A stretch of DNA of 64,000 bases from an uncultured Colwellia sp. Its GTDB lineage: Bacteria; Pseudomonadota; Gammaproteobacteria; Enterobacterales; Alteromonadaceae. The notes under the pieces are model-generated. The model had not been told where the DNA came from. It did no database searches and worked only from the letters and a program-made list of their open reading frames with translations. Shown piece by piece: positions 1 to 64,000 of the stretch. Each line of letters begins with the position of its first letter. Positions within the stretch are counted from its first letter, which is position 1. A program made the translations under genes and the position numbers. The stretch lies in contig CAJXQI010000014.1 of assembly GCA_913058395.1 (NCBI GenBank), positions 1 through 64,000 of the forward strand, in the 5' to 3' direction.

Positions 1-62
<62 letters not shown>

Positions 63-88
63 ATTTCAATTTTTACTTAGAAGAGAAG

Positions 89-165
89 TGGTGGCTACAC
101 CGGGATTTGAACCTGGGACCCCATCATTATGAGTGATGTGCTCTAACCAGCTGAGCTATGTAGCC
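89..165 (-). tRNA. tRNA-Met (elongator, anticodon CAU)
   Basis: This is a 77-nt cloverleaf. The acceptor arms GGCTACA and TGTAGCC pair perfectly, the anticodon loop reads CTCATAA, the T-arm contains GGTTCAAATCC, and CCA is encoded (TGG at 89-91 on the plus strand). The sequence closely resembles the enterobacterial elongator tRNA-Met and lacks the initiator's mismatched first pair. It is the first gene of a tRNA operon that continues into tRNA-Leu. Confidence 0.95.
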
Positions 166-204
166 TTTCTTTCTTTCCTTCTTGCCTCTCAGCAAGTGGC
201 GCGT

Positions 205-233
205 ATTATGCAAATCTCATTGCCTTACGTCAA
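205..233 (-). promoter_or_regulatory. Strong sigma-70 promoter for the tRNA operon
   Basis: Reading the minus strand, TTGACG (228-233) is followed by a 17-nt spacer and CATAAT (205-210). A GC-rich discriminator (ACGCGCC) lies just downstream. The upstream stretch at about 234-265 is nearly pure A/T, like an UP element. This is the classical layout of growth-rate and stringently controlled stable-RNA promoters. Transcription would start near 198, about 33 nt before tRNA-Met. Confidence 0.75.
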
Positions 234-392
234 CCGTTTTTTATTAAAAAAATGATACTTTTTTACTGTTTGCTTAATCACTGTGCAATTTGCCGTATAT
301 CTGCGCAAAAAAGCCGAATAAGCTATCAAAAAGGTAGAAGAAAATAATAAAAAACCTAAATCTACCGATTTGATATTAATAATTAACTAATG

Positions 393-746
393 CTATTTAA
401 TTCGTTTGTTAGCCACTTTAGTTAAATGTGCAGAATGTTCTGTTACAGCTGCTAAATTTTCTGATACCGTTTTTACGGGTAACTTACCAATTACGTATTC
501 ACCTACATCAAGAGCATTAGAAGATGCAGCGAAAACAAGAATGTTTTTACCATTACATTCAACATTGTCAAAAATAGAGCGTATTTTGAGTTTGCTTGAT
601 TTTAAATATTTACGTAAACGTTTTTTGTCATTAATTGAAACGTACTCACAAATGCGTAAAGACAGGCTGTCTTCATAAGCTAAGCTTTGTGGAGCGTATG
701 ATAATGCAGTAGCAAGAACAAGAGATGTAATAAGGGTAGTTTTCAT
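393..746 (-). CDS. DUF3718-type small secreted protein
   Basis: This 117-residue protein has a signal peptide (MKTTLITSLVLATALSYAPQ, cleavage probably after SLA). The mature part is about 95 residues with a basic helical segment (KKRLRKYLKSSKLK) and two cysteines (C33 and C64). Its pattern (ICEY.. then ECNGKNILVFAASSNA.DVG) matches my memory of DUF3718, a small family common in Colwellia, Shewanella and relatives. The function is unknown and export to the periplasm is the only role I can support. AGGAA lies 6 nt before the ATG. It is probably monocistronic, 249 nt downstream of ychF and beyond its terminator. Confidence 0.75.
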   Translation of the reverse strand: MKTTLITSLVLATALSYAPQSLAYEDSLSLRICEYVSINDKKRLRKYLKSSKLKIRSIFDNVECNGKNILVFAASSNALDVGEYVIGKLPVKTVSENLAAVTEHSAHLTKVANKRIK

Positions 747-944
747 AGTATTCCTAAATATTTATATTATTGTAATAGCAAGTTTAATCCCAATGCTGAA
801 GTTTGCCAGTATTGTTAGCAAACAGCAGGTGTATTCAAATAAACTGCTCGTTCATATTAATGTAGTACTCTTTGATAATATAGCTTTGTTTAAGTTTTAA
901 GGACTGGTTGGAGTTGTCGTTATTAGTAGAAGGGGGTTCTTACC

Positions 945-971
945 ATAAAAAAAGAGAGCCTGAGCTCTCTT
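945..971 (-). terminator. Intrinsic terminator after ychF
   Basis: On the minus strand the arms AAGAGAGC and GCTCTCTT form an 8-bp stem with a 4-nt loop, followed by a run of T. It lies 24 nt beyond the ychF stop and closes the pth-ychF unit. Confidence 0.85.
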
Positions 972-995
972 ACTTTTACTATTAATGATAAAACG

Positions 996-2087
996 CTAAA
1001 CGTTAAATCTAAAATGTACAACGTCACCATCTTTCACACGGTATTCTTTACCCTCTAAACGCCACTTGCCTGCTTCTTTAGCGCCAGACTCACCATTAAA
1101 CTCGATAAAGTCATCATAAGCGACTACTTCAGCGCGAATAAAGCCTTTTTCAAAGTCAGTGTGAATGACACCGGCTGCTTGTGGGGCGGTAGCATTTTGC
1201 TTCACTGTCCATGCTCTGACTTCTTTAACACCTGCAGTAAAGTAGGTTTGTAAATGCAGTAAAGAGTAGCCAGCGTTTATAACACGGTTTAGACCAGGTT
1301 CTTCCAAGCCAAGGTCGGCCATAAACTCTACGCGGTCTTCGTCATCCATTTCAGATAACTCGCTTTCAATTTCAGCACAAACGGCAACAACAATAGCCCC
1401 TTCAGCGTCAGCTATTTTTTGTACCGCATCAAGGTAAGGGTTATTTTCAAAGCCATCATCGTTAACGTTAGCGATGTACATCGTTGGCTTAATCGTTAAA
1501 AAGTTTAAGTAGGCAACCGCGGCTTTCTCTTCTTTAGTTAATTCTAAAGAACGAACCATATGACCATCTTCAACATGCTTTAGTATTTTTTCTAATACTG
1601 GCATTTCAAATTTAGCGTCTTTATCTCCGCCTTTAGCTTTTTTCGCTAAACGGAAAATAGCGCGTTCAGCAGTATCCATATCAGATAGTGCTAATTCAGT
1701 GTTGATAACATCGATATCATCAGCAGGGCTTACTTGATTAGAAACATGAATAATATTTTCATTATCGAAACAACGAACTACATGGCCAATGGCATCCGTT
1801 TCACGAATGTTAGCTAGAAATTTATTACCTAAGCCTTCACCTTTAGATGCACCAGCAACTAAACCAGCAATATCAACAAATTCCATTGTTGTTGCTAGAA
1901 CGCGTTCAGGGTTTACAATTTTCTCTAATGCATCTAAGCGAGGATCTGGTACCGGTACTACACCAGTATTAGGTTCAATTGTACAAAATGGAAAGTTAGC
2001 AGCTTCAATGCCCGCTTTAGTAAGTGCGTTGAAAAGTGTTGATTTCCCGACGTTGGGCAAGCCAACAATACCACATTTAAATCCCAT
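996..2087 (-). CDS. ychF: Redox-regulated ATPase YchF (Obg family)
   Basis: YchF is a universally conserved P-loop protein that binds the ribosome and hydrolyses ATP rather than GTP. Visible motifs are the Walker [10 protein letters not shown] near residue 9, the switch-II segment [17 protein letters not shown] near residue 73, and an NVND motif near 206 in place of NKxD, which explains the ATP preference. The C-terminal TGS domain ends [13 protein letters not shown]. At 363 residues it is full length and starts MGFKCGIVG as in homologues. It lies 32 nt behind pth, the same pairing as in E. coli, and shares its transcript. Confidence 0.97.
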
Positions 2088-2119
2088 GATGTTTACCTAT
2101 AATGTTGTCGCAATATTTA

Positions 2120-2704
2120 TTATTGCGCTTTAAAAGAATGTAGACGATTTTGAGCTTTTTTAATATCGTCTTTTTGCCAAATTTCAAAACAGCGCGCAGC
2201 TTCGTCTATTGCTTGGTCAATTAAGTTTTGTTCGTTGGCAGGTGCTTTTCCAAGTACATGCGCAGTAACGCGATCGCGGTGACCTGGATGGTCAATACCA
2301 ATGCGTAACCGATAAAATTCTTTGTTATTTGCCATACACGAAATGATGTCGCGTAAACCATTGTGACCACCGTGTCCGCCACCTTGTTTGATCTTACAAA
2401 CGCCAGGCAACATATCTAGCTCATCGTGAGCAACTAAAATGTTTTCAACGGGGATACGAAAAAAATTGGCTAATGGTGCTACGGCTTTACCACTACAATT
2501 CATAAAAGTGGTTGGTATAAGAAGATGAACTAATTGTCCTGCAATTAATCCTTTACCGTAGAGACCTGAGTATTTTTTTTCTGGCTTTAAGGAAATGTTG
2601 TAACGTGATGCAAGTTCTTGGACAAACCAATCACCAGCATTATGACGTGTTTTACTGTATTCAGAACCTGGATTGCCTAAGCCGACTACTAATTGAATCG
2701 TCAT
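2120..2704 (-). CDS. pth: Peptidyl-tRNA hydrolase
   Basis: Pth releases peptides from prematurely dropped peptidyl-tRNA so that the tRNA can be recycled. The 194-residue protein shows the family hallmarks: VGLGNPG at the N-terminus, TRHNAGDWF with the catalytic histidine (about residue 21), FMNCSGKAV, the aspartate in [10 protein letters not shown], and [13 protein letters not shown]. Length and start are typical. It precedes ychF by 32 nt. A hairpin at 2757-2798 separates it from rplY, so it may receive only part of the rplY transcription. Confidence 0.97.
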
Positions 2705-2756
2705 CTAATAGTTTACTCTTGTTAAGGTCGATAAATTCAAGGTCATTTAAAACTAA

Positions 2757-2798
2757 AAAGCTTAAAGGGCATGTCGTAAAACAAGTCCTTTAAGCTTT
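2757..2798 (-). terminator. Intercistronic hairpin/terminator between rplY and pth
   Basis: The arms AAAGCTTAAAGG (2757-2768) and CCTTTAAGCTTT (2787-2798) pair perfectly over 12 bp around an 18-nt loop. On the minus strand a T-rich stretch follows. It lies 22 nt after rplY and probably terminates or attenuates rplY transcripts before pth. Confidence 0.65.
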
Positions 2799-2820
2799 AT
2801 CATCAGGAGTAAGTTAAAAA

Positions 2821-3447
2821 TTACTCAGCTGAAGCTTCTTCTGTCGCTGCTTCTTCTTCGCTGTCATCACTTGCGCCTTTAGGTGCATTTAGTGAAGCAA
2901 CAGCTTGGTCATGGCTTTCGCCTTTAGCTAGCTCGTCAGATGTTACGCCTTTTGGTAAAGCAACGTCTGATAAATGTAACGTTTGACCAACTTCTAAGTT
3001 TGCAACGTCAACTTCGATGAACTCAGGAATGTCAGCAGGTAAACAAGTTACTGCGATTTCATTCACGTGGTGAGCCATTTTGCCACCTTTCTTCTCTGCA
3101 GCTTCTTCATTAATGAAGTGAACTGGAGCATTAACGTGTACAGGGTGTGTAGCGTCAACACGTAAGAAATCTAAGTGCATTACAACTTGCTTGAACGGGT
3201 GACGTTGCATGTCTTTTAAAAGACACTCAACAGGCTTGCCGTCAATGTTGATAGTTAAAACGTGAGAGTAAAATGCTTCTTCTTGTTGTGCACGGAAAAC
3301 ATTTTTGTGCTCAAGTGTTAAAGAAACAGGCTCTTGGCCTTCACCGTATAAAATTGCTGGAACTTTGTTCGCGTGACGTAGGCGGCGGCTCGCACCTTTC
3401 CCTAAATCTGTACGTACTTCAGCTTCCAGTGTAAATAAATCAATCAT
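2821..3447 (-). CDS. rplY: 50S ribosomal protein L25/general stress protein Ctc
   Basis: L25 binds 5S rRNA in the central protuberance of the large subunit. This is the long CTC/TL5 form. Residues 1-95 are the 5S-binding beta-barrel ([29 protein letters not shown]) and residues about 100-185 are the C-terminal domain ([17 protein letters not shown]). An acidic, alanine/glutamate-rich tail ends the protein (208 residues). It is the first gene of the rplY-pth-ychF block. In many gammaproteobacteria prs lies immediately upstream, but here the nitrate module comes between. Confidence 0.96.
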
Positions 3448-3695
3448 GGTTAATATCCATTATAGTAATAATTAAAAGTCGTTGTTTTTTGCGACCAAAA
3501 ACAACCTGTTCCTCAGTTAACCGAACAATACAGGAATAAAATAAACCTATATTAAGTTAAAAAAGGCGCGGCATAATAACACTCCAGTAGGTCGAGATCC
3601 AATATTTATCGCTAAATTCGTATCAAAATTTGGTTTTTATTTGTTCAGTGAACCGATATACCATTTAATTAAGTTAGTGTTTTATATTTCTAGGC

Positions 3696-3732
3696 TGCAC
3701 CTCAAATGTGCAATAAGCACTGTTAAGGTGAC
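3696..3732 (+). promoter_or_regulatory. Two NtrC-like dyad sites upstream of the nitrate transporter
   Basis: Site 1 (3696-3712, TGCACCTCAAATGTGCA) matches the NtrC consensus TGCACCA-N3-TGGTGCA in 11 of 14 defined positions. Site 2 (3716-3732, AGCACTGTTAAGGTGAC) is weaker (8 of 14) but lies exactly 20 bp away, centre to centre, on the same helical face. Both lie about 113-149 nt before the predicted start of transcription, the usual enhancer distance for a sigma-54 promoter. Confidence 0.6.
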
Positions 3733-3817
3733 TTATTTTCCAAGTTATGTTCTTTTAAACTATATTTTATCTTTTATAGTATTGATTTTATTTGATAATT
3801 TATTAGGCTTTTTACAG

Positions 3818-3833
3818 TGGTATTAAGCTTGCT
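3818..3833 (+). promoter_or_regulatory. Sigma-54 (-24/-12) promoter of the nitrate transporter operon
   Basis: TGGTATTAAGCTTGCT has GG and GC at the required fixed spacing and retains TTGCT at -12 (consensus TGGCACG-N4-TTGCW). Transcription is predicted near 3845, giving a leader of about 32 nt with AAGGA 8 nt before the ATG at 3877. Confidence 0.65.
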
Positions 3834-3876
3834 GAGTAGAGTGCTGAACTATTAAATTTTCTTAAGGATAAACTGC

Positions 3877-5346
3877 ATGGCAGAGCAAGCTGGGATTAAA
3901 ATTTTTTCATTTGTCGGTAAAATGAAAGTATTACATTTAAGTTGGATGGCGTTCTTTATTACCTTTGCCGTCTGGTTTAACCATGCACCATTACTCTCCG
4001 TTATTGCCGACAGCCTTGGCTTATCAAGTTCGGAAATAAAAACTTTATTGTTATTAAATGTTGCCCTCACCATACCTGCAAGGGTAATTATTGGCATGTT
4101 AACTGATAGATACGGCCCACGTTTGGTTTATGCCTTGTTGTTAGCCATATGTAGTATTCCTTGTTTTATGTTTGCTGTTGCTTCAAGTTTTGAACAAGCG
4201 GCATTGTCTCGATTTTTACTAGGCTTTATCGGTGCCGGCTTTGTTATTGGTATTCGTATGGTGAGTGAATGGTTCCCCGCAAATGAATTAGGAACGGCTG
4301 AGGGAATATATGGTGGCTGGGGCAATTTTGGTTCTGCTGCGGCTGCTATGTTACTGCCTAGTTTAGCTTTGTTTTTTGGCGGTGAAGATGGCTGGCGGTA
4401 TGCGGTGGCGATAACGGGAATACTGAGTTTAGTTTTTAGTGTTATTTGGTATTTTAATGTCACCGATACGCCACAAGGATCAACTTACTTTAAACCTAGA
4501 AGCAGCGGCGCGATGTTAGTCACCAGTAAAAAGGACTTCTTTTTATTGATCTTAATGAAATTGCCTATGTATGGTGCGCTAGCTTTATTAACATGGAAGT
4601 TATCGCCAAATGGTGTCAGTTTACTTTCAGCGCAAAGTACTATTTTAGTCTATTTAGGGTTATGTTTATTGTTTATTGCTGAGTTAATACAAACCTATAA
4701 AGTAAATATTAAAGTTTTTCAAACTACCATTCCGGCAGCACAACAATATAAATTTAAGCAAGTGGCGGTATTGAACGTGTTATATTTTGCCACCTTTGGC
4801 TCAGAGCTTGCGGTGATTTCTATGTTACCACTTTTCTTCGCAGAAACCTTTGCTTTAGATATGGTGTTCGCGGCAATGTTGGCGTCAACTTACGCCTTTA
4901 TGAATTTAATGTCGCGTCCAGGCGGTGGTTGGTTAAGTGATAAATTTGGCCGTAAGAAAACACTGTTAATATTAACTGCAGGCTTGGCGGTTGGTTATTT
5001 TGCCATGTCGCTGATTTCTGCGTCTTGGCCGCTGGCCTTAGCCGTAGTAACAGCAATGCTATGTTCTTTCTTTGTTCAAGCCGGTGAAGGTGCAGTTTTT
5101 GCAGCCGTACCGTTAATTAAACGTAGTCTAACGGGGCAAATTGCAGGCATGACAGGCGCTTACGGTAACGTTGGCGCGGTTGTATATTTAACTGTATTAA
5201 CCTTTGTTCCTTATAGCCAATTTTTTCTAGTTATTGCCGTAACAGCAGTAATAGGATTTGTCGCCTTATTATTTATGGAAGAGCCTAAAGGTAGTATCGC
5301 CGAAGTTCATGAAGATGGCACCGTAGAGCTAATAAGCGTCAGTTAA
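3877..5346 (+). CDS. NarK-type nitrate/nitrite transporter (MFS)
   Basis: This is a 12-helix major-facilitator transporter that should bring nitrate (and possibly nitrite) through the inner membrane. The two NarK signature stretches are clear: [16 protein letters not shown] near residue 146 and [13 protein letters not shown] near 427. The MFS loop motif [10 protein letters not shown] is near residue 73 and a second copy, [10 protein letters not shown], near 352. At 489 residues it is complete. It is the first gene of the assimilation module, 4 nt ahead of the kinase/phosphatase gene, behind a predicted NtrC/sigma-54 promoter. An assimilatory role is inferred from the neighbours nirB, nirD and nasA. 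Confidence 0.93.
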
Positions 5347-5350
5347 GATT

Positions 5351-7234
5351 ATGATTGCAAATAAAGTAAATAACCAAGATGAGATAGTAAAAAGCGCAGC
5401 GAAAATCAGTGCTGCGCAACCTCTAGGTAAAGCTATTTTAGAAGTTGTCATTGGCGGCGCATCTAAAGCAGGTAAAAAAGCTGAAAACCAAGATGCTTTT
5501 GCGGCATTGCAACCTAGTGCGGCCGAGAGAGAGTCAAAAGGTATCGCTATTGCTATTGCTGATGGCGTTTCAAGTGCTAGCCATGCAGCTCAAGCATCAC
5601 AAATGTCAGTAACACAATTTATCCAATCTTACTACGCGACTGCAGAATCATGGTCAACAGATAAATCTGCCGCTAAAGTACTAAAAAGTTTAAACCAGTG
5701 GCTATTTTCTCAGGGTGAAAGAGCAAGTGACTTTGGACGGCAAGGTGAAAGTAACAGTCAGAATTTCCGACAAAACCAAGCTAATGTTCATCAACATAGT
5801 GTTCAATGGCTGACCACATTTACTGCGCTAATTGTTAAGTCATGTCGTGGATATATTTTTCATGTTGGTGACACGCGTATTGGCAAATATCGCCATGATG
5901 ATATAAGCGCTGGCATGTTCGAAAGTATCACCAGAGATCACAATCAAAAACATGGTCTTAGCTCAAGTGTGCTGACGCGAGCTTTAGGCGCTGACAGTCA
6001 TTTAAAAGTTGACCAATATCAGCTGGCTGTCGACGTTGGTGATGTTTTTGTCCTTACTAGTGATGGTGTGCATGAACATTTATCTAATCAGCAACTAGCT
6101 AGCTTATTATCTACTATTCCTAAGCAGCCAAATAAAGACATGCTTGAACAAACAAGCTCAGAAATTATCGCACAAGCAATTGCTGCAGGTAGCCAAGATA
6201 ATCTCAGCTGTGTATTAGTTTATATTCAATCAACGCCGAAGCGCGAGTTAGCTGAAATTCAGCAAGACTTATTAACACAAGTAATACCGCCAGCCTTACA
6301 GGTAGGGCAGAAGCTTGATGGCTACCAAGTGAAAAAAATATTACACGCCAGTGTACGCTCGCATTTGTATTTAGTTGAACATGCTGACTATGAAGATCCT
6401 CTGGTGCTAAAAGTACCCTCAGTAAATTTTATTGATGATGCTATTTATCTTCAGGGCTTTCTTCGGGAGGGTTGGGTAGGCGAACGGATAAAACATCGTA
6501 ATGTGATGCAGGTCATTGCTAAGCAGCAACGCAGTAAGTCTTTGTATCATGTTTGTCAATTTATTGATGGCCAGCCATTAAGTGAATGGATGCATGATAA
6601 TCCATGCCCTAGTATTGCGCAGGTGCGAGATATTGTTGGTCAAATAATCAGTGCGCTAAGGGCATTCCAGCGCCTTGATTTAGTGCATCGAGATTTAAAG
6701 CCTGACAATATTATGATTAACGGATCAGGGAAAATAACCTTAATTGATTACGGCACTGTGTTGATTGCGGCTCAAGATGAGGCGAGTAATACTTTGCCCG
6801 AAACAGTGCCGCAGGGCACATTGAATTATATTGCCCCAGAAACGCTATTGACTATGCATGCTGATCACCAAAGCGATTTATTTTCATTAGGCGTGGTTTG
6901 CTATGAAATGTTATCGGGGGCTTTGCCATATAAACCGATGGCGTCTAGTCATGAAAAAGCGAAAGATTATCCATTTTGGCGATATCATAGTATTAAAGAC
7001 TATCGTCCTGACTTACCACTATGGCTAGATTTAGCGCTACAGAAATCTGTGCAAGCTGATCCCAAAGCACGTTACCAAGCTTTTTCAGAGTTTCTAGCTG
7101 ACTTAAATAAACCAAGTGTTGATGTACTACAAGAATATCAAAACCTACCTTTAATAAAGCGTTACCCCGTGCAGTTTTGGCAAATGCTAGCGTTTGCCTT
7201 GTTTATTGCATTATTAGTATCGCTTGCTTTTTAG
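5351..7234 (+). CDS. Bifunctional PP2C phosphatase / Ser-Thr protein kinase, membrane-anchored
   Basis: This 627-residue fusion joins two opposing enzymes. Residues about 30-290 form a PP2C-type phosphatase (AIADGVSSASHAA, HVGDTRIGKYR, LTSDGVHEHL, GSQDNLSCVLV carry the metal-binding aspartates). Residues about 325-600 form a Hanks-type kinase with HRDLKPDN at 446-453, DYG at 466 in place of DFG, and GTLNYIAPE. A single C-terminal transmembrane helix (FWQMLAFALFIALLVSLAF) anchors it with both domains in the cytoplasm. It lies 4 nt after the transporter. Fusions of this kind recur beside nitrate-assimilation genes in marine gammaproteobacteria. The substrate is unknown; the transporter or the reductases are guesses. 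Confidence 0.9.
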   Translation: MIANKVNNQDEIVKSAAKISAAQPLGKAILEVVIGGASKAGKKAENQDAFAALQPSAAERESKGIAIAIADGVSSASHAAQASQMSVTQFIQSYYATAESWSTDKSAAKVLKSLNQWLFSQGERASDFGRQGESNSQNFRQNQANVHQHSVQWLTTFTALIVKSCRGYIFHVGDTRIGKYRHDDISAGMFESITRDHNQKHGLSSSVLTRALGADSHLKVDQYQLAVDVGDVFVLTSDGVHEHLSNQQLASLLSTIPKQPNKDMLEQTSSEIIAQAIAAGSQDNLSCVLVYIQSTPKRELAEIQQDLLTQVIPPALQVGQKLDGYQVKKILHASVRSHLYLVEHADYEDPLVLKVPSVNFIDDAIYLQGFLREGWVGERIKHRNVMQVIAKQQRSKSLYHVCQFIDGQPLSEWMHDNPCPSIAQVRDIVGQIISALRAFQRLDLVHRDLKPDNIMINGSGKITLIDYGTVLIAAQDEASNTLPETVPQGTLNYIAPETLLTMHADHQSDLFSLGVVCYEMLSGALPYKPMASSHEKAKDYPFWRYHSIKDYRPDLPLWLDLALQKSVQADPKARYQAFSEFLADLNKPSVDVLQEYQNLPLIKRYPVQFWQMLAFALFIALLVSLAF

Positions 7235-7297
7235 TACCCGTACTTTCTCTTAACTTTTACAGCCCTTATAAACTTCACTTTAATCGTTAATGTTAAC

Positions 7298-7314
7298 TGC
7301 ACAGCACTGGTGCG
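7298..7314 (+). promoter_or_regulatory. NtrC-like dyad upstream of nirB
   Basis: TGCACAGCACTGGTGCG matches the NtrC consensus TGCACCA-N3-TGGTGCA in 11 of 14 defined positions. Further half-sites TGCATCA (7317-7323) and TAGTGCA (7330-7336) follow with a non-standard 6-nt spacer. The main site lies about 110-126 nt before the predicted transcription start. Confidence 0.6.
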
Positions 7315-7397
7315 CCTGCATCATCATGCTAGTGCATAACTTTATTTTTTAGTTGGTGGATTATCCTTACTTATTGTTTATATTGATGAAATTTAAC

Positions 7398-7413
7398 TGG
7401 CATTGGCTTTGCA
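7398..7413 (+). promoter_or_regulatory. Sigma-54 (-24/-12) promoter of nirBD-nasA
   Basis: TGGCATTGGCTTTGCA matches TGGCA..TTGCA with exact -24/-12 spacing and is among the best sigma-54 matches I see here. Transcription is predicted near 7424. Confidence 0.75.
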
Positions 7414-7541
7414 ATTACTATCGATAAGTAAAGTTAAGTGAATTTAAACTCAATAACATAGCGCCAAATTTTAGTGTTGGGTTGTTTAGTTTGCCGCTTT
7501 TCTTTGGTTCGACATAAGTAATGATAAGTAGGTGTATGAAG

Positions 7542-10148
7542 ATGGATAGTCAGGTAGTCAGAAAAACAAAAGTTGTAGTGATCGGAAATGGCATGGTTGG
7601 CCATCACTTTGTTGAACAACTTGTTGAACTCAGTAAAAAAGAGCAAGTGATTGAAATAACCGTACTCTCAGCTGAATCTCGACTTGCTTACGACCGTGTG
7701 CACCTCTCTGAATACTTCGCAGGTAAGTCTGCGGCCGATTTAGCCATGACAGATGAAGAAACCTACCAAAATTGGCAAATTAATTTTGCCGTTGATGCCA
7801 AAGTTAGCCATATCGATAAAGACGAAAAATTTGTAGAAACCGAGCAAGGGCAGCGCTATGACTACGACAAGCTAGTGTTAGCAACTGGCTCTTATCCGTT
7901 TGTTCCACCCATTCCAGGCAAAGATCAAGAGCACTGCTTGGTTTACCGCACTATTGATGATTTAGAAGCCATTAATGCCAGTGCTAAAGTTAGCAAAGTT
8001 GGTGTTGTTATTGGTGGTGGTTTATTGGGCTTAGAAGCCGCTAATGCATTAAAACAGCTAGGTTTGAAAACGCATGTGGTTGAATTCGCGCCTCAGTTAA
8101 TGGGCGTACAAGTTGATGCCGGTGGTGGGCGTTTATTAAAAGATAAAATTAACCAGCTTGGTGTTGAAGTTCATACCTCAAAAGCAACCAGCGAAATTAT
8201 CGCAGGCGAGCAAAGTCGTTATAAATTGTGCTTTAGTGATGGCAGTGAATTAGAAACTGATTTGATCTTATTTTCAGCAGGTATTCGCCCGTATGACAAT
8301 TTAGCACGTAGCTTTGACTTAGCGGTTGGCGAGCGCGGTGGAATTGTTATTGATAACCAATGCCAAACGTCAACGAAAAATATTTATGCGATTGGTGAAT
8401 GTGCGTTGTGGAATAACTTTATATTTGGCTTAGTTGCTCCTGGGTATGCCATGGCAAAAGTCGCCGCAGAACATATTCTAGGACAAAGTGCAGAATTCAC
8501 TGGTGCTGATATGAGTACCAAGTTGAAATTGATGGGCGTTGAGGTTGGCTCAATTGGTGACGCTCATGCAAAAGCTGCAGGCTCTCTTTGCTACACCTAT
8601 GAAAATCAGCCAAATGGCGTTTATAAGAAAATAGTGATTAATGCCGATAAAACTCAGCTATTAGGCGCGGTACTTATTGGCGATACCAGTGAATACGACA
8701 CACTTTTACAATATATGCTTAATGGTATTGAGTTACCTGAATCGCCAGAAGCGCTTATTCTCCCAATGGCAGCTGATAAACCCGCATTAGGTGTTGATGC
8801 CTTACCTGATAGTGCCACTATTTGTTCTTGTCATAATGTAACTAAAGGCGACATTGTTAGCGCTATTGATAACGGCGCGTGTACTGTGGGTGATGTTAAA
8901 AGCTGCACTAAAGCTAGCTCTGGTTGTGGTGGTTGTACAGCGCTGGTTAAAAATGTTACCGATAGCATATTAGAGCAACGTGGCGTAGAAGTTAAAAAAG
9001 ATATTTGTGAGCACTTTGCTTATTCACGCAGAGAGCTTTTTGATATTGTGAAAGTGGAAAAAATTACCACCTTTGAACAATTGCTATCTTCACATGGCCA
9101 AGGTTTAGGGTGTGAAGTCTGTAAGCCGCTAACGGCCTCTATACTAGCTTCAGTATGGAATGATTACATTTTAGAAAAATCCCATGTCGGCCTACAAGAT
9201 ACCAATGATACCTTCCTTGCCAATATGCAAAAAGACGGCACTTATTCCGTTGTACCTCGTATTGCTGCTGGCGAAATTACCCCCGACAAACTGATAGTGT
9301 TGGGTGAAGTTGCAAAAAAATACAACTTATATACCAAAATCACCGGTGGCCAACGGGTTGACTTATTTGGTGCTCGTGTTGAGCAATTGCCATTAATTTG
9401 GCAAGAACTGGTAGAGGCAGGTTTTGAAACTGGCCATGCCTACGGTAAGTCATTAAGAACAGTAAAATCTTGTGTTGGCTCTAGTTGGTGTCGATATGGG
9501 GTACAAGACAGCATAAGTATGGCAATACTGTTAGAGAATCGCTACAAGGGCTTGCGTGCGCCGCACAAAATCAAGTTTGCGGTATCAGGTTGTACACGCG
9601 AGTGTGCTGAAGCGCAAAGTAAAGATATTGGCATTATCGCCACAGATAAAGGCTGGAACCTTTATGTTTGTGGTAATGGCGGCATGAAGCCACGCCATGG
9701 GGATTTATTTGCCACTGATTTAGACGATGAAACACTGGTTAAGTATATCGATAGAGTATTGATGTTCTATGTTAATACCGGTGATAGATTACAACGTACG
9801 TCAGTGTGGATGGATAACTTAGCAGGTGGTTTAAGTTATCTACAAAGCGTTGTTATAGAAGATAGTTTACAAATATCGACGGAACTTGAAAAGCAAATGC
9901 AGAGTATTGTCGGTACTTATCAATGTGAATGGAAAACAACCCTTGCTGACCCTGAAGCATTGAAGCGCTTTAAGCCATTTGTCAACTCAGACAAAGCTGA
10001 TTCAAATATAGTGTTTGTCGAAGAGCGTCAGCAAATTCGTCCAGCATACCCACATGAGCGTATTCCAGTTCAAGTTAGCGATAATGAACCAAAAACGTCG
10101 CTTGAAAAATCATCAGCGCAAAGCGCTAAAATTGTTGAACCTGCCTAA
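7542..10148 (+). CDS. nirB: Assimilatory nitrite reductase large subunit NirB
   Basis: NirB reduces nitrite to ammonium with NAD(P)H through FAD, Fe-S and sirohaem. Domains in order are an FAD/NAD(P)H oxidoreductase (about 10-320, VVIGNGMVGHHF and VGVVIGGGLLGLEAANAL), two BFD-like [2Fe-2S] segments (CSCHNVTKGDIV..CTKASSGCGGC near 432-470 and a second near 500-540), a nitrite/sulphite reductase ferredoxin-like half, and the sirohaem/4Fe-4S core (GCTRECAEAQSKDIG). I chose the ATG at 7542 because AGGTG lies 7 nt upstream. In-frame starts at 7521 and 7536 would add 7 or 2 residues. The stop TAA sits inside the nirD Shine-Dalgarno. Confidence 0.96.
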   Translation: MDSQVVRKTKVVVIGNGMVGHHFVEQLVELSKKEQVIEITVLSAESRLAYDRVHLSEYFAGKSAADLAMTDEETYQNWQINFAVDAKVSHIDKDEKFVETEQGQRYDYDKLVLATGSYPFVPPIPGKDQEHCLVYRTIDDLEAINASAKVSKVGVVIGGGLLGLEAANALKQLGLKTHVVEFAPQLMGVQVDAGGGRLLKDKINQLGVEVHTSKATSEIIAGEQSRYKLCFSDGSELETDLILFSAGIRPYDNLARSFDLAVGERGGIVIDNQCQTSTKNIYAIGECALWNNFIFGLVAPGYAMAKVAAEHILGQSAEFTGADMSTKLKLMGVEVGSIGDAHAKAAGSLCYTYENQPNGVYKKIVINADKTQLLGAVLIGDTSEYDTLLQYMLNGIELPESPEALILPMAADKPALGVDALPDSATICSCHNVTKGDIVSAIDNGACTVGDVKSCTKASSGCGGCTALVKNVTDSILEQRGVEVKKDICEHFAYSRRELFDIVKVEKITTFEQLLSSHGQGLGCEVCKPLTASILASVWNDYILEKSHVGLQDTNDTFLANMQKDGTYSVVPRIAAGEITPDKLIVLGEVAKKYNLYTKITGGQRVDLFGARVEQLPLIWQELVEAGFETGHAYGKSLRTVKSCVGSSWCRYGVQDSISMAILLENRYKGLRAPHKIKFAVSGCTRECAEAQSKDIGIIATDKGWNLYVCGNGGMKPRHGDLFATDLDDETLVKYIDRVLMFYVNTGDRLQRTSVWMDNLAGGLSYLQSVVIEDSLQISTELEKQMQSIVGTYQCEWKTTLADPEALKRFKPFVNSDKADSNIVFVEERQQIRPAYPHERIPVQVSDNEPKTSLEKSSAQSAKIVEPA

Positions 10149-10158
10149 GGAGCAAGCC

Positions 10159-10530
10159 ATGTCGTTAAATTCAGAAAGTAGCCAAAAATGGCAAACGATT
10201 TGTCAGTTAGACGATTTAGTATCGAATGCTGGCGTGTGTGCCTTACTAGAACAAACTAACAGCACCTTAAATGACAGTGAGCAAGTCGCCATTTTCCACT
10301 TGCCCAATACCGAGCAGCAAGTTTATGCCATTGGCAACTATGACCCTATTGGTCAAGCTAATGTGTTGTATCGTGGCATTGTTGGCAATATTGGTGACGA
10401 TATCGTGGTTGCTTCGCCGTTATACAAGCAACACTTTTCGTTACGAACAGGACAGTGCTTACAAGAAGACGCTAAGGTAAAAAATTATCCAGTGCGCATT
10501 GTTGATCAGCAAGTGCAATTACTGGTTTAG
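10159..10530 (+). CDS. nirD: Nitrite reductase small subunit NirD
   Basis: This 123-residue Rieske-like small subunit of the NADH-dependent nitrite reductase partners NirB. Recognisable stretches are WQTICQLDDLVSNAGVCALL at the start, IFHLPNTEQQVYAIGNYDPIGQANVLYRGIVG in the middle and SPLYKQHFSLRTGQCLQE near the end. As usual for NirD, the Rieske cysteine/histidine ligands are missing. The reading frame stays open further upstream, but the ATG at 10159 is preceded by AAGGAG with 6-nt spacing and gives the normal family length. It starts 10 nt after nirB. Confidence 0.95.
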   Translation: MSLNSESSQKWQTICQLDDLVSNAGVCALLEQTNSTLNDSEQVAIFHLPNTEQQVYAIGNYDPIGQANVLYRGIVGNIGDDIVVASPLYKQHFSLRTGQCLQEDAKVKNYPVRIVDQQVQLLV

Positions 10531-10561
10531 CACTAGATAGGATGCTTCCATTGAGATTGTT

Positions 10562-10586
10562 AATTAGGTCGTTCATCGACCTAATT
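10562..10586 (+). promoter_or_regulatory. Perfect hairpin between nirD and nasA
   Basis: AATTAGGTCG and CGACCTAATT form a perfect 10-bp stem with a 5-nt loop (TTCAT). No T-run follows, so it is unlikely to be a complete terminator. In the transcript it would sit 31 nt beyond nirD and 63 nt before the nasA start. It may stabilise or process the mRNA, or bind a dimeric regulator as DNA. Confidence 0.55.
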
Positions 10587-10649
10587 CGTAAGACTGAATT
10601 CATAAAATAGGCCATTTTGCATATATGCAATGGGTCAAAGGGGAATGTT

Positions 10650-13373
10650 GTGCAATCTGAGCAAATTGTCGAAAGTACCTGTGCTTATTGTGGTGTTGGC
10701 TGTGGGGTCGATATTACAAAGCATGGAGATAAAGCCAGCAAGTTAACCGCAAGTGCTGATCATCCGGCAAATTTTGGTCGTCTTTGTGTGAAAGGTAGTA
10801 ACTTAATTAATACGCTTGATGTAAGCGGGCGTTTACTTGCGCCAGAAGTTAACGGTGAAAGTGTGTCATGGCCTGATGCAATCGAAAAAGTTGCCAATGG
10901 CTTTGCTGATACCATTAAAAAATATGGTAAAAATTCAGTGGCATTTTATGTCTCAGGGCAATTGCTAACAGAAGATTATTATCTCGCCAATAAGTTAATG
11001 AAGGGCTATATTGGCTCAGGTAATATTGATACCAATTCAAGGCTTTGTATGTCGTCTGCTGTAGCAGCTTATAAGCGTAGCTTTGGCGAAGATGTGGTGC
11101 CGTGCAATTATCGCGATCTAGAAACAACGCAGTTGTTATTGATCACAGGTTCAAATGCGGCATGGACGCATCCGGTTTTATTTCAACGTATAGAAAGAGC
11201 CAGACAAGTTAATCCTAATATGAAGGTGGTGGCTATTGACCCTAGAGCAACGGCAACCACTGAATCTGTTGATTATCATCTTGCCATAAAGCCCGGAACA
11301 GATGCGGCATTTTTTAATGGTTTGTTAAATTATCTTTCGTTATACGGCGGACTTGACGAAAACTATATAGCACAGCACACCGAAGGCATTGATGACGCAT
11401 TAAACGTGGCTAAGCTATGGCCGATTGAACGTGTGGCGGCATACTGTGATATTAAACTCAGTCAACTGGTGCAAGTGTACAGATTATTTTCTCAAAGTAG
11501 TTCTGCCATCACACTGTATTCAATGGGTGTTAATCAGTCGAGCTCTGGCGTTGATAAATGCCAAAGTATTATTAATTGCCACTTAGCGAGTGGTAAAATA
11601 GCCAAGCAAGGCTGTGGTCCTTTCTCTATTACTGGACAACCGAATGCTATGGGCGGGCGAGAAGTTGGTGGTTTAGCGAATCAACTAACCGCTCATCTTG
11701 ATATTGAAAATGCAGAACACCGCGATTACGTTCAAACCTATTGGCAATCACCTACTATGGTAACAACTGCAGGCAAAAGCGCTGTCGCGATGTTTGACGC
11801 CATTGAACGTGGGGAAATTAAAGCCGTATGGATCATGGCGACTAATCCGTTAGTGAGTTTGCCTGACCGTGATAAAATAAAGCGAGCGTTAACTAACTGC
11901 TCACTCGTTGTAGTGTCTGACTGTGTAGCAAATAACGATACACTTGCCTTTGCTAATATTAAGTTACCGGCAACGCCTTGGTTGGAAAAAAATGGCACTG
12001 TGACTAATTCTGAACGTTGTATTTCTCGTCAACGATCGGTGCAGCCTGCGTATGGTGAAGCCCGTCACGATTGGCAAATTATTGCTGATGTTGCCAGTGC
12101 CATGGGTTTTAGTGGTTTTGAATATCGGCATGTTAGTGACGTATTTACAGAGTTTGCAGGCTTAACAGGGAGTAATCAGCCGGGAAATCGGCTATTCGAT
12201 ATTTCGGCTTTGGCAAATTTATCAACGAAAGCGTATGACAACCTTAAGCCAATGCAATGGCCTATTAACCAACAAAACCCCAATGGCTGTTCGCGTGTAT
12301 TTGAAAATGGTGAATTTTCAACTGAAAATAAAAAAGCGAAAATGTTTGCTGTGGAACCGCAATTGGCAAAATTAGCGCCAACAAAAGCATTCCCTTTTAA
12401 CTTAAATAGCGGAAGGTTACGCGACCATTGGCACAGTATGACACGAACAAGTTTGGCAGCTGAATTAACTCAACACACCACTAAGCCTTACCTTTATATT
12501 AATGCAGTTGAACTGGCTGCTCTTGATATTCTAGAAAATGATATTGTCGCGATTACCTCAGCGTGTTCTGGTTCTGAGCCCGTTTTAGTGCAAGTAAAGC
12601 TTGATAATGGACTTCGCAAGCTGCAGTGCTTTATGCCGATTCATTGGAATCAGCAGTTTGCCTCTGCGGCCAATGTTAGTCGTTTGTATCCAAGTATTGT
12701 TGACAAAGCCTCAGGGCAGCCGGAATGTAAGCAAGTGCCGGTGGCTATTCAGAAAACACAATTTACTCAGTTCATTGAATGTCATATCAGTGAGGTGTTG
12801 TTAAACAATATCAAGCTTGATTTGTCTTTGAAAAGTACTGGCTTTTGGCTGAAAAATAACAATGAATATGGCTTACAGTTAAGTGTGGCAAATGAAGTCG
12901 CAATTGCGAATGTTTTACATTGGTGCCAACAACTTGTTGAAAGCAACCAAGCTATTAAGCAGTCAAGCAATGTTGAATGGTTGAGTTTTGGTGATGATTC
13001 AACATGCTACATCGTTCTGATGACAAATAAAAAGTTGCTACTTTCCTGCAGTGTTGGCGGTAAATGGCCTGAAACAGAAAGTACCTGGACACAACATTTA
13101 TTTGCTAAAGAAACATTGGAGTTTAGCGATATTCAGGCGCTATTACTTGGTCAAGCGAGTAGTGAGTTTAGTCTTGGGAAGCAAGTTTGTTCCTGTTTTA
13201 ATGTTGCTGAAAATAGCATTGTTGACGAAATTAAAACAGGTACTAATACTATTGAAGCATTGGGAAAGAAGTTAAAGTGCGGTACTAATTGCGGTTCATG
13301 TAAACCCGAGTTGATGCAACTGATAAAACAGCATAATAAAAATATGGTCGCTGAAATAACAGAAGTGATATAA
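10650..13373 (+). CDS. nasA: Assimilatory nitrate reductase catalytic subunit
   Basis: This molybdopterin bis-MGD enzyme reduces nitrate to nitrite. The N-terminal 4Fe-4S motif is C11-x2-C14-x3-C18 (CAYCGVGC), followed by the oxidoreductase domains and a molydopterin dinucleotide-binding domain (LNSGRLRDHWHSMTRT). The last 55 residues are a BFD-like [2Fe-2S] domain (CSCFNV..CGTNCGSCKP), as in Klebsiella NasA. I chose the GTG at 10650 because AAAGGGGA sits 6 nt upstream. An upstream in-frame TTG at 10617 would add 11 unrelated residues. Predicted length is 907. It lies 119 nt after nirD and is probably on the same transcript. Confidence 0.95.
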   Translation: MQSEQIVESTCAYCGVGCGVDITKHGDKASKLTASADHPANFGRLCVKGSNLINTLDVSGRLLAPEVNGESVSWPDAIEKVANGFADTIKKYGKNSVAFYVSGQLLTEDYYLANKLMKGYIGSGNIDTNSRLCMSSAVAAYKRSFGEDVVPCNYRDLETTQLLLITGSNAAWTHPVLFQRIERARQVNPNMKVVAIDPRATATTESVDYHLAIKPGTDAAFFNGLLNYLSLYGGLDENYIAQHTEGIDDALNVAKLWPIERVAAYCDIKLSQLVQVYRLFSQSSSAITLYSMGVNQSSSGVDKCQSIINCHLASGKIAKQGCGPFSITGQPNAMGGREVGGLANQLTAHLDIENAEHRDYVQTYWQSPTMVTTAGKSAVAMFDAIERGEIKAVWIMATNPLVSLPDRDKIKRALTNCSLVVVSDCVANNDTLAFANIKLPATPWLEKNGTVTNSERCISRQRSVQPAYGEARHDWQIIADVASAMGFSGFEYRHVSDVFTEFAGLTGSNQPGNRLFDISALANLSTKAYDNLKPMQWPINQQNPNGCSRVFENGEFSTENKKAKMFAVEPQLAKLAPTKAFPFNLNSGRLRDHWHSMTRTSLAAELTQHTTKPYLYINAVELAALDILENDIVAITSACSGSEPVLVQVKLDNGLRKLQCFMPIHWNQQFASAANVSRLYPSIVDKASGQPECKQVPVAIQKTQFTQFIECHISEVLLNNIKLDLSLKSTGFWLKNNNEYGLQLSVANEVAIANVLHWCQQLVESNQAIKQSSNVEWLSFGDDSTCYIVLMTNKKLLLSCSVGGKWPETESTWTQHLFAKETLEFSDIQALLLGQASSEFSLGKQVCSCFNVAENSIVDEIKTGTNTIEALGKKLKCGTNCGSCKPELMQLIKQHNKNMVAEITEVI

Positions 13374-13404
13374 GGCTTATTATTTTCAACCAATTTTTGA
13401 TATT

Positions 13405-13431
13405 AAAAAAGCACCCTAAGGTGCTTTTTTT
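13405..13431. terminator. Bidirectional terminator between nasA and prs
   Basis: GCACC and GGTGC form a short GC-rich stem around CTAA, flanked by A-runs on one side and T-runs on the other. It can terminate both the nasA (+) and prs (-) transcripts, which converge here. Confidence 0.85.
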
Positions 13432-13459
13432 GCGCTGTTCACGAATTTACTACATTTGA

Positions 13460-14407
13460 TTAAGCATCAAACATCGCAGAGATAGACTCTTCGTTACAAA
13501 CACGGCGAATTGCTTCTGACAACATACCACTTAAGGTAAGTTGACGAACATTGCCTAGCGCTTTAATTTCTTTTGATAATGGAATTGAATCAGTAACAAC
13601 AACTTCATCAATAACAGAATTTTTTAAGTTTTCAGCTGCATTACCTGAAAGTACCGGGTGAGTTGCATAAGCAAATACGCGTTTTGCACCATGTTCTTTA
13701 AGCGCTTCAGCTGCTTTTGCTAATGTGCCACCAGTATCAATCATGTCATCAACGATGAAACAATCACGGCCTTTAACATCACCAATAATGTGCATAACTT
13801 GTGCAACGTTAGCTTTTGGACGACGTTTATCGATAATGGCTAAATCAGCATCATCTAATAATTTTGCTACTGCACGAGCACGTACAACACCACCAATATC
13901 AGGAGATACAACAACAGGGTTCTCAATATTTCTGTCTAACATATCTTCTAATAAGATAGGTGTTCCGAAAACATTGTCGACAGGAACGTCGAAGAAGCCT
14001 TGAATTTGTTCTGCATGTAAATCAACCGTTAATACGCGGTCAACTCCAACACTTGATAGGAAGTCAGCAACAACTTTTGCTGTAATTGGTACACGAGCAC
14101 TGCGAACGCGGCGATCTTGACGAGCGTAACCAAAGTAAGGCATAACGGCAGTAATACGGCCTGCTGATGCACGACGTAGCGCATCAATCATCACGATTAG
14201 TTCCATTAAGTTATCATTGGTTGGCGCACAAGTAGATTGAATGATAAAAACATCCGCTCCACGCACGTTTTCAGTGATTTCTACACTAATTTCACCATCA
14301 CTAAAACTACCAATCTTAGCCTCGCCTAAAGTAATATATAGACGGTTAGCAATTTGTTTGGCCAGTTCAGGGGTGGCGTTACCCGCAAAAATTTTCATGT
14401 CAGGCAC
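13460..14407 (-). CDS. prs: Ribose-phosphate pyrophosphokinase
   Basis: Prs makes PRPP from ribose-5-phosphate and ATP for nucleotide, histidine, tryptophan and NAD synthesis. Visible are [18 protein letters not shown] at the start, the ATP/flexible-loop region [10 protein letters not shown], the divalent-cation and ribose segment [27 protein letters not shown] and the PRPP loop [19 protein letters not shown] at 14407 preceded by GAGGAA with 6-nt spacing gives the canonical 315 residues. An in-frame ATG at 14434 would add nine residues not found in homologues. It follows ispE at 116 nt on the same strand. Confidence 0.96.
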
Positions 14408-14523
14408 GGTCAGTTCCTCAGAAACTTTTGACATTTACATTACAATACTGAAATTGAACGGTGTGTTAAATATCAGCAAATTATTTTGGTTTTGCCAGTT
14501 TTACTTGGCAATTAGATGAAAAC

Positions 14524-15417
14524 TCACCCTAGCTTAATTTTTTCAATCGCCGCAATCGCGCTATGCACGGGCGATTGATTTAAGCCTTTAGCAACGAACG
14601 ATTCAATACCGCGTGGTAATTGAGATTGCACGTTAAGCGCCTCTTTTTCTGAATCAAATCGCGAGAAAATACATGCTCCCGTTCCTGTCATCTGAGACGG
14701 CGCGTATTCTATCAACCAACCCAGTAGCTTGGCAACCTCAGGGTAGTGTTTTATTACCCAAGTTTGGCAATCATTATGGTAATTTTCGATGTCGGCATCG
14801 CTGTATCGTATAGTGGCTGTATCTCTGGTTAGATCTTCAGCGGTAAAAACACTTTGAGTTGAAATACTGCAATCTGGCTTTGAAACTAAATACCAGTATA
14901 TTTTTGGTGATGCTGGCGTTAATTGCTCACCTATGCCTTGCGCAAAAGCAGCATAACCGTGGACAAATATTGGTACGTCTGCGCCAAGTTTAACGCCAAG
15001 GTTGGCAAGTTCTTCAATTGATAGTTGCGTATTCCAAATTGCATTTAGTGCTAGCAATACTGTAGCGGCATTTGAAGAGCCACCGCCTAAGCCGCCGCCC
15101 ATAGGTAATATTTTATCCAGTTTAATTTCAGCGCCTTGCTGACATTGGGTGTGTTCTTGTAATAATAATGCCGCTTTAACGATGAGGTTGTCACTATTAT
15201 TGACACCAGGAATAGGCGTTAATAATGTGATGGCACTTTTATTTTTATGAGTGTCTTTATTGTTATTTGTTGCTCTAATGTGCAAAGTATCACTGTGGTC
15301 TAAAAACTGAAAAACGGTTTCTAACTGGTGATAGCCGTTATCTAACTGACCAACTATATGTAAAAATAAATTTAGTTTTGCTGGCGCAGGGAATGAATGG
15401 AATATTTGATTGTTCAC
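14524..15417 (-). CDS. ispE: 4-diphosphocytidyl-2-C-methyl-D-erythritol kinase
   Basis: IspE is the ATP-dependent kinase of the MEP isoprenoid pathway and a GHMP-family protein. The substrate motif PAPAKLNLFLHIVG is at the N-terminus, the glycine-rich phosphate loop MGGGLGGGSSNAAT near residue 92, and the third GHMP motif MTGTGACIFS near 245. I chose the GTG at 15417 because GAGG lies 6 nt upstream, which gives 297 residues and a 10-nt gap to lolB. A longer reading from 15453 would overlap lolB. The lolB-ispE-prs order is the conserved gammaproteobacterial arrangement. Confidence 0.94.
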   Translation of the reverse strand: MNNQIFHSFPAPAKLNLFLHIVGQLDNGYHQLETVFQFLDHSDTLHIRATNNNKDTHKNKSAITLLTPIPGVNNSDNLIVKAALLLQEHTQCQQGAEIKLDKILPMGGGLGGGSSNAATVLLALNAIWNTQLSIEELANLGVKLGADVPIFVHGYAAFAQGIGEQLTPASPKIYWYLVSKPDCSISTQSVFTAEDLTRDTATIRYSDADIENYHNDCQTWVIKHYPEVAKLLGWLIEYAPSQMTGTGACIFSRFDSEKEALNVQSQLPRGIESFVAKGLNQSPVHSAIAAIEKIKLG

Positions 15418-15427
15418 GACTACCTCG

Positions 15428-16042
15428 TTAAATTTTCCAAGCATGGATAACAATTTTAATGCGTAAATCGTCTTGGAGAATGGTTAATTGTTTTGCCAGT
15501 TGAAAAGGGCCTATATGATGGTATTTACTGTAACTAATTTGCCATGCTTTATTGTTGTAATGACTGGTTAATGATTCTGGTAATTGTGTTTTTTCATGAT
15601 ATTTAATTTTATCTGACGGTAAATAAGCGAGACCTTTTAACCAGCTATTCATTGCACGAGTTGGTAAATTTAAACCAGTTAAATTATAAATCAAATTATC
15701 TAAATCTTGAGTTTGGTAGGTCTGACCATCAACTTCTAGCGTAAAGTTACTTTTCTCACGCTTAAGTGCTAATACCTTAATACCAAATAAGGTAGAAAGG
15801 TTTAATGCTTCACTTTCTGCTGCTTGATCTTTTTGCCAATGCAAAGTGGCACTTTGGCGTTCCTTACTGTTAATAAAGGCTATTTTTCCTGTAATAGTCC
15901 AACTATTAAGCTGAGAAAGTTGCTTATTCCGCGTGTCAACATCTTGGTTTACTTGATTATTTGCCACAGGAACATCATTAATGCTGCTACAAGCCGTTAG
16001 TATGCTTATACAAAATAGAATGAAAAGTTGCTTGCTATACAT
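15428..16042 (-). CDS. lolB: Outer-membrane lipoprotein LolB
   Basis: LolB accepts lipoproteins from the carrier LolA and inserts them into the outer membrane. The 204-residue protein has a lipoprotein signal (MYSKQLFILFCISILTAC, lipobox LTAC, mature cysteine at 18). Characteristic stretches follow: WTITGKIAFINSKERQSATLHWQ, LFGIKVLALKREKSNFTLEVDGQTY and LPTRAMNSWLKGL. Position +2 of the mature protein is serine, consistent with outer-membrane sorting. Divergent from hemA, and 10 nt ahead of ispE. Confidence 0.94.
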   Translation of the reverse strand: MYSKQLFILFCISILTACSSINDVPVANNQVNQDVDTRNKQLSQLNSWTITGKIAFINSKERQSATLHWQKDQAAESEALNLSTLFGIKVLALKREKSNFTLEVDGQTYQTQDLDNLIYNLTGLNLPTRAMNSWLKGLAYLPSDKIKYHEKTQLPESLTSHYNNKAWQISYSKYHHIGPFQLAKQLTILQDDLRIKIVIHAWKI

Positions 16043-16401
16043 GTTATTCCTTTACTGACTCGCGTTACACATGGCACGTTTGATTAGCTTTATTACGTTA
16101 GCGTTTACCTAACGTTAGTTTTTAATTGTCTCAAAATACTCATAAAACATTATTGAAACGTTCTTCAAATAACAATAAATAACGAAAGCATATGAGTAAT
16201 CGTTATTTACGAGCTTTCAATTTAATGTGATCTTTCGTAAAATTATCGCGATTTTTTGTCGCAGATCATAGGTTTTTTTCATTATCTGGCTGATAATAGA
16301 GTCAATCAGTCATTGCTAGCTTATAATTAGCTTTAAGATGACTCATCATTCGCAGCAGAATTTGCCTGCCATTGAAATTTTTTTGGACCCAATATATTCA
16401 T
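16043..16401. other. lolB/hemA divergent intergenic region
   Basis: This 359-base AT-rich region has a 34-bp dyad at 16176-16209 and a TATAAT at 16322-16327 on the plus strand. The latter could be the -10 of hemA, although the -35 is poor. No coding sequence is supported. Confidence 0.6.
16176..16209. repeat. 10-bp inverted repeat in the lolB/hemA intergenic region
   Basis: TAAATAACGA (16176-16185) and TCGTTATTTA (16200-16209) are perfect inverted arms separated by 14 nt. There is no T-run, and the position between divergent promoters suggests a protein-binding dyad rather than a terminator. The ligand is unknown. Confidence 0.5.
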
Positions 16402-17670
16402 ATGTCGATAGTTGCAGTAGGTATCAATCACAAAACCGCGCCAGTTGCTGTTAGGGAAAGAATATCATTTAACCCTGACAATCTGAGCATAGCTTTGCAA
16501 GAACTGGTTAATTCAGTTGATTGTAAAGAAGCCGCGATTTTGTCTACCTGTAATCGAACTGAACTGTATTTGGTGCAAGATGGTGAATATGCTTTAACGC
16601 AAGAACGTATTGTTCGTTGGTTAGAGCAGCACCATAATGTTCCCGCCTCTACTATTACTCCAAGCTTATATTGGCACCAAGACCAACATGCTGTTAATCA
16701 TATGATGCGTGTTGCCTGCGGTTTAGATTCTTTAGTACTAGGTGAACCGCAAATTTTAGGGCAAATGAAACAAGCCTATAACCAAGCTAAAGCAGCGGGT
16801 TCTATGGAATTGGTCATGGACCGACTTTTTCAGCGCACTTTTGGTGTTGCTAAACAAGTTCGTACTGACACTGAAATTGGCGCAAGTGCCGTTTCTGTTG
16901 CTTTTGCTGCAGTAAACTTAGCCAAGCATATTTTTGCTAGCCTAGATAAAGCCCGTGTACTACTTGTTGGTGCTGGTGAAACCATTGAGTTGGTGGCTAA
17001 GCACCTATACGAAAATAATGTCGGTCATATGACCGTGGCTAACCGTACATTAAGCCGTGCGGAAAATATGGCCAAGCAATTTGGTGCTGATGTTATTACG
17101 TTAGCGCAAATTCCTGAAATGATGGCGAATGCTGATATTGTTATTAGTTCGACTGGCAGTACCTTACCTATTATCGGTAAAGGTATGGTGGAAAAAGCAT
17201 TAACGAAAAGAAAGCATCGGCCAATGTTTATGGTAGATTTGGCTGTTCCTCGCGATATTGAAGAACAAGTTTCCGATTTAGAAGATGTATTTCTTTATAC
17301 TGTTGATGACTTGCAAAGTATTATTGCTAAGAATTTAGAAAATCGTCGTAAAGAAGCTGTTTTAGCTGAAGAAATTGTTTCAGACCAGTCATCGAGCTTT
17401 ATGTCATGGTTACGTGGTTTGAATACTCAAGATACGGTAATTTCTTATCGTAAGCAGTGTTTAGATAACCGAGATCAGCTGATAGAAAAAGCCATGCAGC
17501 AATTAGCCGCGAATAAAAAGCCTGAAGCAGTGATTGCCGAACTTGCGACTAAGTTAACCAATAAGTTTATGCATGCACCAACTAGTGCTATTCAATCTGC
17601 TGCTCAAGGTGGTGAATTAGATAGACTTGTTTACCTACGTGATATTTTTAATATTGATCATCAAGAATAG
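16402..17670 (+). CDS. hemA: Glutamyl-tRNA reductase
   Basis: HemA reduces glutamyl-tRNA to glutamate-1-semialdehyde, the first step of the C5 haem pathway. The sequence begins MSIVAVGINHKTAPVAVRER. It contains the catalytic-cysteine motif STCNRTELY near residue 50, the GLDSLVLGEPQILGQMKQA helix, a Rossmann segment VLLVGAGETIELVA and the C-terminal dimerisation helices. The ATG at 16402 gives 422 residues, the usual length. The haem load may matter here because NirB needs sirohaem from the same pathway. It heads hemA-prfA-prmC. Confidence 0.96.
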   Translation: MSIVAVGINHKTAPVAVRERISFNPDNLSIALQELVNSVDCKEAAILSTCNRTELYLVQDGEYALTQERIVRWLEQHHNVPASTITPSLYWHQDQHAVNHMMRVACGLDSLVLGEPQILGQMKQAYNQAKAAGSMELVMDRLFQRTFGVAKQVRTDTEIGASAVSVAFAAVNLAKHIFASLDKARVLLVGAGETIELVAKHLYENNVGHMTVANRTLSRAENMAKQFGADVITLAQIPEMMANADIVISSTGSTLPIIGKGMVEKALTKRKHRPMFMVDLAVPRDIEEQVSDLEDVFLYTVDDLQSIIAKNLENRRKEAVLAEEIVSDQSSSFMSWLRGLNTQDTVISYRKQCLDNRDQLIEKAMQQLAANKKPEAVIAELATKLTNKFMHAPTSAIQSAAQGGELDRLVYLRDIFNIDHQE

Positions 17671-17875
17671 CCATTAAGTTATTATTAGTGCTGTTAGGCG
17701 TTGAAAGCCATTAACGATTCTTGCTGTTCACCCTTCACAAACATTGAAACTCAACGCTAAGCTCTTTATACTGCCCGCATGCTTTTCTAGCTTGAATAAA
17801 CTACTGCTATTTACCTGCTGAGTTGAATATAATGTGCGGGTAATTCATCAATTATTGACTATATAAGATCATTTA

Positions 17876-18964
17876 ATGAATAAATCTGTTTATCAAAAAC
17901 TTGAGATACTTGTCGAGCGCTTTGAAGAAGTTCAAGCCTTGCTATCTGATCCGGAAACTATTTCGAATCAAGAAAAATTTCAGGCCTTATCGAAAGAATT
18001 CTCCCAACTAGAAGTGGTTACTTCTGCTTTTCATGCTTATCAAGAAGCCGAAGATGATTTTGCCACTGCTGAAGAAATGCTCAAGGATGATGATCCTGAT
18101 ATGCGCGAAATGGCGCAAGAAGAGTTTAAAGCAGCTAAAAAAGCGGTAGAAAAAATGACCGACGAGCTGCAAATATTACTTTTGCCACGCGATCCAAAAG
18201 ACGATAACAATTGTTTTCTAGAGATTCGTGCCGGCGCTGGTGGTGATGAAGCAGCAATTTTTGTTGGTGATTTATTTCGTATGTACAGCCGTTATGCTGA
18301 AAAGCAAGGTTGGAAAATTGAATTAATGAATTCTAATGAAAGTGAGCAAGGTGGCTTTAAAGAGGTTGTGGTTAAAGTGAACGGTGAAGGTGTTTATGGG
18401 CAGATGAAATACGAGTCTGGCGGACATCGTGTGCAACGTGTACCTGAAACCGAATCACAAGGCCGTGTTCATACTTCTGCATGTACTGTTGTGGTAATGC
18501 CTGAAATTCCAGCTTCAGAAGCGATTGAAATTAACAAAGCTGATTTGAAAGTTGATACTTTCCGAGCATCAGGCGCGGGTGGACAGCACGTTAACAAAAC
18601 CGATTCAGCAATTCGTATTACGCATATTCCATCAGGTGTTGTGGTTGAATGTCAGGACCAACGTTCTCAGCATAAAAACAGAGCACAAGCGATGTCAGTA
18701 TTGCAAGCTCGTTTACAACAAGCTGAAGATGAAAAGCGCCGCAGTGCTGAAGAGTCTTCTCGTCGTAATCTAGTGGCGAGTGGTGACCGTTCTGAACGTA
18801 TTCGTACCTATAATTTCCCACAAGGGCGTATGAGTGATCATCGTATTAACCTGACACTTTACCGCTTAAATGAAATTATGGAAGGTAGCTTGCAATTGGT
18901 ATTAGAGCCAATAATGCAAGAAAGCCAAGCTGACTTATTAGCAGAGCTTGCTGAGCAAAACTAG
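17876..18964 (+). CDS. prfA: Peptide chain release factor 1
   Basis: RF1 reads UAA and UAG and triggers peptide release. The 362-residue protein has the domain-2 tripeptide in the region with [16 protein letters not shown] and the catalytic loop [18 protein letters not shown], in which GGQ enters the peptidyl-transferase centre. The stop codon TAG shares one base with the GTG of prmC, so translation is coupled to the enzyme that methylates this GGQ glutamine. Confidence 0.97.
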
Positions 18965-19857
18965 TGTCTGAGTTAGCTACACCGCAATTGTTATCGGTTG
19001 AACAATTATCATCGATGGCAATTGCGAAATTAATTGCCTACGGACAACAACGTTTATTAGCTACTTCTGATAGTGCTAAATTAGATGTTGAGCTACTCAT
19101 TTGCTTTGTTATTGATAAGCCAAGAACCTATTTGTTGACTTGGCCTGAGCAAACATTGTCATTAACGCAAACAACACAATTTGTTGAGTTGTTATTGCGC
19201 CGTATTCAAGGTGAACCGATTGCTTATATCGTTGAAATGCGAGAATTTTGGTCATTGCCTTTACAAGTTTCCCCTGCCACGTTAATTCCTCGACCTGATA
19301 CTGAAGTTTTAGTTGAACTGGTACTAAATAATCATTCAGCTGAGGGGATGAGTTGCTTAGATTTAGGAACAGGAACAGGTGCAATTGCATTGGCATTAGC
19401 TTCAGAGCAGGGCTCTTGGCAAATAGATGCGGTAGATTTTAGCCATGATGCTGTTGCGCTAGCAAAAACCAATGCCAGTAATTTGAATTTAGCGCAGGTT
19501 AATATTTTTCAAAGTGATTGGTTTAGCGCCGTTGCCGAAAATAAGCATTACGATGTAATTGTTAGCAATCCTCCTTATATCGATGAACAAGATCACCACC
19601 TAGCGCAGGGCGATGTAAGGTTTGAACCTAAAACTGCCTTAGTTGCTGATGATAGCGGTTTAGCGGATATAAAAATTATTGTCAGCCATGCGCGAAATTA
19701 CTTTAACCAACTAGGTTATTTGTATATTGAACACGGTTTTGAACAAAGTATTGCGGTGCAAAATATTTTGGCTGAACACGGCTATAAAAAAATTCAAACC
19801 TTTAAAGATTACAACGATAATGACAGGATCACCTGTGGTTGTTTTATCATTGATTAA
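18964..19857 (+). CDS. prmC: Release factor glutamine methyltransferase
   Basis: PrmC methylates the glutamine of the GGQ loop of RF1 and RF2 using SAM. The 297-residue protein has an N-terminal helical domain and a Rossmann methyltransferase domain. SAM motif I reads CLDLGTGTGAIALALA (near 122) and the catalytic motif is NPPYI (near 202). REFWSLPLQVSPATLIPRPDTE is the conserved linker. It starts with GTG overlapping the prfA stop by one base. Confidence 0.96.
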   Translation: MSELATPQLLSVEQLSSMAIAKLIAYGQQRLLATSDSAKLDVELLICFVIDKPRTYLLTWPEQTLSLTQTTQFVELLLRRIQGEPIAYIVEMREFWSLPLQVSPATLIPRPDTEVLVELVLNNHSAEGMSCLDLGTGTGAIALALASEQGSWQIDAVDFSHDAVALAKTNASNLNLAQVNIFQSDWFSAVAENKHYDVIVSNPPYIDEQDHHLAQGDVRFEPKTALVADDSGLADIKIIVSHARNYFNQLGYLYIEHGFEQSIAVQNILAEHGYKKIQTFKDYNDNDRITCGCFIID

Positions 19858-19905
19858 GAATTAAAAGTTAACACACAATAAATATAACAATAAATGGAGA
19901 ATTCT

Positions 19906-20280
19906 GTGCTTAAACACTTACATATGACAGTTGCTGCAATCAGCATATTACTTTTTACTTTTCGTTTTGCCTTAACCTTGGTTAACTCTGAAAAATTAAC
20001 CTTGAAATGGTTGAAAATTGCTCCACATATAATCGACACATTATTGTTGGGGTTAGGTATAGCTTTATCAATAAAGCTAGCAATTAATCCCGCGGAGCAG
20101 TTGTGGTTAGCTGAAAAGCTATTCGCCGTTGTAGCCTACATTTTTACTGGCTATTACACATTAAAGCTCGCTCGTAACCGTACCATGCAAATCATTGGGT
20201 TTTTAGGTGCGTTAGGCTGGGTTATGTTGATTGTGCGCATCGCAATGAGCAAAGAAACCGTATTTTTAGCTGGCTTGTAA
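19906..20280 (+). CDS. sirB2: SirB2-family inner-membrane protein
   Basis: This is a four-helix membrane protein of about 124 residues. Helices cover roughly 7-25, 40-60, 72-95 and 100-118. The family is conserved between prmC and kdsA in gammaproteobacteria, and its molecular role is not known. The GTG at 19906 has GGAGA 5 nt upstream and gives the family-like start LKHLHMTVAAISI. An ATG at 19894 overlaps that ribosome-binding site and is less likely. It is 48 nt after prmC and 37 nt before sirB1. Confidence 0.85.
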   Translation: MLKHLHMTVAAISILLFTFRFALTLVNSEKLTLKWLKIAPHIIDTLLLGLGIALSIKLAINPAEQLWLAEKLFAVVAYIFTGYYTLKLARNRTMQIIGFLGALGWVMLIVRIAMSKETVFLAGL

Positions 20281-20317
20281 GCGACTAAAATAAAATTTTA
20301 CTATTGAAAGAGAATTC

Positions 20318-21118
20318 ATGAACGATTTGTTGTTGTCAGAAATTAAATCTGAACAAAATGAGCCATTACAAACTTTCTTGTTATTAGAAGAATATATTTT
20401 TGGCACAAGTGATTCTGGTGTTAGTGAGCTAGATGACTTAGTCAAATTGTGCCAAGAAGAAACAGATAAAGTAGAAGAGCCAATTGAAAAAGCAGAAGTG
20501 CTGATTAATACCTTGTTTGTTGACCAGCTTTTTATTGATAAGCGCTTACCTGTTTGGCCGACTATCGCACATCAATTATCACCAGCGCTTAACCATAAGT
20601 TAATTTCGCCAACATTAAAAGCAATATTGATTGCTCATATCGCTAATGCTTGTGACTGTAAAACAGACATTGTTTTTGTGCCTGAAAAAGCGATGATCAG
20701 AATTGTTTGTGATGAGCATTATGCGATTATATTTGACCCAGTAACTGGTGAGTCGCTAAATTGGCATGAGTTAGATGCTCGTATGAGTGAGATTTCAGGC
20801 GACCCATTTGAAATACAAATGGATGTAATGAAGTCAGAAAGCCTGGTGCTTGAGCATATTACTAGCTTAAAAACGGCTTTTATTCGTGAACAGGCCTACG
20901 ACAATGCGTTGAAGTGTGTTGATATGCTATTAGCATTGAATCCTAATGACCCGTTTGAGCGCCGTGACCGAGGCTTTTTATTGCATCAACTTGATTGCTT
21001 TAAAGTCGCTTACGATGATTATCAATATTTTGTTGAGCAATGCCCGAAAGATCCCGCTGCTCAACTGTTAAAACTACAACTAGATAAAATCTCAATTTCA
21101 GATACGATATTGCACTAA
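20318..21118 (+). CDS. sirB1: SirB1-family transglutaminase-like/TPR protein
   Basis: This 266-residue cytoplasmic protein has an N-terminal region resembling the transglutaminase-like SirB1 core (LINTLFVDQLFIDKRLPVWPTIAHQLSPALNHK). A C-terminal TPR-like pair of helices follows (AFIREQAYDNALKCVDMLLALNPNDPFERRDRGFLLHQLDCFKVAYDDYQYFVEQCP). The sirB2-sirB1 order before kdsA is conserved, although the biochemical function is unknown. The N-terminal half is divergent from typical SirB1 sequences that I recall. Confidence 0.82.
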   Translation: MNDLLLSEIKSEQNEPLQTFLLLEEYIFGTSDSGVSELDDLVKLCQEETDKVEEPIEKAEVLINTLFVDQLFIDKRLPVWPTIAHQLSPALNHKLISPTLKAILIAHIANACDCKTDIVFVPEKAMIRIVCDEHYAIIFDPVTGESLNWHELDARMSEISGDPFEIQMDVMKSESLVLEHITSLKTAFIREQAYDNALKCVDMLLALNPNDPFERRDRGFLLHQLDCFKVAYDDYQYFVEQCPKDPAAQLLKLQLDKISISDTILH

Positions 21119-21212
21119 TAAACGTTAATACTTTGCGTGAGCAAATAAGCGCGACAAAAAGCAATGTCATAAGCTATACCAATTGGTATTTTACCCAATA
21201 AAAGGATAAGTA

Positions 21213-22475
21213 ATGCAAGATACAGTTGTGGCGAATGCGCCATTAATTACTAACGACGCGACCGTTCTCGGTATTTTAGCGCTGATTTTAGGTTTCGTAT
21301 TTTATACCTCTAATAGCAGTAATGCTGCTTGCCGCTCATTTTATAAATATGTACCTGCATTATTAATGTGTTACTTGTTGCCTTCTTTGCTTAATACTTT
21401 CGGTATTGTAAGTGCTGATGTTAGCCAAGTTGATGAAGTGGCAAAATACTATTTACTACCGGCATGTTTAGTTTTATTAACTTTAAGTATTGATATTAAA
21501 GCGATTGCCGGCTTAGGTAGTAAAGCCGTTATTATGTTTTTAACTGGTACTGTCGGCGTGATTATTGGCGGTCCTCTTGCTTTGTTAATTGTTTCTGCTG
21601 TATGGCCTGAATTAATTGGTGTTTCTGGACCTGACGCGGTATGGCGTGGTATGGCTGCACTTGCTGGTAGTTGGATTGGTGGTGGCGCAAACATGCTTGC
21701 TATGAAAGAGATCTACGGCGCAGACGGTAAAATATTTACCATCATGGTGACAGTTGATATCGTAGTAGCAAATATTTGGATGGCAGGTTTGCTTTATATG
21801 GCCGCTAACCATAAACGCATTGACGCTAAAAATGGCGCCGACACTTCAAGTATTGACCGCTTAGTTGAGAAAGTTGAAGCTCACACTCGCGCAAACTCTA
21901 AAACACCAGAATTAAAAGATTACATGCTTATATTGGCTGTTGGTTTAGGTGCTGCAGGCATGGCACATTTGGCAGCTGATTACTTAGTACCATTCTTTCA
22001 AACCAATTTCCCTGAACTGAAGAAATTTAGCTTACACAGCAAATTATTTTGGATCATTGTTTTAGTGACTAGCATTGGCTTGGCATTATCTTTTACTAAA
22101 GTAAGAAACCTAGAATCAGTAGGTGCTTCAAAAGTCGGCAGTAGCTTCCTTTATGTTTTAGTGGCAACGATTGGCTTGCATATGGATATTTCTCAAATTG
22201 TAGAAGCACCTAAATATATGGTGATTGGTCTAATTTGGATGGCAGTACACGTAATCTTATTATTTGCAGTTGGTAAGTTTATTAAAGCACCGGTGTTTTA
22301 TTTAGCTGTTGGTAGTAAAGCTAATATTGGTGGTGCGGCATCTGCACCTGTTATTGCTTCAGCATTCCATCCGTCACTTGCGCCAGTAGGTGTTTTGTTA
22401 GCAGTACTCGGTTATGCATTAGGTACTTATATGGCATGGTTATGTGGACAACTATTGAGAATTGTCGGTAGCTAA
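21213..22475 (+). CDS. DUF819-family membrane protein (YjcL-like)
   Basis: This 420-residue polytopic protein has about ten to twelve hydrophobic helices. It shows the glycine-rich family segments GTVGVIIGGPLALLIVSAVWPE and GSWIGGGANMLAMKEIYGADGKIFTIMVTVD in the first half and the repeat-like GSKANIGGAASAPVIASAFHPSLAPVGVLLAVLGYALGTY in the second. The two halves look like an inverted-repeat transporter fold, but no substrate is established for DUF819. It lies between sirB1 and kdsA, which are adjacent in most relatives, so it is probably an insertion. Confidence 0.85.
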   Translation: MQDTVVANAPLITNDATVLGILALILGFVFYTSNSSNAACRSFYKYVPALLMCYLLPSLLNTFGIVSADVSQVDEVAKYYLLPACLVLLTLSIDIKAIAGLGSKAVIMFLTGTVGVIIGGPLALLIVSAVWPELIGVSGPDAVWRGMAALAGSWIGGGANMLAMKEIYGADGKIFTIMVTVDIVVANIWMAGLLYMAANHKRIDAKNGADTSSIDRLVEKVEAHTRANSKTPELKDYMLILAVGLGAAGMAHLAADYLVPFFQTNFPELKKFSLHSKLFWIIVLVTSIGLALSFTKVRNLESVGASKVGSSFLYVLVATIGLHMDISQIVEAPKYMVIGLIWMAVHVILLFAVGKFIKAPVFYLAVGSKANIGGAASAPVIASAFHPSLAPVGVLLAVLGYALGTYMAWLCGQLLRIVGS

Positions 22476-22489
22476 AGCAATAACTAATA

Positions 22490-22511
22490 TAGGGCTAATT
22501 ATTTAGCCCTA
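22490..22511 (+). terminator. Hairpin between DUF819 gene and kdsA
   Basis: TAGGGCTAA and TTAGCCCTA form a perfect 9-bp stem with a 4-nt loop (TTAT). Only a weak T-stretch follows, so it is a leaky terminator or an mRNA-stability element just before the kdsA start at 22533. Confidence 0.5.
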
Positions 22512-22517
22512 AGATAA

Positions 22518-23375
<858 letters not shown>

Positions 23376-23395
23376 TTTCATTAAATTACTTGCAT

Positions 23396-23424
23396 AAAAA
23401 AGAGCGCTAATCAGCGCTCTTTTT
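23396..23424 (+). terminator. Intrinsic terminator after kdsA
   Basis: AGAGCGCT and AGCGCTCT form an 8-bp stem with loop AATC, flanked by A-run and T-run, so it also works on the minus strand for the convergent symporter gene. Confidence 0.88.
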
Positions 23425-23523
23425 GTATGGAACTTCTGCTTAGTACTTTCAGTCGATAACTTCATCCGACTCCTTAAACCTAAAGAAAATTTAAGAAATC
23501 GGCATAAATATTGAAATAAGTAT

Positions 23524-24864
23524 TTAGCTTTTATCTAAATGATGAAAGTCAATGTTTTCAATGTTTTTTCCAGCATTTGCATCATTAAATACCGATTCAT
23601 CGAATTGGTCTTCAGATTTACCAACTACAACGGTTACCATACTATCGCCGGTAACGTTTACTGCAGTTCGTGTCATATCTAGTAAACGATCAACACCAAT
23701 AATTAAAGCGATGCCTTCTACTGGTAATCCTACTTGTTCTAACACCATTGCTAGCATAATTAAGCCAACGCCAGGAACACCAGCCGTTCCGATAGATGCT
23801 AGTGTCGCTGTTAGTATCACCATTAAGTAATCAGTTAACGTTAGGTCTTGAGCAAACACCTGCGCAATAAATACTGTAGCAACACCTTGCATGATTGCCG
23901 TACCGTCCATATTGATCGTAGCGCCAAGCGGTACGGTAAACGAAGCAATGGAGTTTTTAACGCCCATTTTCTTGGTTGTTGTTTCTAGGGTAATTGGCAA
24001 TGTTGCGTTGCTACTTGATGTTGAGAAAGCAAATATAGCGGTATCGCGCATTTTCTTTAAAAATATTAATGGATTTAATCCGGTTAACAATTTCAGTAAA
24101 ACAGGGTAGGTAACAAAGGCATGTAATAATAAGGCAAATACTACAACAAAGAAGTATTTTAACAAGTTCCCAAAAGTGCTTAATGAAACATCAGTAAACA
24201 GACCTGCTAGTAAACAGAATACGCCATAAGGTGCTATGTTCATCAAAATAGTAACAAGGCGCATGATAACTACGCTCATATCCTCAAATAATGAAGCGAT
24301 GCGCTCACCTGCTTTACCGGAAAGTGCGATTGCTATACCAAACAATAATGCGAAGATAATGACCTGCAACATATTACCTTTCGCAAAAGCGGCAAAAGGG
24401 TTACTTGGGAACATTTGAATAATAACTTGCGCAAGTGATGGCGCTTCACGGCTAGCAAAAGTTGTTCCTGCCGTCATATTAACCCCTTCGCCAGGGCTAA
24501 CAAGCAACGCTAAAGTCATAGCGAAACTAATCGCGATAGCAGTAGTTAATAGGTATAAGCCAATAGCCTTACCGCCAATTCGTCCAAGCTTAGTGGTATC
24601 TTTTAATGAGCAGGTACCACAAATCAAAGAAACGAAAACTAGTGGCACTACGAGCATTTGCAAACTAGAAATGAATATTTGCCCACCGACTTCAAATATA
24701 CCGTCAACTAAGAAGCCACGTAATGAAAGGTCAAATAGGTATAAGGGAATTACAGCGTCAGTGCCGTTGGGCATTAACCATTGTAAAATTGTGCCAACGA
24801 GGATACCTGCAACCATGCCAGTAACAATTCTCGTCGTTAAACTTGCTTGCTTTTTTTCAGTCAT
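23524..24864 (-). CDS. Dicarboxylate/amino acid:cation symporter (DAACS/SDF family)
   Basis: This 446-residue GltP/DctA-type secondary transporter probably takes up glutamate, aspartate or C4-dicarboxylates with protons or sodium. The family marks are present: the serine-rich re-entrant loop FAFSTSSSNATLPITLETT near residue 278, GATINMDGTAIMQGVATVFIAQ near 314 and the second hairpin GTAGVPGVGLIMLAMVLEQVGLP, followed by DRLLDMTRTAVNVTGDSMVTVVV. The position of SSS in the loop is typical of glutamate/aspartate carriers, but the substrate is not certain. It is divergent from the Ig-like lipoprotein gene. Confidence 0.93.
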   Translation of the reverse strand: MTEKKQASLTTRIVTGMVAGILVGTILQWLMPNGTDAVIPLYLFDLSLRGFLVDGIFEVGGQIFISSLQMLVVPLVFVSLICGTCSLKDTTKLGRIGGKAIGLYLLTTAIAISFAMTLALLVSPGEGVNMTAGTTFASREAPSLAQVIIQMFPSNPFAAFAKGNMLQVIIFALLFGIAIALSGKAGERIASLFEDMSVVIMRLVTILMNIAPYGVFCLLAGLFTDVSLSTFGNLLKYFFVVVFALLLHAFVTYPVLLKLLTGLNPLIFLKKMRDTAIFAFSTSSSNATLPITLETTTKKMGVKNSIASFTVPLGATINMDGTAIMQGVATVFIAQVFAQDLTLTDYLMVILTATLASIGTAGVPGVGLIMLAMVLEQVGLPVEGIALIIGVDRLLDMTRTAVNVTGDSMVTVVVGKSEDQFDESVFNDANAGKNIENIDFHHLDKS

Positions 24865-25046
24865 ATTATTCTAGTTTTAGTAAGCGATATCGTATTATGT
24901 TGCCGCAGAGAAAAGAAATCAAATGATTAGCCTATATTGCTGAACTCAATGAAATTATGTTTTTTTTTGTAATCAGTGACCTTTTTAGAAAAATTCAGTT
25001 AAGATGGCAGTAGTTGATAATAAAAATTACCAGGGAGATGCTTTTT

Positions 25047-27272
25047 ATGGCGCTACTTCAACGCTTTAGTTTTGTTTTACTGTTTGCAACTTTACTCAGT
25101 TTAGTGGGTTGTGGAGGCAGTAGTGGCGGGTTTGATGAAACCCCAGACGGTGGCGATGGTACCACACCTGACGCTATTACAATTTCATTGGTTATTTCTG
25201 ATAAAGATGTGGCTCAAGCTACTCCTGCTGTGTTAACTGCAACTGTTATGCAGGGAACTACACCATTATCTGGCAAACTTGTAACCTTCTCGATTGACAA
25301 CATTAACTTAGCAAGTTTTGAAACTGATGTTAGTACTAGTAGTACTAATAGTAGTGGTGTAGCTGTTATAACTTTGTTGGCTGGTTCAAGTAGTGGTTCA
25401 GGTATTATTACTGCAAGTGTAGATAGTATTGAGTCATCGCCAGTAGCCTTTGACAGTGCCGGTGATGGTGGCGCAACAGGCGAACCTGTTGCTAATGAAA
25501 TTAGTTTATTTGCGAGTAGTCAACAAATAGCATCAAGTGGTAGTGATGAAGTTGCATTAACAACTATTGCCAAAGATGATAATAATAACCTTGTTGCAGG
25601 TGTGACGGTGACATTTAGCGCATCATCAGGGCAAATTGAAGTTGTTAACTCTGTAACGGGTGACGATGGCCAAGCGACAGCAATATTAAAAACAAATAAT
25701 GAACCCGCTAATAGAATCATAACTGTGACATCACAAGCAGGTCAGGTTATGGATACTGTAGATGTTCAAGTGACCGGCACATCAATTAACTTAACTGGCT
25801 CGTCTTCTTTAGCTATAAACGACGAGAATAGCTTTTTTATTCAAGTGCTAAATTCTGATAGTGTTGGTATTCCAAACATTACGGTTAACCTTTCTTTATC
25901 TGATACTGCAAGTGGCAGTGTTGCGGATATAAATATTCCTGCTTCAATTACTACTGATATTACCGGTCAGGCAAGTTTTTCTGTGGTTGGCTCCACGGGA
26001 GGAAGTAATACTATAATTGCAAATGCTGCAGGTGCTATTACTTCACATGATGTAACCGTTCAAGCAGACTCATTTTTGTTTAGCAGCTTTAATAACGGCC
26101 AACAATCTGTCGACCCTGCTGTAAGTAGTTTACCCGATGTACTGTTAACTAATAGTGCGACGATTGAGCTCACTTGGATGCAATCTAATGCACCGATAGC
26201 TGACGGTACTACCGTAAGCTTTACTTCAACGAGAGGGACGGTAAATCCAACTACTGCGACAACGTTAAACGGGAAAGTATCTACTAATATTACCTCGACT
26301 AATGCAGGTAAAGCTTTAGTAACCGTTACAGGAACAGACGGCAGTATTAGCCTTAACAACCAATTAGAATTTGAGTTTGTTGCAGAAACAGCTAATACAA
26401 TTACAGCACAGGCATCTCCTAGTTCAATAGCGCCGAACGGTGATACATCTACAATCTCTGTTATTGTTAAAGATCTAAATGGAAACCTTGTCAAAGGAAA
26501 AACTATTGAATTCACGCTAACTGACACTAATGGAGGCTCTATTTTACCTGCTACAGCTGTTACAGATAGCAATGGTAGTGCTAGCACGGTTTATACATCA
26601 AACTCTGTATCAGCCCAAGATGGAGTGTCTATTAAAGCAACGGTTCAAGAATTACCTAGCTTGTCAGACACAGTCACTTTAACCGTTGCAGAAAGAGAGC
26701 TATTCATTGCCATAGGTACAGGTAATGAAATTGAAGAACCAAGTATTACGACTTATAACAAGCAATATTCAGTATTTGTTACAGATGTTGACTCAACACC
26801 ACAAGCTAATGTAAAACTTACTGTCTCTGCTGTTCCACAAGCCTACTATAAAGGTTTTTGGGCTAAAGCATTCGATGAAAATGGTGATTTTGTTCAGTGG
26901 GAAGCAAGGCATTTTGCTCGATGCTTGAATGAAGATCTTAACACTGATGGTATTTTAGATGCTGGTGAAGATACTAATGGTAGCGGTACATTAACGCCTG
27001 GTAACGTTGTTGCAGCTTTAGGTGAGGTAACTACAGATGAATTTGGACAAGCAGTTATTGATATCCGTTACGCACAAAGTTTTGCTAATTGGGTCGATGT
27101 CGATTTAATTGTCAGTTCAAAAGTAGCCGGCACTGAAAGCTTCACTCATACTGTTTTTAATTTGCCAGTGTCTGGATCAGATGTTTCTGATGAAGGTACT
27201 TCACCTCCAACTGCAGGAATAGGACTTGTAGGTCCGTTTGGTTTTATAGGTGACTGTACAGTTGTAGAATAA
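25047..27272 (+). CDS. Surface lipoprotein with tandem bacterial Ig-like (Big_1/invasin) domains
   Basis: This 741-residue exported lipoprotein has a signal peptide ending in the lipobox LVGC (mature cysteine near 22), then a glycine/serine linker. About five invasin-type Ig-like repeats span roughly residues 45-560, each carrying variants of VTFS..G.......T...G.A...L. A cysteine-containing C-terminal region of unknown fold includes a calcium-loop-like stretch LNTDGILDAGEDTNGSGTL. The ATG at 25047 has AGGGAG about 9 nt upstream. A start at 25014 would put a charged tail before the signal. A role at the cell surface, perhaps adhesion, is inferred from the domain type. Confidence 0.82.
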   Translation: MALLQRFSFVLLFATLLSLVGCGGSSGGFDETPDGGDGTTPDAITISLVISDKDVAQATPAVLTATVMQGTTPLSGKLVTFSIDNINLASFETDVSTSSTNSSGVAVITLLAGSSSGSGIITASVDSIESSPVAFDSAGDGGATGEPVANEISLFASSQQIASSGSDEVALTTIAKDDNNNLVAGVTVTFSASSGQIEVVNSVTGDDGQATAILKTNNEPANRIITVTSQAGQVMDTVDVQVTGTSINLTGSSSLAINDENSFFIQVLNSDSVGIPNITVNLSLSDTASGSVADINIPASITTDITGQASFSVVGSTGGSNTIIANAAGAITSHDVTVQADSFLFSSFNNGQQSVDPAVSSLPDVLLTNSATIELTWMQSNAPIADGTTVSFTSTRGTVNPTTATTLNGKVSTNITSTNAGKALVTVTGTDGSISLNNQLEFEFVAETANTITAQASPSSIAPNGDTSTISVIVKDLNGNLVKGKTIEFTLTDTNGGSILPATAVTDSNGSASTVYTSNSVSAQDGVSIKATVQELPSLSDTVTLTVAERELFIAIGTGNEIEEPSITTYNKQYSVFVTDVDSTPQANVKLTVSAVPQAYYKGFWAKAFDENGDFVQWEARHFARCLNEDLNTDGILDAGEDTNGSGTLTPGNVVAALGEVTTDEFGQAVIDIRYAQSFANWVDVDLIVSSKVAGTESFTHTVFNLPVSGSDVSDEGTSPPTAGIGLVGPFGFIGDCTVVE

Positions 27273-27288
27273 TCAAGCATTGAATAAT

Positions 27289-27316
27289 AAAAAAGCCGCT
27301 TTTAAGCGGCTTTTTT
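27289..27316. terminator. Bidirectional terminator
   Basis: GCCGCT and AGCGGC form a 6-bp stem around TTTA, flanked by six A and six T. It serves the Ig-like lipoprotein gene (+) and the convergent arginase-family gene (-). Confidence 0.9.
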
Positions 27317-27347
27317 ATTAGTAATATTTAACTAATTTTTTAAACTA

Positions 27348-28454
27348 TTACTTATTCATCTCTTCAATCAAAAATGCAGAAATCTCTGCACCAGCGGCTA
27401 ATGTTTTGTCGCGGCTAGCTTCACCTAATCCTGTACTATCAGTGAAAGGGGCAATTTCCATCATGTCAGCGCCTGTAATAGGGCATTGAGCGGCCACAGC
27501 ACGTAATATTTTCATTGCTTCGCTAGGAGATAACCCATCAGGCTCAGGTGTACCTGTTGCCGCTGCATACGTTTCATCTAATGCGTCTATGTCAAAACTT
27601 ACATACACTTCATCAATATTGTCTGCTTTAAGTTGGGCTACAATTTTTTCAATCACGGTATCAACACCTTGCTCTTTGACTTCGTGAGCCCAGTGTTGCT
27701 TAACGCCAAATGTTTCTTCCCAATGTGATTTAGGCTTGCCACTTGAACGTATCCCCACTTGAATTAGGTCACGATTATCAGTTAAGTCATCTAAAACGTG
27801 TGTACACCATGAACCAAAACATAAATCTATGCCTAAACGCTCAACTAATAAATCAGTATGCGCGTCAAAGTGAACAATCGCCGCACGCTTACCTTGTTTC
27901 TTTTTCGCTTGTAAATAAGCTTTAGTTAGCGGGTAACTCACTGAGTGATCGCCGCCAATGCCAAAAATTCCTTTTTTCGGGAATTCAGCGTAAAAGTCAT
28001 GTAGTACATCTTCAGTAATCGTTAGCGGGCTAACAGCGTATTCACTTTCAGGGTTTTGATAAAGTGCTTTACGACAATTTGATAATGTTGCTTCATTTAA
28101 GTATTTGTCATGTAGTAAATGAGGGATAACACGAACATCACCTAAGTCAAATGCGGTTAAATTTGGGTATTGCTGTAATAAAGTTGAGCGAACAAATAAT
28201 GGCCCCCAGTTAGCTCCACGTAAAATTCCGCCACCACAATCAGAAGCAATACCTAATAGCACGGCATTACCTGATTCTGGTAAAGTCTCAACGCTTGCTT
28301 GCCAAAGCGCGTCAATATTATCCGATTGCCCAAAAAGTGCATTATGCAATTGTTCTTTACGTTCTTTAGCGGTATTGACGGTAAATACGCCGTTACCTGG
28401 TGGACATAAACATTGAGTGATTTTATTCTTAAATGCTGGCCATGAAGTTGTCAT
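27348..28454 (-). CDS. Arginase/agmatinase/formimidoylglutamase family hydrolase
   Basis: This 368-residue binuclear manganese ureohydrolase has GIGGDHSVSYP near residue 166, HFDAHTDL near 196 and SFDIDALDETYAAATGTPEPDGLSP near 284. Together these supply the histidine and aspartate ligands. No hut genes lie nearby and no arginine or polyamine genes flank it, so the substrate is open. Formimidoylglutamate, arginine and guanidino compounds are all possible. The N-terminal ~90 residues are longer than in canonical agmatinases and match a proteobacterial subgroup I know only as arginase family. Confidence 0.88.
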   Translation of the reverse strand: MTTSWPAFKNKITQCLCPPGNGVFTVNTAKERKEQLHNALFGQSDNIDALWQASVETLPESGNAVLLGIASDCGGGILRGANWGPLFVRSTLLQQYPNLTAFDLGDVRVIPHLLHDKYLNEATLSNCRKALYQNPESEYAVSPLTITEDVLHDFYAEFPKKGIFGIGGDHSVSYPLTKAYLQAKKKQGKRAAIVHFDAHTDLLVERLGIDLCFGSWCTHVLDDLTDNRDLIQVGIRSSGKPKSHWEETFGVKQHWAHEVKEQGVDTVIEKIVAQLKADNIDEVYVSFDIDALDETYAAATGTPEPDGLSPSEAMKILRAVAAQCPITGADMMEIAPFTDSTGLGEASRDKTLAAGAEISAFLIEEMNK

Positions 28455-28853
28455 ATATATTCTCTTCCTATTAAAAGGTATTGAAATTCACTTAAATGAA
28501 CGCAAACTACCTGGAGTGATTGTAAAAAAATGTAATTACTGGCGAGAAACTAAAGTTATTTAAGCTTTAGCTCTTAAATTATTATAAAAAGTCGATTATG
28601 ATGGCGCCGAAAAATTCGTATCATTATAGCGAAAAGTAGTAAAAAGGCACATATATAAAAAATTATTGCTTGTCAGCTTGCTAAATTACAGATATATCTA
28701 ATAGTAATTTTAGTCTCAAACTTAATTTTACGTCTCAGCTTTATTCACTTATACAATTTTTGTTAGGTATTTTGCTCGCGCAATATCTAGCGACATGGTG
28801 CAAAACCTTTGACGAGACTGACAATGGTCAGCTTAGTAGGAATATAGAATAAT
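28455..28853. other. Intergenic region upstream of topA
   Basis: This 399-base AT-rich region lies between divergent genes. A TATGAT box at about 28596 and a small CTGAC/GTCAG hairpin at about 28818-28831 are visible. Neither is compelling, and I see no coding sequence or clear operator. Confidence 0.5.
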
Positions 28854-31550
28854 ATGGCAAAATCTCTGGTAATTGTGGAATCGCCGGCCAAAGCGAAAAC
28901 AATTAACAAGTACCTTGGTAAAGATTTTATTGTGAAATCTAGTGTCGGTCATGTACGTGATCTACCACATAGTAGCACTGGTAAAAAGGTAGCGGCTAAA
29001 TCTCCTGCAGAAGTGCGAAAAATGGCACCTGAAGCAAAAGCAAAATATAAAGCCAAACGAGATAAACAAGCACTTGTTAATCGTATGGGAATTAATCCTG
29101 ATAAAGATTGGGAAGCGAATTACCAAATATTACAAGGCAAAGAAAAAGTTGTTGCTGAATTAATCAAACTTGCTGGCAATGCCGACACTGTCTATCTCGC
29201 AACCGATTTGGATCGCGAGGGAGAGGCGATTGCTTGGCATTTAAAAGAAATTATCGGCGGCGATGAAGATAAATATAAACGCGTTGTTTTTAATGAAATA
29301 ACCGAGAATGCCATCCAACAAGCATTCTCAACTCCTGGTGAATTAAGTATGCCAGGCGTAAATGCTCAACAAGCGCGACGTTTTCTAGACCGCGTTGTTG
29401 GCTTTATGGTGAGCCCATTACTTTGGAAAAAAGTTGCCCGTGGTTTATCTGCTGGTCGAGTTCAGTCAGTTGCAGTTAAATTAGTGGTTGAAAAAGAACG
29501 TGAAATTAAAGCCTTTGACCCGAAAGAATTTTGGGAAATTAGCGCTGATACAAAAACGGCGTCAGGTTTAGACTTTCCGTTAGATGTTACTCATGAAAAT
29601 GGTAAAGCGTTTAAGCCAACCAATGAAGCCGAGACTAATAACGCTTTAGCAACATTAAATAGTTCGCCATTTACGGTTAATAAAAGAGATGATAAACCGT
29701 CTAAAAGTACGCCTTCAGCACCGTTTATCACTTCTACGCTGCAACAAGCAGCAAGTACTAAATTAGGCTTTGGTGTTAAACGTACTATGGGCTTAGCTCA
29801 ACGTTTATATGAAGCGGGTCATATTACTTATATGCGTACCGATTCAACCAACTTAGGTAAAGATGCAGTTGAAATGTGTCGTAGCTATATTAGTGATAAT
29901 TTTGGTGATAATTACTTGCCAGAAAAAGCTAAGGTTTATAGTAGTAAAGCCGGCGCACAAGAGGCTCATGAAGCTATTCGCCCGTCAAATGTGAAAATTG
30001 AATCTGCCTTTATGGAAGGCATTGAAGCAGATGCGAAAAAACTGTACGACCTTATCTGGCGTCAATTTGTTGCTTGTCAAATGACCGCAGCACGCTACAC
30101 GGTAAGTACTATTACCGTTGGTGCATCTGGTTTTGACTTAAAAGCTAAAGGTCGTGTCATGCAATTTGATGGTTGGACTCGTGTTCATCCACAATTATCT
30201 AAAGGTGACGATAAACACTTACCTGATTTATCAGTTGGTGAAGTGTTAACACTTGAGCAATTAAACCCAACCCAACACTTTACTAAGCCGCCAGCACGTT
30301 TTGGTGAAGCATCATTAGTTAAAGAGTTAGAAAAACGCTCAATTGGCCGTCCTTCGACTTATGCGTCAATTATTTCTACCATTCAAGACCGTGGTTACGT
30401 ACGTTTAGAAACAAAACGTTTTTATGCTGAAAAAATGGGCGAAATCGTTACTGACAGCTTATCTGAAAGTTTCAAAAATTTAATGAGTTACGACTTTACT
30501 GCCAACATGGAACAAGAGCTTGATGAAGTAGCTGATGGTAAAGCAGATTGGAAAGACGTACTTAACGGTTTCTATAAAAACTTTACCAAGCAATTAGGTA
30601 AAGCCGATATGCCAACTGAAGAAGGTGGCATGCGCAATAACGAACCAGTATTAACGGATATTGATTGCCCAACCTGTGGACGCAAAATGGGCATTCGTAC
30701 AGCACAAACTGGTGTCTTCTTAGGTTGTTCTGGTTATGCTTTACCACCGAAAGAACGTTGTACCACTACGATGAACTTAACAGCTGGTGAAGAAGCGGTA
30801 AGCGTATTAGCGGAAGACCAAGAAACAGAAGCATTACGCGCAATGCATCGTTGTTCTAAATGTAGTACAGCAATGGACAGCTATTTAATTGATGAAACTC
30901 GTAAATTACATGTTTGTGGTAATAACCCTGTTTGTGACGGTATTGAAGTTGAAAAGGGTGAGTTTAAAATTAAAGGTTATGACGGACCTATTTTAGAGTG
31001 CGACCGTTGTGAATCAGAAATGGAGCTTAAATCAGGCCGTTTCGGTAAGTACTTTGATTGTACTAATGATGAATGTAAAAATACGCGTAAATTATTAGCA
31101 AGTGGTGAAGCCGCGCCGCCGAAAGAAGATCCTGTGCAGTTACCTGAATTACCTTGTGAGAAATCTGAAGCTCATTTTGTATTAAGGGATGGCGCAGCGG
31201 GTATATTCTTAGCAGCTAATACTTTTCCTCGTTCACGCGAAACGCGTGCGCCTAAAGTGGAAGAGCTACAACGTTTTAGAGATAGAATTTCGAGTAAATT
31301 TTACTATTTAGCTGATGCTCCTGCGAAAGATCCTGAAGGTAATTTAGCGGTTGTTCGCTATAGTCGAAAGACAAAAGAACAGTACGTTATGACCGAAATT
31401 GATGCCGGTGAAGCTAAAGCTAAGGCGACTGGTTGGAATGCTAAATATATTGATGGTAAGTGGGTTGAAGAGTTAGCAAAGAAAAAGGCTAAACCTAAAG
31501 CGAAACCAAAAGCTAAGCCTAAGGCAAAAGCTAAAGATAAAGCTGAGTAG
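28854..31550 (+). CDS. topA: DNA topoisomerase I
   Basis: TopA is the type IA enzyme that relaxes negative supercoils through a transient 5'-phosphotyrosine. The 898-residue protein has the Toprim domain ([18 protein letters not shown] at the start, [17 protein letters not shown] near 111) and the active-site tyrosine in [12 protein letters not shown] near 327. Zinc-ribbon repeats follow ([53 protein letters not shown]). The tail from about 880 is a lysine-alanine-proline repeat of the form AKPK, probably a non-specific DNA-binding tail. It is complete, with its own terminator. Confidence 0.97.
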
Positions 31551-31564
31551 TTGGTTTTATTGCT

Positions 31565-31592
31565 AAAAAAAGCGCTCATTGAGCGCTTTTTT
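31565..31592 (+). terminator. Intrinsic terminator after topA
   Basis: AGCGCTC and GAGCGCT form a 7-bp stem around a 3-nt loop, with flanking A-run and T-run. Confidence 0.9.
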
Positions 31593-31687
31593 ATGTTCAG
31601 GCCATTCTCAGACTTCCTGCCTTTCAAGGCATTAGTGTATCCATACACGTCGATGAACGGTCAGTTTTTTTGTATCAAGCTAAGCTA

Positions 31688-31711
31688 AGTCCCTACATTT
31701 ATGTAGGGACT
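31688..31711. repeat. Perfect palindrome AGTCCCTACAT-TT-ATGTAGGGACT
   Basis: Two perfectly complementary 11-bp arms are separated by only TT, in the ~300-base gap between the topA terminator and the next gene. There is no T-run on either side, so it is not a standard terminator. It could be an operator-like site or a cruciform-forming palindrome. I see only this one copy in the window. Confidence 0.6.
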
Positions 31712-31854
31712 AATGGCGAATATATTGTTGTTCTTGGTAATCCTTAGTTTTACGTTAAATACGTTCTATATGCTGAGTTGAAAGAGTGCCACTTCTTAAA
31801 GGGAATGATACAGGGATGAAAATGAACGTAGATGTTTATTCTTCGTTTAAAAAA

Positions 31855-32235
31855 CTATTCACTAAACTCTATAGTATCAATTACTCTTCTTGCCTCGGCA
31901 ATAGTGCAGTCAGTGCGTTGCATAAGCTCTGTGACGGTAATTCCTGGTTTTTTAAGGGCAATGCTAACTAACATATCAAAGCCTAAGTTTTTGCGCTGTT
32001 TAGACAGGTGAGTTGCAACCCATTGCCAACTTGCCTCTTCGCTTGTTTCTATAACAGAAATTGTTTGCTCTAGTTGTTCAAATGTGGCCTTTAATTGCCA
32101 ATTACGAGAACGGCCAATACGATTAAGTTCACAACCTTGTTCACGAATGAGGGTTTTAATAGCGTAGGCTTTTAATACACGACGCAGAAAAGAGGGCAGG
32201 GTAATATATGGAATATGGTTTCTTGGTGTTTTCAT
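31855..32235 (-). CDS. Ribosome-recycling-factor-family small protein (RRF_GI/PF12614-like)
   Basis: This basic protein of 126 residues has no signal peptide. Two motifs, CELNRIGRSRNWQL near residue 30 and PGITVTELMQRTDCTIAEARRVID at the C-terminus, match my recollection of a small Vibrio/Shewanella family labelled ribosome recycling factor in Pfam. It is not the canonical RRF (Frr), and the function is untested to my knowledge. The C-terminal part looks like a winged-helix or HTH fold. I chose the ATG at 32235; a TTG at 32265 lies within a terminator hairpin. On the minus strand behind the coiled-coil gene. Confidence 0.65.
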   Translation of the reverse strand: MKTPRNHIPYITLPSFLRRVLKAYAIKTLIREQGCELNRIGRSRNWQLKATFEQLEQTISVIETSEEASWQWVATHLSKQRKNLGFDMLVSIALKKPGITVTELMQRTDCTIAEARRVIDTIEFSE

Positions 32236-32245
32236 TATTTGAACG

Positions 32246-32276
32246 CCAAAAATAAAAGCCAGCAATAACGCTGGCT
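32246..32276 (-). terminator. Intrinsic terminator between two minus-strand genes
   Basis: On the minus strand AGCCAGC and GCTGGCT form a 7-bp stem with a 6-nt loop, followed by TTTTATTTTT. It ends the 32296-33057 transcript just before the next start at 32235, so the downstream gene needs readthrough or a promoter inside this short gap. Confidence 0.75.
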
Positions 32277-32295
32277 CATTTTATTAGGGATTAAA

Positions 32296-33057
32296 TTACC
32301 ATTTTTTCTTCGGTTGAAATAGTAAGTCTAAATCATCTTCTTCATCTTTCGCCTTCTTCGCAGCGTCTTTAGCATTAGTGTTTTTCAATGATGAGGTTAT
32401 GTCTTCTAAAGTGTCTTGAATTTCATCACGTTTAGTTTTGCAATACTCTGTTTGAATTGGACTTTCAGCAATAGTTTGTAAGGCTTTCTCAAAGTACTGA
32501 CGTGCAGAGCCTAACATTTCTTTCTGATGCGCCATGTTACCGCGTTTTTGTAAGCTTTCAACGCCAATTTTTAATTGAATAGCACCAAGTTTCTGATCTT
32601 CTTGGGTGAAGGTTTGTGCGTCTAAATTACCTTTCGTTTGCTCTGATTTAATTGTCACTCTTAATTTTTTTATACATTGTAAAATGCCAACTAAATGTTG
32701 TTCGTTATCAGGTAAGGCAAAGTTTTGCTCACCTGCTGGGGCATTATTTTCTTTTGTTGCTTTTGCTCTAGCTTCAATTTCTTGTACGCGTTTAGCAATT
32801 TGCTTATTCTCAGGCATGATCTTAGCCATAGCTTTAGCCGCATTTAAGCTACGATTATTTAAAATTTCAATTAAGGTTGGACTGCTAGGCAGGTTAGCCA
32901 TACTTAAAATTAATTCTTCCGACTCATCTATTATGGCTTTTTGTTTGGCGACTCGAGTACGCTTTTCTTGTTCTAATTTTTCTTTATGCTGCTGTATTGC
33001 ACTGACTACCACGACAATGATAATTAAAGCGATAATTAAAGCGATGATAATGAACAT
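32296..33057 (-). CDS. Membrane-anchored coiled-coil protein, function unknown
   Basis: This 253-residue protein has one N-terminal transmembrane helix of almost only I, A, L and V (residues 2-21), followed by a charged coiled coil (QQHKEKLEQEKRTRVAKQKAI). An alpha-helical, TPR-like region follows (residues 35-215), and the tail is lysine/aspartate-rich (KDAAKKAKDEEDDLDLLFQPKKKW). It has no cleavable signal, so most of it should face the cytoplasm. I recognise it only as a conserved hypothetical found near cysB in relatives. The helices with NLPSSPTLIEILNNRSLNAAKAM suggest a scaffold or regulator rather than an enzyme. Confidence 0.7.
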   Translation of the reverse strand: MFIIIALIIALIIIVVVVSAIQQHKEKLEQEKRTRVAKQKAIIDESEELILSMANLPSSPTLIEILNNRSLNAAKAMAKIMPENKQIAKRVQEIEARAKATKENNAPAGEQNFALPDNEQHLVGILQCIKKLRVTIKSEQTKGNLDAQTFTQEDQKLGAIQLKIGVESLQKRGNMAHQKEMLGSARQYFEKALQTIAESPIQTEYCKTKRDEIQDTLEDITSSLKNTNAKDAAKKAKDEEDDLDLLFQPKKKW

Positions 33058-33288
33058 GTTTAATTCTCTATTTTGAAAAATATAATTTACTGATGTAGCA
33101 GTCTACAAAAATTGTTAAGTGAAGCAAAGGATAAAGCCTTATCTTTTGCGATATTCACATTAATTTAAAACATATGTTTAAAAGTGGCCATTTAAAGGTG
33201 AATTTTCAGGTATAAAATAGCGCAATTAAGTCACATGAATATTTATTGACCAAAAAGTAAAAATAATATGGAATAAATTTTGATTTAA

Positions 33289-34302
<1,014 letters not shown>

Positions 34303-34326
34303 TAAAATATTGCTTTAAGAATTGAG

Positions 34327-34356
34327 AAAACCGTATTAATTTAATACGGTTTTTTT
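34327..34356 (+). terminator. Intrinsic terminator after cysB
   Basis: AACCGTATTAA and TTAATACGGTT form an 11-bp stem followed by T-run. Flanking A-run makes it usable from the minus strand as well. Confidence 0.9.
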
Positions 34357-34418
34357 ATTTTAGGTACTAACTTTCAATTCATTCACCTTATCTTAGAAAG
34401 GTAATAAGTAGCTGAGTT

Positions 34419-34859
34419 TTATGAAAGTTTAAGTTTGTTATCCACCGAAAGCTTTTCACCGCCAATTAGCATCACAAATACTAATAAACTTCCCCATAAA
34501 ATATGTTCATTGAGCGCTGCAGGGCTGATATCAATTAAGCTAAGTACCGCAATGTAATTTACCACAAATAAACCAAGGGCAGACAAGCGGCTAAACAAAC
34601 CTATTGCTAACAGTATTGGTAACACTATTTCACCAATTGTACCTGCCCATGCCGCAACTACCGGCGATAATAATGGTACTTCATACTCATACTCAAAAAG
34701 CATTAATGTTGACTCCCAATCACGCAACTTAGTAAGACCTGATTTGAAGAAAATACTAGCGACGTAAAGTCGGACAAATAGCATTGCCGGAATACGTAAG
34801 TAATCGCTGTAATCTAAAATTTGGTTGTGTAATGCTCTAACTTTTTGCAAAGCCATCAT
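34419..34859 (-). CDS. DoxX-family membrane protein of the bufferin operon (BufD-like)
   Basis: This 146-residue inner-membrane protein has four predicted helices and the DoxX pattern RLYVASIFFKSGLTKLRDWESTLMLFEYEYEVPLLSP. AGGAA lies before the ATG at 34859. It is the last gene of the minus-strand block bufA-bufB-bufC-doxX, 85 nt after bufC. DoxX proteins occur as the fourth component of bufferin operons, and their specific role is unknown. A part in electron transfer or in moving the peptide or metal across the inner membrane is only inference. Confidence 0.85.
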   Translation of the reverse strand: MMALQKVRALHNQILDYSDYLRIPAMLFVRLYVASIFFKSGLTKLRDWESTLMLFEYEYEVPLLSPVVAAWAGTIGEIVLPILLAIGLFSRLSALGLFVVNYIAVLSLIDISPAALNEHILWGSLLVFVMLIGGEKLSVDNKLKLS

Positions 34860-34944
34860 AAGTATTCCTCTTTTTTTTAAGTTATAAGGTAGTGTTTATA
34901 AATTTTGTGGGTTCAATTTTACTAATCAAGTCGAAGTTATGACG

Positions 34945-35808
34945 TTAACTTGGTGTGAGTAATGAAATTGAATGTATTAATTGCTGTTGAATTGCTTGTG
35001 GTAGCCAAGCAATAATTGAAAACTCTTCTTGATTAGTTTTGTCTAACGCACCACCAATACTGAGCGGCTGAACACTAGAAGGATGTTCAATACTTTCTGT
35101 CATAGTCGCCGATTGCCATAGCGCCAACCATTGGTATTCTTGCTGTGTAATTTGTTGATACTGCGCTTGAAAATTCGGTCGCCAAACAAGCAGGTAGTAT
35201 TGACCCTTTTGATAATCAGTAAGCTGTTCGGCAATATCATTTAAGGTGCTGTGAGTGCTACCTTTATCAGCTTTGGTGCTTTTATGACTGTTGGTAATGT
35301 CAGTGATGATTAAATCAGCAGGGTAGTCGAGTTTTATCACCTTAAAGCCTGCAGCGAAATTAAGTTTTAGTTGATACGCGCCAACATCATTGAGCAATGA
35401 TAAAGTCGTTAAATCTTTCTCAACATTTTCAGCACGCTCTGTATGGTGACAAGCAAAATCTAATGCGGCTATTGCCGCTAAAACTTCACTATTTGGTCGC
35501 GATTGTTGCTTGATAAAGTGTGGGAAATTGTCGCCCAACTCCCCCCAGTCAAATTGCGTTTTTAAGTGTTTTTGCAAATACTCTTTTACTAACTGAGAAA
35601 AGTCACTTTTGCCGATAAATGAATGTACGGTGGCAAAGGTAATGGCTAATGCTCTACTGGCATTGGCTAATAAACTGTGTTGATAAATACTCAACCCAGC
35701 TGCAGAAACATCGCTTAGGTTATGGGCGCTATTTTCTTGCAAAGGTTCTAACGAAAATATCGCAGATAGCATTTGTGATTGTTGTTGCTTAATATTCACG
35801 GATTTCAC
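34945..35808 (-). CDS. bufC: DUF2063 (HvfC/BufC N-terminal) partner protein
   Basis: This 287-residue cytoplasmic protein of the HvfC/BufC family has the typical start QQSQMLSAIF..LSIYQHSLLANASRALAITFATVHSFIGKSDFSQLVKEYL. In known systems it pairs with the DUF692 enzyme and presents or recognises the precursor peptide. The GTG start at 35808 lies within the bufB stop region (20-nt overlap), so the two are translationally coupled. A second in-frame GTG at 35799, 8 nt after AAGG, is equally possible. The C-terminal half is variable, which is normal for recognition partners. Confidence 0.85.
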   Translation of the reverse strand: MKSVNIKQQQSQMLSAIFSLEPLQENSAHNLSDVSAAGLSIYQHSLLANASRALAITFATVHSFIGKSDFSQLVKEYLQKHLKTQFDWGELGDNFPHFIKQQSRPNSEVLAAIAALDFACHHTERAENVEKDLTTLSLLNDVGAYQLKLNFAAGFKVIKLDYPADLIITDITNSHKSTKADKGSTHSTLNDIAEQLTDYQKGQYYLLVWRPNFQAQYQQITQQEYQWLALWQSATMTESIEHPSSVQPLSIGGALDKTNQEEFSIIAWLPQAIQQQLIHSISLLTPS

Positions 35809-36775
35809 CTTCTTCAGGAGTTTTATCGCTGGTACTTTCTTCGTCAGTAGTTAAATAGCTATTTGTGAAAACATGCTTTGCTATGGCTCTCGCTTTATCG
35901 GCTTCAGCTATCAGTGTTGCCCAAGAAGGCAAGTCTTCATCCCATTCGATTAATGTCGCTACAGGGCCAAATTTTTCTAGCGCAAAGTGATACAAAGACC
36001 AAACATCATCTGATACTGGCTGACTATGGTCATCTATCATTAATTGCTGTGCGTCAACTTGCGTACAGCCTGCTAAATGTATTTCACCGACAAGTGATGA
36101 CGGAATGTTTTCAAGCCACTGCTTCGCCAGTGCTAATACATTATTGTGTGCTGATGAATCAGATTGTTTGGCCATTAAAGTGACTAATGGTTGGTTGATG
36201 GCATTAACAATAAGGTTATTCAAATCAACTAATAATTTACAACCAGACTGTTGGCAAAGTTTCACTAAAAACTCGGCTTCACTGTAAGTTGAACCAGGCA
36301 ATTCAATATAGGCAGACAAGTTTTCTACCAATATCTGTCGACCTAGCTGCGCTTGTGCTCGTTTAACATTACTGACCATAATGTTTAAGCTTTCATCGTT
36401 GAAAGGGACTGGTAGTAAATCACCTGCGTGTACATCTAGCCCTTGGCTTTCAGCCCAGCTAAAGCAGGCATGGTCTGATACTAATATTGGCTGATAACGT
36501 GCAATTAAATTACTGAGTTGCTCAAGCTGTTTTTGTGGTGCAGGTAACGCTGAGCCTAAACCTAATGATGTTGCATGTAAGCTAATTTTATAATGCTGAC
36601 TTATATCGGTAAGTACTGCATGACTTACGCCGCCTTTAGCGAAAAAGTTTTCTGCATGTACTTCAATGAAGTCGATGTTAGCTGGAGAGTTTATGGCATC
36701 TTCAAAGTGAGTATGCCTTAAACCAACACCAATCAAGGGTAAGCTGTTTGGTGCTTTTTTGTTCAAGGAAAACAT
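35789..36775 (-). CDS. bufB: DUF692 multinuclear non-haem iron oxidase (MNIO), BufB-type
   Basis: BufB-type MNIOs use iron and oxygen to modify cysteines of a precursor peptide, in bufferins to thiooxazole rings. The 328-residue TIM barrel shows the family order: GVGLRHTHFED, FIEVHAENFFAKGG, ISLHATSLGLGSA, LVSDHACFSW, ILVENLSAYIELPGS, LLVDLNNLIVNA, GEIHLAGC and LIEWDEDLPSW. The H, E and D residues in these stretches are the expected iron ligands. I chose the ATG at 36775 with GGAG 7 nt upstream rather than an ATG at 36793 that lacks one. It follows the precursor gene bufA by 51 nt and overlaps bufC. Confidence 0.92.
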   Translation of the reverse strand: MFSLNKKAPNSLPLIGVGLRHTHFEDAINSPANIDFIEVHAENFFAKGGVSHAVLTDISQHYKISLHATSLGLGSALPAPQKQLEQLSNLIARYQPILVSDHACFSWAESQGLDVHAGDLLPVPFNDESLNIMVSNVKRAQAQLGRQILVENLSAYIELPGSTYSEAEFLVKLCQQSGCKLLVDLNNLIVNAINQPLVTLMAKQSDSSAHNNVLALAKQWLENIPSSLVGEIHLAGCTQVDAQQLMIDDHSQPVSDDVWSLYHFALEKFGPVATLIEWDEDLPSWATLIAEADKARAIAKHVFTNSYLTTDEESTSDKTPEEGEIREY

Positions 36776-36795
36776 AGGTTTCTCCAGTAACATCG

Positions 36796-36822
36796 AAAAA
36801 GGGCAGGCCGTTATAGCGGCCT
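36796..36822 (-). terminator. Possible attenuator between bufA and bufB
   Basis: AGGCCG and CGGCCT form a 6-bp GC-rich stem with a 6-nt loop. On the minus strand it lies just past the bufA stop and is followed, after GCCC, by five T. Such a weak terminator would let the precursor be transcribed far more than its modifying enzymes. Confidence 0.5.
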
Positions 36823-36826
36823 TTAT

Positions 36827-37114
36827 TTAAGCGTTTTTCTTTACTAACGCACGAGCTTCTTTGCGTGTTAAGCCACCTTGGCTCTTACAAAGCCCTTTGG
36901 TCACTAAGCGCCACTCACCAGGATCGTTATCTACATTCGATTGTCCGGCGCAAGAGTGAGTACCCGCGATATTGCTACAGTCGTTTTGCCCTGCTAAAGA
37001 TACGCCGTAGCATTTTTCTTTTTTGGCGCGCTTTTCTGCGGCATCAACATCGGAAATTACGCCTAGTGATAAAACTGCAGCTAATGCTGTTGATAATGCA
37101 AGGTTATGATTCAT
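36827..37114 (-). CDS. bufA: DUF2282/BufA1-type bufferin precursor (modified metallophore peptide)
   Basis: This 95-residue precursor has a Sec signal peptide (about residues 1-25, LSLGVISDVDA), then a basic stretch and a core with four cysteines: C35 (KEKCYG), C46 (GQNDCSN), C55 (HSCAGQS) and C76 (KGLCKSQGG). This KCYGV..GQNDCS..HSCAGQS..W pattern is the BufA1 hallmark. In Caulobacter such peptides are modified by the MNIO, exported and bind copper in the periplasm. It lies directly before bufB and 15 nt behind a thioredoxin gene. GAGGAAAG precedes the ATG. Metal identity is not visible from sequence. Confidence 0.9.
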   Translation of the reverse strand: MNHNLALSTALAAVLSLGVISDVDAAEKRAKKEKCYGVSLAGQNDCSNIAGTHSCAGQSNVDNDPGEWRLVTKGLCKSQGGLTRKEARALVKKNA

Positions 37115-37129
37115 ATGACTTTCCTCTAA

Positions 37130-37447
37130 TTAATGTTCGTTTAACCATGCTAGTAACTCTTTTTTTGGCGCAGCGCCAACATGTTCAGATGAAACTAGTT
37201 TGTCTTTTAAAAGTAATAGCGATGGAATGCTCCGAATACCGTATTTTTGCGCTAAAACGGGCATGTCATCAATATTGACCTTAACAGCCTTCACACGGCT
37301 TGATTGTTCCCCTGCAACTTGCTCAAAAATTGGTGTCATTGCTTTACAAGGACCGCACCATGGCGCCCAAAAATCGACTAACACTTCGGTGTTTGACGCT
37401 AGAACGTCAGTAAAGTGTTGTTCACTTCTGATTTCTTCTACACTCAT
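37130..37447 (-). CDS. Cytoplasmic thioredoxin in the bufferin operon
   Basis: This 105-residue thioredoxin has the canonical active site WAPWCGPCK (near residue 30) and cis-proline SIPS near 75. No signal peptide is present, so it acts in the cytoplasm. AGGAA precedes the ATG. It lies 15 nt before bufA, so it is almost certainly co-transcribed. My inference is that it keeps the precursor's cysteines reduced for BufB. It is shorter and more divergent than the housekeeping TrxA that the genome should carry elsewhere. Confidence 0.9.
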   Translation of the reverse strand: MSVEEIRSEQHFTDVLASNTEVLVDFWAPWCGPCKAMTPIFEQVAGEQSSRVKAVKVNIDDMPVLAQKYGIRSIPSLLLLKDKLVSSEHVGAAPKKELLAWLNEH

Positions 37448-37484
37448 CGCTTTTCCTACTTACTTTTGTGGTTTTAATTTTGAA

Positions 37485-37546
37485 ACTTAACTAAACATTT
37501 AACTAAATACTTAATTAAAACGATTTACTAAAGTGCTTTATTAAAG
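37485..37546. repeat. Degenerate 12-13 bp tandem repeats before the thioredoxin gene
   Basis: Five head-to-tail units can be aligned: ACTTAACTAAAC, ATTTAACTAAAT, ACTTAATTAAAA, CGATTTACTAAAG and TGCTTTATTAAAG. The last touches the stop codon of the YHS gene. The array fills the gap between the YHS gene and the thioredoxin-buf genes on the minus strand. It is AT-rich, so chance similarity is possible. Confidence 0.45.
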
Positions 37547-38008
37547 CTGGTCGGCAGCAACACTTTTAATGTCAGTCCAGTTTTCACTAGAAAGGTTTAA
37601 GTAACCTGGTACGTCAGTTAACCATTTCTTTTGTACATCTTTATTCAGATTCAAATACAATTTGTTATCGACAATTTTCCAGGCTAATGGATCCGTATCA
37701 AACTTCTTCTCCATTGCTACACCAAAGGCACAGTAACCACCGTATTGTGGTGCATATTTAGCAGGGCTTGCTTTAAACATATCGCGATTTTCTTCGTTGC
37801 TAAAACGATAGATACCGCCTTTATATGTTGCTGTGTAGCTAGCATTACCCATTTTAGGCGTCGACATTGTGAAGTAACTTACTGGGTCATAGCCTTTAAT
37901 TGCTAAGTCGTTAGCATCAGCATTCATGTCGATGTCGGCGGCAAATGAAAGGCTGCTAGCAACTAAGATAGAACCCGCTAGAATTGTTTTTAAAGTTGTT
38001 TTAAACAT
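37541..38008 (-). CDS. Secreted YHS-domain protein
   Basis: This 155-residue protein has a signal peptide (MFKTTLKTILAGSILVASSLSFA). The mature part carries a YHS-type domain: LAIKGYDPVSYF, then YRFSNEENRDMFKASPAKYAPQYGGYCAFGVA. A single cysteine sits in the GGYCA motif. YHS domains are linked to heavy metals and to membrane metal pumps, but the role of stand-alone exported forms is unknown. It shares strand and direction with the thioredoxin-buf genes, 93 nt upstream of them, and faces the AraC regulator across a 115-nt promoter region. Confidence 0.87.
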   Translation of the reverse strand: MFKTTLKTILAGSILVASSLSFAADIDMNADANDLAIKGYDPVSYFTMSTPKMGNASYTATYKGGIYRFSNEENRDMFKASPAKYAPQYGGYCAFGVAMEKKFDTDPLAWKIVDNKLYLNLNKDVQKKWLTDVPGYLNLSSENWTDIKSVAADQL

Positions 38009-38081
38009 GTTGTTTCCTAAATTTTGTTGGTTGTTAATGACGGGAGAAATAATAGTGTTGATTGACTAGTGAGTGGGATAC

Positions 38082-38118
38082 AATCGTCCGCACTTTGAAC
38101 CAAATCGTCCAAGTTGCG
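38082..38118. promoter_or_regulatory. Tandem direct-repeat operator between YHS gene and AraC regulator
   Basis: AATCGTCC occurs at 38082-38089 and again at 38103-38110, exactly 21 bp (two helical turns) apart, in the divergent promoter region. Each is followed by a partly similar half (GCACTTTG and AAGTTGCG). Such an arrangement is typical of a dimeric AraC-type regulator with two HTH motifs per monomer, here most likely the adjacent one. Confidence 0.6.
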
Positions 38119-38123
38119 TATTT

Positions 38124-38945
38124 ATGGACCATCTTTCACAAATAATTGACCGATTTAGCCTGCAAGCGGGGGTGTTTTACACCGGCAAGCTCTGTGGTTT
38201 GTCTCATTTTAATGAAGGGGCTGCGTTAGAAGGTCACATTCATTTATTGCGCAGTGGTACGCTTTCTATTGTCGGCTTAGATAAAGCCACCATAGTATTA
38301 GACAAGCCTTCAATTATTTTTCTGCCTAGGCCGGTTAAGCATGGCTTGCAGGCAAGAGACACAGACAATGCTGAACTTATCTGTGCAACAGTGACCTATG
38401 GTAGCAATAGCTCAAACTTATTAGCCGAAGCCTTACCTGACTTATTAATATTACCTTTAGCTGAGTCGCCATTTTTGCAAACCAATATTGATTGGATTAT
38501 TGCCGAAGCGGGGCAAGAGCAACAAGGGCGCCAAGCGGTGATGAATCGTTTGATGGAAATATTCATTATCAATATGATGCGCTCGCTTATTACTAAAGGT
38601 GATATTGCCCAAGGTATGCTGGCGGGGTTAATGCACCCCCAACTGAAAAATGTTTTACAGCAATTACATAATCATCCAGAAGAACATTGGTCATTAGAAA
38701 AAATGGCTGGGTTGGCGTTAATGTCACGCTCAAAGTTTGCCGAAGTATTTAAAGGTGTTATTGGTCAAACACCTAATGATTACTTAGTCAGTTGGCGAGT
38801 AGGGGTTGCGCAGTCTTTATTAAAACAGGGTAAAAACGTTAGTATTGTTGCTAATAGTGTTGGTTATGAAACCGCTTCTGCCCTTGCGCGTGTTTTTAGA
38901 AAACAAACGAATATGTCGCCAAAAGAATGGCTAGAACAACAATAA
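38124..38945 (+). CDS. AraC-family regulator with N-terminal cupin domain
   Basis: This 273-residue regulator has a cupin-like sensing half (GVFYTGKLCGLSHFNEGAALEGHIHLLRSGTLSIVG..IVLDKPSIIFLPRPVKHGLQA) and a C-terminal double HTH (HPEEHWSLEKMAGLALMSRSKFAEVFKGVIGQTPNDYLVSWRVGVAQSLL and VGYETASALARVFRKQTNMSPKEW). It is divergent from the YHS-thioredoxin-buf block. I chose the ATG at 38124 because a GTG start at 38073 would place the direct-repeat operator inside the gene. No good ribosome-binding site is visible, so it could be leaderless. Confidence 0.87.
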   Translation: MDHLSQIIDRFSLQAGVFYTGKLCGLSHFNEGAALEGHIHLLRSGTLSIVGLDKATIVLDKPSIIFLPRPVKHGLQARDTDNAELICATVTYGSNSSNLLAEALPDLLILPLAESPFLQTNIDWIIAEAGQEQQGRQAVMNRLMEIFIINMMRSLITKGDIAQGMLAGLMHPQLKNVLQQLHNHPEEHWSLEKMAGLALMSRSKFAEVFKGVIGQTPNDYLVSWRVGVAQSLLKQGKNVSIVANSVGYETASALARVFRKQTNMSPKEWLEQQ

Positions 38946-39293
38946 TTTTTTATGCTCCGTTTTAAAGTTTAGCGATGAAATTTAGTTATGAAAGTGTAAT
39001 TACGGAGCTTAAAATAAATTAATCGCCTACCAATATTACTTCATTACCTCTAGGCGCTTTACTCAAATATCTCGTTTTATCTACTTCCTGAAGTCATATC
39101 TATTTGTGAAACTTTAATTGAAAGTATTGAGTGAATAGCCAAATAATCACTTCTGCATTTTAATGAAAACTTTATAGTTCCCAATGCCCTGATATTGTGG
39201 GATATTAATGTCGAATAAAAAATGTGTCTTTTATTCTTTTAGTACTAAGTAATTGACTGCTTTGTTTTTTAATAATCTAAAATGGAGTTTTTA
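38946..39293. other. Intergenic region after the AraC gene
   Basis: This 348-base AT-rich region has GCTCCGT at about 38954 and ACGGAGC at about 39003. They could pair over 7 bp across a long loop and act as a weak terminator. No gene is supported. Confidence 0.45.
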
Positions 39294-39752
39294 ATGAAAG
39301 CTATCGTGTTAATTTTTACCCTTATGTTTTCGGTATCAAGCCCAGCCAAAGAACTTGATTTAAGTAAATTTGCACAAACTTATTTCGATACCATGGTTGC
39401 GACTCAAGCGCCCAATGCAACAAAAGCTGATTTAGAAAACTATTTTTCCTTACTGACTGATGATGTAGGGCATTCACATTTGCCTTGGGTTACTGATGAC
39501 TCTAGATTACCTGACGGTAAAGAAACGATGCGTAAGGGCATGTTATTTTATTTAGCGGTGCATACTGAATATAGTGCAGAGCTATTGGATGTATTTGTTT
39601 TTAATGACTCCGCTATCGCTATTCGTTATCGAAATAGTGCAAAAGGTATTCATCCTGAAAATAATCAGAAAATCGAATATACGCAAACGATGATGGAAGT
39701 TTTAGAGTTGGAAAACGGTAAAGTTGCCGTTATTCGAAAATATCACGAGTAA
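39294..39752 (+). CDS. Secreted SnoaL/NTF2-like protein
   Basis: This 152-residue protein has a short signal peptide (MKAIVLIFTLMFSVSSPAKA-like). The mature domain has an NTF2/SnoaL-like pattern: LDLSKFAQTYFDTMVATQ.., SLLTDDVGHSHLPW, GKETMRKGMLFYLAVHTEYSAELLDVFVFNDSAIAIRYRN and ending EVLELENGKVAVIRKYHE. I chose the ATG at 39294 with GGAG 6 nt upstream instead of 39282. NTF2-like folds include enzymes and carriers, and the function is not predictable here. It probably forms a pair with the downstream lipoprotein at a 69-nt distance. Confidence 0.7.
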   Translation: MKAIVLIFTLMFSVSSPAKELDLSKFAQTYFDTMVATQAPNATKADLENYFSLLTDDVGHSHLPWVTDDSRLPDGKETMRKGMLFYLAVHTEYSAELLDVFVFNDSAIAIRYRNSAKGIHPENNQKIEYTQTMMEVLELENGKVAVIRKYHE

Positions 39753-39821
39753 CAAGTAATTGGCTTTTAGTGAGGTAATAAGCAATTAAAGGCCCAGGAT
39801 TATTTTTTATAAGGAAGTTAA

Positions 39822-40331
39822 ATGAAAATATTATTTACATGCTTAGCGTTATTACTAACGGGGTGTGCGACAACGTATTCACCCGTGCCAGAAAACTACC
39901 AAGGAGAAATATCTCAAATTGATAGCTCTGAAAAAAGGTGTTCAAGTGGAAAGGCTGATCTGTTTTATTTAAGTGAAGTGAATGGAAAAACTATAAGAAA
40001 TTCATTGAGTGCAACGAGGAGTGCAACCTATGGACAGGGCTTTAATTTAACCACTAAGCTGCTCAAAACTGATGTTCCAGCCCAAGAAGCGACCTATAGT
40101 ATTATTGGGAGAACAGAGCATGCTGCGCCAGTTCAGGCATTCTCTGATGAAGTATATGAAGTAAAAGGCGATATTATATTTACCCCTGAAGCCAACAAGG
40201 AATATATTGTTAAAGGTGTTTTAGGCGAGAGTTACTCAGCTGTTTGGATAGAGCTGAAAGAAACCGGTGAAGTAGTGCAATCAAAAATCGAAATTAATGG
40301 TAGCGCTGAACTAGGCTTTTTCGAAAAATAA
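39822..40331 (+). CDS. Small lipoprotein of unknown function
   Basis: This 169-residue lipoprotein has the signal MKILFTCLALLLTGC with lipobox LTGC (mature cysteine at 15). The mature part is about 155 residues and beta-rich, with one further cysteine (KRCSSGKADLFYL) and a segment TPEANKEYIVKGVLGESYSAVWIELKETGEVV that resembles small carbohydrate-like or Ig-like sandwiches. AAGGAAG precedes the ATG at good spacing. I do not recognise the family. Confidence 0.65.
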   Translation: MKILFTCLALLLTGCATTYSPVPENYQGEISQIDSSEKRCSSGKADLFYLSEVNGKTIRNSLSATRSATYGQGFNLTTKLLKTDVPAQEATYSIIGRTEHAAPVQAFSDEVYEVKGDIIFTPEANKEYIVKGVLGESYSAVWIELKETGEVVQSKIEINGSAELGFFEK

Positions 40332-40468
40332 ATAATATAAATTTAGCAGTACAATAAATAGACTGTTCAGGGGGGAGGGGTAAAAATAGCTCAATCTTTT
40401 CTGGGTATTCCTGCCGTAACCAAAGTAATGGCTATGGCAGGATTATTCTCAGTTACTTTAAACTTTCA

Positions 40469-41383
40469 TTAAAAAAGATATGAATATAAGTAACCTGCAC
40501 CTATTGCCATAGATAATATTACCGTCAAGAAAGCTATTATCATTGGGTTTTTAAATAGTGACTTAAGTAATATGACTTCCGTTAAGCTAGCGCCAGCACT
40601 GCCGATAATTAATGCCATTACAGCGCCTAATCCCATGCCTTTTGCGGCTAATGCTGCGCTTAACGGAATAACTGCTTCTGCTCTAATATATAACGGAATA
40701 CCAATTACTGCTGCGATAGGAACTGCGAATGGGTTACTTTCACTGGCAACGTTAGCAACAAATTCAGTCGGCATAAATCCGTAAATCATTGAACCTAAGG
40801 CGATGCCGCCAATTAGATAAGGTAATACTTTTTTAAAGTCTGCCCACGTGCTGTGCCAAATTCTAGTCCACTTGCTCACTGGCTTATCGTTACTACCGCA
40901 GCTACTTGCACAAGCTTTGTTTTCAGGCGTGATGTATGCTTCAGGCTTGATGTATTTTTCAAAACCTAATTTCTCTAATAGATAACCAGCAGCGATCGAT
41001 ACGCCCATTGCGATAGTGAAATAGAATACTGTTACTTTTACACCAAAAGTTACGGCAAATAAGCCAATAATAATGGGGTTAAGTAGTGGGCTAGCAAATA
41101 AAAATACCATCATGGTGCCAAAGCCAGCTTTCGCTCTAAGCAGTCCTTTTAAAAAAGGGATGGTTGAGCAAGAGCAGAAAGGTGTAATAGCGCCAAGAAA
41201 CCCCGCAATGATATAACCTTTACCATTTTTACTACTTAATATGCTTTGGATTTTACTTGGCGGAATGTACTCCTGTAGTACACCAACAATATAACTAATA
41301 AGCAAAAAGAGTATGGTTAACTCTACGGCTAAAAAGGCAAACATGTTTAAGGTATCAAATACCATTTGTTGTGTGATGTTCAC
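40469..41383 (-). CDS. Permease of the ArsP/YraQ (DUF318) family
   Basis: This 304-residue inner-membrane protein has about eight helices. The family motif GAITPFCSCSTIPFLKGLLRAKAGFGT near residue 61 carries the CSC cysteines implicated in ArsP-type organoarsenical efflux, and the repeated half has GIPLYIRAEAVIPLSAALAAKGMGLGAVMALIIGSAGAS. A cysteine-rich cytoplasmic loop (NKACASSCGSNDKP) lies between the halves. It is divergent from an ArsR regulator with a dyad between them, the usual setup for metalloid-inducible permeases. The actual substrate (arsenical or another soft metal) is inferred. Confidence 0.85.
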   Translation of the reverse strand: MNITQQMVFDTLNMFAFLAVELTILFLLISYIVGVLQEYIPPSKIQSILSSKNGKGYIIAGFLGAITPFCSCSTIPFLKGLLRAKAGFGTMMVFLFASPLLNPIIIGLFAVTFGVKVTVFYFTIAMGVSIAAGYLLEKLGFEKYIKPEAYITPENKACASSCGSNDKPVSKWTRIWHSTWADFKKVLPYLIGGIALGSMIYGFMPTEFVANVASESNPFAVPIAAVIGIPLYIRAEAVIPLSAALAAKGMGLGAVMALIIGSAGASLTEVILLKSLFKNPMIIAFLTVILSMAIGAGYLYSYLF

Positions 41384-41461
41384 AATGAATATTCCTGTCT
41401 ATTTATTGATTCTGTATTTCTAGATTGTTCGAATTATAAAGATAAAAGTATCCATGTCAAT

Positions 41462-41485
41462 ATATTTCTAGTAATATCGAAATAT
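41462..41485. promoter_or_regulatory. ArsR-type operator dyad
   Basis: ATATTTC (41462-41468) and GAAATAT (41479-41485) are perfect inverted arms with a 10-nt spacer, in the 133-nt gap between divergent permease and arsR genes. Position and symmetry fit an ArsR/SmtB operator that controls both genes. Confidence 0.55.
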
Positions 41486-41516
41486 GTAGTAGGTAAACCT
41501 ATTGAGAAATAACATC

Positions 41517-41807
41517 ATGGACATAGAAATTATTGCCAAGGCTCTAAAAGAATTAGGGCATCCAACCCGTTTAGCAATATTTAAACGTTTAGTTAAATCA
41601 GGCGAGCAGGGGATCGCTGTCGGCGTAGTGCAAGAAGAGTTAAAAGTGCCGGGGTCGACATTATCGCACCATATATCTAGTTTGGCGTCTGCAGGATTAA
41701 TTAAGCAACGTCGCGAAGGGCGAGTACTTTATTGTGTGGTGGAGTATGAAAAGTTACTTTCTGTTATAGCTTTTTTGCAAGATGAATGTTGCATTGACGA
41801 GCAGTAG
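41517..41807 (+). CDS. ArsR/SmtB-family metalloregulator
   Basis: This 96-residue winged-helix repressor has IIAKALKELGHPTRLAIFKRLVKSG, the recognition helix VQEELKVPGSTLSHHISSLASAGLIKQRREGRVLYC and a C-terminal cysteine pair in FLQDECCIDEQ. That pair, with the cysteine after the wing, could bind arsenite or another thiophilic metal, a different position from the classical helix-3 CVC site. The ATG at 41517 is chosen over the TTG at 41502. Divergent from the permease it probably controls. Confidence 0.9.
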   Translation: MDIEIIAKALKELGHPTRLAIFKRLVKSGEQGIAVGVVQEELKVPGSTLSHHISSLASAGLIKQRREGRVLYCVVEYEKLLSVIAFLQDECCIDEQ

Positions 41808-41918
41808 AGTCACACTTTAAGGCCATATGATGGTGATGCTCACTTCGTGTGTATCAAGGCGTAGTGACTTGCAGACTCGAATAAATTTTATAATTAAAGT
41901 TATTTTGAGTATTTATAC

Positions 41919-41960
41919 GGGTGACAAAGATTAGTTATTAATCTCTGTCGCCCTTATTTT
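41919..41960. terminator. Terminator between arsR and a small membrane-protein gene
   Basis: A 15-bp stem with one mismatch and one wobble joins GGGTGACAAAGATTA and TAATCTCTGTCGCCC around GTTAT. On the plus strand TTATTTTTA follows. It serves arsR and may also stop transcripts coming from the minus-strand gene at 41966. Confidence 0.7.
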
Positions 41961-41965
41961 TACCT

Positions 41966-42151
41966 CTAATTCCAGTTAATAAATGCCATCATCATGATTG
42001 CAACAGCAACGATGATTGTTGAATAGAATAGCGTTGTTTGAAACCTTTTAAGTTTATTGTCTTTGCTAAAGAAAGCGACAACAGCACCTAAAGTAACACC
42101 TGACATGAGTGCGATAATCACTGAATAGGTAAATATAAAAATGTATTCCAC
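41966..42151 (-). CDS. Small two-helix membrane protein, hypothetical
   Basis: This 61-residue protein has two predicted transmembrane helices (about 4-27 and 38-58) separated by a basic loop KDNKLKRFQ. The GTG start at 42151 has AAGAAGG 7 nt upstream, and a stem-loop follows directly after the stop. These features support a real gene, but I recognise no family. It lies between the ArsR/permease pair and the DUF4396 gene. Confidence 0.5.
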   Translation of the reverse strand: MEYIFIFTYSVIIALMSGVTLGAVVAFFSKDNKLKRFQTTLFYSTIIVAVAIMMMAFINWN

Positions 42152-42350
42152 AGTACAACCTTCTTTAGTCGAGTATTGATAACAATATTAAGTGTTTATA
42201 GCATTTACAGCGCATTACATGAATATATTTAAGTATAAAAATAGTCAGAGTCGATTCTATAATAAAATACTTGTATAAGGTACGGGTATATGATTTTTTG
42301 TACATTACTTTACTCGATGAAAAGCGCATTACTGTGTTGGGAAAAGCAAC

Positions 42351-42779
42351 TTAATGGCAAGATTTTCCATGCTTTTGCAAACGCCAATAATTATATGGCC
42401 ACGGGGTTATAAAACCGACAAACAATGCAATTGGTATCACCCACCATGTTAGAATCGCGCCCCCTGTGAAGGCGTAATCAGTTAAGTTCATTGCAGCTTC
42501 CATTGCCAACATAGATATGAAACTCATACCAAAAGCGGTTTTAAGTGCGTCAGATAAACTGAACTTTGCTCGAATTAGAATAATTGTTTCTAGCGCTATG
42601 CTAGTTAATAAGCCATTTACCATGGCCAACATCATAACGGTGAGCGTTGTCAGATTATGCATGGTAAATTGAAAGTAGGCGATAGTGCCAAAGTCGCCGA
42701 GTGCACAGCCAATTAAGCACCATTTTGTATTATGTGCGCTTTTTAGCCAGTTTTGTTTGTTATTCCAAGCGATAGTCAT
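42351..42779 (-). CDS. DUF4396 membrane protein
   Basis: This 142-residue protein has four predicted transmembrane helices and the DUF4396 C-terminal signature GFITPWPYNYWRLQKHGKSCH. The central pair of helices includes MLAMVNGLLTSIALETIILIRAKFSLSDALKTAFGMSFISMLAMEAAMN. Other DUF4396 proteins occur beside copper or heavy-metal genes, and here it is 90 nt downstream of an HMA-AraC regulator on the same strand. No biochemical function is known. Confidence 0.82.
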   Translation of the reverse strand: MTIAWNNKQNWLKSAHNTKWCLIGCALGDFGTIAYFQFTMHNLTTLTVMMLAMVNGLLTSIALETIILIRAKFSLSDALKTAFGMSFISMLAMEAAMNLTDYAFTGGAILTWWVIPIALFVGFITPWPYNYWRLQKHGKSCH

Positions 42780-42869
42780 TGCGGTAAGCCAAGTCGTTAA
42801 TAATTGAATATATTTTAAAGCAGTAAGCTAATAAACTTGTTATATCCTGACTTAGTATTGTTATAGAAT

Positions 42870-43445
42870 TTACAGCTTGTCTAAGGAGTATCTTAGTTTT
42901 TGATTTTTTAATGCCCGAAAATAACTTGGGGTTAGGCCGGTGATTTTTTTAAACTGTCCACTTAGATGAGCAACGCTGCTGTAGCCTAATTGAAAAGCAA
43001 TTTCCCCTAGTGCTAATTCGTCATAGACTAAAAGTTCTTTTACCTTTTCAACACGTAATTTTATGAAATGTTGCTCGATTGTGACTCCTTCAATTACCGA
43101 AAACAAATGGCTGAGATAGTTATATTCAAGTTTCACTGTATCGCTAATATGTTGAGATAGCGTTATTTTGTTTGATATATCAAAATACTTGAGGTAGTCG
43201 AGGCATGAGTTTTTTATACTTTCGATTAGCTTACTTTTTTTGTCACTCAGTATAGAAAAACCTAACTCTTCTAAGTTGTTAGATAAAAGTGATAGGGCAT
43301 TACTAGGCAGTGAATCACCATAATTTTCTGCAAAATCAATTTCACCCAAAGTAATAGAAGCATATTGTAAGTCGCTATTTTCAAGTAGAGTTTTGACTGC
43401 TAAGGTGCAACGGTCACAGACCATGTTTTTGATATATATTTTCAT
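42870..43445 (-). CDS. AraC-type regulator with N-terminal HMA-like metal-binding domain
   Basis: This 191-residue fusion begins MKIYIKNMVCDRCTLAVKTLLE, an HMA (heavy-metal-associated) domain whose C10-x2-C13 motif matches copper chaperones and pump domains. The C-terminal half is a double HTH of AraC type (LSHLFSVIEGVTIEQHFIKLRVEKVKELLVYDELALGEIAFQLGYSSVAHLSGQFKKITGLTPSYFRALK). Such compact sensors should read a soft metal directly. DUF4396 is the likely target. It is much shorter than ordinary AraC regulators because the usual cupin domain is replaced. Confidence 0.85.
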   Translation of the reverse strand: MKIYIKNMVCDRCTLAVKTLLENSDLQYASITLGEIDFAENYGDSLPSNALSLLSNNLEELGFSILSDKKSKLIESIKNSCLDYLKYFDISNKITLSQHISDTVKLEYNYLSHLFSVIEGVTIEQHFIKLRVEKVKELLVYDELALGEIAFQLGYSSVAHLSGQFKKITGLTPSYFRALKNQKLRYSLDKL

Positions 43446-43490
43446 TTTCGCATCACTTAACTAGGTAATAACGTTACTAGGCTAATTTGT

Positions 43491-45503
43491 TTAGTCGATG
43501 TTTAAAACTTTTTTTAATGGCGCTAAATGCTGTTCGAAATGTCGCCATTGCTCAGTGGCACTTTTGTAAATAGGTTGGCGTACTTGCTCTGAGCTAGGGG
43601 TTTTAATATTGCGTTTGGTTTTATGAAAATCAAGGCAGGATTGTTCGAATTCTAGACCACAAAAATCCAAAATCCTACGTATTTGTGTTTCTAAGTCTTC
43701 AACAACGTCTTCATGGTTCACGGTTAGTACAAAATTAGGAAGAACTTGTTGCCAATGTGTCATCAATTTTAGGTAAGCTTGATAGTAACGAGCGATGTCT
43801 TCTAGGTTGTAACTAAAGTCTTGCCCTTCAGCAAATAGTTGCTTAAAGCCACTGAAACAACAAGCCATTGGCGCACGCCTTGCGTCAATGATTTTTGCAT
43901 TCGGCAATATTAATCTGATCAAGCCTATATGGAGAAAGTTATTTGGCATTTTATCAATAAACAGTGGCGCATGTTCGCGATACACCTGAGTTTCATCAAT
44001 AAACTGCTGGCCAAATCGTTTGAAATAGTCAGGCTTAATTTCATGTAAATTTTTCGGATATTGGCTTTCTTGATTGGCTTGGTTCTTTTGGTTTCGACCT
44101 CGTAATCGAGCGGCTAAACCTAAAATATTATGCAGCTCCATAGTGCCATCAACTTGACTATGTGAGGCGAGTATTTGTTCAAGTAATGTTGAGCCCGCAC
44201 GCGGTAGGCCGACAATAAAAATAGGATCTGGTGCGTTAAGGCCTATATCGCCACGGTTTTTAAACAACTCAGGGGTACAATATTTTATTTGTTCGGCAAC
44301 CTGCTGTTCAATTTTATTAATGTCAAAACCATTGTGAGCATGTTGTAGGTCATTGCCTTGTTGATATGACCGAAAGGCTTGGCTGTATTCTTGTCTGTCT
44401 TCATAAGCTTTACCGGTAGCAAAATGCAGTTGGATTTTATCTGTTAGCGCTAAACCTTCTACATCTTGCTGGTTTTGCATTTGCGTAATTTCTTCGTCGC
44501 TAAAGCGGTAAGTTTTTGTATTGGCTAGGCTCCAAAAAGCATCACCATAACTTGGCTCTAGCTTATATGCTTGCTGATATGCGGCAATGGCTTTTGTTAT
44601 GTCGCCTTTGGCTTTAAAGGCATGACCTAATTGTAAGTGAAAGCCAGCAACAGGGCTATTTTGCAACTCGCTTTGTGCTATGGCTTGTTCAAACAAAGTG
44701 ATGGCTTGGCTTATTTTGCCTAAGCCGGTTAAAACATTAGCTTTAGCGACTTTAAAACTTAGGTTGTCTGGTTGTTCATGTAGTAAGGTTTCGACCTGTT
44801 GCTCAGCTGCTTTATATTTTCCTATTCGAATTAGTAAATTGAGGTATTGTGAACGGGCGTAAATATGTGTTGGCGCTAACTCAAGCGCACTGGCAAGTAG
44901 AAACTCTGCATCATCGTAAATTTTTAATTCAATACCTATTTCAGCCAGTAAGCACATACCTTCGATATGTCGTTTATTGTTCTGTAAAAACTGCCGGCAG
45001 ATTTGTTCAGCTTTTAGTAATTTTCCTTCATGCATTAACTCTGTAACGGCTAGTAGGGCGGGTGGTAATTGTTTTAGTTTAGCTAGATGATTTGCCGACT
45101 TTTGCACTTCATCCATTTGCTTAGCTTCACGATATAGCTGAATTAACTCTTGCCAACTAGCAACTAAGCTAGGGTTGAGTTGTATTGCCTGTTCAAAAGA
45201 AGTTTTAGCTGCTGTAGATTGTTTCAAGGCGAGATTAATATAGCCTTGTTCTTGATAAGCCCTACTGTGTGAACTATTCAGTTTAAGCAGTTCTTGAATA
45301 CTAATAAATGCTTGAGAAAATGATTTTTCATAACGTTGAGCAACGGCAATTAAATACCATAATTCTACTTGCTGCTCTGTGTCGGTTGTTTGTTGTTGTA
45401 ATTGCTCAGCTTGCTTAATTGCTTGGTTGAACTTTGCCGTTTGTATTAATTGTTGAATAGACTTTAGTTGCGATGCCATTGTTGGCAGGGAAGGTGTGTT
45501 CAA
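43491..45503 (-). CDS. TPR-repeat sulfotransferase
   Basis: This 670-residue protein has about ten tetratricopeptide repeats over residues 10-420 (AKTSFEQAIQLNPSLVASWQEL, AIAAYQQAYKLEPSYGDAFWSLA and others). A C-terminal sulfotransferase domain begins at the PAPS-binding 5'-phosphosulphate loop FIVGLPRAGSTLLEQILASH (near 428). I chose the TTG at 45503 because GGAG is 7 nt upstream. The first in-frame ATG is at 45479 without a site. No signal peptide is present. It lies downstream of a TonB receptor but separated by a terminator. Substrate unknown. Confidence 0.85.
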   Translation of the reverse strand: MNTPSLPTMASQLKSIQQLIQTAKFNQAIKQAEQLQQQTTDTEQQVELWYLIAVAQRYEKSFSQAFISIQELLKLNSSHSRAYQEQGYINLALKQSTAAKTSFEQAIQLNPSLVASWQELIQLYREAKQMDEVQKSANHLAKLKQLPPALLAVTELMHEGKLLKAEQICRQFLQNNKRHIEGMCLLAEIGIELKIYDDAEFLLASALELAPTHIYARSQYLNLLIRIGKYKAAEQQVETLLHEQPDNLSFKVAKANVLTGLGKISQAITLFEQAIAQSELQNSPVAGFHLQLGHAFKAKGDITKAIAAYQQAYKLEPSYGDAFWSLANTKTYRFSDEEITQMQNQQDVEGLALTDKIQLHFATGKAYEDRQEYSQAFRSYQQGNDLQHAHNGFDINKIEQQVAEQIKYCTPELFKNRGDIGLNAPDPIFIVGLPRAGSTLLEQILASHSQVDGTMELHNILGLAARLRGRNQKNQANQESQYPKNLHEIKPDYFKRFGQQFIDETQVYREHAPLFIDKMPNNFLHIGLIRLILPNAKIIDARRAPMACCFSGFKQLFAEGQDFSYNLEDIARYYQAYLKLMTHWQQVLPNFVLTVNHEDVVEDLETQIRRILDFCGLEFEQSCLDFHKTKRNIKTPSSEQVRQPIYKSATEQWRHFEQHLAPLKKVLNID

Positions 45504-45575
45504 CGGTAAACTCCATGAAAAATTAGCTAACTATTATTGATTTTGTTGTTACAAGCAGCAAGTACTTTAGCAATA

Positions 45576-45609
45576 AAAAGCCGTTTGATACAATTACCAA
45601 ACGGCTTTT
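45576..45609 (-). terminator. Intrinsic terminator after the TonB receptor gene
   Basis: AAAAGCCGTTTG and CAAACGGCTTTT form a perfect 12-bp stem with a 10-nt loop, followed on the minus strand by more T. It separates the receptor from the sulfotransferase gene. Confidence 0.85.
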
Positions 45610-45651
45610 GGGCTTTACTGATTTATAAGCTTTTACTAACTTTATTCATGC

Positions 45652-48270
45652 TTAATAAAAATCATAAGAGAATCTAAAGCCAACCGTGCGAGGCCTATTG
45701 GTTACAACTTTTGGGGTGAACTGTTGAGTGTCAATATACAAAACGGCGCTTTTATCGGTTAAATTATCGATAAAGAGTTCTGCTTTCCATTCGTCGTTGG
45801 TTACACCAAAGCTTAAGTTTGCAAGCACATAACTGTCTTGGTAATTAACACCAGAATAAACATCAGCTTCTTTTTCAATACTTAAACCTGAGCCCGTGCC
45901 ATAAATTAAATTAGTGGCGTCTTCTAGTACGTAGGCATCCATCGTCATGCTGGCTAGTCTTTCACCAGTATAACTCACTGAACCGTTAATATAGCCGGTC
46001 ATATCTTTTGCAATAGGATAGAAATATTGCGCTTGTAAGTTACCTGAAAATTCAGCTGAATAAGGTAGTCGACTGCCAACAGATGGGGCAATACCTTCAA
46101 GTTCAGCATTAACTGAGGTGAGTTCGGTATCAATAAAACTAAATGCGCCAGAGATAATTAAATTATCAGTAGCTACCCAAGTAAAATCACCGTCAATGCC
46201 TTTAATTTCAGCATCACCTACGTTATCAGTAAAAACTAAGAAACTGACATTAGTTGGGTCAAATCGTGATGTTTGTAGATCTGATATTTTTGAATAATAA
46301 GCCGTTGCATTAAAACGCAACGTTTGATCAAATAAGGTAGATTTAAAACCTAATTCTATGTTGTCTAGGCTATCAGTGGTTGAGTACACCGGAATGCGGA
46401 AACCATCAAATGCGCCTTCTTGATTTTTGGCTAATCCACCACCAACTCGGTTAGTAACTGGCGGTCTAAAGCCTTCTGAATATGAAGCAAATAACATTAC
46501 TTCATTCGACACCTGCCAATCAAGCGACGCTTTTATGATGGTATCATCGACCGTTAGTGAACCGTCACTATCAAGTAAACTAGTGTCTAATTGGCCACTA
46601 GCAATAGCGGCCTTAATTGCCGCCGCTTCATCAGCGCCAAAAAACTCTGTTAGTGCAGCATCGCTACCATCACCAAAGGCACGGAGTCTACCGCTGACAT
46701 CAACTGTGGTTGTTGCGCCTTTAAAGGTATCTTCAATTTCGTACCAACGAGCACCAAAACTTGCGGTAACTGTGTCGGTTATATCAAACTCTAGCTGACC
46801 AAATAGCGCTATTTGATCTATGGTGTGGGTAATATCGTTTACAAAGCTAATTTCAGAAGAAAAAGGCCCGCCATTACTATTTATACCCTCAGTACCCGCA
46901 AGCGTTCTTTGTAAGTCAGTAAAGTAAGGTAAGTCAGTATTCCCTAATTGAAATTGTCCCACAGTTGATAATTCTTGAGAATCGTAGAACACACCTGCGG
47001 TAACACGCCAGCGATTTTCAGCTGAGGTATTTAAACGTAATTCATGGGTGGTACGTGAAGTACTGGTTTCTTCTTTATAAAACTTAGTTGGGTCAACACA
47101 TTCTTGTGTTTCTGGTGTACCTGCATAATTACAAGCATAGTAGGCAGCAAAAGAGCCGCCATTGGTGTAACCGGTATAATCAATGGTTGAATTGATATCT
47201 CTGTCTAAGTAACCACCGGTATAAACAATATCAAGGTGTTCAAGTCGACCTTCTAACGTCCAAGTTGTTAAACCAAAATCATCATTATTATTTTCTGGTA
47301 CAAAACGGTTAACTGAAGATTCGCCATCAAGGTTAGGATCGTATGCAAAAACTCCTTCGGTATCGAGAGATTGCTGAGTATGTTGAACTAAAAGATCCCA
47401 GTCATTATTGATTAAATATGATAACCCAAAGCGCGCACCTGCATAGTCTGCAGTGTTAAAGTTGTCTTCCACTAAGGCATCATTTTTGGGCGCTGTAACT
47501 GGTACATTTTCAGGATTTGTTAATGCCCCTCCAGATACCCGACTGATAACGACAGCACTACCGTTGTAGCCCCCTTGGCCTGGAACATTTAGAATATTAT
47601 CTATCCAGCCACCTTGGTGATCATTGTAGGCAGCAACGCGTATAGCAACGGAATCACTTAAAGACATATTGAAATATGCTTCAAGGGAGTTGCTCATATC
47701 ACCTCCCTTAGTAAAGCCAGTACTGGTGTCTAAACCAGCGGCAAAACCATCATGATTCGGCTTGTTGGTAATTAAGCGCACCGTACCTGATTGCGAGCTA
47801 GCGCCAAATAATGTGCCTTGTGGCCCAGGTAATACTTCAACCCGTTCAACATCGGTCGCGTAAATATCTAAATTACGCCCTTGCATCGACACTGGCTGTT
47901 CGTCCAAATAAAAGGCTACCGATGGTTGTAATGCTTGTACTGATGAAACTGCAATACTCGTTTGTGTTGTTGCAGCGCCGCGAATATAAATTTCATTTTG
48001 TCCGGGGCCTGTGCCTTGAAAAACTACGTTAGGTAAAAACTCAACATATTCATCAAAGTTAGAAACGCCAAGCCTTTCTAGATTATCACCGGTTACAGCT
48101 GTAACGGTGACAGGTACTTCTTGAATGGATTCAGAGCGTTTGGTTGCGGTAACTTCAATGATTTCTATTGCTGCTTTTTCTTTCTTTTTTGCTTCTTCGG
48201 CATAGAGAGAGCCTGATGCTGCGAGCGCTGTTAACACAGCACAGTGCAGCTTAGTAAATTTCATATTCAT
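45652..48270 (-). CDS. TonB-dependent outer-membrane receptor
   Basis: This 872-residue receptor has a signal peptide (MKFTKLHCAVLTALAASGSLYA), a TonB-box-like stretch (IEIIEVTATKRSESIQEVPVTVTAVT), the plug domain (YIRGAATTQTSIAVSSVQALQPSVAFYLDEQPV.., LPGPQGTLFGASSQSGTVRLITNKP) and a 22-strand barrel. The last residues FRFSYDFY end in an aromatic residue, as required for outer-membrane insertion. It belongs to the iron-complex/carbohydrate-type receptors common in Alteromonadales. Substrate unknown. AGGGG lies 4 nt before the ATG. Confidence 0.93.
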   Translation of the reverse strand: MNMKFTKLHCAVLTALAASGSLYAEEAKKKEKAAIEIIEVTATKRSESIQEVPVTVTAVTGDNLERLGVSNFDEYVEFLPNVVFQGTGPGQNEIYIRGAATTQTSIAVSSVQALQPSVAFYLDEQPVSMQGRNLDIYATDVERVEVLPGPQGTLFGASSQSGTVRLITNKPNHDGFAAGLDTSTGFTKGGDMSNSLEAYFNMSLSDSVAIRVAAYNDHQGGWIDNILNVPGQGGYNGSAVVISRVSGGALTNPENVPVTAPKNDALVEDNFNTADYAGARFGLSYLINNDWDLLVQHTQQSLDTEGVFAYDPNLDGESSVNRFVPENNNDDFGLTTWTLEGRLEHLDIVYTGGYLDRDINSTIDYTGYTNGGSFAAYYACNYAGTPETQECVDPTKFYKEETSTSRTTHELRLNTSAENRWRVTAGVFYDSQELSTVGQFQLGNTDLPYFTDLQRTLAGTEGINSNGGPFSSEISFVNDITHTIDQIALFGQLEFDITDTVTASFGARWYEIEDTFKGATTTVDVSGRLRAFGDGSDAALTEFFGADEAAAIKAAIASGQLDTSLLDSDGSLTVDDTIIKASLDWQVSNEVMLFASYSEGFRPPVTNRVGGGLAKNQEGAFDGFRIPVYSTTDSLDNIELGFKSTLFDQTLRFNATAYYSKISDLQTSRFDPTNVSFLVFTDNVGDAEIKGIDGDFTWVATDNLIISGAFSFIDTELTSVNAELEGIAPSVGSRLPYSAEFSGNLQAQYFYPIAKDMTGYINGSVSYTGERLASMTMDAYVLEDATNLIYGTGSGLSIEKEADVYSGVNYQDSYVLANLSFGVTNDEWKAELFIDNLTDKSAVLYIDTQQFTPKVVTNRPRTVGFRFSYDFY

Positions 48271-48420
48271 TATCCCCTGGCATTTTTTATTGTTTATTAG
48301 TTAAATACTGTTAGAGTTCTAACTATATTTATGCTCAGTTACAGCTTGGTAATATATGTTAATTTTTTCAAAAACTTAACCGCATTATATTTCTGAGTTA
48401 GCTCAGCATTATGGTGATTG

Positions 48421-48448
48421 TTTACAGGAAGATTTAACCCGATATAAT
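48421..48448 (+). promoter_or_regulatory. Sigma-70 promoter of the BCCT gene
   Basis: TTTACA (48421-48426), a 16-nt spacer and a perfect TATAAT (48443-48448). Transcription should start near 48455, and the ribosome-binding site AGGGGA is at 48468-48473, 5 nt before the TTG start codon. Confidence 0.7.
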
Positions 48449-48478
48449 ATCAATTCAAATTAAATTTAGGGGAACGGC

Positions 48479-50431
48479 TTGCCTTCATCCACTAAGAGTC
48501 AATTAAATAAGCACGTATTTCTTAGTGCTTCATCCATTATTATTGCTCTTTTACTATTTACAGCAGCAATGCCCAAACAAGCTCAGAACTTTTTTGCCGT
48601 TATTCAAGCAAGCATTATTGATAACGGCAGTTGGTTTTATGTGCTCACCGTTGCATTTATCTTCTTTTTTGCGATCTTTTTAGGGCTTTCTCGCTATGGG
48701 GAAATACGTTTAGGCCCCGATCACGCGACACCTGACTACTCTTTAGTTACTTGGCTTTCCATGCTTTTTGCTGCAGGTATGGGTATTGGCTTAATGTTTT
48801 TTGGTGTTGCTGAACCGCTGATGCATTATTTATCACCGCCGACAGCTGAAACTGGCTCGATTGAAGCGGTGCAAGAAGCGATGAAAATGACCTTTTTCCA
48901 CTGGGGGCTTCATGCGTGGGCTATTTATGCCATTGTTGCCTTAGTGTTAGCGTATTTTAGTTATCGACATAATTTGCCGTTGACCTTACGTTCAGCGCTG
49001 TATCCGTTAATTGGCGAGAAAATATATAGCTGGCCAGGGCATTTAGTCGATGTTTTTGCTGTTGTAAGTACGGTTTTTGGTGTTGCTACCTCTTTAGGTT
49101 TAGGGGCTTCACAAGTTAATTCTGGCTTTGGTTATTTATTCGGTATTGATATTTCGACTACTAATCAAATTATTATCATGTGTGGTATCACTGCACTTGC
49201 GGTGATATCGGTTATGTCTGGTTTAGATAAGGGCATTCGAAGGTTGTCTGAAGCTAATATGATTTTAGCTGTCATTTTGCTAGGGCTAATTTTTGTGCTT
49301 GGTCCTACGGTGTTTTTATTACAGGCTTACTTGCAAAATATTGGTGATTATTTAGCGGATATCGTACACAACACCTTTAATTTATTTGCTTATAAAAAGA
49401 CTAGCTGGATTGGTGGTTGGACAATATTTTATTGGGGCTGGTGGCTAGCATGGGCACCTTTTGTCGGTTTGTTTATTGCTCGAATTTCACGTGGTCGTAC
49501 AATTAGAGAATTCATTTTAGGTGTTATGCTAATACCGACTGTATTCACGTTATTGTGGATGACTATTTTTGGTAATAGCGCCATTGATTTAGTTTACGAC
49601 TAAGGCGTTGTAGAACTCGGAGAGATGGTAAGTAAAGACTCTTCCGTAGCCTTATTTGTTTTTCTTGAAAACTTCCCGCTGGCGACAATTTTGTCTTTCT
49701 TTAGCGTGTTAATGATTGTGATATTTTTTGTCACTTCATGTGATTCTGGGGCTATGGTTGTAGACATGCTTTGTTCGCATGGGCGAAATGACACGCCGCT
49801 ATGGCAACGTATTTATTGGGCAGTAGGTATTGGTGTAGTTGCGGCAATATTGTTGCTAGTAGGTGGACTTAGCGCCTTACAAACCATGACCATTGCTAGT
49901 GCTTTACCGTTTGCTATTGTGTTGCTGCTGGCGATTATCGGTTTAATTAAAGCACTTAGAGTTGAAGCTTTTAAGCAAGACAGCCAGCTTATTGCCGCAA
50001 TACCACATTCAAGTAATGAGAATATTGATAGTTGGCAAGCACGTTTGAAAAATATAGTGGATTACCCAAACAAAACCAATGTTAATAAATTCATTAGCCA
50101 AACTATTGAACCTGCATTTGAATTAGTGGCTAAAGAGCTACGAGAAAACCAAATCAATGTTGATATCTCACATGAAAATGGCCTGAGTTTTATTGTCGAC
50201 CATGGTGAAGAGCAGAAATTTGTTTATCGGGTATTAGCGCGCAAACATTCACAGCCAGATTTTGTGTCAGAAGCTGACGATGATGATGAGCAAAGCTATT
50301 ATCGTGCAGAAGTTCATTTAGAAGAAGGCGGGCAAGATTACGATATTATGGGCTGGTCAAAAATGGCAGTGATCAATAACATTATTGATCAATACCATAA
50401 GCATCTACATTTCTTACACTTGTTACGTTAA
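48479..50431 (+). pseudogene. BCCT osmolyte transporter interrupted by one in-frame stop codon
   Basis: This is a betaine/choline/carnitine-type transporter of about 650 codons, interrupted at 49601-49603 by TAA. The first part (48479-49600, 374 residues) has the TM motif MLFAAGMGIGLMFFGVAEPLMHY and the family signature WGWWLAWAPFVGLFIARISRGRTIREF. The second (open from 49604 in the same frame, first ATG at 49625) has FLENFPLATILSFFSVLMIVIFFVTSCDSGAMVVDML and the C-terminal domain. The junction reads VYD-stop-GVVELGEMVSKDSS and the frame is otherwise intact, which suggests one CAA to TAA change. A GGAGAG before ATG 49625 might allow restart, but neither half should transport. Confidence 0.82.
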
Positions 50432-50931
50432 CCTTTTGGAGCGTCGGCTTTATTGATACTGCTGGCGCTCATGGCATTTAGCTCTAATAATGGCGCTGCA
50501 TCTATTTGATCAGCATTCATCATTTCTGATAAACGTTCCATTGAAGACAATAATTGAGATTGCTCCCATTGGGCTAAATTAGAAAATTTATCAATGAAGT
50601 GTTCTTGTAATGCTTGCGGCGCATTGAGTAAAATTGCCTTACCGTCGTCAGTTAAATACAAACCAACTTTACGCTTGTCTTGGGTATCACGTACTCTTGA
50701 TACCAGACCTTTGTTCGCCAACCTATCTAAAATATTTGTCACCGTAGCAGGGCTTAAATTAACACTTTTTGCTACTTGGCTAGAGTTAACCCCAGCTATT
50801 TTCTCTATCTCTAGCATTATTAGTAATTGTGGGCTGGTTAAGCCTGAGGTTTTACTTAAATGCTTAGAATGTAAATCTATCGCTCTAATTACTTTTCTTA
50901 ACGCAATTAATAATTCTTGATGTTTTTCCAT
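50428..50931 (-). CDS. MarR-family regulator (EctR/CosR-like)
   Basis: This 167-residue winged-helix repressor has SGLTSPQLLIMLEIEKIAGVNSSQVAKSVNLSPATVTNILDRLANKGLVSRVRDTQDKRKVGLYLTDDGKAIL. It is convergent with the broken BCCT transporter and their coding ends overlap by four bases. EctR and CosR, MarR-type repressors of ectoine synthesis and BCCT transporter genes in halophilic gammaproteobacteria, are the closest relatives by context. That assignment is inference. Full length, no defects. Confidence 0.9.
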   Translation of the reverse strand: MEKHQELLIALRKVIRAIDLHSKHLSKTSGLTSPQLLIMLEIEKIAGVNSSQVAKSVNLSPATVTNILDRLANKGLVSRVRDTQDKRKVGLYLTDDGKAILLNAPQALQEHFIDKFSNLAQWEQSQLLSSMERLSEMMNADQIDAAPLLELNAMSASSINKADAPKG

Positions 50932-51152
50932 GATATTACGCTTTTAACTTTGAATTGGCGTAGTTTACTTAAAATTAAAAGTAGCGCCTAGAAAATAATT
51001 TAAAAATTTGGTGTTTAGTTTTAACCGTGAATTTGTCCGGCTTATTTTACTCTTGAAAAACATCTTGTGTACTTCAATTAACGAATAGGTATGATGAAGT
51101 TAAAGCTAATAACCTTATAAATATAAATATAAAAATAACAGGGTATGCAAAT

Positions 51153-52373
51153 ATGAAACTTCCAAAAGTTGGTCCCGCTTTTTTAGTGACTGCTGCGTTT
51201 ATTGGCCCCGGTACGGTGATTACCGCATCGATGGCTGGCGCAAATTATGGCTTGTCTTTAGTTTGGGCACTGCTTTTTGCTATGTTCGCTACGTTAATTC
51301 TACAAGAAATGGCGGCAAGGTTAGGCATTGTTAGCCAACAAGGACTAGGCGAAAATATTCGCCAAGCGTTTACTCAACCTTTTGTTAAGTCAGTAGTTGT
51401 TTTCTTAGTGGTTAGTGCCATTGTAGTTGGTAACGGTGCTTATCAAAGTGGTAATATATCGGGAGCAAGTTTAGGTTTAGTCGGCGTTACAGAACAACTA
51501 GGTTGGCAGATTAGCTTTTCCAATATTATTTTCCCAATTGTTATCGGTATCATCGCTTTTTTACTATTAATTACTGGTAGTTATAAAGTAATAGAGCGAT
51601 CGTTAGTGGTTTTAGTTGGCCTGATGAGTGTGGCTTTTGTCGTGACGTTTTTTTTAAGTGACCCTCAATGGCAGCTGTTAATGACGAGTTTTGTCGCTTT
51701 TAAATTGCCAACAGGAGCAACGCTGACGGTCATCGCGTTAATTGGTACCACAGTTGTACCCTATAATTTATTTTTACATGCCTCAACGGCAAGTAAAAAA
51801 TGGCATAGTGCAAAAGACATATCATCAGCAAGACAAGACTTATTCGTTTCTATTCCGTTGGGTGCCTTGATATCCGTAGCGATTCTTTCAACGGCGGCAT
51901 CAGCATTTTTTGGTCAGCAATTGAGTTTACAAAGTGCCGCTGATTTAGCGCCAGCACTGCAGCCATTGTTTGGCGAGTCTGCTAGTATTTTTCTTGGTTT
52001 AGGGCTGTTTGCTGCCGGAATATCATCTGCAATAACAGCGCCTTTAGCAGCGGCCTTTGCTTTAAGTGGTATCTTAAACTTAGATAAGAGCCTTAATGCC
52101 TTTGGCTTTAAAATGACTTGGATGATCATACTAATTATTGGTGTTGTAGTTAGTAGTGCTGGCTTTAAACCTGTTGCGGTTATTTGGTTTGCACAAGTGG
52201 CTAACGGTGTACTTTTACCTTTGGTCAGTATTTTCTTATTGTGGATTATGAATACCCGTGTTTTAGGCGAGTATCGCAATAACTTATGGCAGAATATTGC
52301 AGCAACTGCAGTGATTTTTATTACATTACTATTGAGTGGGCGCAGTTTGATGTCAGCGTTTGGCCTGCTTTGA
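51153..52373 (+). CDS. Nramp-family metal transporter with altered metal site
   Basis: This 406-residue LeuT-fold protein has about eleven helices and the Nramp organisation. In TM1 the DPGN motif is replaced by GPGT (residues 18-21), and in TM6 MPHN is replaced by VPYN (202-205, in TTVVPYNLFLHAS). D and M in these motifs bind the metal in canonical transporters such as MntH. The substitutions suggest altered or lost transition-metal selectivity, as in the Nramp-related clades. Other helices look intact. It stands alone between MarR and DUF1707 genes. Confidence 0.88.
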   Translation: MKLPKVGPAFLVTAAFIGPGTVITASMAGANYGLSLVWALLFAMFATLILQEMAARLGIVSQQGLGENIRQAFTQPFVKSVVVFLVVSAIVVGNGAYQSGNISGASLGLVGVTEQLGWQISFSNIIFPIVIGIIAFLLLITGSYKVIERSLVVLVGLMSVAFVVTFFLSDPQWQLLMTSFVAFKLPTGATLTVIALIGTTVVPYNLFLHASTASKKWHSAKDISSARQDLFVSIPLGALISVAILSTAASAFFGQQLSLQSAADLAPALQPLFGESASIFLGLGLFAAGISSAITAPLAAAFALSGILNLDKSLNAFGFKMTWMIILIIGVVVSSAGFKPVAVIWFAQVANGVLLPLVSIFLLWIMNTRVLGEYRNNLWQNIAATAVIFITLLLSGRSLMSAFGLL

Positions 52374-52404
52374 TTGTGCTGTACTAGCCAAATCGATCAA
52401 TGAT

Positions 52405-52442
52405 AAATAACAAGCCAAATACTTATGTTTGGCCTGTTATTT
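52405..52442. terminator. Bidirectional terminator
   Basis: AAATAACAAGCCAAA and TTTGGCCTGTTATTT form a 15-bp stem with one mismatch around an 8-nt loop, between the convergent Nramp and DUF1707 genes. Confidence 0.7.
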
Positions 52443-52474
52443 ACATGTGCTAATGAATAAACAAGCTAAGTTAC

Positions 52475-53128
52475 TTACTTTTCAATATCGAATGCCGATT
52501 TTAAGTTATTAGCGAAAGCAATAAATTTTTCTTTAATCGTTCTTTTAATGGCAACATTTAATGAACCTAAAACAACTTTGCCTTCAATTGTAATAACGGG
52601 CGCTTGTCTGTTTGCCATTGAAGGCGCTTTGTTTTCAATACTACTGATAATGCCATAAGTTTTACACACGACATTAACATTTTCAGGCACATATATTTTG
52701 CTGCTGCCTAGAATACAGTTCAGTTTTATGGTGATATTTTGATGTTGAAATACAGCGTCAGTAAAATCGAGCGTTGTTTCACCTAAAATACTATTTATGG
52801 TGATGTTTTTTGGCACATACCATTGGCCGCTGCGTTCAATATTGCCAAGAATACTTTTTAAGTTTAACGCGTCATCATCATTGTTGTTGGTTGAATAACT
52901 AGGAGTAAATTGATGCTCTTTTTTGTCAGTGTAATTGCTGTCAGCTTTAAGACTTAAATCAGCGACAAGGTCGACAATTTCTTGGTGAGAATCACTATTC
53001 ATTGCTTGATCGAGCCGACGTTCAAATGCCTCGGATGAGATTACGCCATGACTGTAATTATGTATTAATTGATCAATAGTTTCTTCACGTACTTGTTCAA
53101 TTGGGCGATCTTCAAGAATTACTGGCAT
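52475..53128 (-). CDS. DUF1707 / LiaF-like protein
   Basis: This 217-residue protein without a transmembrane helix has an N-terminal SHOCT/DUF1707-like module (REETIDQLIHNYSHGVISSEAFERRLDQAMNSDSHQEIVDLVADL). A C-terminal LiaF-like beta-helix (cell-wall-active antibiotic response) follows, with repeats SILGETTLDFTDA, NCILGSSKIYVPENVNV and KVVLGSLNVAI. LiaF-type proteins act with cell-envelope stress systems in Gram-positives, and the role in proteobacteria is not established. Two short helices end the protein (IKEKFIAFANNLKSAF). Confidence 0.75.
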   Translation of the reverse strand: MPVILEDRPIEQVREETIDQLIHNYSHGVISSEAFERRLDQAMNSDSHQEIVDLVADLSLKADSNYTDKKEHQFTPSYSTNNNDDDALNLKSILGNIERSGQWYVPKNITINSILGETTLDFTDAVFQHQNITIKLNCILGSSKIYVPENVNVVCKTYGIISSIENKAPSMANRQAPVITIEGKVVLGSLNVAIKRTIKEKFIAFANNLKSAFDIEK

Positions 53129-53746
53129 GTATCACTCCGTTGCAATTTGTTTCGATTATAGTGTTAAAATATTTTATACCCTTTGTTTAACTATGAAGCA
53201 ATGTTGAAGCCAAAGTGTAAAGTTATTAATTTACAATTAGTTAACCTTTTATGTATATATCAGAGAATGTAATTTTGACGATAAATTAGTGAAAATAAAT
53301 AACTATTTACTAGAACGTATATATTTAACTTTTAATGAAATCATTTCACTAATAGCGCGACTATCCAATTTAAACATCTGAATACTTTCAAAATATTATT
53401 AACCGTAGAATAGTCATTGATCTCTGTTGATAGTATCAATTAGCAATATGGACTATATTTATTTAACAAGTTTAACCTTACTATAGAATTGGATTTCTAC
53501 TCTCCTTGAGATTAAGTGCATAGACGCACAATGACTAAACACTTTCTTGATATAAAACTATGCAAGAATAAAACTAATCGGCTGATTATTGGAGAAAATT
53601 TTGTTAAGTTAAGCGCAGAACATTCTTAAGTTAACTTTTAACTTTACAAAGTGTCGATACATTTCTAATCGAATAGGGATTAAACCTGCATGATAGTGGT
53701 TTATTTACCAACATCTGTCAGACATATATTTAGTAGGGAATATAAT
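53129..53746. other. Long AT-rich intergenic region
   Basis: These 618 bases contain no supported gene. The only structure I find is a near-perfect inverted repeat at 53603-53635 (GTTAAGTTAAG / CTTAAGTTAAC, one mismatch, 11-nt spacer) about 110 nt before the solute-binding protein start. It is a possible operator of the following signalling cluster. Confidence 0.5.
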
Positions 53747-54484
53747 TTGAAGTTAGTATATGTTTTTTGTTTTACTTTTCTTTTTCCAACATTCGCAAAA
53801 GCTAATGAGCCACTTCGTGTCGGTTTAATTGAAGGGGGACGTGCACCTTACTTTTTCGCCCATGATAACCCCCGAACAGGGCTATATAAAGATATTTTAA
53901 CAGCGATCAGTCGATTGACTGGTGTAAAGTTTTCTTTTGATTATTATCCTCAAGCACGACTACGAAAAATGATGATTTCAGGCAACTTAGATGTCGAAAT
54001 GGGCACAGACCCTTTATGGCGCCAAGCGGCAAATGAAATTAATCAGTCGGTTTACTCAGACCCCTTTATGCAATCCACTGAATCTTGGGTGGTTGCCCTG
54101 AATAATAAAGATAGAATTGATACTTTAATTGCTACTCCTGGCGTTGCTAGACCTTGTCTTGTTTTAGGTTTTAATGTTGAAACAAATATGAAAAAGGCCA
54201 ATGACAATGTGAAAGGAAACAGTGATCAACACTTATTAAATATGCTTGTTAGAAATCGCTGTGATATAGCTTTGATTCCAGATGTTATTTTAGAATATTA
54301 TCAAGTGGTTGAAGATAAACGTTTCGTTTTATCTCCTGCAAAAAACAAGTATCAATTGAGCATTCGTTTTGGTAAAAAACATCAGTCTTTCTTACCTAAG
54401 ATCAATAAAGCGCTCAGAGAAATAAAGCAAAGTGGAGAGCTACAACAGTTGATGAACAAGTACGGCATTAACCATAGTTATTAG
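53747..54484 (+). CDS. Periplasmic solute-binding protein (PBP2 fold)
   Basis: This 245-residue protein of the amino-acid-type solute-binding family has a signal peptide KLVYVFCFTFLFPTFAKA, then LRVGLIEGGRAPYFFAHDNPRTGLYKDILTAISRLTGVKFSFDYYPQARLRKMMISGNLDVEMGTDPLWR. The ORF from ATG 53690 would put 19 extra residues ahead of the signal. The TTG at 53747 has AGGGAA 6 nt upstream and is preferred. No ABC-transporter genes are nearby. It precedes a histidine kinase that contains its own PBP2 domain, so a sensory role is more likely than uptake. Confidence 0.8.
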   Translation: MKLVYVFCFTFLFPTFAKANEPLRVGLIEGGRAPYFFAHDNPRTGLYKDILTAISRLTGVKFSFDYYPQARLRKMMISGNLDVEMGTDPLWRQAANEINQSVYSDPFMQSTESWVVALNNKDRIDTLIATPGVARPCLVLGFNVETNMKKANDNVKGNSDQHLLNMLVRNRCDIALIPDVILEYYQVVEDKRFVLSPAKNKYQLSIRFGKKHQSFLPKINKALREIKQSGELQQLMNKYGINHSY

Positions 54485-54540
54485 TATCGTAATCCAATGT
54501 TAAGTTCTGCTATGTAGTTTATCAGGGAAACTTTCACCTT

Positions 54541-57500
54541 ATGTTTAGATTAAAATTTGTTAAATGGCTTATGGCTATTTTTGTGGTGACTATTTATTCA
54601 TCATCATTAAGTTTTGCGGCTGAAAATAAAGCCATGGATGAATTGGTGTCGCTGTTAGCAAATGTTAGCAAAGTACATGTTTATAAGTATGATAATGAAG
54701 CCTTAAAAGATAGCCTTGAACAACTTATTATTAATAATGACGAAATTAAGGCTGTAAGAATAAAAGAGTTAGAGCTAGGTGAAGTGGTATTTAGCTACTA
54801 TGTTTATAATGATAAGAAAATTTTCAATCGCTCGATTCCAGAGCCAATACTAAATTACAAAAAGCATGTTCAATCTATCTCCTATGAAGGCGCTGATATT
54901 GCGATCATTGAACTTTATTCGGATCCTGTACCTGATACAGTTAATGATGTTTTCTTCAATAATGCTGAAAAATTATTACTAGAACAACGCCAAGTGATAA
55001 AGATAGGTGTGGAGAATGTTGACCCTTTGTCATTCAGAAAAAATGGTCTGCTCTCTGGTATCAGCATTGACTATATCGAACAGATGATTGCTGGAACACC
55101 ACTTAAAGTTGAATATGTTTTGGGTAGCCTAGCTGAGTTAGTTGCTCAATTAGAGTCAGGTGAAATAGACGTTTTAGCTGGCCTTTATTATCATGCTACT
55201 AGGGAGAAACTAGGTTATTTTAGCAATCCTATTATGAAAATTCGCGACTTTCTCTATGTGCATGAAAGTAATAATAATGTAAAAGGTTTAGAGGATCTTA
55301 AAGGGCAAAAAATTGCTATTGTAAAAGGCTACTTATCTGAAAATGTAGTTAAGGAGCAATATCCAGATATTGAAGTGATTAGTACCAAGAGTTTAATGGA
55401 ATCTGCTCATTTACTTCTCAATAAAGATGTTTCAGCGTTATTAGATGCTCAGCTATTTGTTTCTCGGTTACAAGAAACAAATGGCATCTCAGGGCTGAAA
55501 AGCATTCCAATTAACGAAATGCCTGCACAAAACATCTACTTCCTAACGCATAAAAGCTTACCTGCGTTGAGTTCTATTATTTTAAAACTCCAAACAGCCA
55601 ACCAACAAATAGATGTAAAATCCATTATTGCTAAATATCTGTTATCTGCTCAGGAAGGAAATGCAGATATTACTCCAGATAGCTTTATCAAGCGATTTTC
55701 ATCAACAATCATCCTTTTAATCTTTTTATTATCTGTTTTGTTTATTGTTGCTTTTTTATTAAATAAAACGGTGCAATCAGATAAAGCTATTTTAATTTTT
55801 GGCTCTAAAGGTTTTGAAAAATTCATGCTGTTAACCATCGCATTATTTGCCACCTTTATTATCTTAGCGAGCTGGATGATTTTGGAACAATACAAGGAAG
55901 AAGTGCGCAGAAACATTAAGCAAAACTTGCAAAGAACACTTGAATTAGCCGAAGACAAAATTTCTGATTCCCTAGAAATGTATATTGGCACATTGAATTA
56001 TGAACTCAATGAAACTTCTGTGATTAGTGATATTGAAATGTTAACTGATAAAAGTGATGAAAAAAGTTACATAGCAGCCAAAAAAAGTATTTTAAATTCT
56101 TGGGCAAAATACTCTCGATTCACCAATATTAAAAGTCGCAGTTTAATTAATTTGCAAGGGCAAGTACTACTTGGGAATAGCCGCCAGCATGCTACGGAAT
56201 TGTTAGAAAAATACCCTTTATATGTTGCGGAAGCGAACAAAGGCAACCGCGTTATTTTTCCTATTAATCGCTGTAAAGGAAATAAATCCGAGTTGGCATT
56301 TTATAGCTGTATGGTGGTGTTAGAGCCGATAATTGATAAGCAACATAATATAATTGCAATATTACGTGATGAAATTAGTGCTGATGATTTATTTTTTGAG
56401 CAAGTTTATGATATTTCATTTAATAAAACAGGTCGATTGTTTGCAACGAATTGGCAAGGTGATTATTTGATTAATCAGTCGATTATTGATTCTTTGTTGA
56501 TGAAACATACGATATTAAAACTTGATGATTACTCGGATGGTTTTTATCGAGATAGACCGTATCTTGATATTGTTAATAGCGCAACTTACACCAGCACTAA
56601 CTTTGCCAATAGCGTTACTGAATACCGTAACGTCGCAGGGGAAGATGTTTTAGCTTTCTATTATTGGAATGCAAAGTTTAACTATGGTTTAGTCATAGAA
56701 ACACATGCTGATGAAGCGTATCGTTCTTTCCAATTACTACGTCGTAGTGTTGTTTTATTGCTCTTAATTGTGATGTCGTTCACTGTGCCGTCAATTTTAT
56801 TAACGCTTAAGCTGGGTAGAAAAGCGAATGAAAGCTTAACTGAAGCGAAAAACAGTTTAGAAATATCGAAAGTAGAACTGGAAGGATTGGTCTCAAAAAG
56901 AACTAAAAAGCTTGTTGCTATTGAAGAGCAAGGCCGTTCTATTCTTTCTTCTGTTGGCCAAGGTTTAATAGGTGTTAATGAGCATGGGCACTTACTCTTT
57001 ATCAACGATAGTGCATTAGAAATATTAGACTACAAAGAAGCACAACTTGAAGGAGAGGATATACTCGCGTTGGTCGTCAATGGGCACTCAAATAGCCCTA
57101 TATCATCAGAACATTTATTTACTAAAACTATGAAATACGGCGGCGTATTTAATTCTGATAAGGAGTACTTTTTTCGACAAGGTGACCAACTTATTCCCGT
57201 AGAATATACCAGTAGGGCAATCGTCAATAACGGTGTTTTGCAAGGTTGTGTTGTTGTTTTTAGTGATATAACTAACCGTTTAAAAATGCAAAATGAATTA
57301 AAGCAAGCTAAAACTGCTGCAGAGCAAGCGTCATTAGCGAAAAGTGAATTTCTTGCCAATATGAGCCATGAAATTAGAACGCCAATGAATGCCATTATTG
57401 GTATGTCTCAACTTGCATTACAGACAGAACTAGACACTAAGCAAAGAAATTACATTCAAAAGGTGAGTAACTCGGCGCAGTCTTTACTGGGGATTATTAA

Positions 57501-59553
57501 TGATATTTTAGACTTCTCAAAGATTGAAGCAGGCAAGCTTAAAATGGAAGAGCGTAAGTTTAAGCTCGATGATATGTTGTCAGAATTGGCAAATACAGTA
57601 GGTGTAAAAGCTGACGAAAAAGGTTTAGAAATTATATTTTCTCTTGCTGCTGACCTACCTCTTTCGGTTATCGGTGACTCACTACGGTTAAGCCAAATAT
57701 TACTTAACTTATGTAATAACTCAATCAAGTTTACTCATCAAGGTGAAATCCTAATTTCAGTCAATGTTATTGATCAAACTGATGAAAATGTGCACTTACA
57801 GTTTAATGTTTCTGATACTGGTATTGGTATGAATGACGAACATTTAAGTCAATTATTCCAGTCGTTTAATCAGGCTGATTCATCAACCACACGCGAGTAT
57901 GGTGGTACAGGGCTTGGTTTAGTTATTTGTAAGAACTTAATCACGCTTATGAATGGTGATATATCTGTTGAAAGTGTTTTTGGACAAGGAACAACATTTA
58001 CTTTTAATGTTAACCTGAAAAAAGGTGAAGAAAAATACCGAGACTTAGCAGTACTATTATCTTCAAACGTTAAGCAGGTATTAGTAGTTGATGATAATAA
58101 AACTGCATTAGAGATAACTGCCAACATGCTATCAACACTTGGTTTATCAACTGTTCAGGCACAAAGCGGCCAGCAGGCATTAGATATAATTTCAGCTAAT
58201 GAACAAGCTTTTGACATGATCATTAGTGACTGGCAGATGCCGCTAATGGATGGCGTTGATTTCATTATTGCAGCCAAGAATTACTACCAACAGTCACTGT
58301 CAGACCAAAAACTGCCTAATTTTATGTTGATTACTGCTTTTAGCTGGGAAGATGCGCAAGAAAAGGCTGATGTATACGAACATAACTTAATTCAAGCATA
58401 CTTGTGTAAGCCGATCACTTACTCGACCTTTATCAAAGGTATAGAGCATGCGGTGGGGTATCACAATGAGGACGACTTTATACCGGTCAGCGTTGATGAG
58501 ACTTTGGTCGACTCTTTTGAACAACTTAAGGGCGCCAATATATTACTTGTTGAAGACAATGAGATTAACTTAGAGCTTGCACAAGAAATATTATTGTCCC
58601 ATAAGATTAAGGTAACCACGGCACTAAATGGTAGAGAGGCTGTTGCTAAGGCTAAACAGGAAGTTTTTGATGGTATATTAATGGATTGCCAAATGCCGCT
58701 GATGGATGGTTATCAAGCCACTAAAGAAATCAGGCTTGATGGAAAAAATAAAAATACGGCAATTATAGCAATGACCGCCAATGCATTAGTCGGCGATAAA
58801 GACAAAGCGCTTGCTTGTGGTATGAATGACCATATTGCTAAACCTATTGATATCAAAGATATGTTTAGCAAGATGGCTACGTGGATTCAGCCTGCTAATG
58901 CTGAACAAATTTGTCATGATCTTGCTCTGAATAATACAGACAACAATCCTACGCCTAAGCAGTTATCTGAAATATCAATACCTGCGTTGAATGTTGAGAA
59001 AGGTTTAGCAATATGCTTAGGGGATGAAACACTTTATTTGAAACTACTGCAAAAATTTATTGCTAGTGAAAGTGACTTTCCTAACGAATTTGTACAATTA
59101 TTTACAAAGCAGCAACTTGAAGAGTGTAGGATGAAGGCACACACCTTAAAGGGAGTGGCTGGTAATATTGGTGCTGAACTTATTTATGATAAATCAAGCG
59201 AGCTAGAGGGCTTGCTTATCCACAAAGTGCCATTATTTAGCGAGGTGGAAAAACTTTGTCAGTTAATAGATCGAGATATTACAGCGATAAAACACGTACT
59301 TGTGACACATTCAACAAAAAATAAAATAGATACCAAAATATTGAGTCGTGATGAGTTGTTGGAAATTATATTGGAAATAGAAGCGTACATCTTAGACGAT
59401 GACACTAATGCATTAGAAGTGGTCGAAAAAATCAATATAAATCATTTAGATAATAAAGTTAGTGTCTTGCTATCGCAACTTATTACTAATGTTAATTCAT
59501 ATGAATTTGATGAAGCTATTGAAACCCTTACGAGTATAAAAAGGCAACTTTAA
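54541..59553 (+). CDS. Hybrid sensor histidine kinase with periplasmic PBP2 domain
   Basis: This 1670-residue kinase has a signal peptide (1-27), a unique N-terminal domain (about 30-145), a PBP2 solute-binding domain (about 150-370, KIGVENVDPLSFRKNGLLSGISIDY), two transmembrane helices (about 383-408 and 427-450), a second periplasmic region (about 451-735), a third helix (735-759) and a PAS domain (about 800-910). HisKA follows with H943 (SHEIRTPMNAI), then HATPase with DTGIGM and GGTGLGLVI, two receiver domains (D1230 and D1382) and an Hpt domain (H1534). This is a complete phosphorelay in one protein. It lies 56 nt after the solute-binding protein and 22 nt before the HD-GYP gene. Confidence 0.92.
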   Translation: MFRLKFVKWLMAIFVVTIYSSSLSFAAENKAMDELVSLLANVSKVHVYKYDNEALKDSLEQLIINNDEIKAVRIKELELGEVVFSYYVYNDKKIFNRSIPEPILNYKKHVQSISYEGADIAIIELYSDPVPDTVNDVFFNNAEKLLLEQRQVIKIGVENVDPLSFRKNGLLSGISIDYIEQMIAGTPLKVEYVLGSLAELVAQLESGEIDVLAGLYYHATREKLGYFSNPIMKIRDFLYVHESNNNVKGLEDLKGQKIAIVKGYLSENVVKEQYPDIEVISTKSLMESAHLLLNKDVSALLDAQLFVSRLQETNGISGLKSIPINEMPAQNIYFLTHKSLPALSSIILKLQTANQQIDVKSIIAKYLLSAQEGNADITPDSFIKRFSSTIILLIFLLSVLFIVAFLLNKTVQSDKAILIFGSKGFEKFMLLTIALFATFIILASWMILEQYKEEVRRNIKQNLQRTLELAEDKISDSLEMYIGTLNYELNETSVISDIEMLTDKSDEKSYIAAKKSILNSWAKYSRFTNIKSRSLINLQGQVLLGNSRQHATELLEKYPLYVAEANKGNRVIFPINRCKGNKSELAFYSCMVVLEPIIDKQHNIIAILRDEISADDLFFEQVYDISFNKTGRLFATNWQGDYLINQSIIDSLLMKHTILKLDDYSDGFYRDRPYLDIVNSATYTSTNFANSVTEYRNVAGEDVLAFYYWNAKFNYGLVIETHADEAYRSFQLLRRSVVLLLLIVMSFTVPSILLTLKLGRKANESLTEAKNSLEISKVELEGLVSKRTKKLVAIEEQGRSILSSVGQGLIGVNEHGHLLFINDSALEILDYKEAQLEGEDILALVVNGHSNSPISSEHLFTKTMKYGGVFNSDKEYFFRQGDQLIPVEYTSRAIVNNGVLQGCVVVFSDITNRLKMQNELKQAKTAAEQASLAKSEFLANMSHEIRTPMNAIIGMSQLALQTELDTKQRNYIQKVSNSAQSLLGIINDILDFSKIEAGKLKMEERKFKLDDMLSELANTVGVKADEKGLEIIFSLAADLPLSVIGDSLRLSQILLNLCNNSIKFTHQGEILISVNVIDQTDENVHLQFNVSDTGIGMNDEHLSQLFQSFNQADSSTTREYGGTGLGLVICKNLITLMNGDISVESVFGQGTTFTFNVNLKKGEEKYRDLAVLLSSNVKQVLVVDDNKTALEITANMLSTLGLSTVQAQSGQQALDIISANEQAFDMIISDWQMPLMDGVDFIIAAKNYYQQSLSDQKLPNFMLITAFSWEDAQEKADVYEHNLIQAYLCKPITYSTFIKGIEHAVGYHNEDDFIPVSVDETLVDSFEQLKGANILLVEDNEINLELAQEILLSHKIKVTTALNGREAVAKAKQEVFDGILMDCQMPLMDGYQATKEIRLDGKNKNTAIIAMTANALVGDKDKALACGMNDHIAKPIDIKDMFSKMATWIQPANAEQICHDLALNNTDNNPTPKQLSEISIPALNVEKGLAICLGDETLYLKLLQKFIASESDFPNEFVQLFTKQQLEECRMKAHTLKGVAGNIGAELIYDKSSELEGLLIHKVPLFSEVEKLCQLIDRDITAIKHVLVTHSTKNKIDTKILSRDELLEIILEIEAYILDDDTNALEVVEKININHLDNKVSVLLSQLITNVNSYEFDEAIETLTSIKRQL

Positions 59554-59575
59554 TTGCCTTTAGGAGTTAAAAATC

Positions 59576-60592
59576 ATGGATAAATTAACTATTTTAGTGG
59601 TTGATGATGCCCCCGCAAATATTGATGTTCTTAAAGGTATTTTGCAAGATGAATACCGTATTAAAGTGGCATTGAATGGTCAAAAGGCAATAGACATTGC
59701 CAATAAAGACAGTGATATTGACATGATATTACTTGACGTGATGATGCCTAAAATGAATGGTTATCAAGTATGTGAAGCTTTAAAGTCCAATGCCATGACT
59801 CGCAATATTCCGATTATTTTTGTGACAGCCAAGTCATCAGCACCAGATGAAAAAAAAGGTTTAGCTCTTGGCGCAGTTGACTACATTGGCAAACCTGTTC
59901 AGCCTGATATTGTTAAAGCGCGTGTGAAAACACATATGATGTTGCATAACCAGCAAAAGCATTTAGAGCACTTGGTGGAAGAGCGAACGTTGAAATTAAA
60001 AGAAACTCAGCTTGAAATTATACAATGCTTAGGTCGCGCGGCGGAATATAAAGACAATGAAACAGGCATGCATGTATTAAGAATGAGCGAATATTCTCGT
60101 ATTCTTGCTGCCCAATTATCAAATAATAAGCATTGGGTTAATTTACTATATTTAGCCGCACCTATGCATGATGTGGGGAAAATTGGTATTTCTGATGATG
60201 TTTTACTTAAACCTGGAAAGCTTAATTCTCAAGAATGGGAACTGATGAAGCTACATCCTGTCATTGGTGCGGAAATATTAGGAACTGACAAGTCTGAAGT
60301 GCTCTCTATGGCGCGTGAAGTTGCGCTTTCACACCATGAAAAGTGGGATGGTAGTGGTTATCCTAAAAAATTAAAAGGAACTGAAATACCGTTATCTGGA
60401 CGCGTTGTTGCCGTTGCAGATGTTTTTGACGCTTTAACCTGTAAAAGAAGTTACAAAAAAGCTTGGACCTTTGAAGAAGCGTGTGACTATATTATGGACA
60501 ATTCAGGTACGCACTTTGACCCTGATGTTTGCCTTGCTTTTAGTAAAGTAACTGTACCTTTTCGTGAGATCTATGTCGCTTTTGAAGAGTGA
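59576..60592 (+). CDS. REC-HD-GYP response regulator (c-di-GMP phosphodiesterase)
   Basis: This 338-residue protein has an N-terminal receiver with D54 (LLDVMMPKMNG). The HD-GYP domain is complete: AAEYKDNETGMHVLRMSEYSR, the HD pair in MHDVGKIGISD and HHEKWDGSGYPKKLKG (GYP present). All ligands needed for c-di-GMP hydrolysis appear intact. It is the likely output of the hybrid kinase 22 nt upstream, and its stop codon shares one base with the start of the diguanylate cyclase. Confidence 0.93.
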   Translation: MDKLTILVVDDAPANIDVLKGILQDEYRIKVALNGQKAIDIANKDSDIDMILLDVMMPKMNGYQVCEALKSNAMTRNIPIIFVTAKSSAPDEKKGLALGAVDYIGKPVQPDIVKARVKTHMMLHNQQKHLEHLVEERTLKLKETQLEIIQCLGRAAEYKDNETGMHVLRMSEYSRILAAQLSNNKHWVNLLYLAAPMHDVGKIGISDDVLLKPGKLNSQEWELMKLHPVIGAEILGTDKSEVLSMAREVALSHHEKWDGSGYPKKLKGTEIPLSGRVVAVADVFDALTCKRSYKKAWTFEEACDYIMDNSGTHFDPDVCLAFSKVTVPFREIYVAFEE

Positions 60593-61680
60593 TGTTAGAA
60601 ATGTTAAGTAACCTTTTCAAAATTGATTATCAAAATGAAGTCCACTCATATCGTTGGTTGTGGGCATCAATTTCATTAGTGCAGTTCACTATTGCTTATT
60701 ATGTTTTTGTGTATGAGCATTTCTCAATCCCTATTTACCAAGTTAACTTGTCAGTATACGTTATAAGCTCTATTTATTTTGCTTTTCGGGTAGGCAAGGG
60801 AAAAGCAATAATTACATCAAATTATCTGCACGGTGCTATTACATTATCTGCACTTAATTGGCTACTAATGTCAGTGGCAACCTATCAAGTTTTTGGTGCT
60901 AATATTGCGGCAGAAAAAGTTCTACTTATAGGTTTTTTCTCGACATTAATTTGCTTTAGTACTAACACCGCTTTGTTAATCATTAGCACTTTGCCGATCA
61001 TTATTATTGATATCGCATTTAAACTATTAATTCGTGAATTGGATAGCATCGATCTGCTTATTTCTAGTGCTAAATTTCCTTTGTTTATTGTTGTAATGAT
61101 TTACACAACATTGCATTTTAACCGAGAACTACGTGACTCGAATGAAAACAATATTTTATTAAATGCTGAGTTAACCAAGCTTAAGAATACAGACCCTTTA
61201 ACAGGCTTGAACAATCGACGAGTTTTTGAAGACAAATTAGCGTATGCGATTAGTGTTCATAAACGATTAGCGCAGCCTGTTTCCTTGATGATTCTAGATG
61301 TTGACTACTTCAAAAACTATAATGACTCGCTAGGGCACCCCGCGGGTGATCAATGCTTAATAAAGCTTGCGAAACTGTTGCAAGGCAGGCTTAAACGTCA
61401 GTCAGATGTGTTAGCAAGGATTGGTGGCGAAGAATTTTCTGTAGTACTGCCAGCCACGAATTTAGAACAATGTCGTGAATTAGCACAATCATTGATTTCG
61501 ACCATTACAGAGGGAAAAATAAAGCACCCTAATTCATCAGTTTCAGACTTAGTCACTGTTAGTATTGGCATTGCGTGTTTGGATGAGAACACTGATGATA
61601 ATTGGATAAATTTATATAAAAATGCAGATAACGCGTTATATCGCGCTAAAGAAGCTGGTAGAAACCAAGTCGCGAGTTAA
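60592..61680 (+). CDS. Membrane diguanylate cyclase (GGDEF)
   Basis: This 362-residue protein has an N-terminal six-helix membrane region (residues 1-190) and a GGDEF domain: DPLTGLNNRRVFEDKL, DVDYFKNYNDSLGHPAGDQCL, the active site GGEEF and the inhibitory I-site RQSD five residues before it. Enzyme and product feedback sites are intact. The ATG at 60592 overlaps the TGA of the HD-GYP gene by one base, so the two opposing c-di-GMP enzymes are translated together. An ATG at 60601 is an alternative. Confidence 0.92.
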   Translation: MLEMLSNLFKIDYQNEVHSYRWLWASISLVQFTIAYYVFVYEHFSIPIYQVNLSVYVISSIYFAFRVGKGKAIITSNYLHGAITLSALNWLLMSVATYQVFGANIAAEKVLLIGFFSTLICFSTNTALLIISTLPIIIIDIAFKLLIRELDSIDLLISSAKFPLFIVVMIYTTLHFNRELRDSNENNILLNAELTKLKNTDPLTGLNNRRVFEDKLAYAISVHKRLAQPVSLMILDVDYFKNYNDSLGHPAGDQCLIKLAKLLQGRLKRQSDVLARIGGEEFSVVLPATNLEQCRELAQSLISTITEGKIKHPNSSVSDLVTVSIGIACLDENTDDNWINLYKNADNALYRAKEAGRNQVAS

Positions 61681-61707
61681 ACTTTTAATGTTATTCTCCC
61701 TAGATAT

Positions 61708-61749
61708 AGGCTTAAAGTTAAAATAGATAATAGCGCTAAGTTTAAGCCT
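61708..61749. repeat. 13-bp inverted repeat after the diguanylate cyclase gene
   Basis: AGGCTTAAAGTTA and TAAGTTTAAGCCT form a stem with one mismatch and a 16-nt loop in the gap before the next gene. No T-run follows, so it is not a standard terminator, though it may stop transcription or stabilise mRNA. Confidence 0.5.
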
Positions 61750-61878
61750 TATGCAGTTGAATCGACCTAGTGTTAATTTTATGTTAATTGTGCTTTTAGT
61801 CTATTGATTTTTTTGTTATTCTTTGCGATTGATAATCGTATCAAAAGATACAATGACTACTAAATTAAGGGACTAAAC

Positions 61879-63336
61879 ATGAATCGTAATGCTATTACGA
61901 CTGCACTTATTTTAACACTCTCAGCGTGCGGCGGCTCAGGAGGTTCATCTAGCTCGAGTAATTCATCTTCTAATAATACGCAATCACCTGCTATAACTGT
62001 TTCAGCGGTTTATATTGACGCTTGTGGAAATGAAAGCGGCGCTACAGATGCAGCGCTAATTATTCACAATAGCGACTATTCTAATAAACAAGTTATTAAG
62101 GCCGATACAGCAGGAAAAATGAGTTATTCGTCAAATAATGCGACGGAAACAGTTTCCCTCGTTATGCGCGGAGAATTCCAAGTAGATGGCATTAAGCCTA
62201 TTGCATTAACAACTTATATTAATCAACCCGTAATTGACATGGGAAAAATTACTTATAGGACAAGTGATAAAAGTGCATGTAATTGTCAACAAGCCAATTT
62301 AACCGTTAATGTACCTTCAAGAGCTGCCGATATTGGCAATGCGGAATTTGATGGCCAAGTTAATCAGCCGTCTGTTTCTAATCATCAAGGGTTCTCGACA
62401 GCTTATGAAGTAGAACAATGTGCTAAAGTTGGTGGCGAAATGCCTTTAATATCATCCCATATTGATTTTAATAGCCCCAATGAATCTTTTGCTGCTTTAT
62501 TCCCAAATATTAACCAGAAAGATTCTGCTGAAGCTGTAATACAAGGATCTCCTGTTAATATTATATCAGCAGATTCAACCCGCCAAGTTGCTGCTTTTAT
62601 TGATGGCGACTACCACTTAAGAAATTTTGCATTTAGAGAGTCAGATAGTGTTTATTCCTACCCGATAGATCAAATTGAATTTTATTCACTGGATGCATAC
62701 AACTTTGAAGATTTAGATTATATACCTAACGTTGATAGTGCTTACATGCTTACCGCAGCAAGTACTAGAACATCGAACATCAATCAAACATTTGATTTAC
62801 CAAGGGTGAGCATGGATTATACTGAGCTTCTTAGTATTTTAGTTAGCGATACTGGTAGTTATAGTTTGTCTAATAGCAGCACATTTGATTATATGACGGT
62901 GAGTGTCACAGGCTCAAATCCTAGTGGCGCAATTCTTGATTGGTATATGTATGCACCGACTTCTGGAAATGTGCCTAAAATTGAAAATATTGATCTAAGC
63001 GAATTTATTTCTGATAGTGATTTATCTGCTCGAGTTGAAAATTTAAGTATGGGCGTTGGAGCACGAGGCTACGACGGAATTTCTAGCTATGACGACTTTT
63101 TAAGAAGTAAGGTAGATAGAAAGTTACAAGATTTTTCTCAAGAAAAATGGGCTAACGCCGATCTAGTAAGTTTCAGAATGCGTACAAGTGTAATAGGTAT
63201 GTCTAGTATTGCTAGTTCTATCACTAACTCAATGGCCGTAAACCGTGTTGACAAAAATAATGTAGAATTAAAAACGGCAAAGAAAAGCGTTCCATCACTT
63301 GAGTTAATTAAGCAAGAGCTTATGTCTGAACGTTAA
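61879..63336 (+). CDS. Large lipoprotein of unknown function
   Basis: This 485-residue lipoprotein has the signal MNRNAITTALILTLSAC (lipobox LSAC, mature cysteine at 17) followed by a serine/asparagine/glycine linker. The mature part has cysteine pairs in YIDACGNESG and DKSACNCQQAN, then a long beta-rich region without a motif I know. AAGGGA precedes the ATG. It is separate from the c-di-GMP cluster by 198 nt with an inverted repeat, and ends in its own terminator. I cannot assign a family. Confidence 0.7.
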   Translation: MNRNAITTALILTLSACGGSGGSSSSSNSSSNNTQSPAITVSAVYIDACGNESGATDAALIIHNSDYSNKQVIKADTAGKMSYSSNNATETVSLVMRGEFQVDGIKPIALTTYINQPVIDMGKITYRTSDKSACNCQQANLTVNVPSRAADIGNAEFDGQVNQPSVSNHQGFSTAYEVEQCAKVGGEMPLISSHIDFNSPNESFAALFPNINQKDSAEAVIQGSPVNIISADSTRQVAAFIDGDYHLRNFAFRESDSVYSYPIDQIEFYSLDAYNFEDLDYIPNVDSAYMLTAASTRTSNINQTFDLPRVSMDYTELLSILVSDTGSYSLSNSSTFDYMTVSVTGSNPSGAILDWYMYAPTSGNVPKIENIDLSEFISDSDLSARVENLSMGVGARGYDGISSYDDFLRSKVDRKLQDFSQEKWANADLVSFRMRTSVIGMSSIASSITNSMAVNRVDKNNVELKTAKKSVPSLELIKQELMSER

Positions 63337-63384
63337 AATTGAAAAGCAATTAAAACGTTGAATTACGTTTTAGCCTGGAAAAAT

Positions 63385-63420
63385 AAAAGCCCTTAAACTT
63401 AATTGTTTAAGGGCTTTTTT
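63385..63420. terminator. Bidirectional terminator
   Basis: AAAAGCCCTTAAAC and GTTTAAGGGCTTTT form a perfect 14-bp stem around a 6-nt loop, followed by T-run, between the lipoprotein gene and the convergent peptidase gene. Confidence 0.9.
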
Positions 63421-63446
63421 ATGTTAGCTATATTTAAAACTAATGC

Positions 63447-64000
63447 TTAAAAGCCACACTGTTTACCTTGGTTCTTATCTTTTAACCAAGCGTGTAAAGG
63501 TGCAAAGTAATCAATAATAGCAGTGGCATCCATTTGCTCACTACCGGTTAATACTTTATAGGCTTCTTGCCATGGCTTACTTGAACCCATTTCAAGCACA
63601 GTATTTAGTGCTGTGCCTGCATCTTTGTTGTTATATATAGAACAACGGTGAATTGGGTCAGTATTACCTGAGATTTCACATAACGCTTTGTGGAATTCAA
63701 ACTGCTGTATATGAGCTAAGAAGTAACGAGAATAAGGCACACCACCTGGAACATGGTATTTAGCGCCAGGATCGAATGCATTGGCATCACGATCAACAGG
63801 GGCTGTTACCCCTTGGTATTTTTCACGTAACTCCCACCAAGCGGTGTTGTAATTTTCAGGTGTCACTTCACCTGAGTATACTTTCCAACGCCATTGATCA
63901 ACCATTAAACCAAATGGAATAAAGGCTATTTTTTCTAATGCCATTTTCATTAATAAACCAATATCTTTTGATTCATCAGGAATAGTGTCAATTAAGCCAA
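63447..64000 (-). CDS. M2-family peptidyl-dipeptidase (ACE-like), C-terminal part
   Basis: The reading frame is open to the window edge. The visible part of about 184 residues matches the M2 (angiotensin-converting-enzyme) C-terminal region: LLMKMALEKIAFIPFGLMVDQWRWKVYSGEVTPENYNTAWWELREKYQGV, VPYSRYFLAHIQQFEFHKALCE and the C-terminal HAWLKDKN. The zinc-binding HExxH lies upstream and is outside the window. The FHKALC..Y segment fits the substrate/chloride region. A signal peptide cannot be judged. Confidence 0.88.
   Translation of the reverse strand, partial: GLIDTIPDESKDIGLLMKMALEKIAFIPFGLMVDQWRWKVYSGEVTPENYNTAWWELREKYQGVTAPVDRDANAFDPGAKYHVPGGVPYSRYFLAHIQQFEFHKALCEISGNTDPIHRCSIYNNKDAGTALNTVLEMGSSKPWQEAYKVLTGSEQMDATAIIDYFAPLHAWLKDKNQGKQCGF

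Follow-up and report, generated by a model that had tools for sequence, protein, structure and literature searches.

Judged by gene order and phylogeny, the operon at positions 34419..38008 of the window (the whole 64,000-nucleotide stretch of Colwellia sp. DNA that was analyzed) is a heritable variant of the bufferin-1 operons in marine Gammaproteobacteria. A conserved, redox-equipped bufferin-1 variant, in which the regulator, thioredoxin, BufA and YHS protein would work together as set out below, is our best explanation of the locus, and we hold it to be evenly balanced. The six genes listed in the first-pass annotation were all present on the minus strand, and its BufABCD-like set was borne out, as the DUF2282 precursor (78.7 bits; cut-off 22.4), the MNIO enzyme (MbnB_TglH_ChrH; 285.7 bits; cut-off 25), the DUF2063 partner (50.6 bits; cut-off 27.2) and the DoxX protein (58.4 bits; cut-off 23.6) all exceeded their Pfam cut-offs. 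The genes of the last three adjoin each other, as in bufferin-1 clusters. The 15-nt gap between the thioredoxin gene and bufA and the count of four BufA cysteines were also correct; a divergent AraC/Cupin_6 gene and a direct repeat had been overlooked (Table 1), and the annotation did not include the bufA-bufB hairpin or the BufA2-type locus described below.

Table 1 Features of the operon and of the divergent regulator gene.
Feature	Position	Strand	Evidence and remarks
YHS_seleno-family protein, exported	37541..38008	-	NCBIfam NF041384; 155 aa; one cysteine (Cys93)
Thioredoxin	37130..37447	-	TIGR01068; WCGPC active site; no signal peptide by inspection
BufA1-type precursor (DUF2282)	36827..37114	-	PF10048; cysteines 35, 46, 55, 76
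bufA-bufB hairpin and T-run	36805..36822	-	Terminator-like scan; possible attenuator
BufB-type MNIO (DUF692)	35789..36793	-	PF05114 (MbnB_TglH_ChrH)
BufC-type DUF2063 partner	34945..35808	-	PF09836
DoxX-family membrane protein	34419..34859	-	PF07681
AraC-family regulator, Cupin_6 domain, RclR-like	38124..38945	+	Pfam Cupin_6 and HTH_18
Direct repeat GGACGATT-N13-GGACGATT, period 21	38082..38110	-	Probable operator of the AraC regulator

The operon thioredoxin scored 97.1 bits with Pfam Thioredoxin (cut-off 23.5) and 112.7 bits with TIGR01068 (cut-off 96.8). BufB reached 298.9 with NF050167 against an equivalog cut-off of 310, which is a naming threshold and not a biological trait; the NCBIfam models HvfX (49.1 vs 80) and HvfC (35.5 vs 142) also stayed below cut-off. 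The His, Asp, Glu and Asn positions of BufB that are invariant in relatives were retained. BufB gave no match in the defence library, and BufC gave none among PDB sequences. The N-terminus of BufA is hydrophobic by inspection, ending near VDAAEK, and the four cysteine columns were filled in all aligned YHS-type copies. Median pN/pS values within the genus ranged from 0.09 to 0.33 across the seven genes.

The gig operons of Cupriavidus and Legionella are bufferin-1 clusters, and so is the sigF operon of Caulobacter; the present operon differs from these in the added upstream YHS and thioredoxin genes. It shares with bufferin-1 clusters (BufA1-BufB1-BufC1-DoxX) the four-cysteine DUF2282 precursor, the MNIO, the DUF2063 protein and DoxX in the usual order (PMC12452194). 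An RclR-like AraC gene is found here in place of the sigma factor and NrsF, and a repeat with a 21-bp period is present. In the main text of PMC12452194, thioredoxin, YHS and AraC do not occur, and additional conserved genes are given for only extremely low proportions of bufferin clusters. The gap limit for unrelated genes in that study was 10 bp, which would exclude both the thioredoxin gene (15 bp) and the YHS gene (93 bp) of this operon; the gaps are shorter in some relatives. HvfABC-type MNIO clusters likewise combine a cysteine-rich exported precursor with an MNIO and a DUF2063 protein and need a reductant in vitro, but their precursor family differs from BufA; the word thioredoxin is absent from the main text of PMC13419390, which describes them. 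A separate BufA2-type locus lies elsewhere in the same genome. It likewise has DoxX, precursor, MNIO and DUF2063 genes, with BufA2 as the precursor, and by reading 3.8 kb of it we found no YHS- or thioredoxin-like ORF of at least 70 aa.

We surveyed 141 loci for the YHS-thioredoxin-BufABCD order, which the first-pass annotation had put forward as a candidate for a new variant. The sample included 40 loci from the order and 40 from a wider range, hand-picked with usually a single locus for each genus (of the 40 wider loci, 16 belonged to the same class); six of the 67 DUF2282 places of the family were left out (G181, G142, the second G019 C6 copy, G164, G121 and G032). Added genes were counted on the same strand upstream of bufA, within 1100 nt for YHS and 450 nt for thioredoxin. 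Outside these limits, the same strand had weak thioredoxin-fold matches elsewhere; one of them, exported, lay at -621 (E 5e-4) in a locus without YHS (L133). A YHS gene was found upstream of bufA in 51 loci, with a thioredoxin gene between the two in 28; thioredoxin without YHS did not occur within the survey limits, and 90 loci had neither. The first-pass annotation had missed that YHS is the commoner of the two partners and thioredoxin the patchier.

The extended composition proved to be conserved and clade-specific, with its genes inherited together over a long time. BufB was matched in place in 132 of the 141 loci, and in the BufB tree (n = 130) one clade (SH-aLRT 98) contained 47 of the 48 YHS loci. 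None of the 40 sampled loci from outside the order had the arrangement, and on plasmids distant DUF2282 matches in 143 records included none covering 80% of the query. It is scarcely credible that YHS, thioredoxin and bufA adjoin by accident, without functional meaning. Promoter-like sites were no commoner than in shuffles (7 sites in a sigma-70 scan, 9.9 expected), which would fit accidental neighbors, but the survey contradicts this: across 196 genomes of the family, a YHS_seleno gene lay within 1.5 kb of DUF2282 in 41 of 67 places against an expectation of about 0.07, calculated from the gene numbers with genome size taken as 4.5 Mb. The gene order is also clade-wide, and named genera of marine bacteria well beyond Colwellia share it.

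The WC[GA]PC motif was kept in all 28 operon thioredoxins. In the thioredoxin tree they fell outside both housekeeping clades, TrxA-like and TrxC-like, on one side of a branch from 28 other thioredoxins (30 loci from matches in 16 genomes, minus two operon copies) with weak support (68/12); a single origin is not firmly supported. Further thioredoxins were found in all 16 genomes tested. The thioredoxin gene is not essential to the variant, because it is missing from 23 of the 51 YHS loci, and its presence changed seven times on the BufB tree. The thioredoxin gene stays beside bufA also in two cases with bufB and bufC set apart. In one of them, a single-contig genome, a YHS-thioredoxin-BufA-DoxX locus (L036) lies 1.5 Mb from the only MNIO gene. 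This genome, which holds L036 and L037, has a complete operon, with bufB, that lacks thioredoxin, and a precursor-only locus that has it; this distribution is also compatible with a role of thioredoxin unrelated to BufB. In the other case, Marinobacterium lutimaris (L243), the thioredoxin gene adjoins bufA, and bufB and bufC follow 2-3 kb further on. In five loci, bufC is followed by a protein that combines a thioredoxin fold with a signal-like N-terminus (three of the five were profile-checked).

From this genetic context, the most likely role of the thioredoxin would be to keep the BufA cysteines reduced for BufB. HvfBC, a related MNIO pair, needs a reductant partly for keeping the precursor thiols reduced, and did not react with a disulfide-bonded precursor (2026 preprint, PMC13419390). 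Alternatively, thioredoxin and YHS may be co-regulated as a general protection against copper- or oxidant-driven thiol damage and take no part in bufferin maturation, a credible explanation that we nevertheless consider rather unlikely. The absence of both genes from most bufferin-1 loci, the patchy thioredoxin distribution and the precursor-only locus that retains it are in keeping with such protection, as is the rise of thioredoxins among other genes in Caulobacter under copper stress in one medium (PMC8224329). Against general protection stands a thioredoxin gene that in these loci never occurs without YHS and lies between YHS and bufA in 28/28 cases, and the position of the operon thioredoxins outside the housekeeping clades indicates that they are not recent spare copies.

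BufB cysteines were also compared, leaving out L103, L152 and L159 with their overlong upstream frames. In the YHS clade, Cys110 (0.89/0.83) and Cys180 (0.52/0.74) occur more often than elsewhere (0.20 and 0.07, respectively); they were rejected as extra cysteines linked to thioredoxin, with which they are not associated. Cys243 was somewhat commoner with thioredoxin (0.63 vs 0.39; 0.01 elsewhere).

The regulator gene is divergent from the operon, and its start was set at Met 18 of the ORF beginning at 38073, from which its residues are numbered. RclR was the best NCBIfam model (100.9 bits), far below its cut-off of 400. Met 18 aligns with the start of E. coli RclR and Cys104 with its Cys89, and Cys41 lies three residues from its Cys21 in a pairwise alignment with 26% identity. 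Both cysteines were present in 33/33 aligned copies (32 from YHS loci, plus L141). Like the reactive-chlorine system RclR/RclABC of E. coli, the locus has an AraC regulator, with a cysteine that matches one of the RclR sensor pair; the target genes are different. A link to copper chemistry runs through RclA in the E. coli system (PMC7464077). The direct repeat, which lies upstream of the YHS gene, was found with up to three mismatches in 33 of 51 YHS loci, 1 of 90 non-YHS loci and 0.25% of 2040 Markov-sampled controls. In its own genome, the copy at the operon was the only match with fewer than three mismatches; a search there for other targets gave none at that level and 14 matches with up to three, against 73 in the reversed control. 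Together with its probable operator, the RclR-like regulator hints that the signal may be thiol oxidation.

The thioredoxin might instead reset the sensor, reducing the oxidized cysteine pair of the regulator and so switching the operon off. Thiol reductases of the OxyR regulon switch OxyR off in the same way. The invariance of both regulator cysteines would suit a sensor reset, since Cys21-Cys89 is the activating disulfide of RclR (PMC7464077), and an RclR-like AraC gene was found in 26 of 28 thioredoxin loci vs 13 of 23 YHS loci without thioredoxin. The dependence disappeared when phylogeny was counted (five independent pairs, sign test p = 1, a number with which 0.05 is unreachable); moreover, those 13 loci have the regulator without thioredoxin, and L088 has thioredoxin with no RclR-like regulator in 14 kb. 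We consider a sensor reset improbable.

The YHS protein scored 152 bits with NF041384 (YHS_seleno_dom; cut-off 70) and was below the Pfam YHS cut-off (25.2 vs 30.3); its N-terminus is signal-like by inspection. All operon copies except a truncated one retain Cys93 (50 of 51). The first-pass annotation proposed that this protein could receive the metal in the periplasm or shuttle it there, a role in the bufferin system that now appears very improbable. In favor of such a role, an adenylyl cyclase of M. phlei has a YHS domain that is probably a Cu sensor (PMC4626032), and of the added genes YHS is the one most constantly present, with the lowest median pN/pS of the operon (0.087, within genus). 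However, metal-binding YHS/TRASH domains use an Asp and three Cys as ligands (PMC4626032), and this set is absent here, where one Cys is conserved. According to one table row in PMC13188914, relatives can bear selenocysteine within a GxU motif; we take this to be the position of Cys93 (GGYC), and it favors redox use. An AlphaFold model (mean pLDDT 72.7) gave no fold match at E <= 0.001, the best being two cilia-protein chains (E 0.024 and 0.036), and the best PDB sequence match was adenylate kinase 9 (E 2.4e-4). The YHS tree was built without L051, in which YHS is broken. Among the neighbors of other YHS genes, hemC, identified by eye, was downstream in 7 of 14 loci, giving no functional lead.

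A terminator-like scan of the region gave five sites against 3.8 expected. The hairpin between bufA and bufB is paired in four aligned genus members with two compensated pairs; this covariation was not significant, being equaled in 72 of 500 shuffles (L073, a genus member with another spacer, was left out, and three outgroup rows gave no cells). The hairpin is possibly an attenuator holding BufA in excess over the enzymes.

Our preferred mechanism is as follows. Copper or another thiol-oxidizing stress would oxidize the regulator cysteine pair and turn the operon on, and the hairpin would leave BufA in excess over BufB and BufC. The co-made cytoplasmic thioredoxin would keep the four BufA cysteines reduced during BufB/BufC action, in line with the behavior of HvfBC toward disulfide-bonded precursor (PMC13419390). 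BufB and BufC would convert the two central cysteines, to thiooxazole in studied bufferins. The BufA peptide would then exit by Sec and sequester periplasmic copper, with its outer cysteines forming a disulfide, as in Buf1, where the central cysteines are modified (PMC12452194). The YHS protein is probably a periplasmic single-thiol redox or thiol-binding partner, and DoxX would reside in the membrane. A further, tentative proposal, which we think unlikely, is that the physiological reductant of an MNIO pathway comes from this operon: a dedicated thioredoxin, gated by oxidant or copper, would supply reduced precursor to BufB, and a secreted YHS thiol protein, selenocysteine-replaceable in relatives, would handle the cysteines or disulfide of the exported peptide.

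In vitro, the related enzyme needs DTT and does not react with oxidized precursor (PMC13419390). A thioredoxin beside bufA across much of a large clade is a candidate for what keeps MNIO substrates reduced in the cell. YHS_seleno proteins, for which our searches met no stated function, gain a defined setting in this operon. The RclR-like regulator would tie copper-binding peptides to thiol-oxidation sensing. If the operon does encode the reductant, it would form a self-contained redox line for metallophore production during precisely the stress by which the substrate becomes oxidized. The composition of the operon suggests how a copper-binding peptide may stay chemically ready for processing under stress.

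The six genes, all on the minus strand, lie where the first-pass annotation placed them, and the names given there agree with profile searches. The gaps are 93 nt between YHS and trx, 15 nt between trx and bufA, 33 nt between bufA and bufB, and 85 nt between bufC and doxX, while bufB and bufC share a 20-nt overlap. That annotation, sound for the operon genes, had overlooked a divergent AraC/Cupin_6 gene and a repeat upstream of the operon. A second locus, of the BufA2 type, is present elsewhere in the same genome.

Coordinates of the operon and neighboring features (window numbering, except for L079)
Feature	Position	Strand	Remark
YHS-trx-bufA-bufB-bufC-doxX	38008-34419	minus
AraC/Cupin_6 gene	start 38124	divergent from operon	ATG aligned with the start of RclR, the E. 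coli reactive-chlorine sensor
Direct repeat GGACGATT-N13-GGACGATT			between the AraC/Cupin_6 gene and YHS; period 21
ArsP_1-type permease gene	40469-41383		divergent from the ArsR-like gene; 1.5 kb beyond the AraC gene
Small ArsR-like regulator gene	41502-41807
AraC-type regulator gene	42870-43445		N-terminus MKIYIKNMVCDRC
Thioredoxin-fold gene of locus L079	9244-9750		directly after bufC

The permease weakly resembles the SO_0444 Cu/Zn efflux family, scoring 96 bits where the cut-off is 300, and together with the ArsR-like regulator it may form a second metal module. The N-terminus of the AraC-type regulator in the table resembles a heavy-metal-associated motif; Pfam gives only the HTH.

DUF2282 genes were found in 59 of 196 genomes of the family; among genomes sampled from the order and from the phylum, 101 of 295 and 102 of 398, respectively, had such genes. 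A YHS_seleno gene lay within 1.5 kb at 41 of the 67 family DUF2282 places, and 41 of 130 family YHS places were near DUF2282. We read 141 loci closely (the window plus 60 from the family, 40 from the order, and 40 from the wider set). The YHS-Trx extension, for which the first-pass annotation had proposed a gene-order survey, recurs: YHS was upstream of bufA at 51 loci (40/61 window and family, 11/40 order, 0/40 wider) and Trx at 28 (20/61, 8/40, and 0/40, respectively). Trx without YHS was not found among these 141 loci. One wider locus (L133) has a weak exported thioredoxin-fold match at −621, and in L123 a YHS-Trx operon carries bufA genes duplicated in tandem. Among the named loci of a BufA profile search (best 80 of 485), 36 had YHS, 21 of these also had Trx, and both were absent from the 34 counted as betaproteobacterial; these counts and those of the 141 loci are neither independent nor complete, because the loci overlap and the 80 are the best of 485. 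Bearing genera among these 80 include Colwellia, Thalassotalea, Bowmanella, Marinobacterium, Aestuariicella, Pseudomaricurvus, and Parendozoicomonas.

Two cysteines of the AraC/Cupin_6 regulator are conserved in all 33 aligned copies, which include one from a locus without YHS (L141). Allowing up to 3 mismatches, the repeat occurred at 33 of 51 YHS loci, namely 30 of 35 with a neighboring regulator versus 3 of 16 without. At the same tolerance, a single locus among the 90 lacking YHS had it, as did 0.25% of Markov samples (n = 2040). When periods of 10 to 32 were scanned, 21 was found at 33 loci and the others at 0 to 5, except 31 (19 loci). Perfect matches in the window arise by construction, because the motif was derived from these same sequences; no further site at fewer than 3 mismatches was found elsewhere in the window's own genome.

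A term search for thioredoxin, YHS, and AraC found no mention in the main text of Antoine et al. 2025 (PMC12452194) or of another MNIO survey, one passage of which mentions co-occurring transcriptional regulators without names. The 10-bp gap limit described in PMC12452194 would exclude both added genes of the window. No publication joining bufferin or DUF2282 clusters with YHS was found among the matches listed, and in the relevant passage of PMC8224329, which covers DUF2282 and thioredoxin, the thioredoxin belongs to general stress.

According to PMC12452194, modification of Buf1 takes place at its central cysteines, and a disulfide joins the outer two. For HvfABC, passages of a 2026 preprint (PMC13419390) report that DTT was required both for the iron cofactor and for holding the thiols of the precursor in the reduced state, and that disulfide-bonded precursor did not react. 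A cytoplasmic thioredoxin adjoining bufA would suit such a need for reduced thiols, and we infer a testable redox role for it. Trx remains beside bufA where bufB and bufC sit elsewhere (L036 and L243), which points to the precursor or regulator, rather than BufB, as its probable client. Against this reading, the complete operon L037 in the same genome as L036 lacks Trx. In that genome (G030), which has one MNIO match, L036 is a precursor-only YHS-Trx-BufA-DoxX locus and L037 is YHS-BufABC. At five loci (L077, L078, L079, L084, and L113), bufC is directly followed by a gene for a thioredoxin-fold protein whose N-terminus is signal-like; of the three scanned with Pfam (L078, L079, and L113), one is nearest to ResA (NCBIfam).

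The YHS protein has a signal-like N-terminus, and its single conserved cysteine, in YGGYC, was present in 50 of 51 copies, the exception (L051) being truncated. In a review table (PMC13188914), a GxU motif is given for an NF041384 member; we match this motif to Cys93 of the window protein, which in our reading would be redox-active or thiol-binding. The M. phlei YHS domain has a proposed site of Asp and three Cys, whereas the window protein lacks that site. Lipoprotein-like copies fall within one group (L041, L046, L050, L051, L059, and L080); L054 and L055 also fit the pattern, probably through an overlong start. Away from bufA, a YHS paralogue lies upstream of a hemC-like gene, as judged by eye (L297, L298, L299, L302, L303, L304, and L307), preceded in most of these by an esterase-like gene.

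A quick BufB tree covering 130 loci has a 53-row clade (SH-aLRT 98) made up of 26 loci with YHS and Trx, 21 with YHS only, and 6 without YHS; L106 was the only YHS locus outside it. BufB Cys110, Cys180, and Cys243 (window numbering) are common among YHS-clade MNIOs but seldom occur in the other bufferin-1 MNIOs sampled. Trx presence needs seven changes on this tree, which may reflect either an early acquisition followed by losses or repeated acquisition. Operon thioredoxins fell on one side of a branch from 28 others with weak support (68/12); TrxA-like and TrxC-like clades, labeled by us from sequence, were supported. For operon YHS against 14 other YHS proteins, three changes are needed, one forced by starred branches. 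Within the genus (five genomes), pN/pS was low for all seven genes, with YHS and AraC most constrained and BufC least. The YHS-Trx-extended bufferin-1 operon is a genuine heritable variant.
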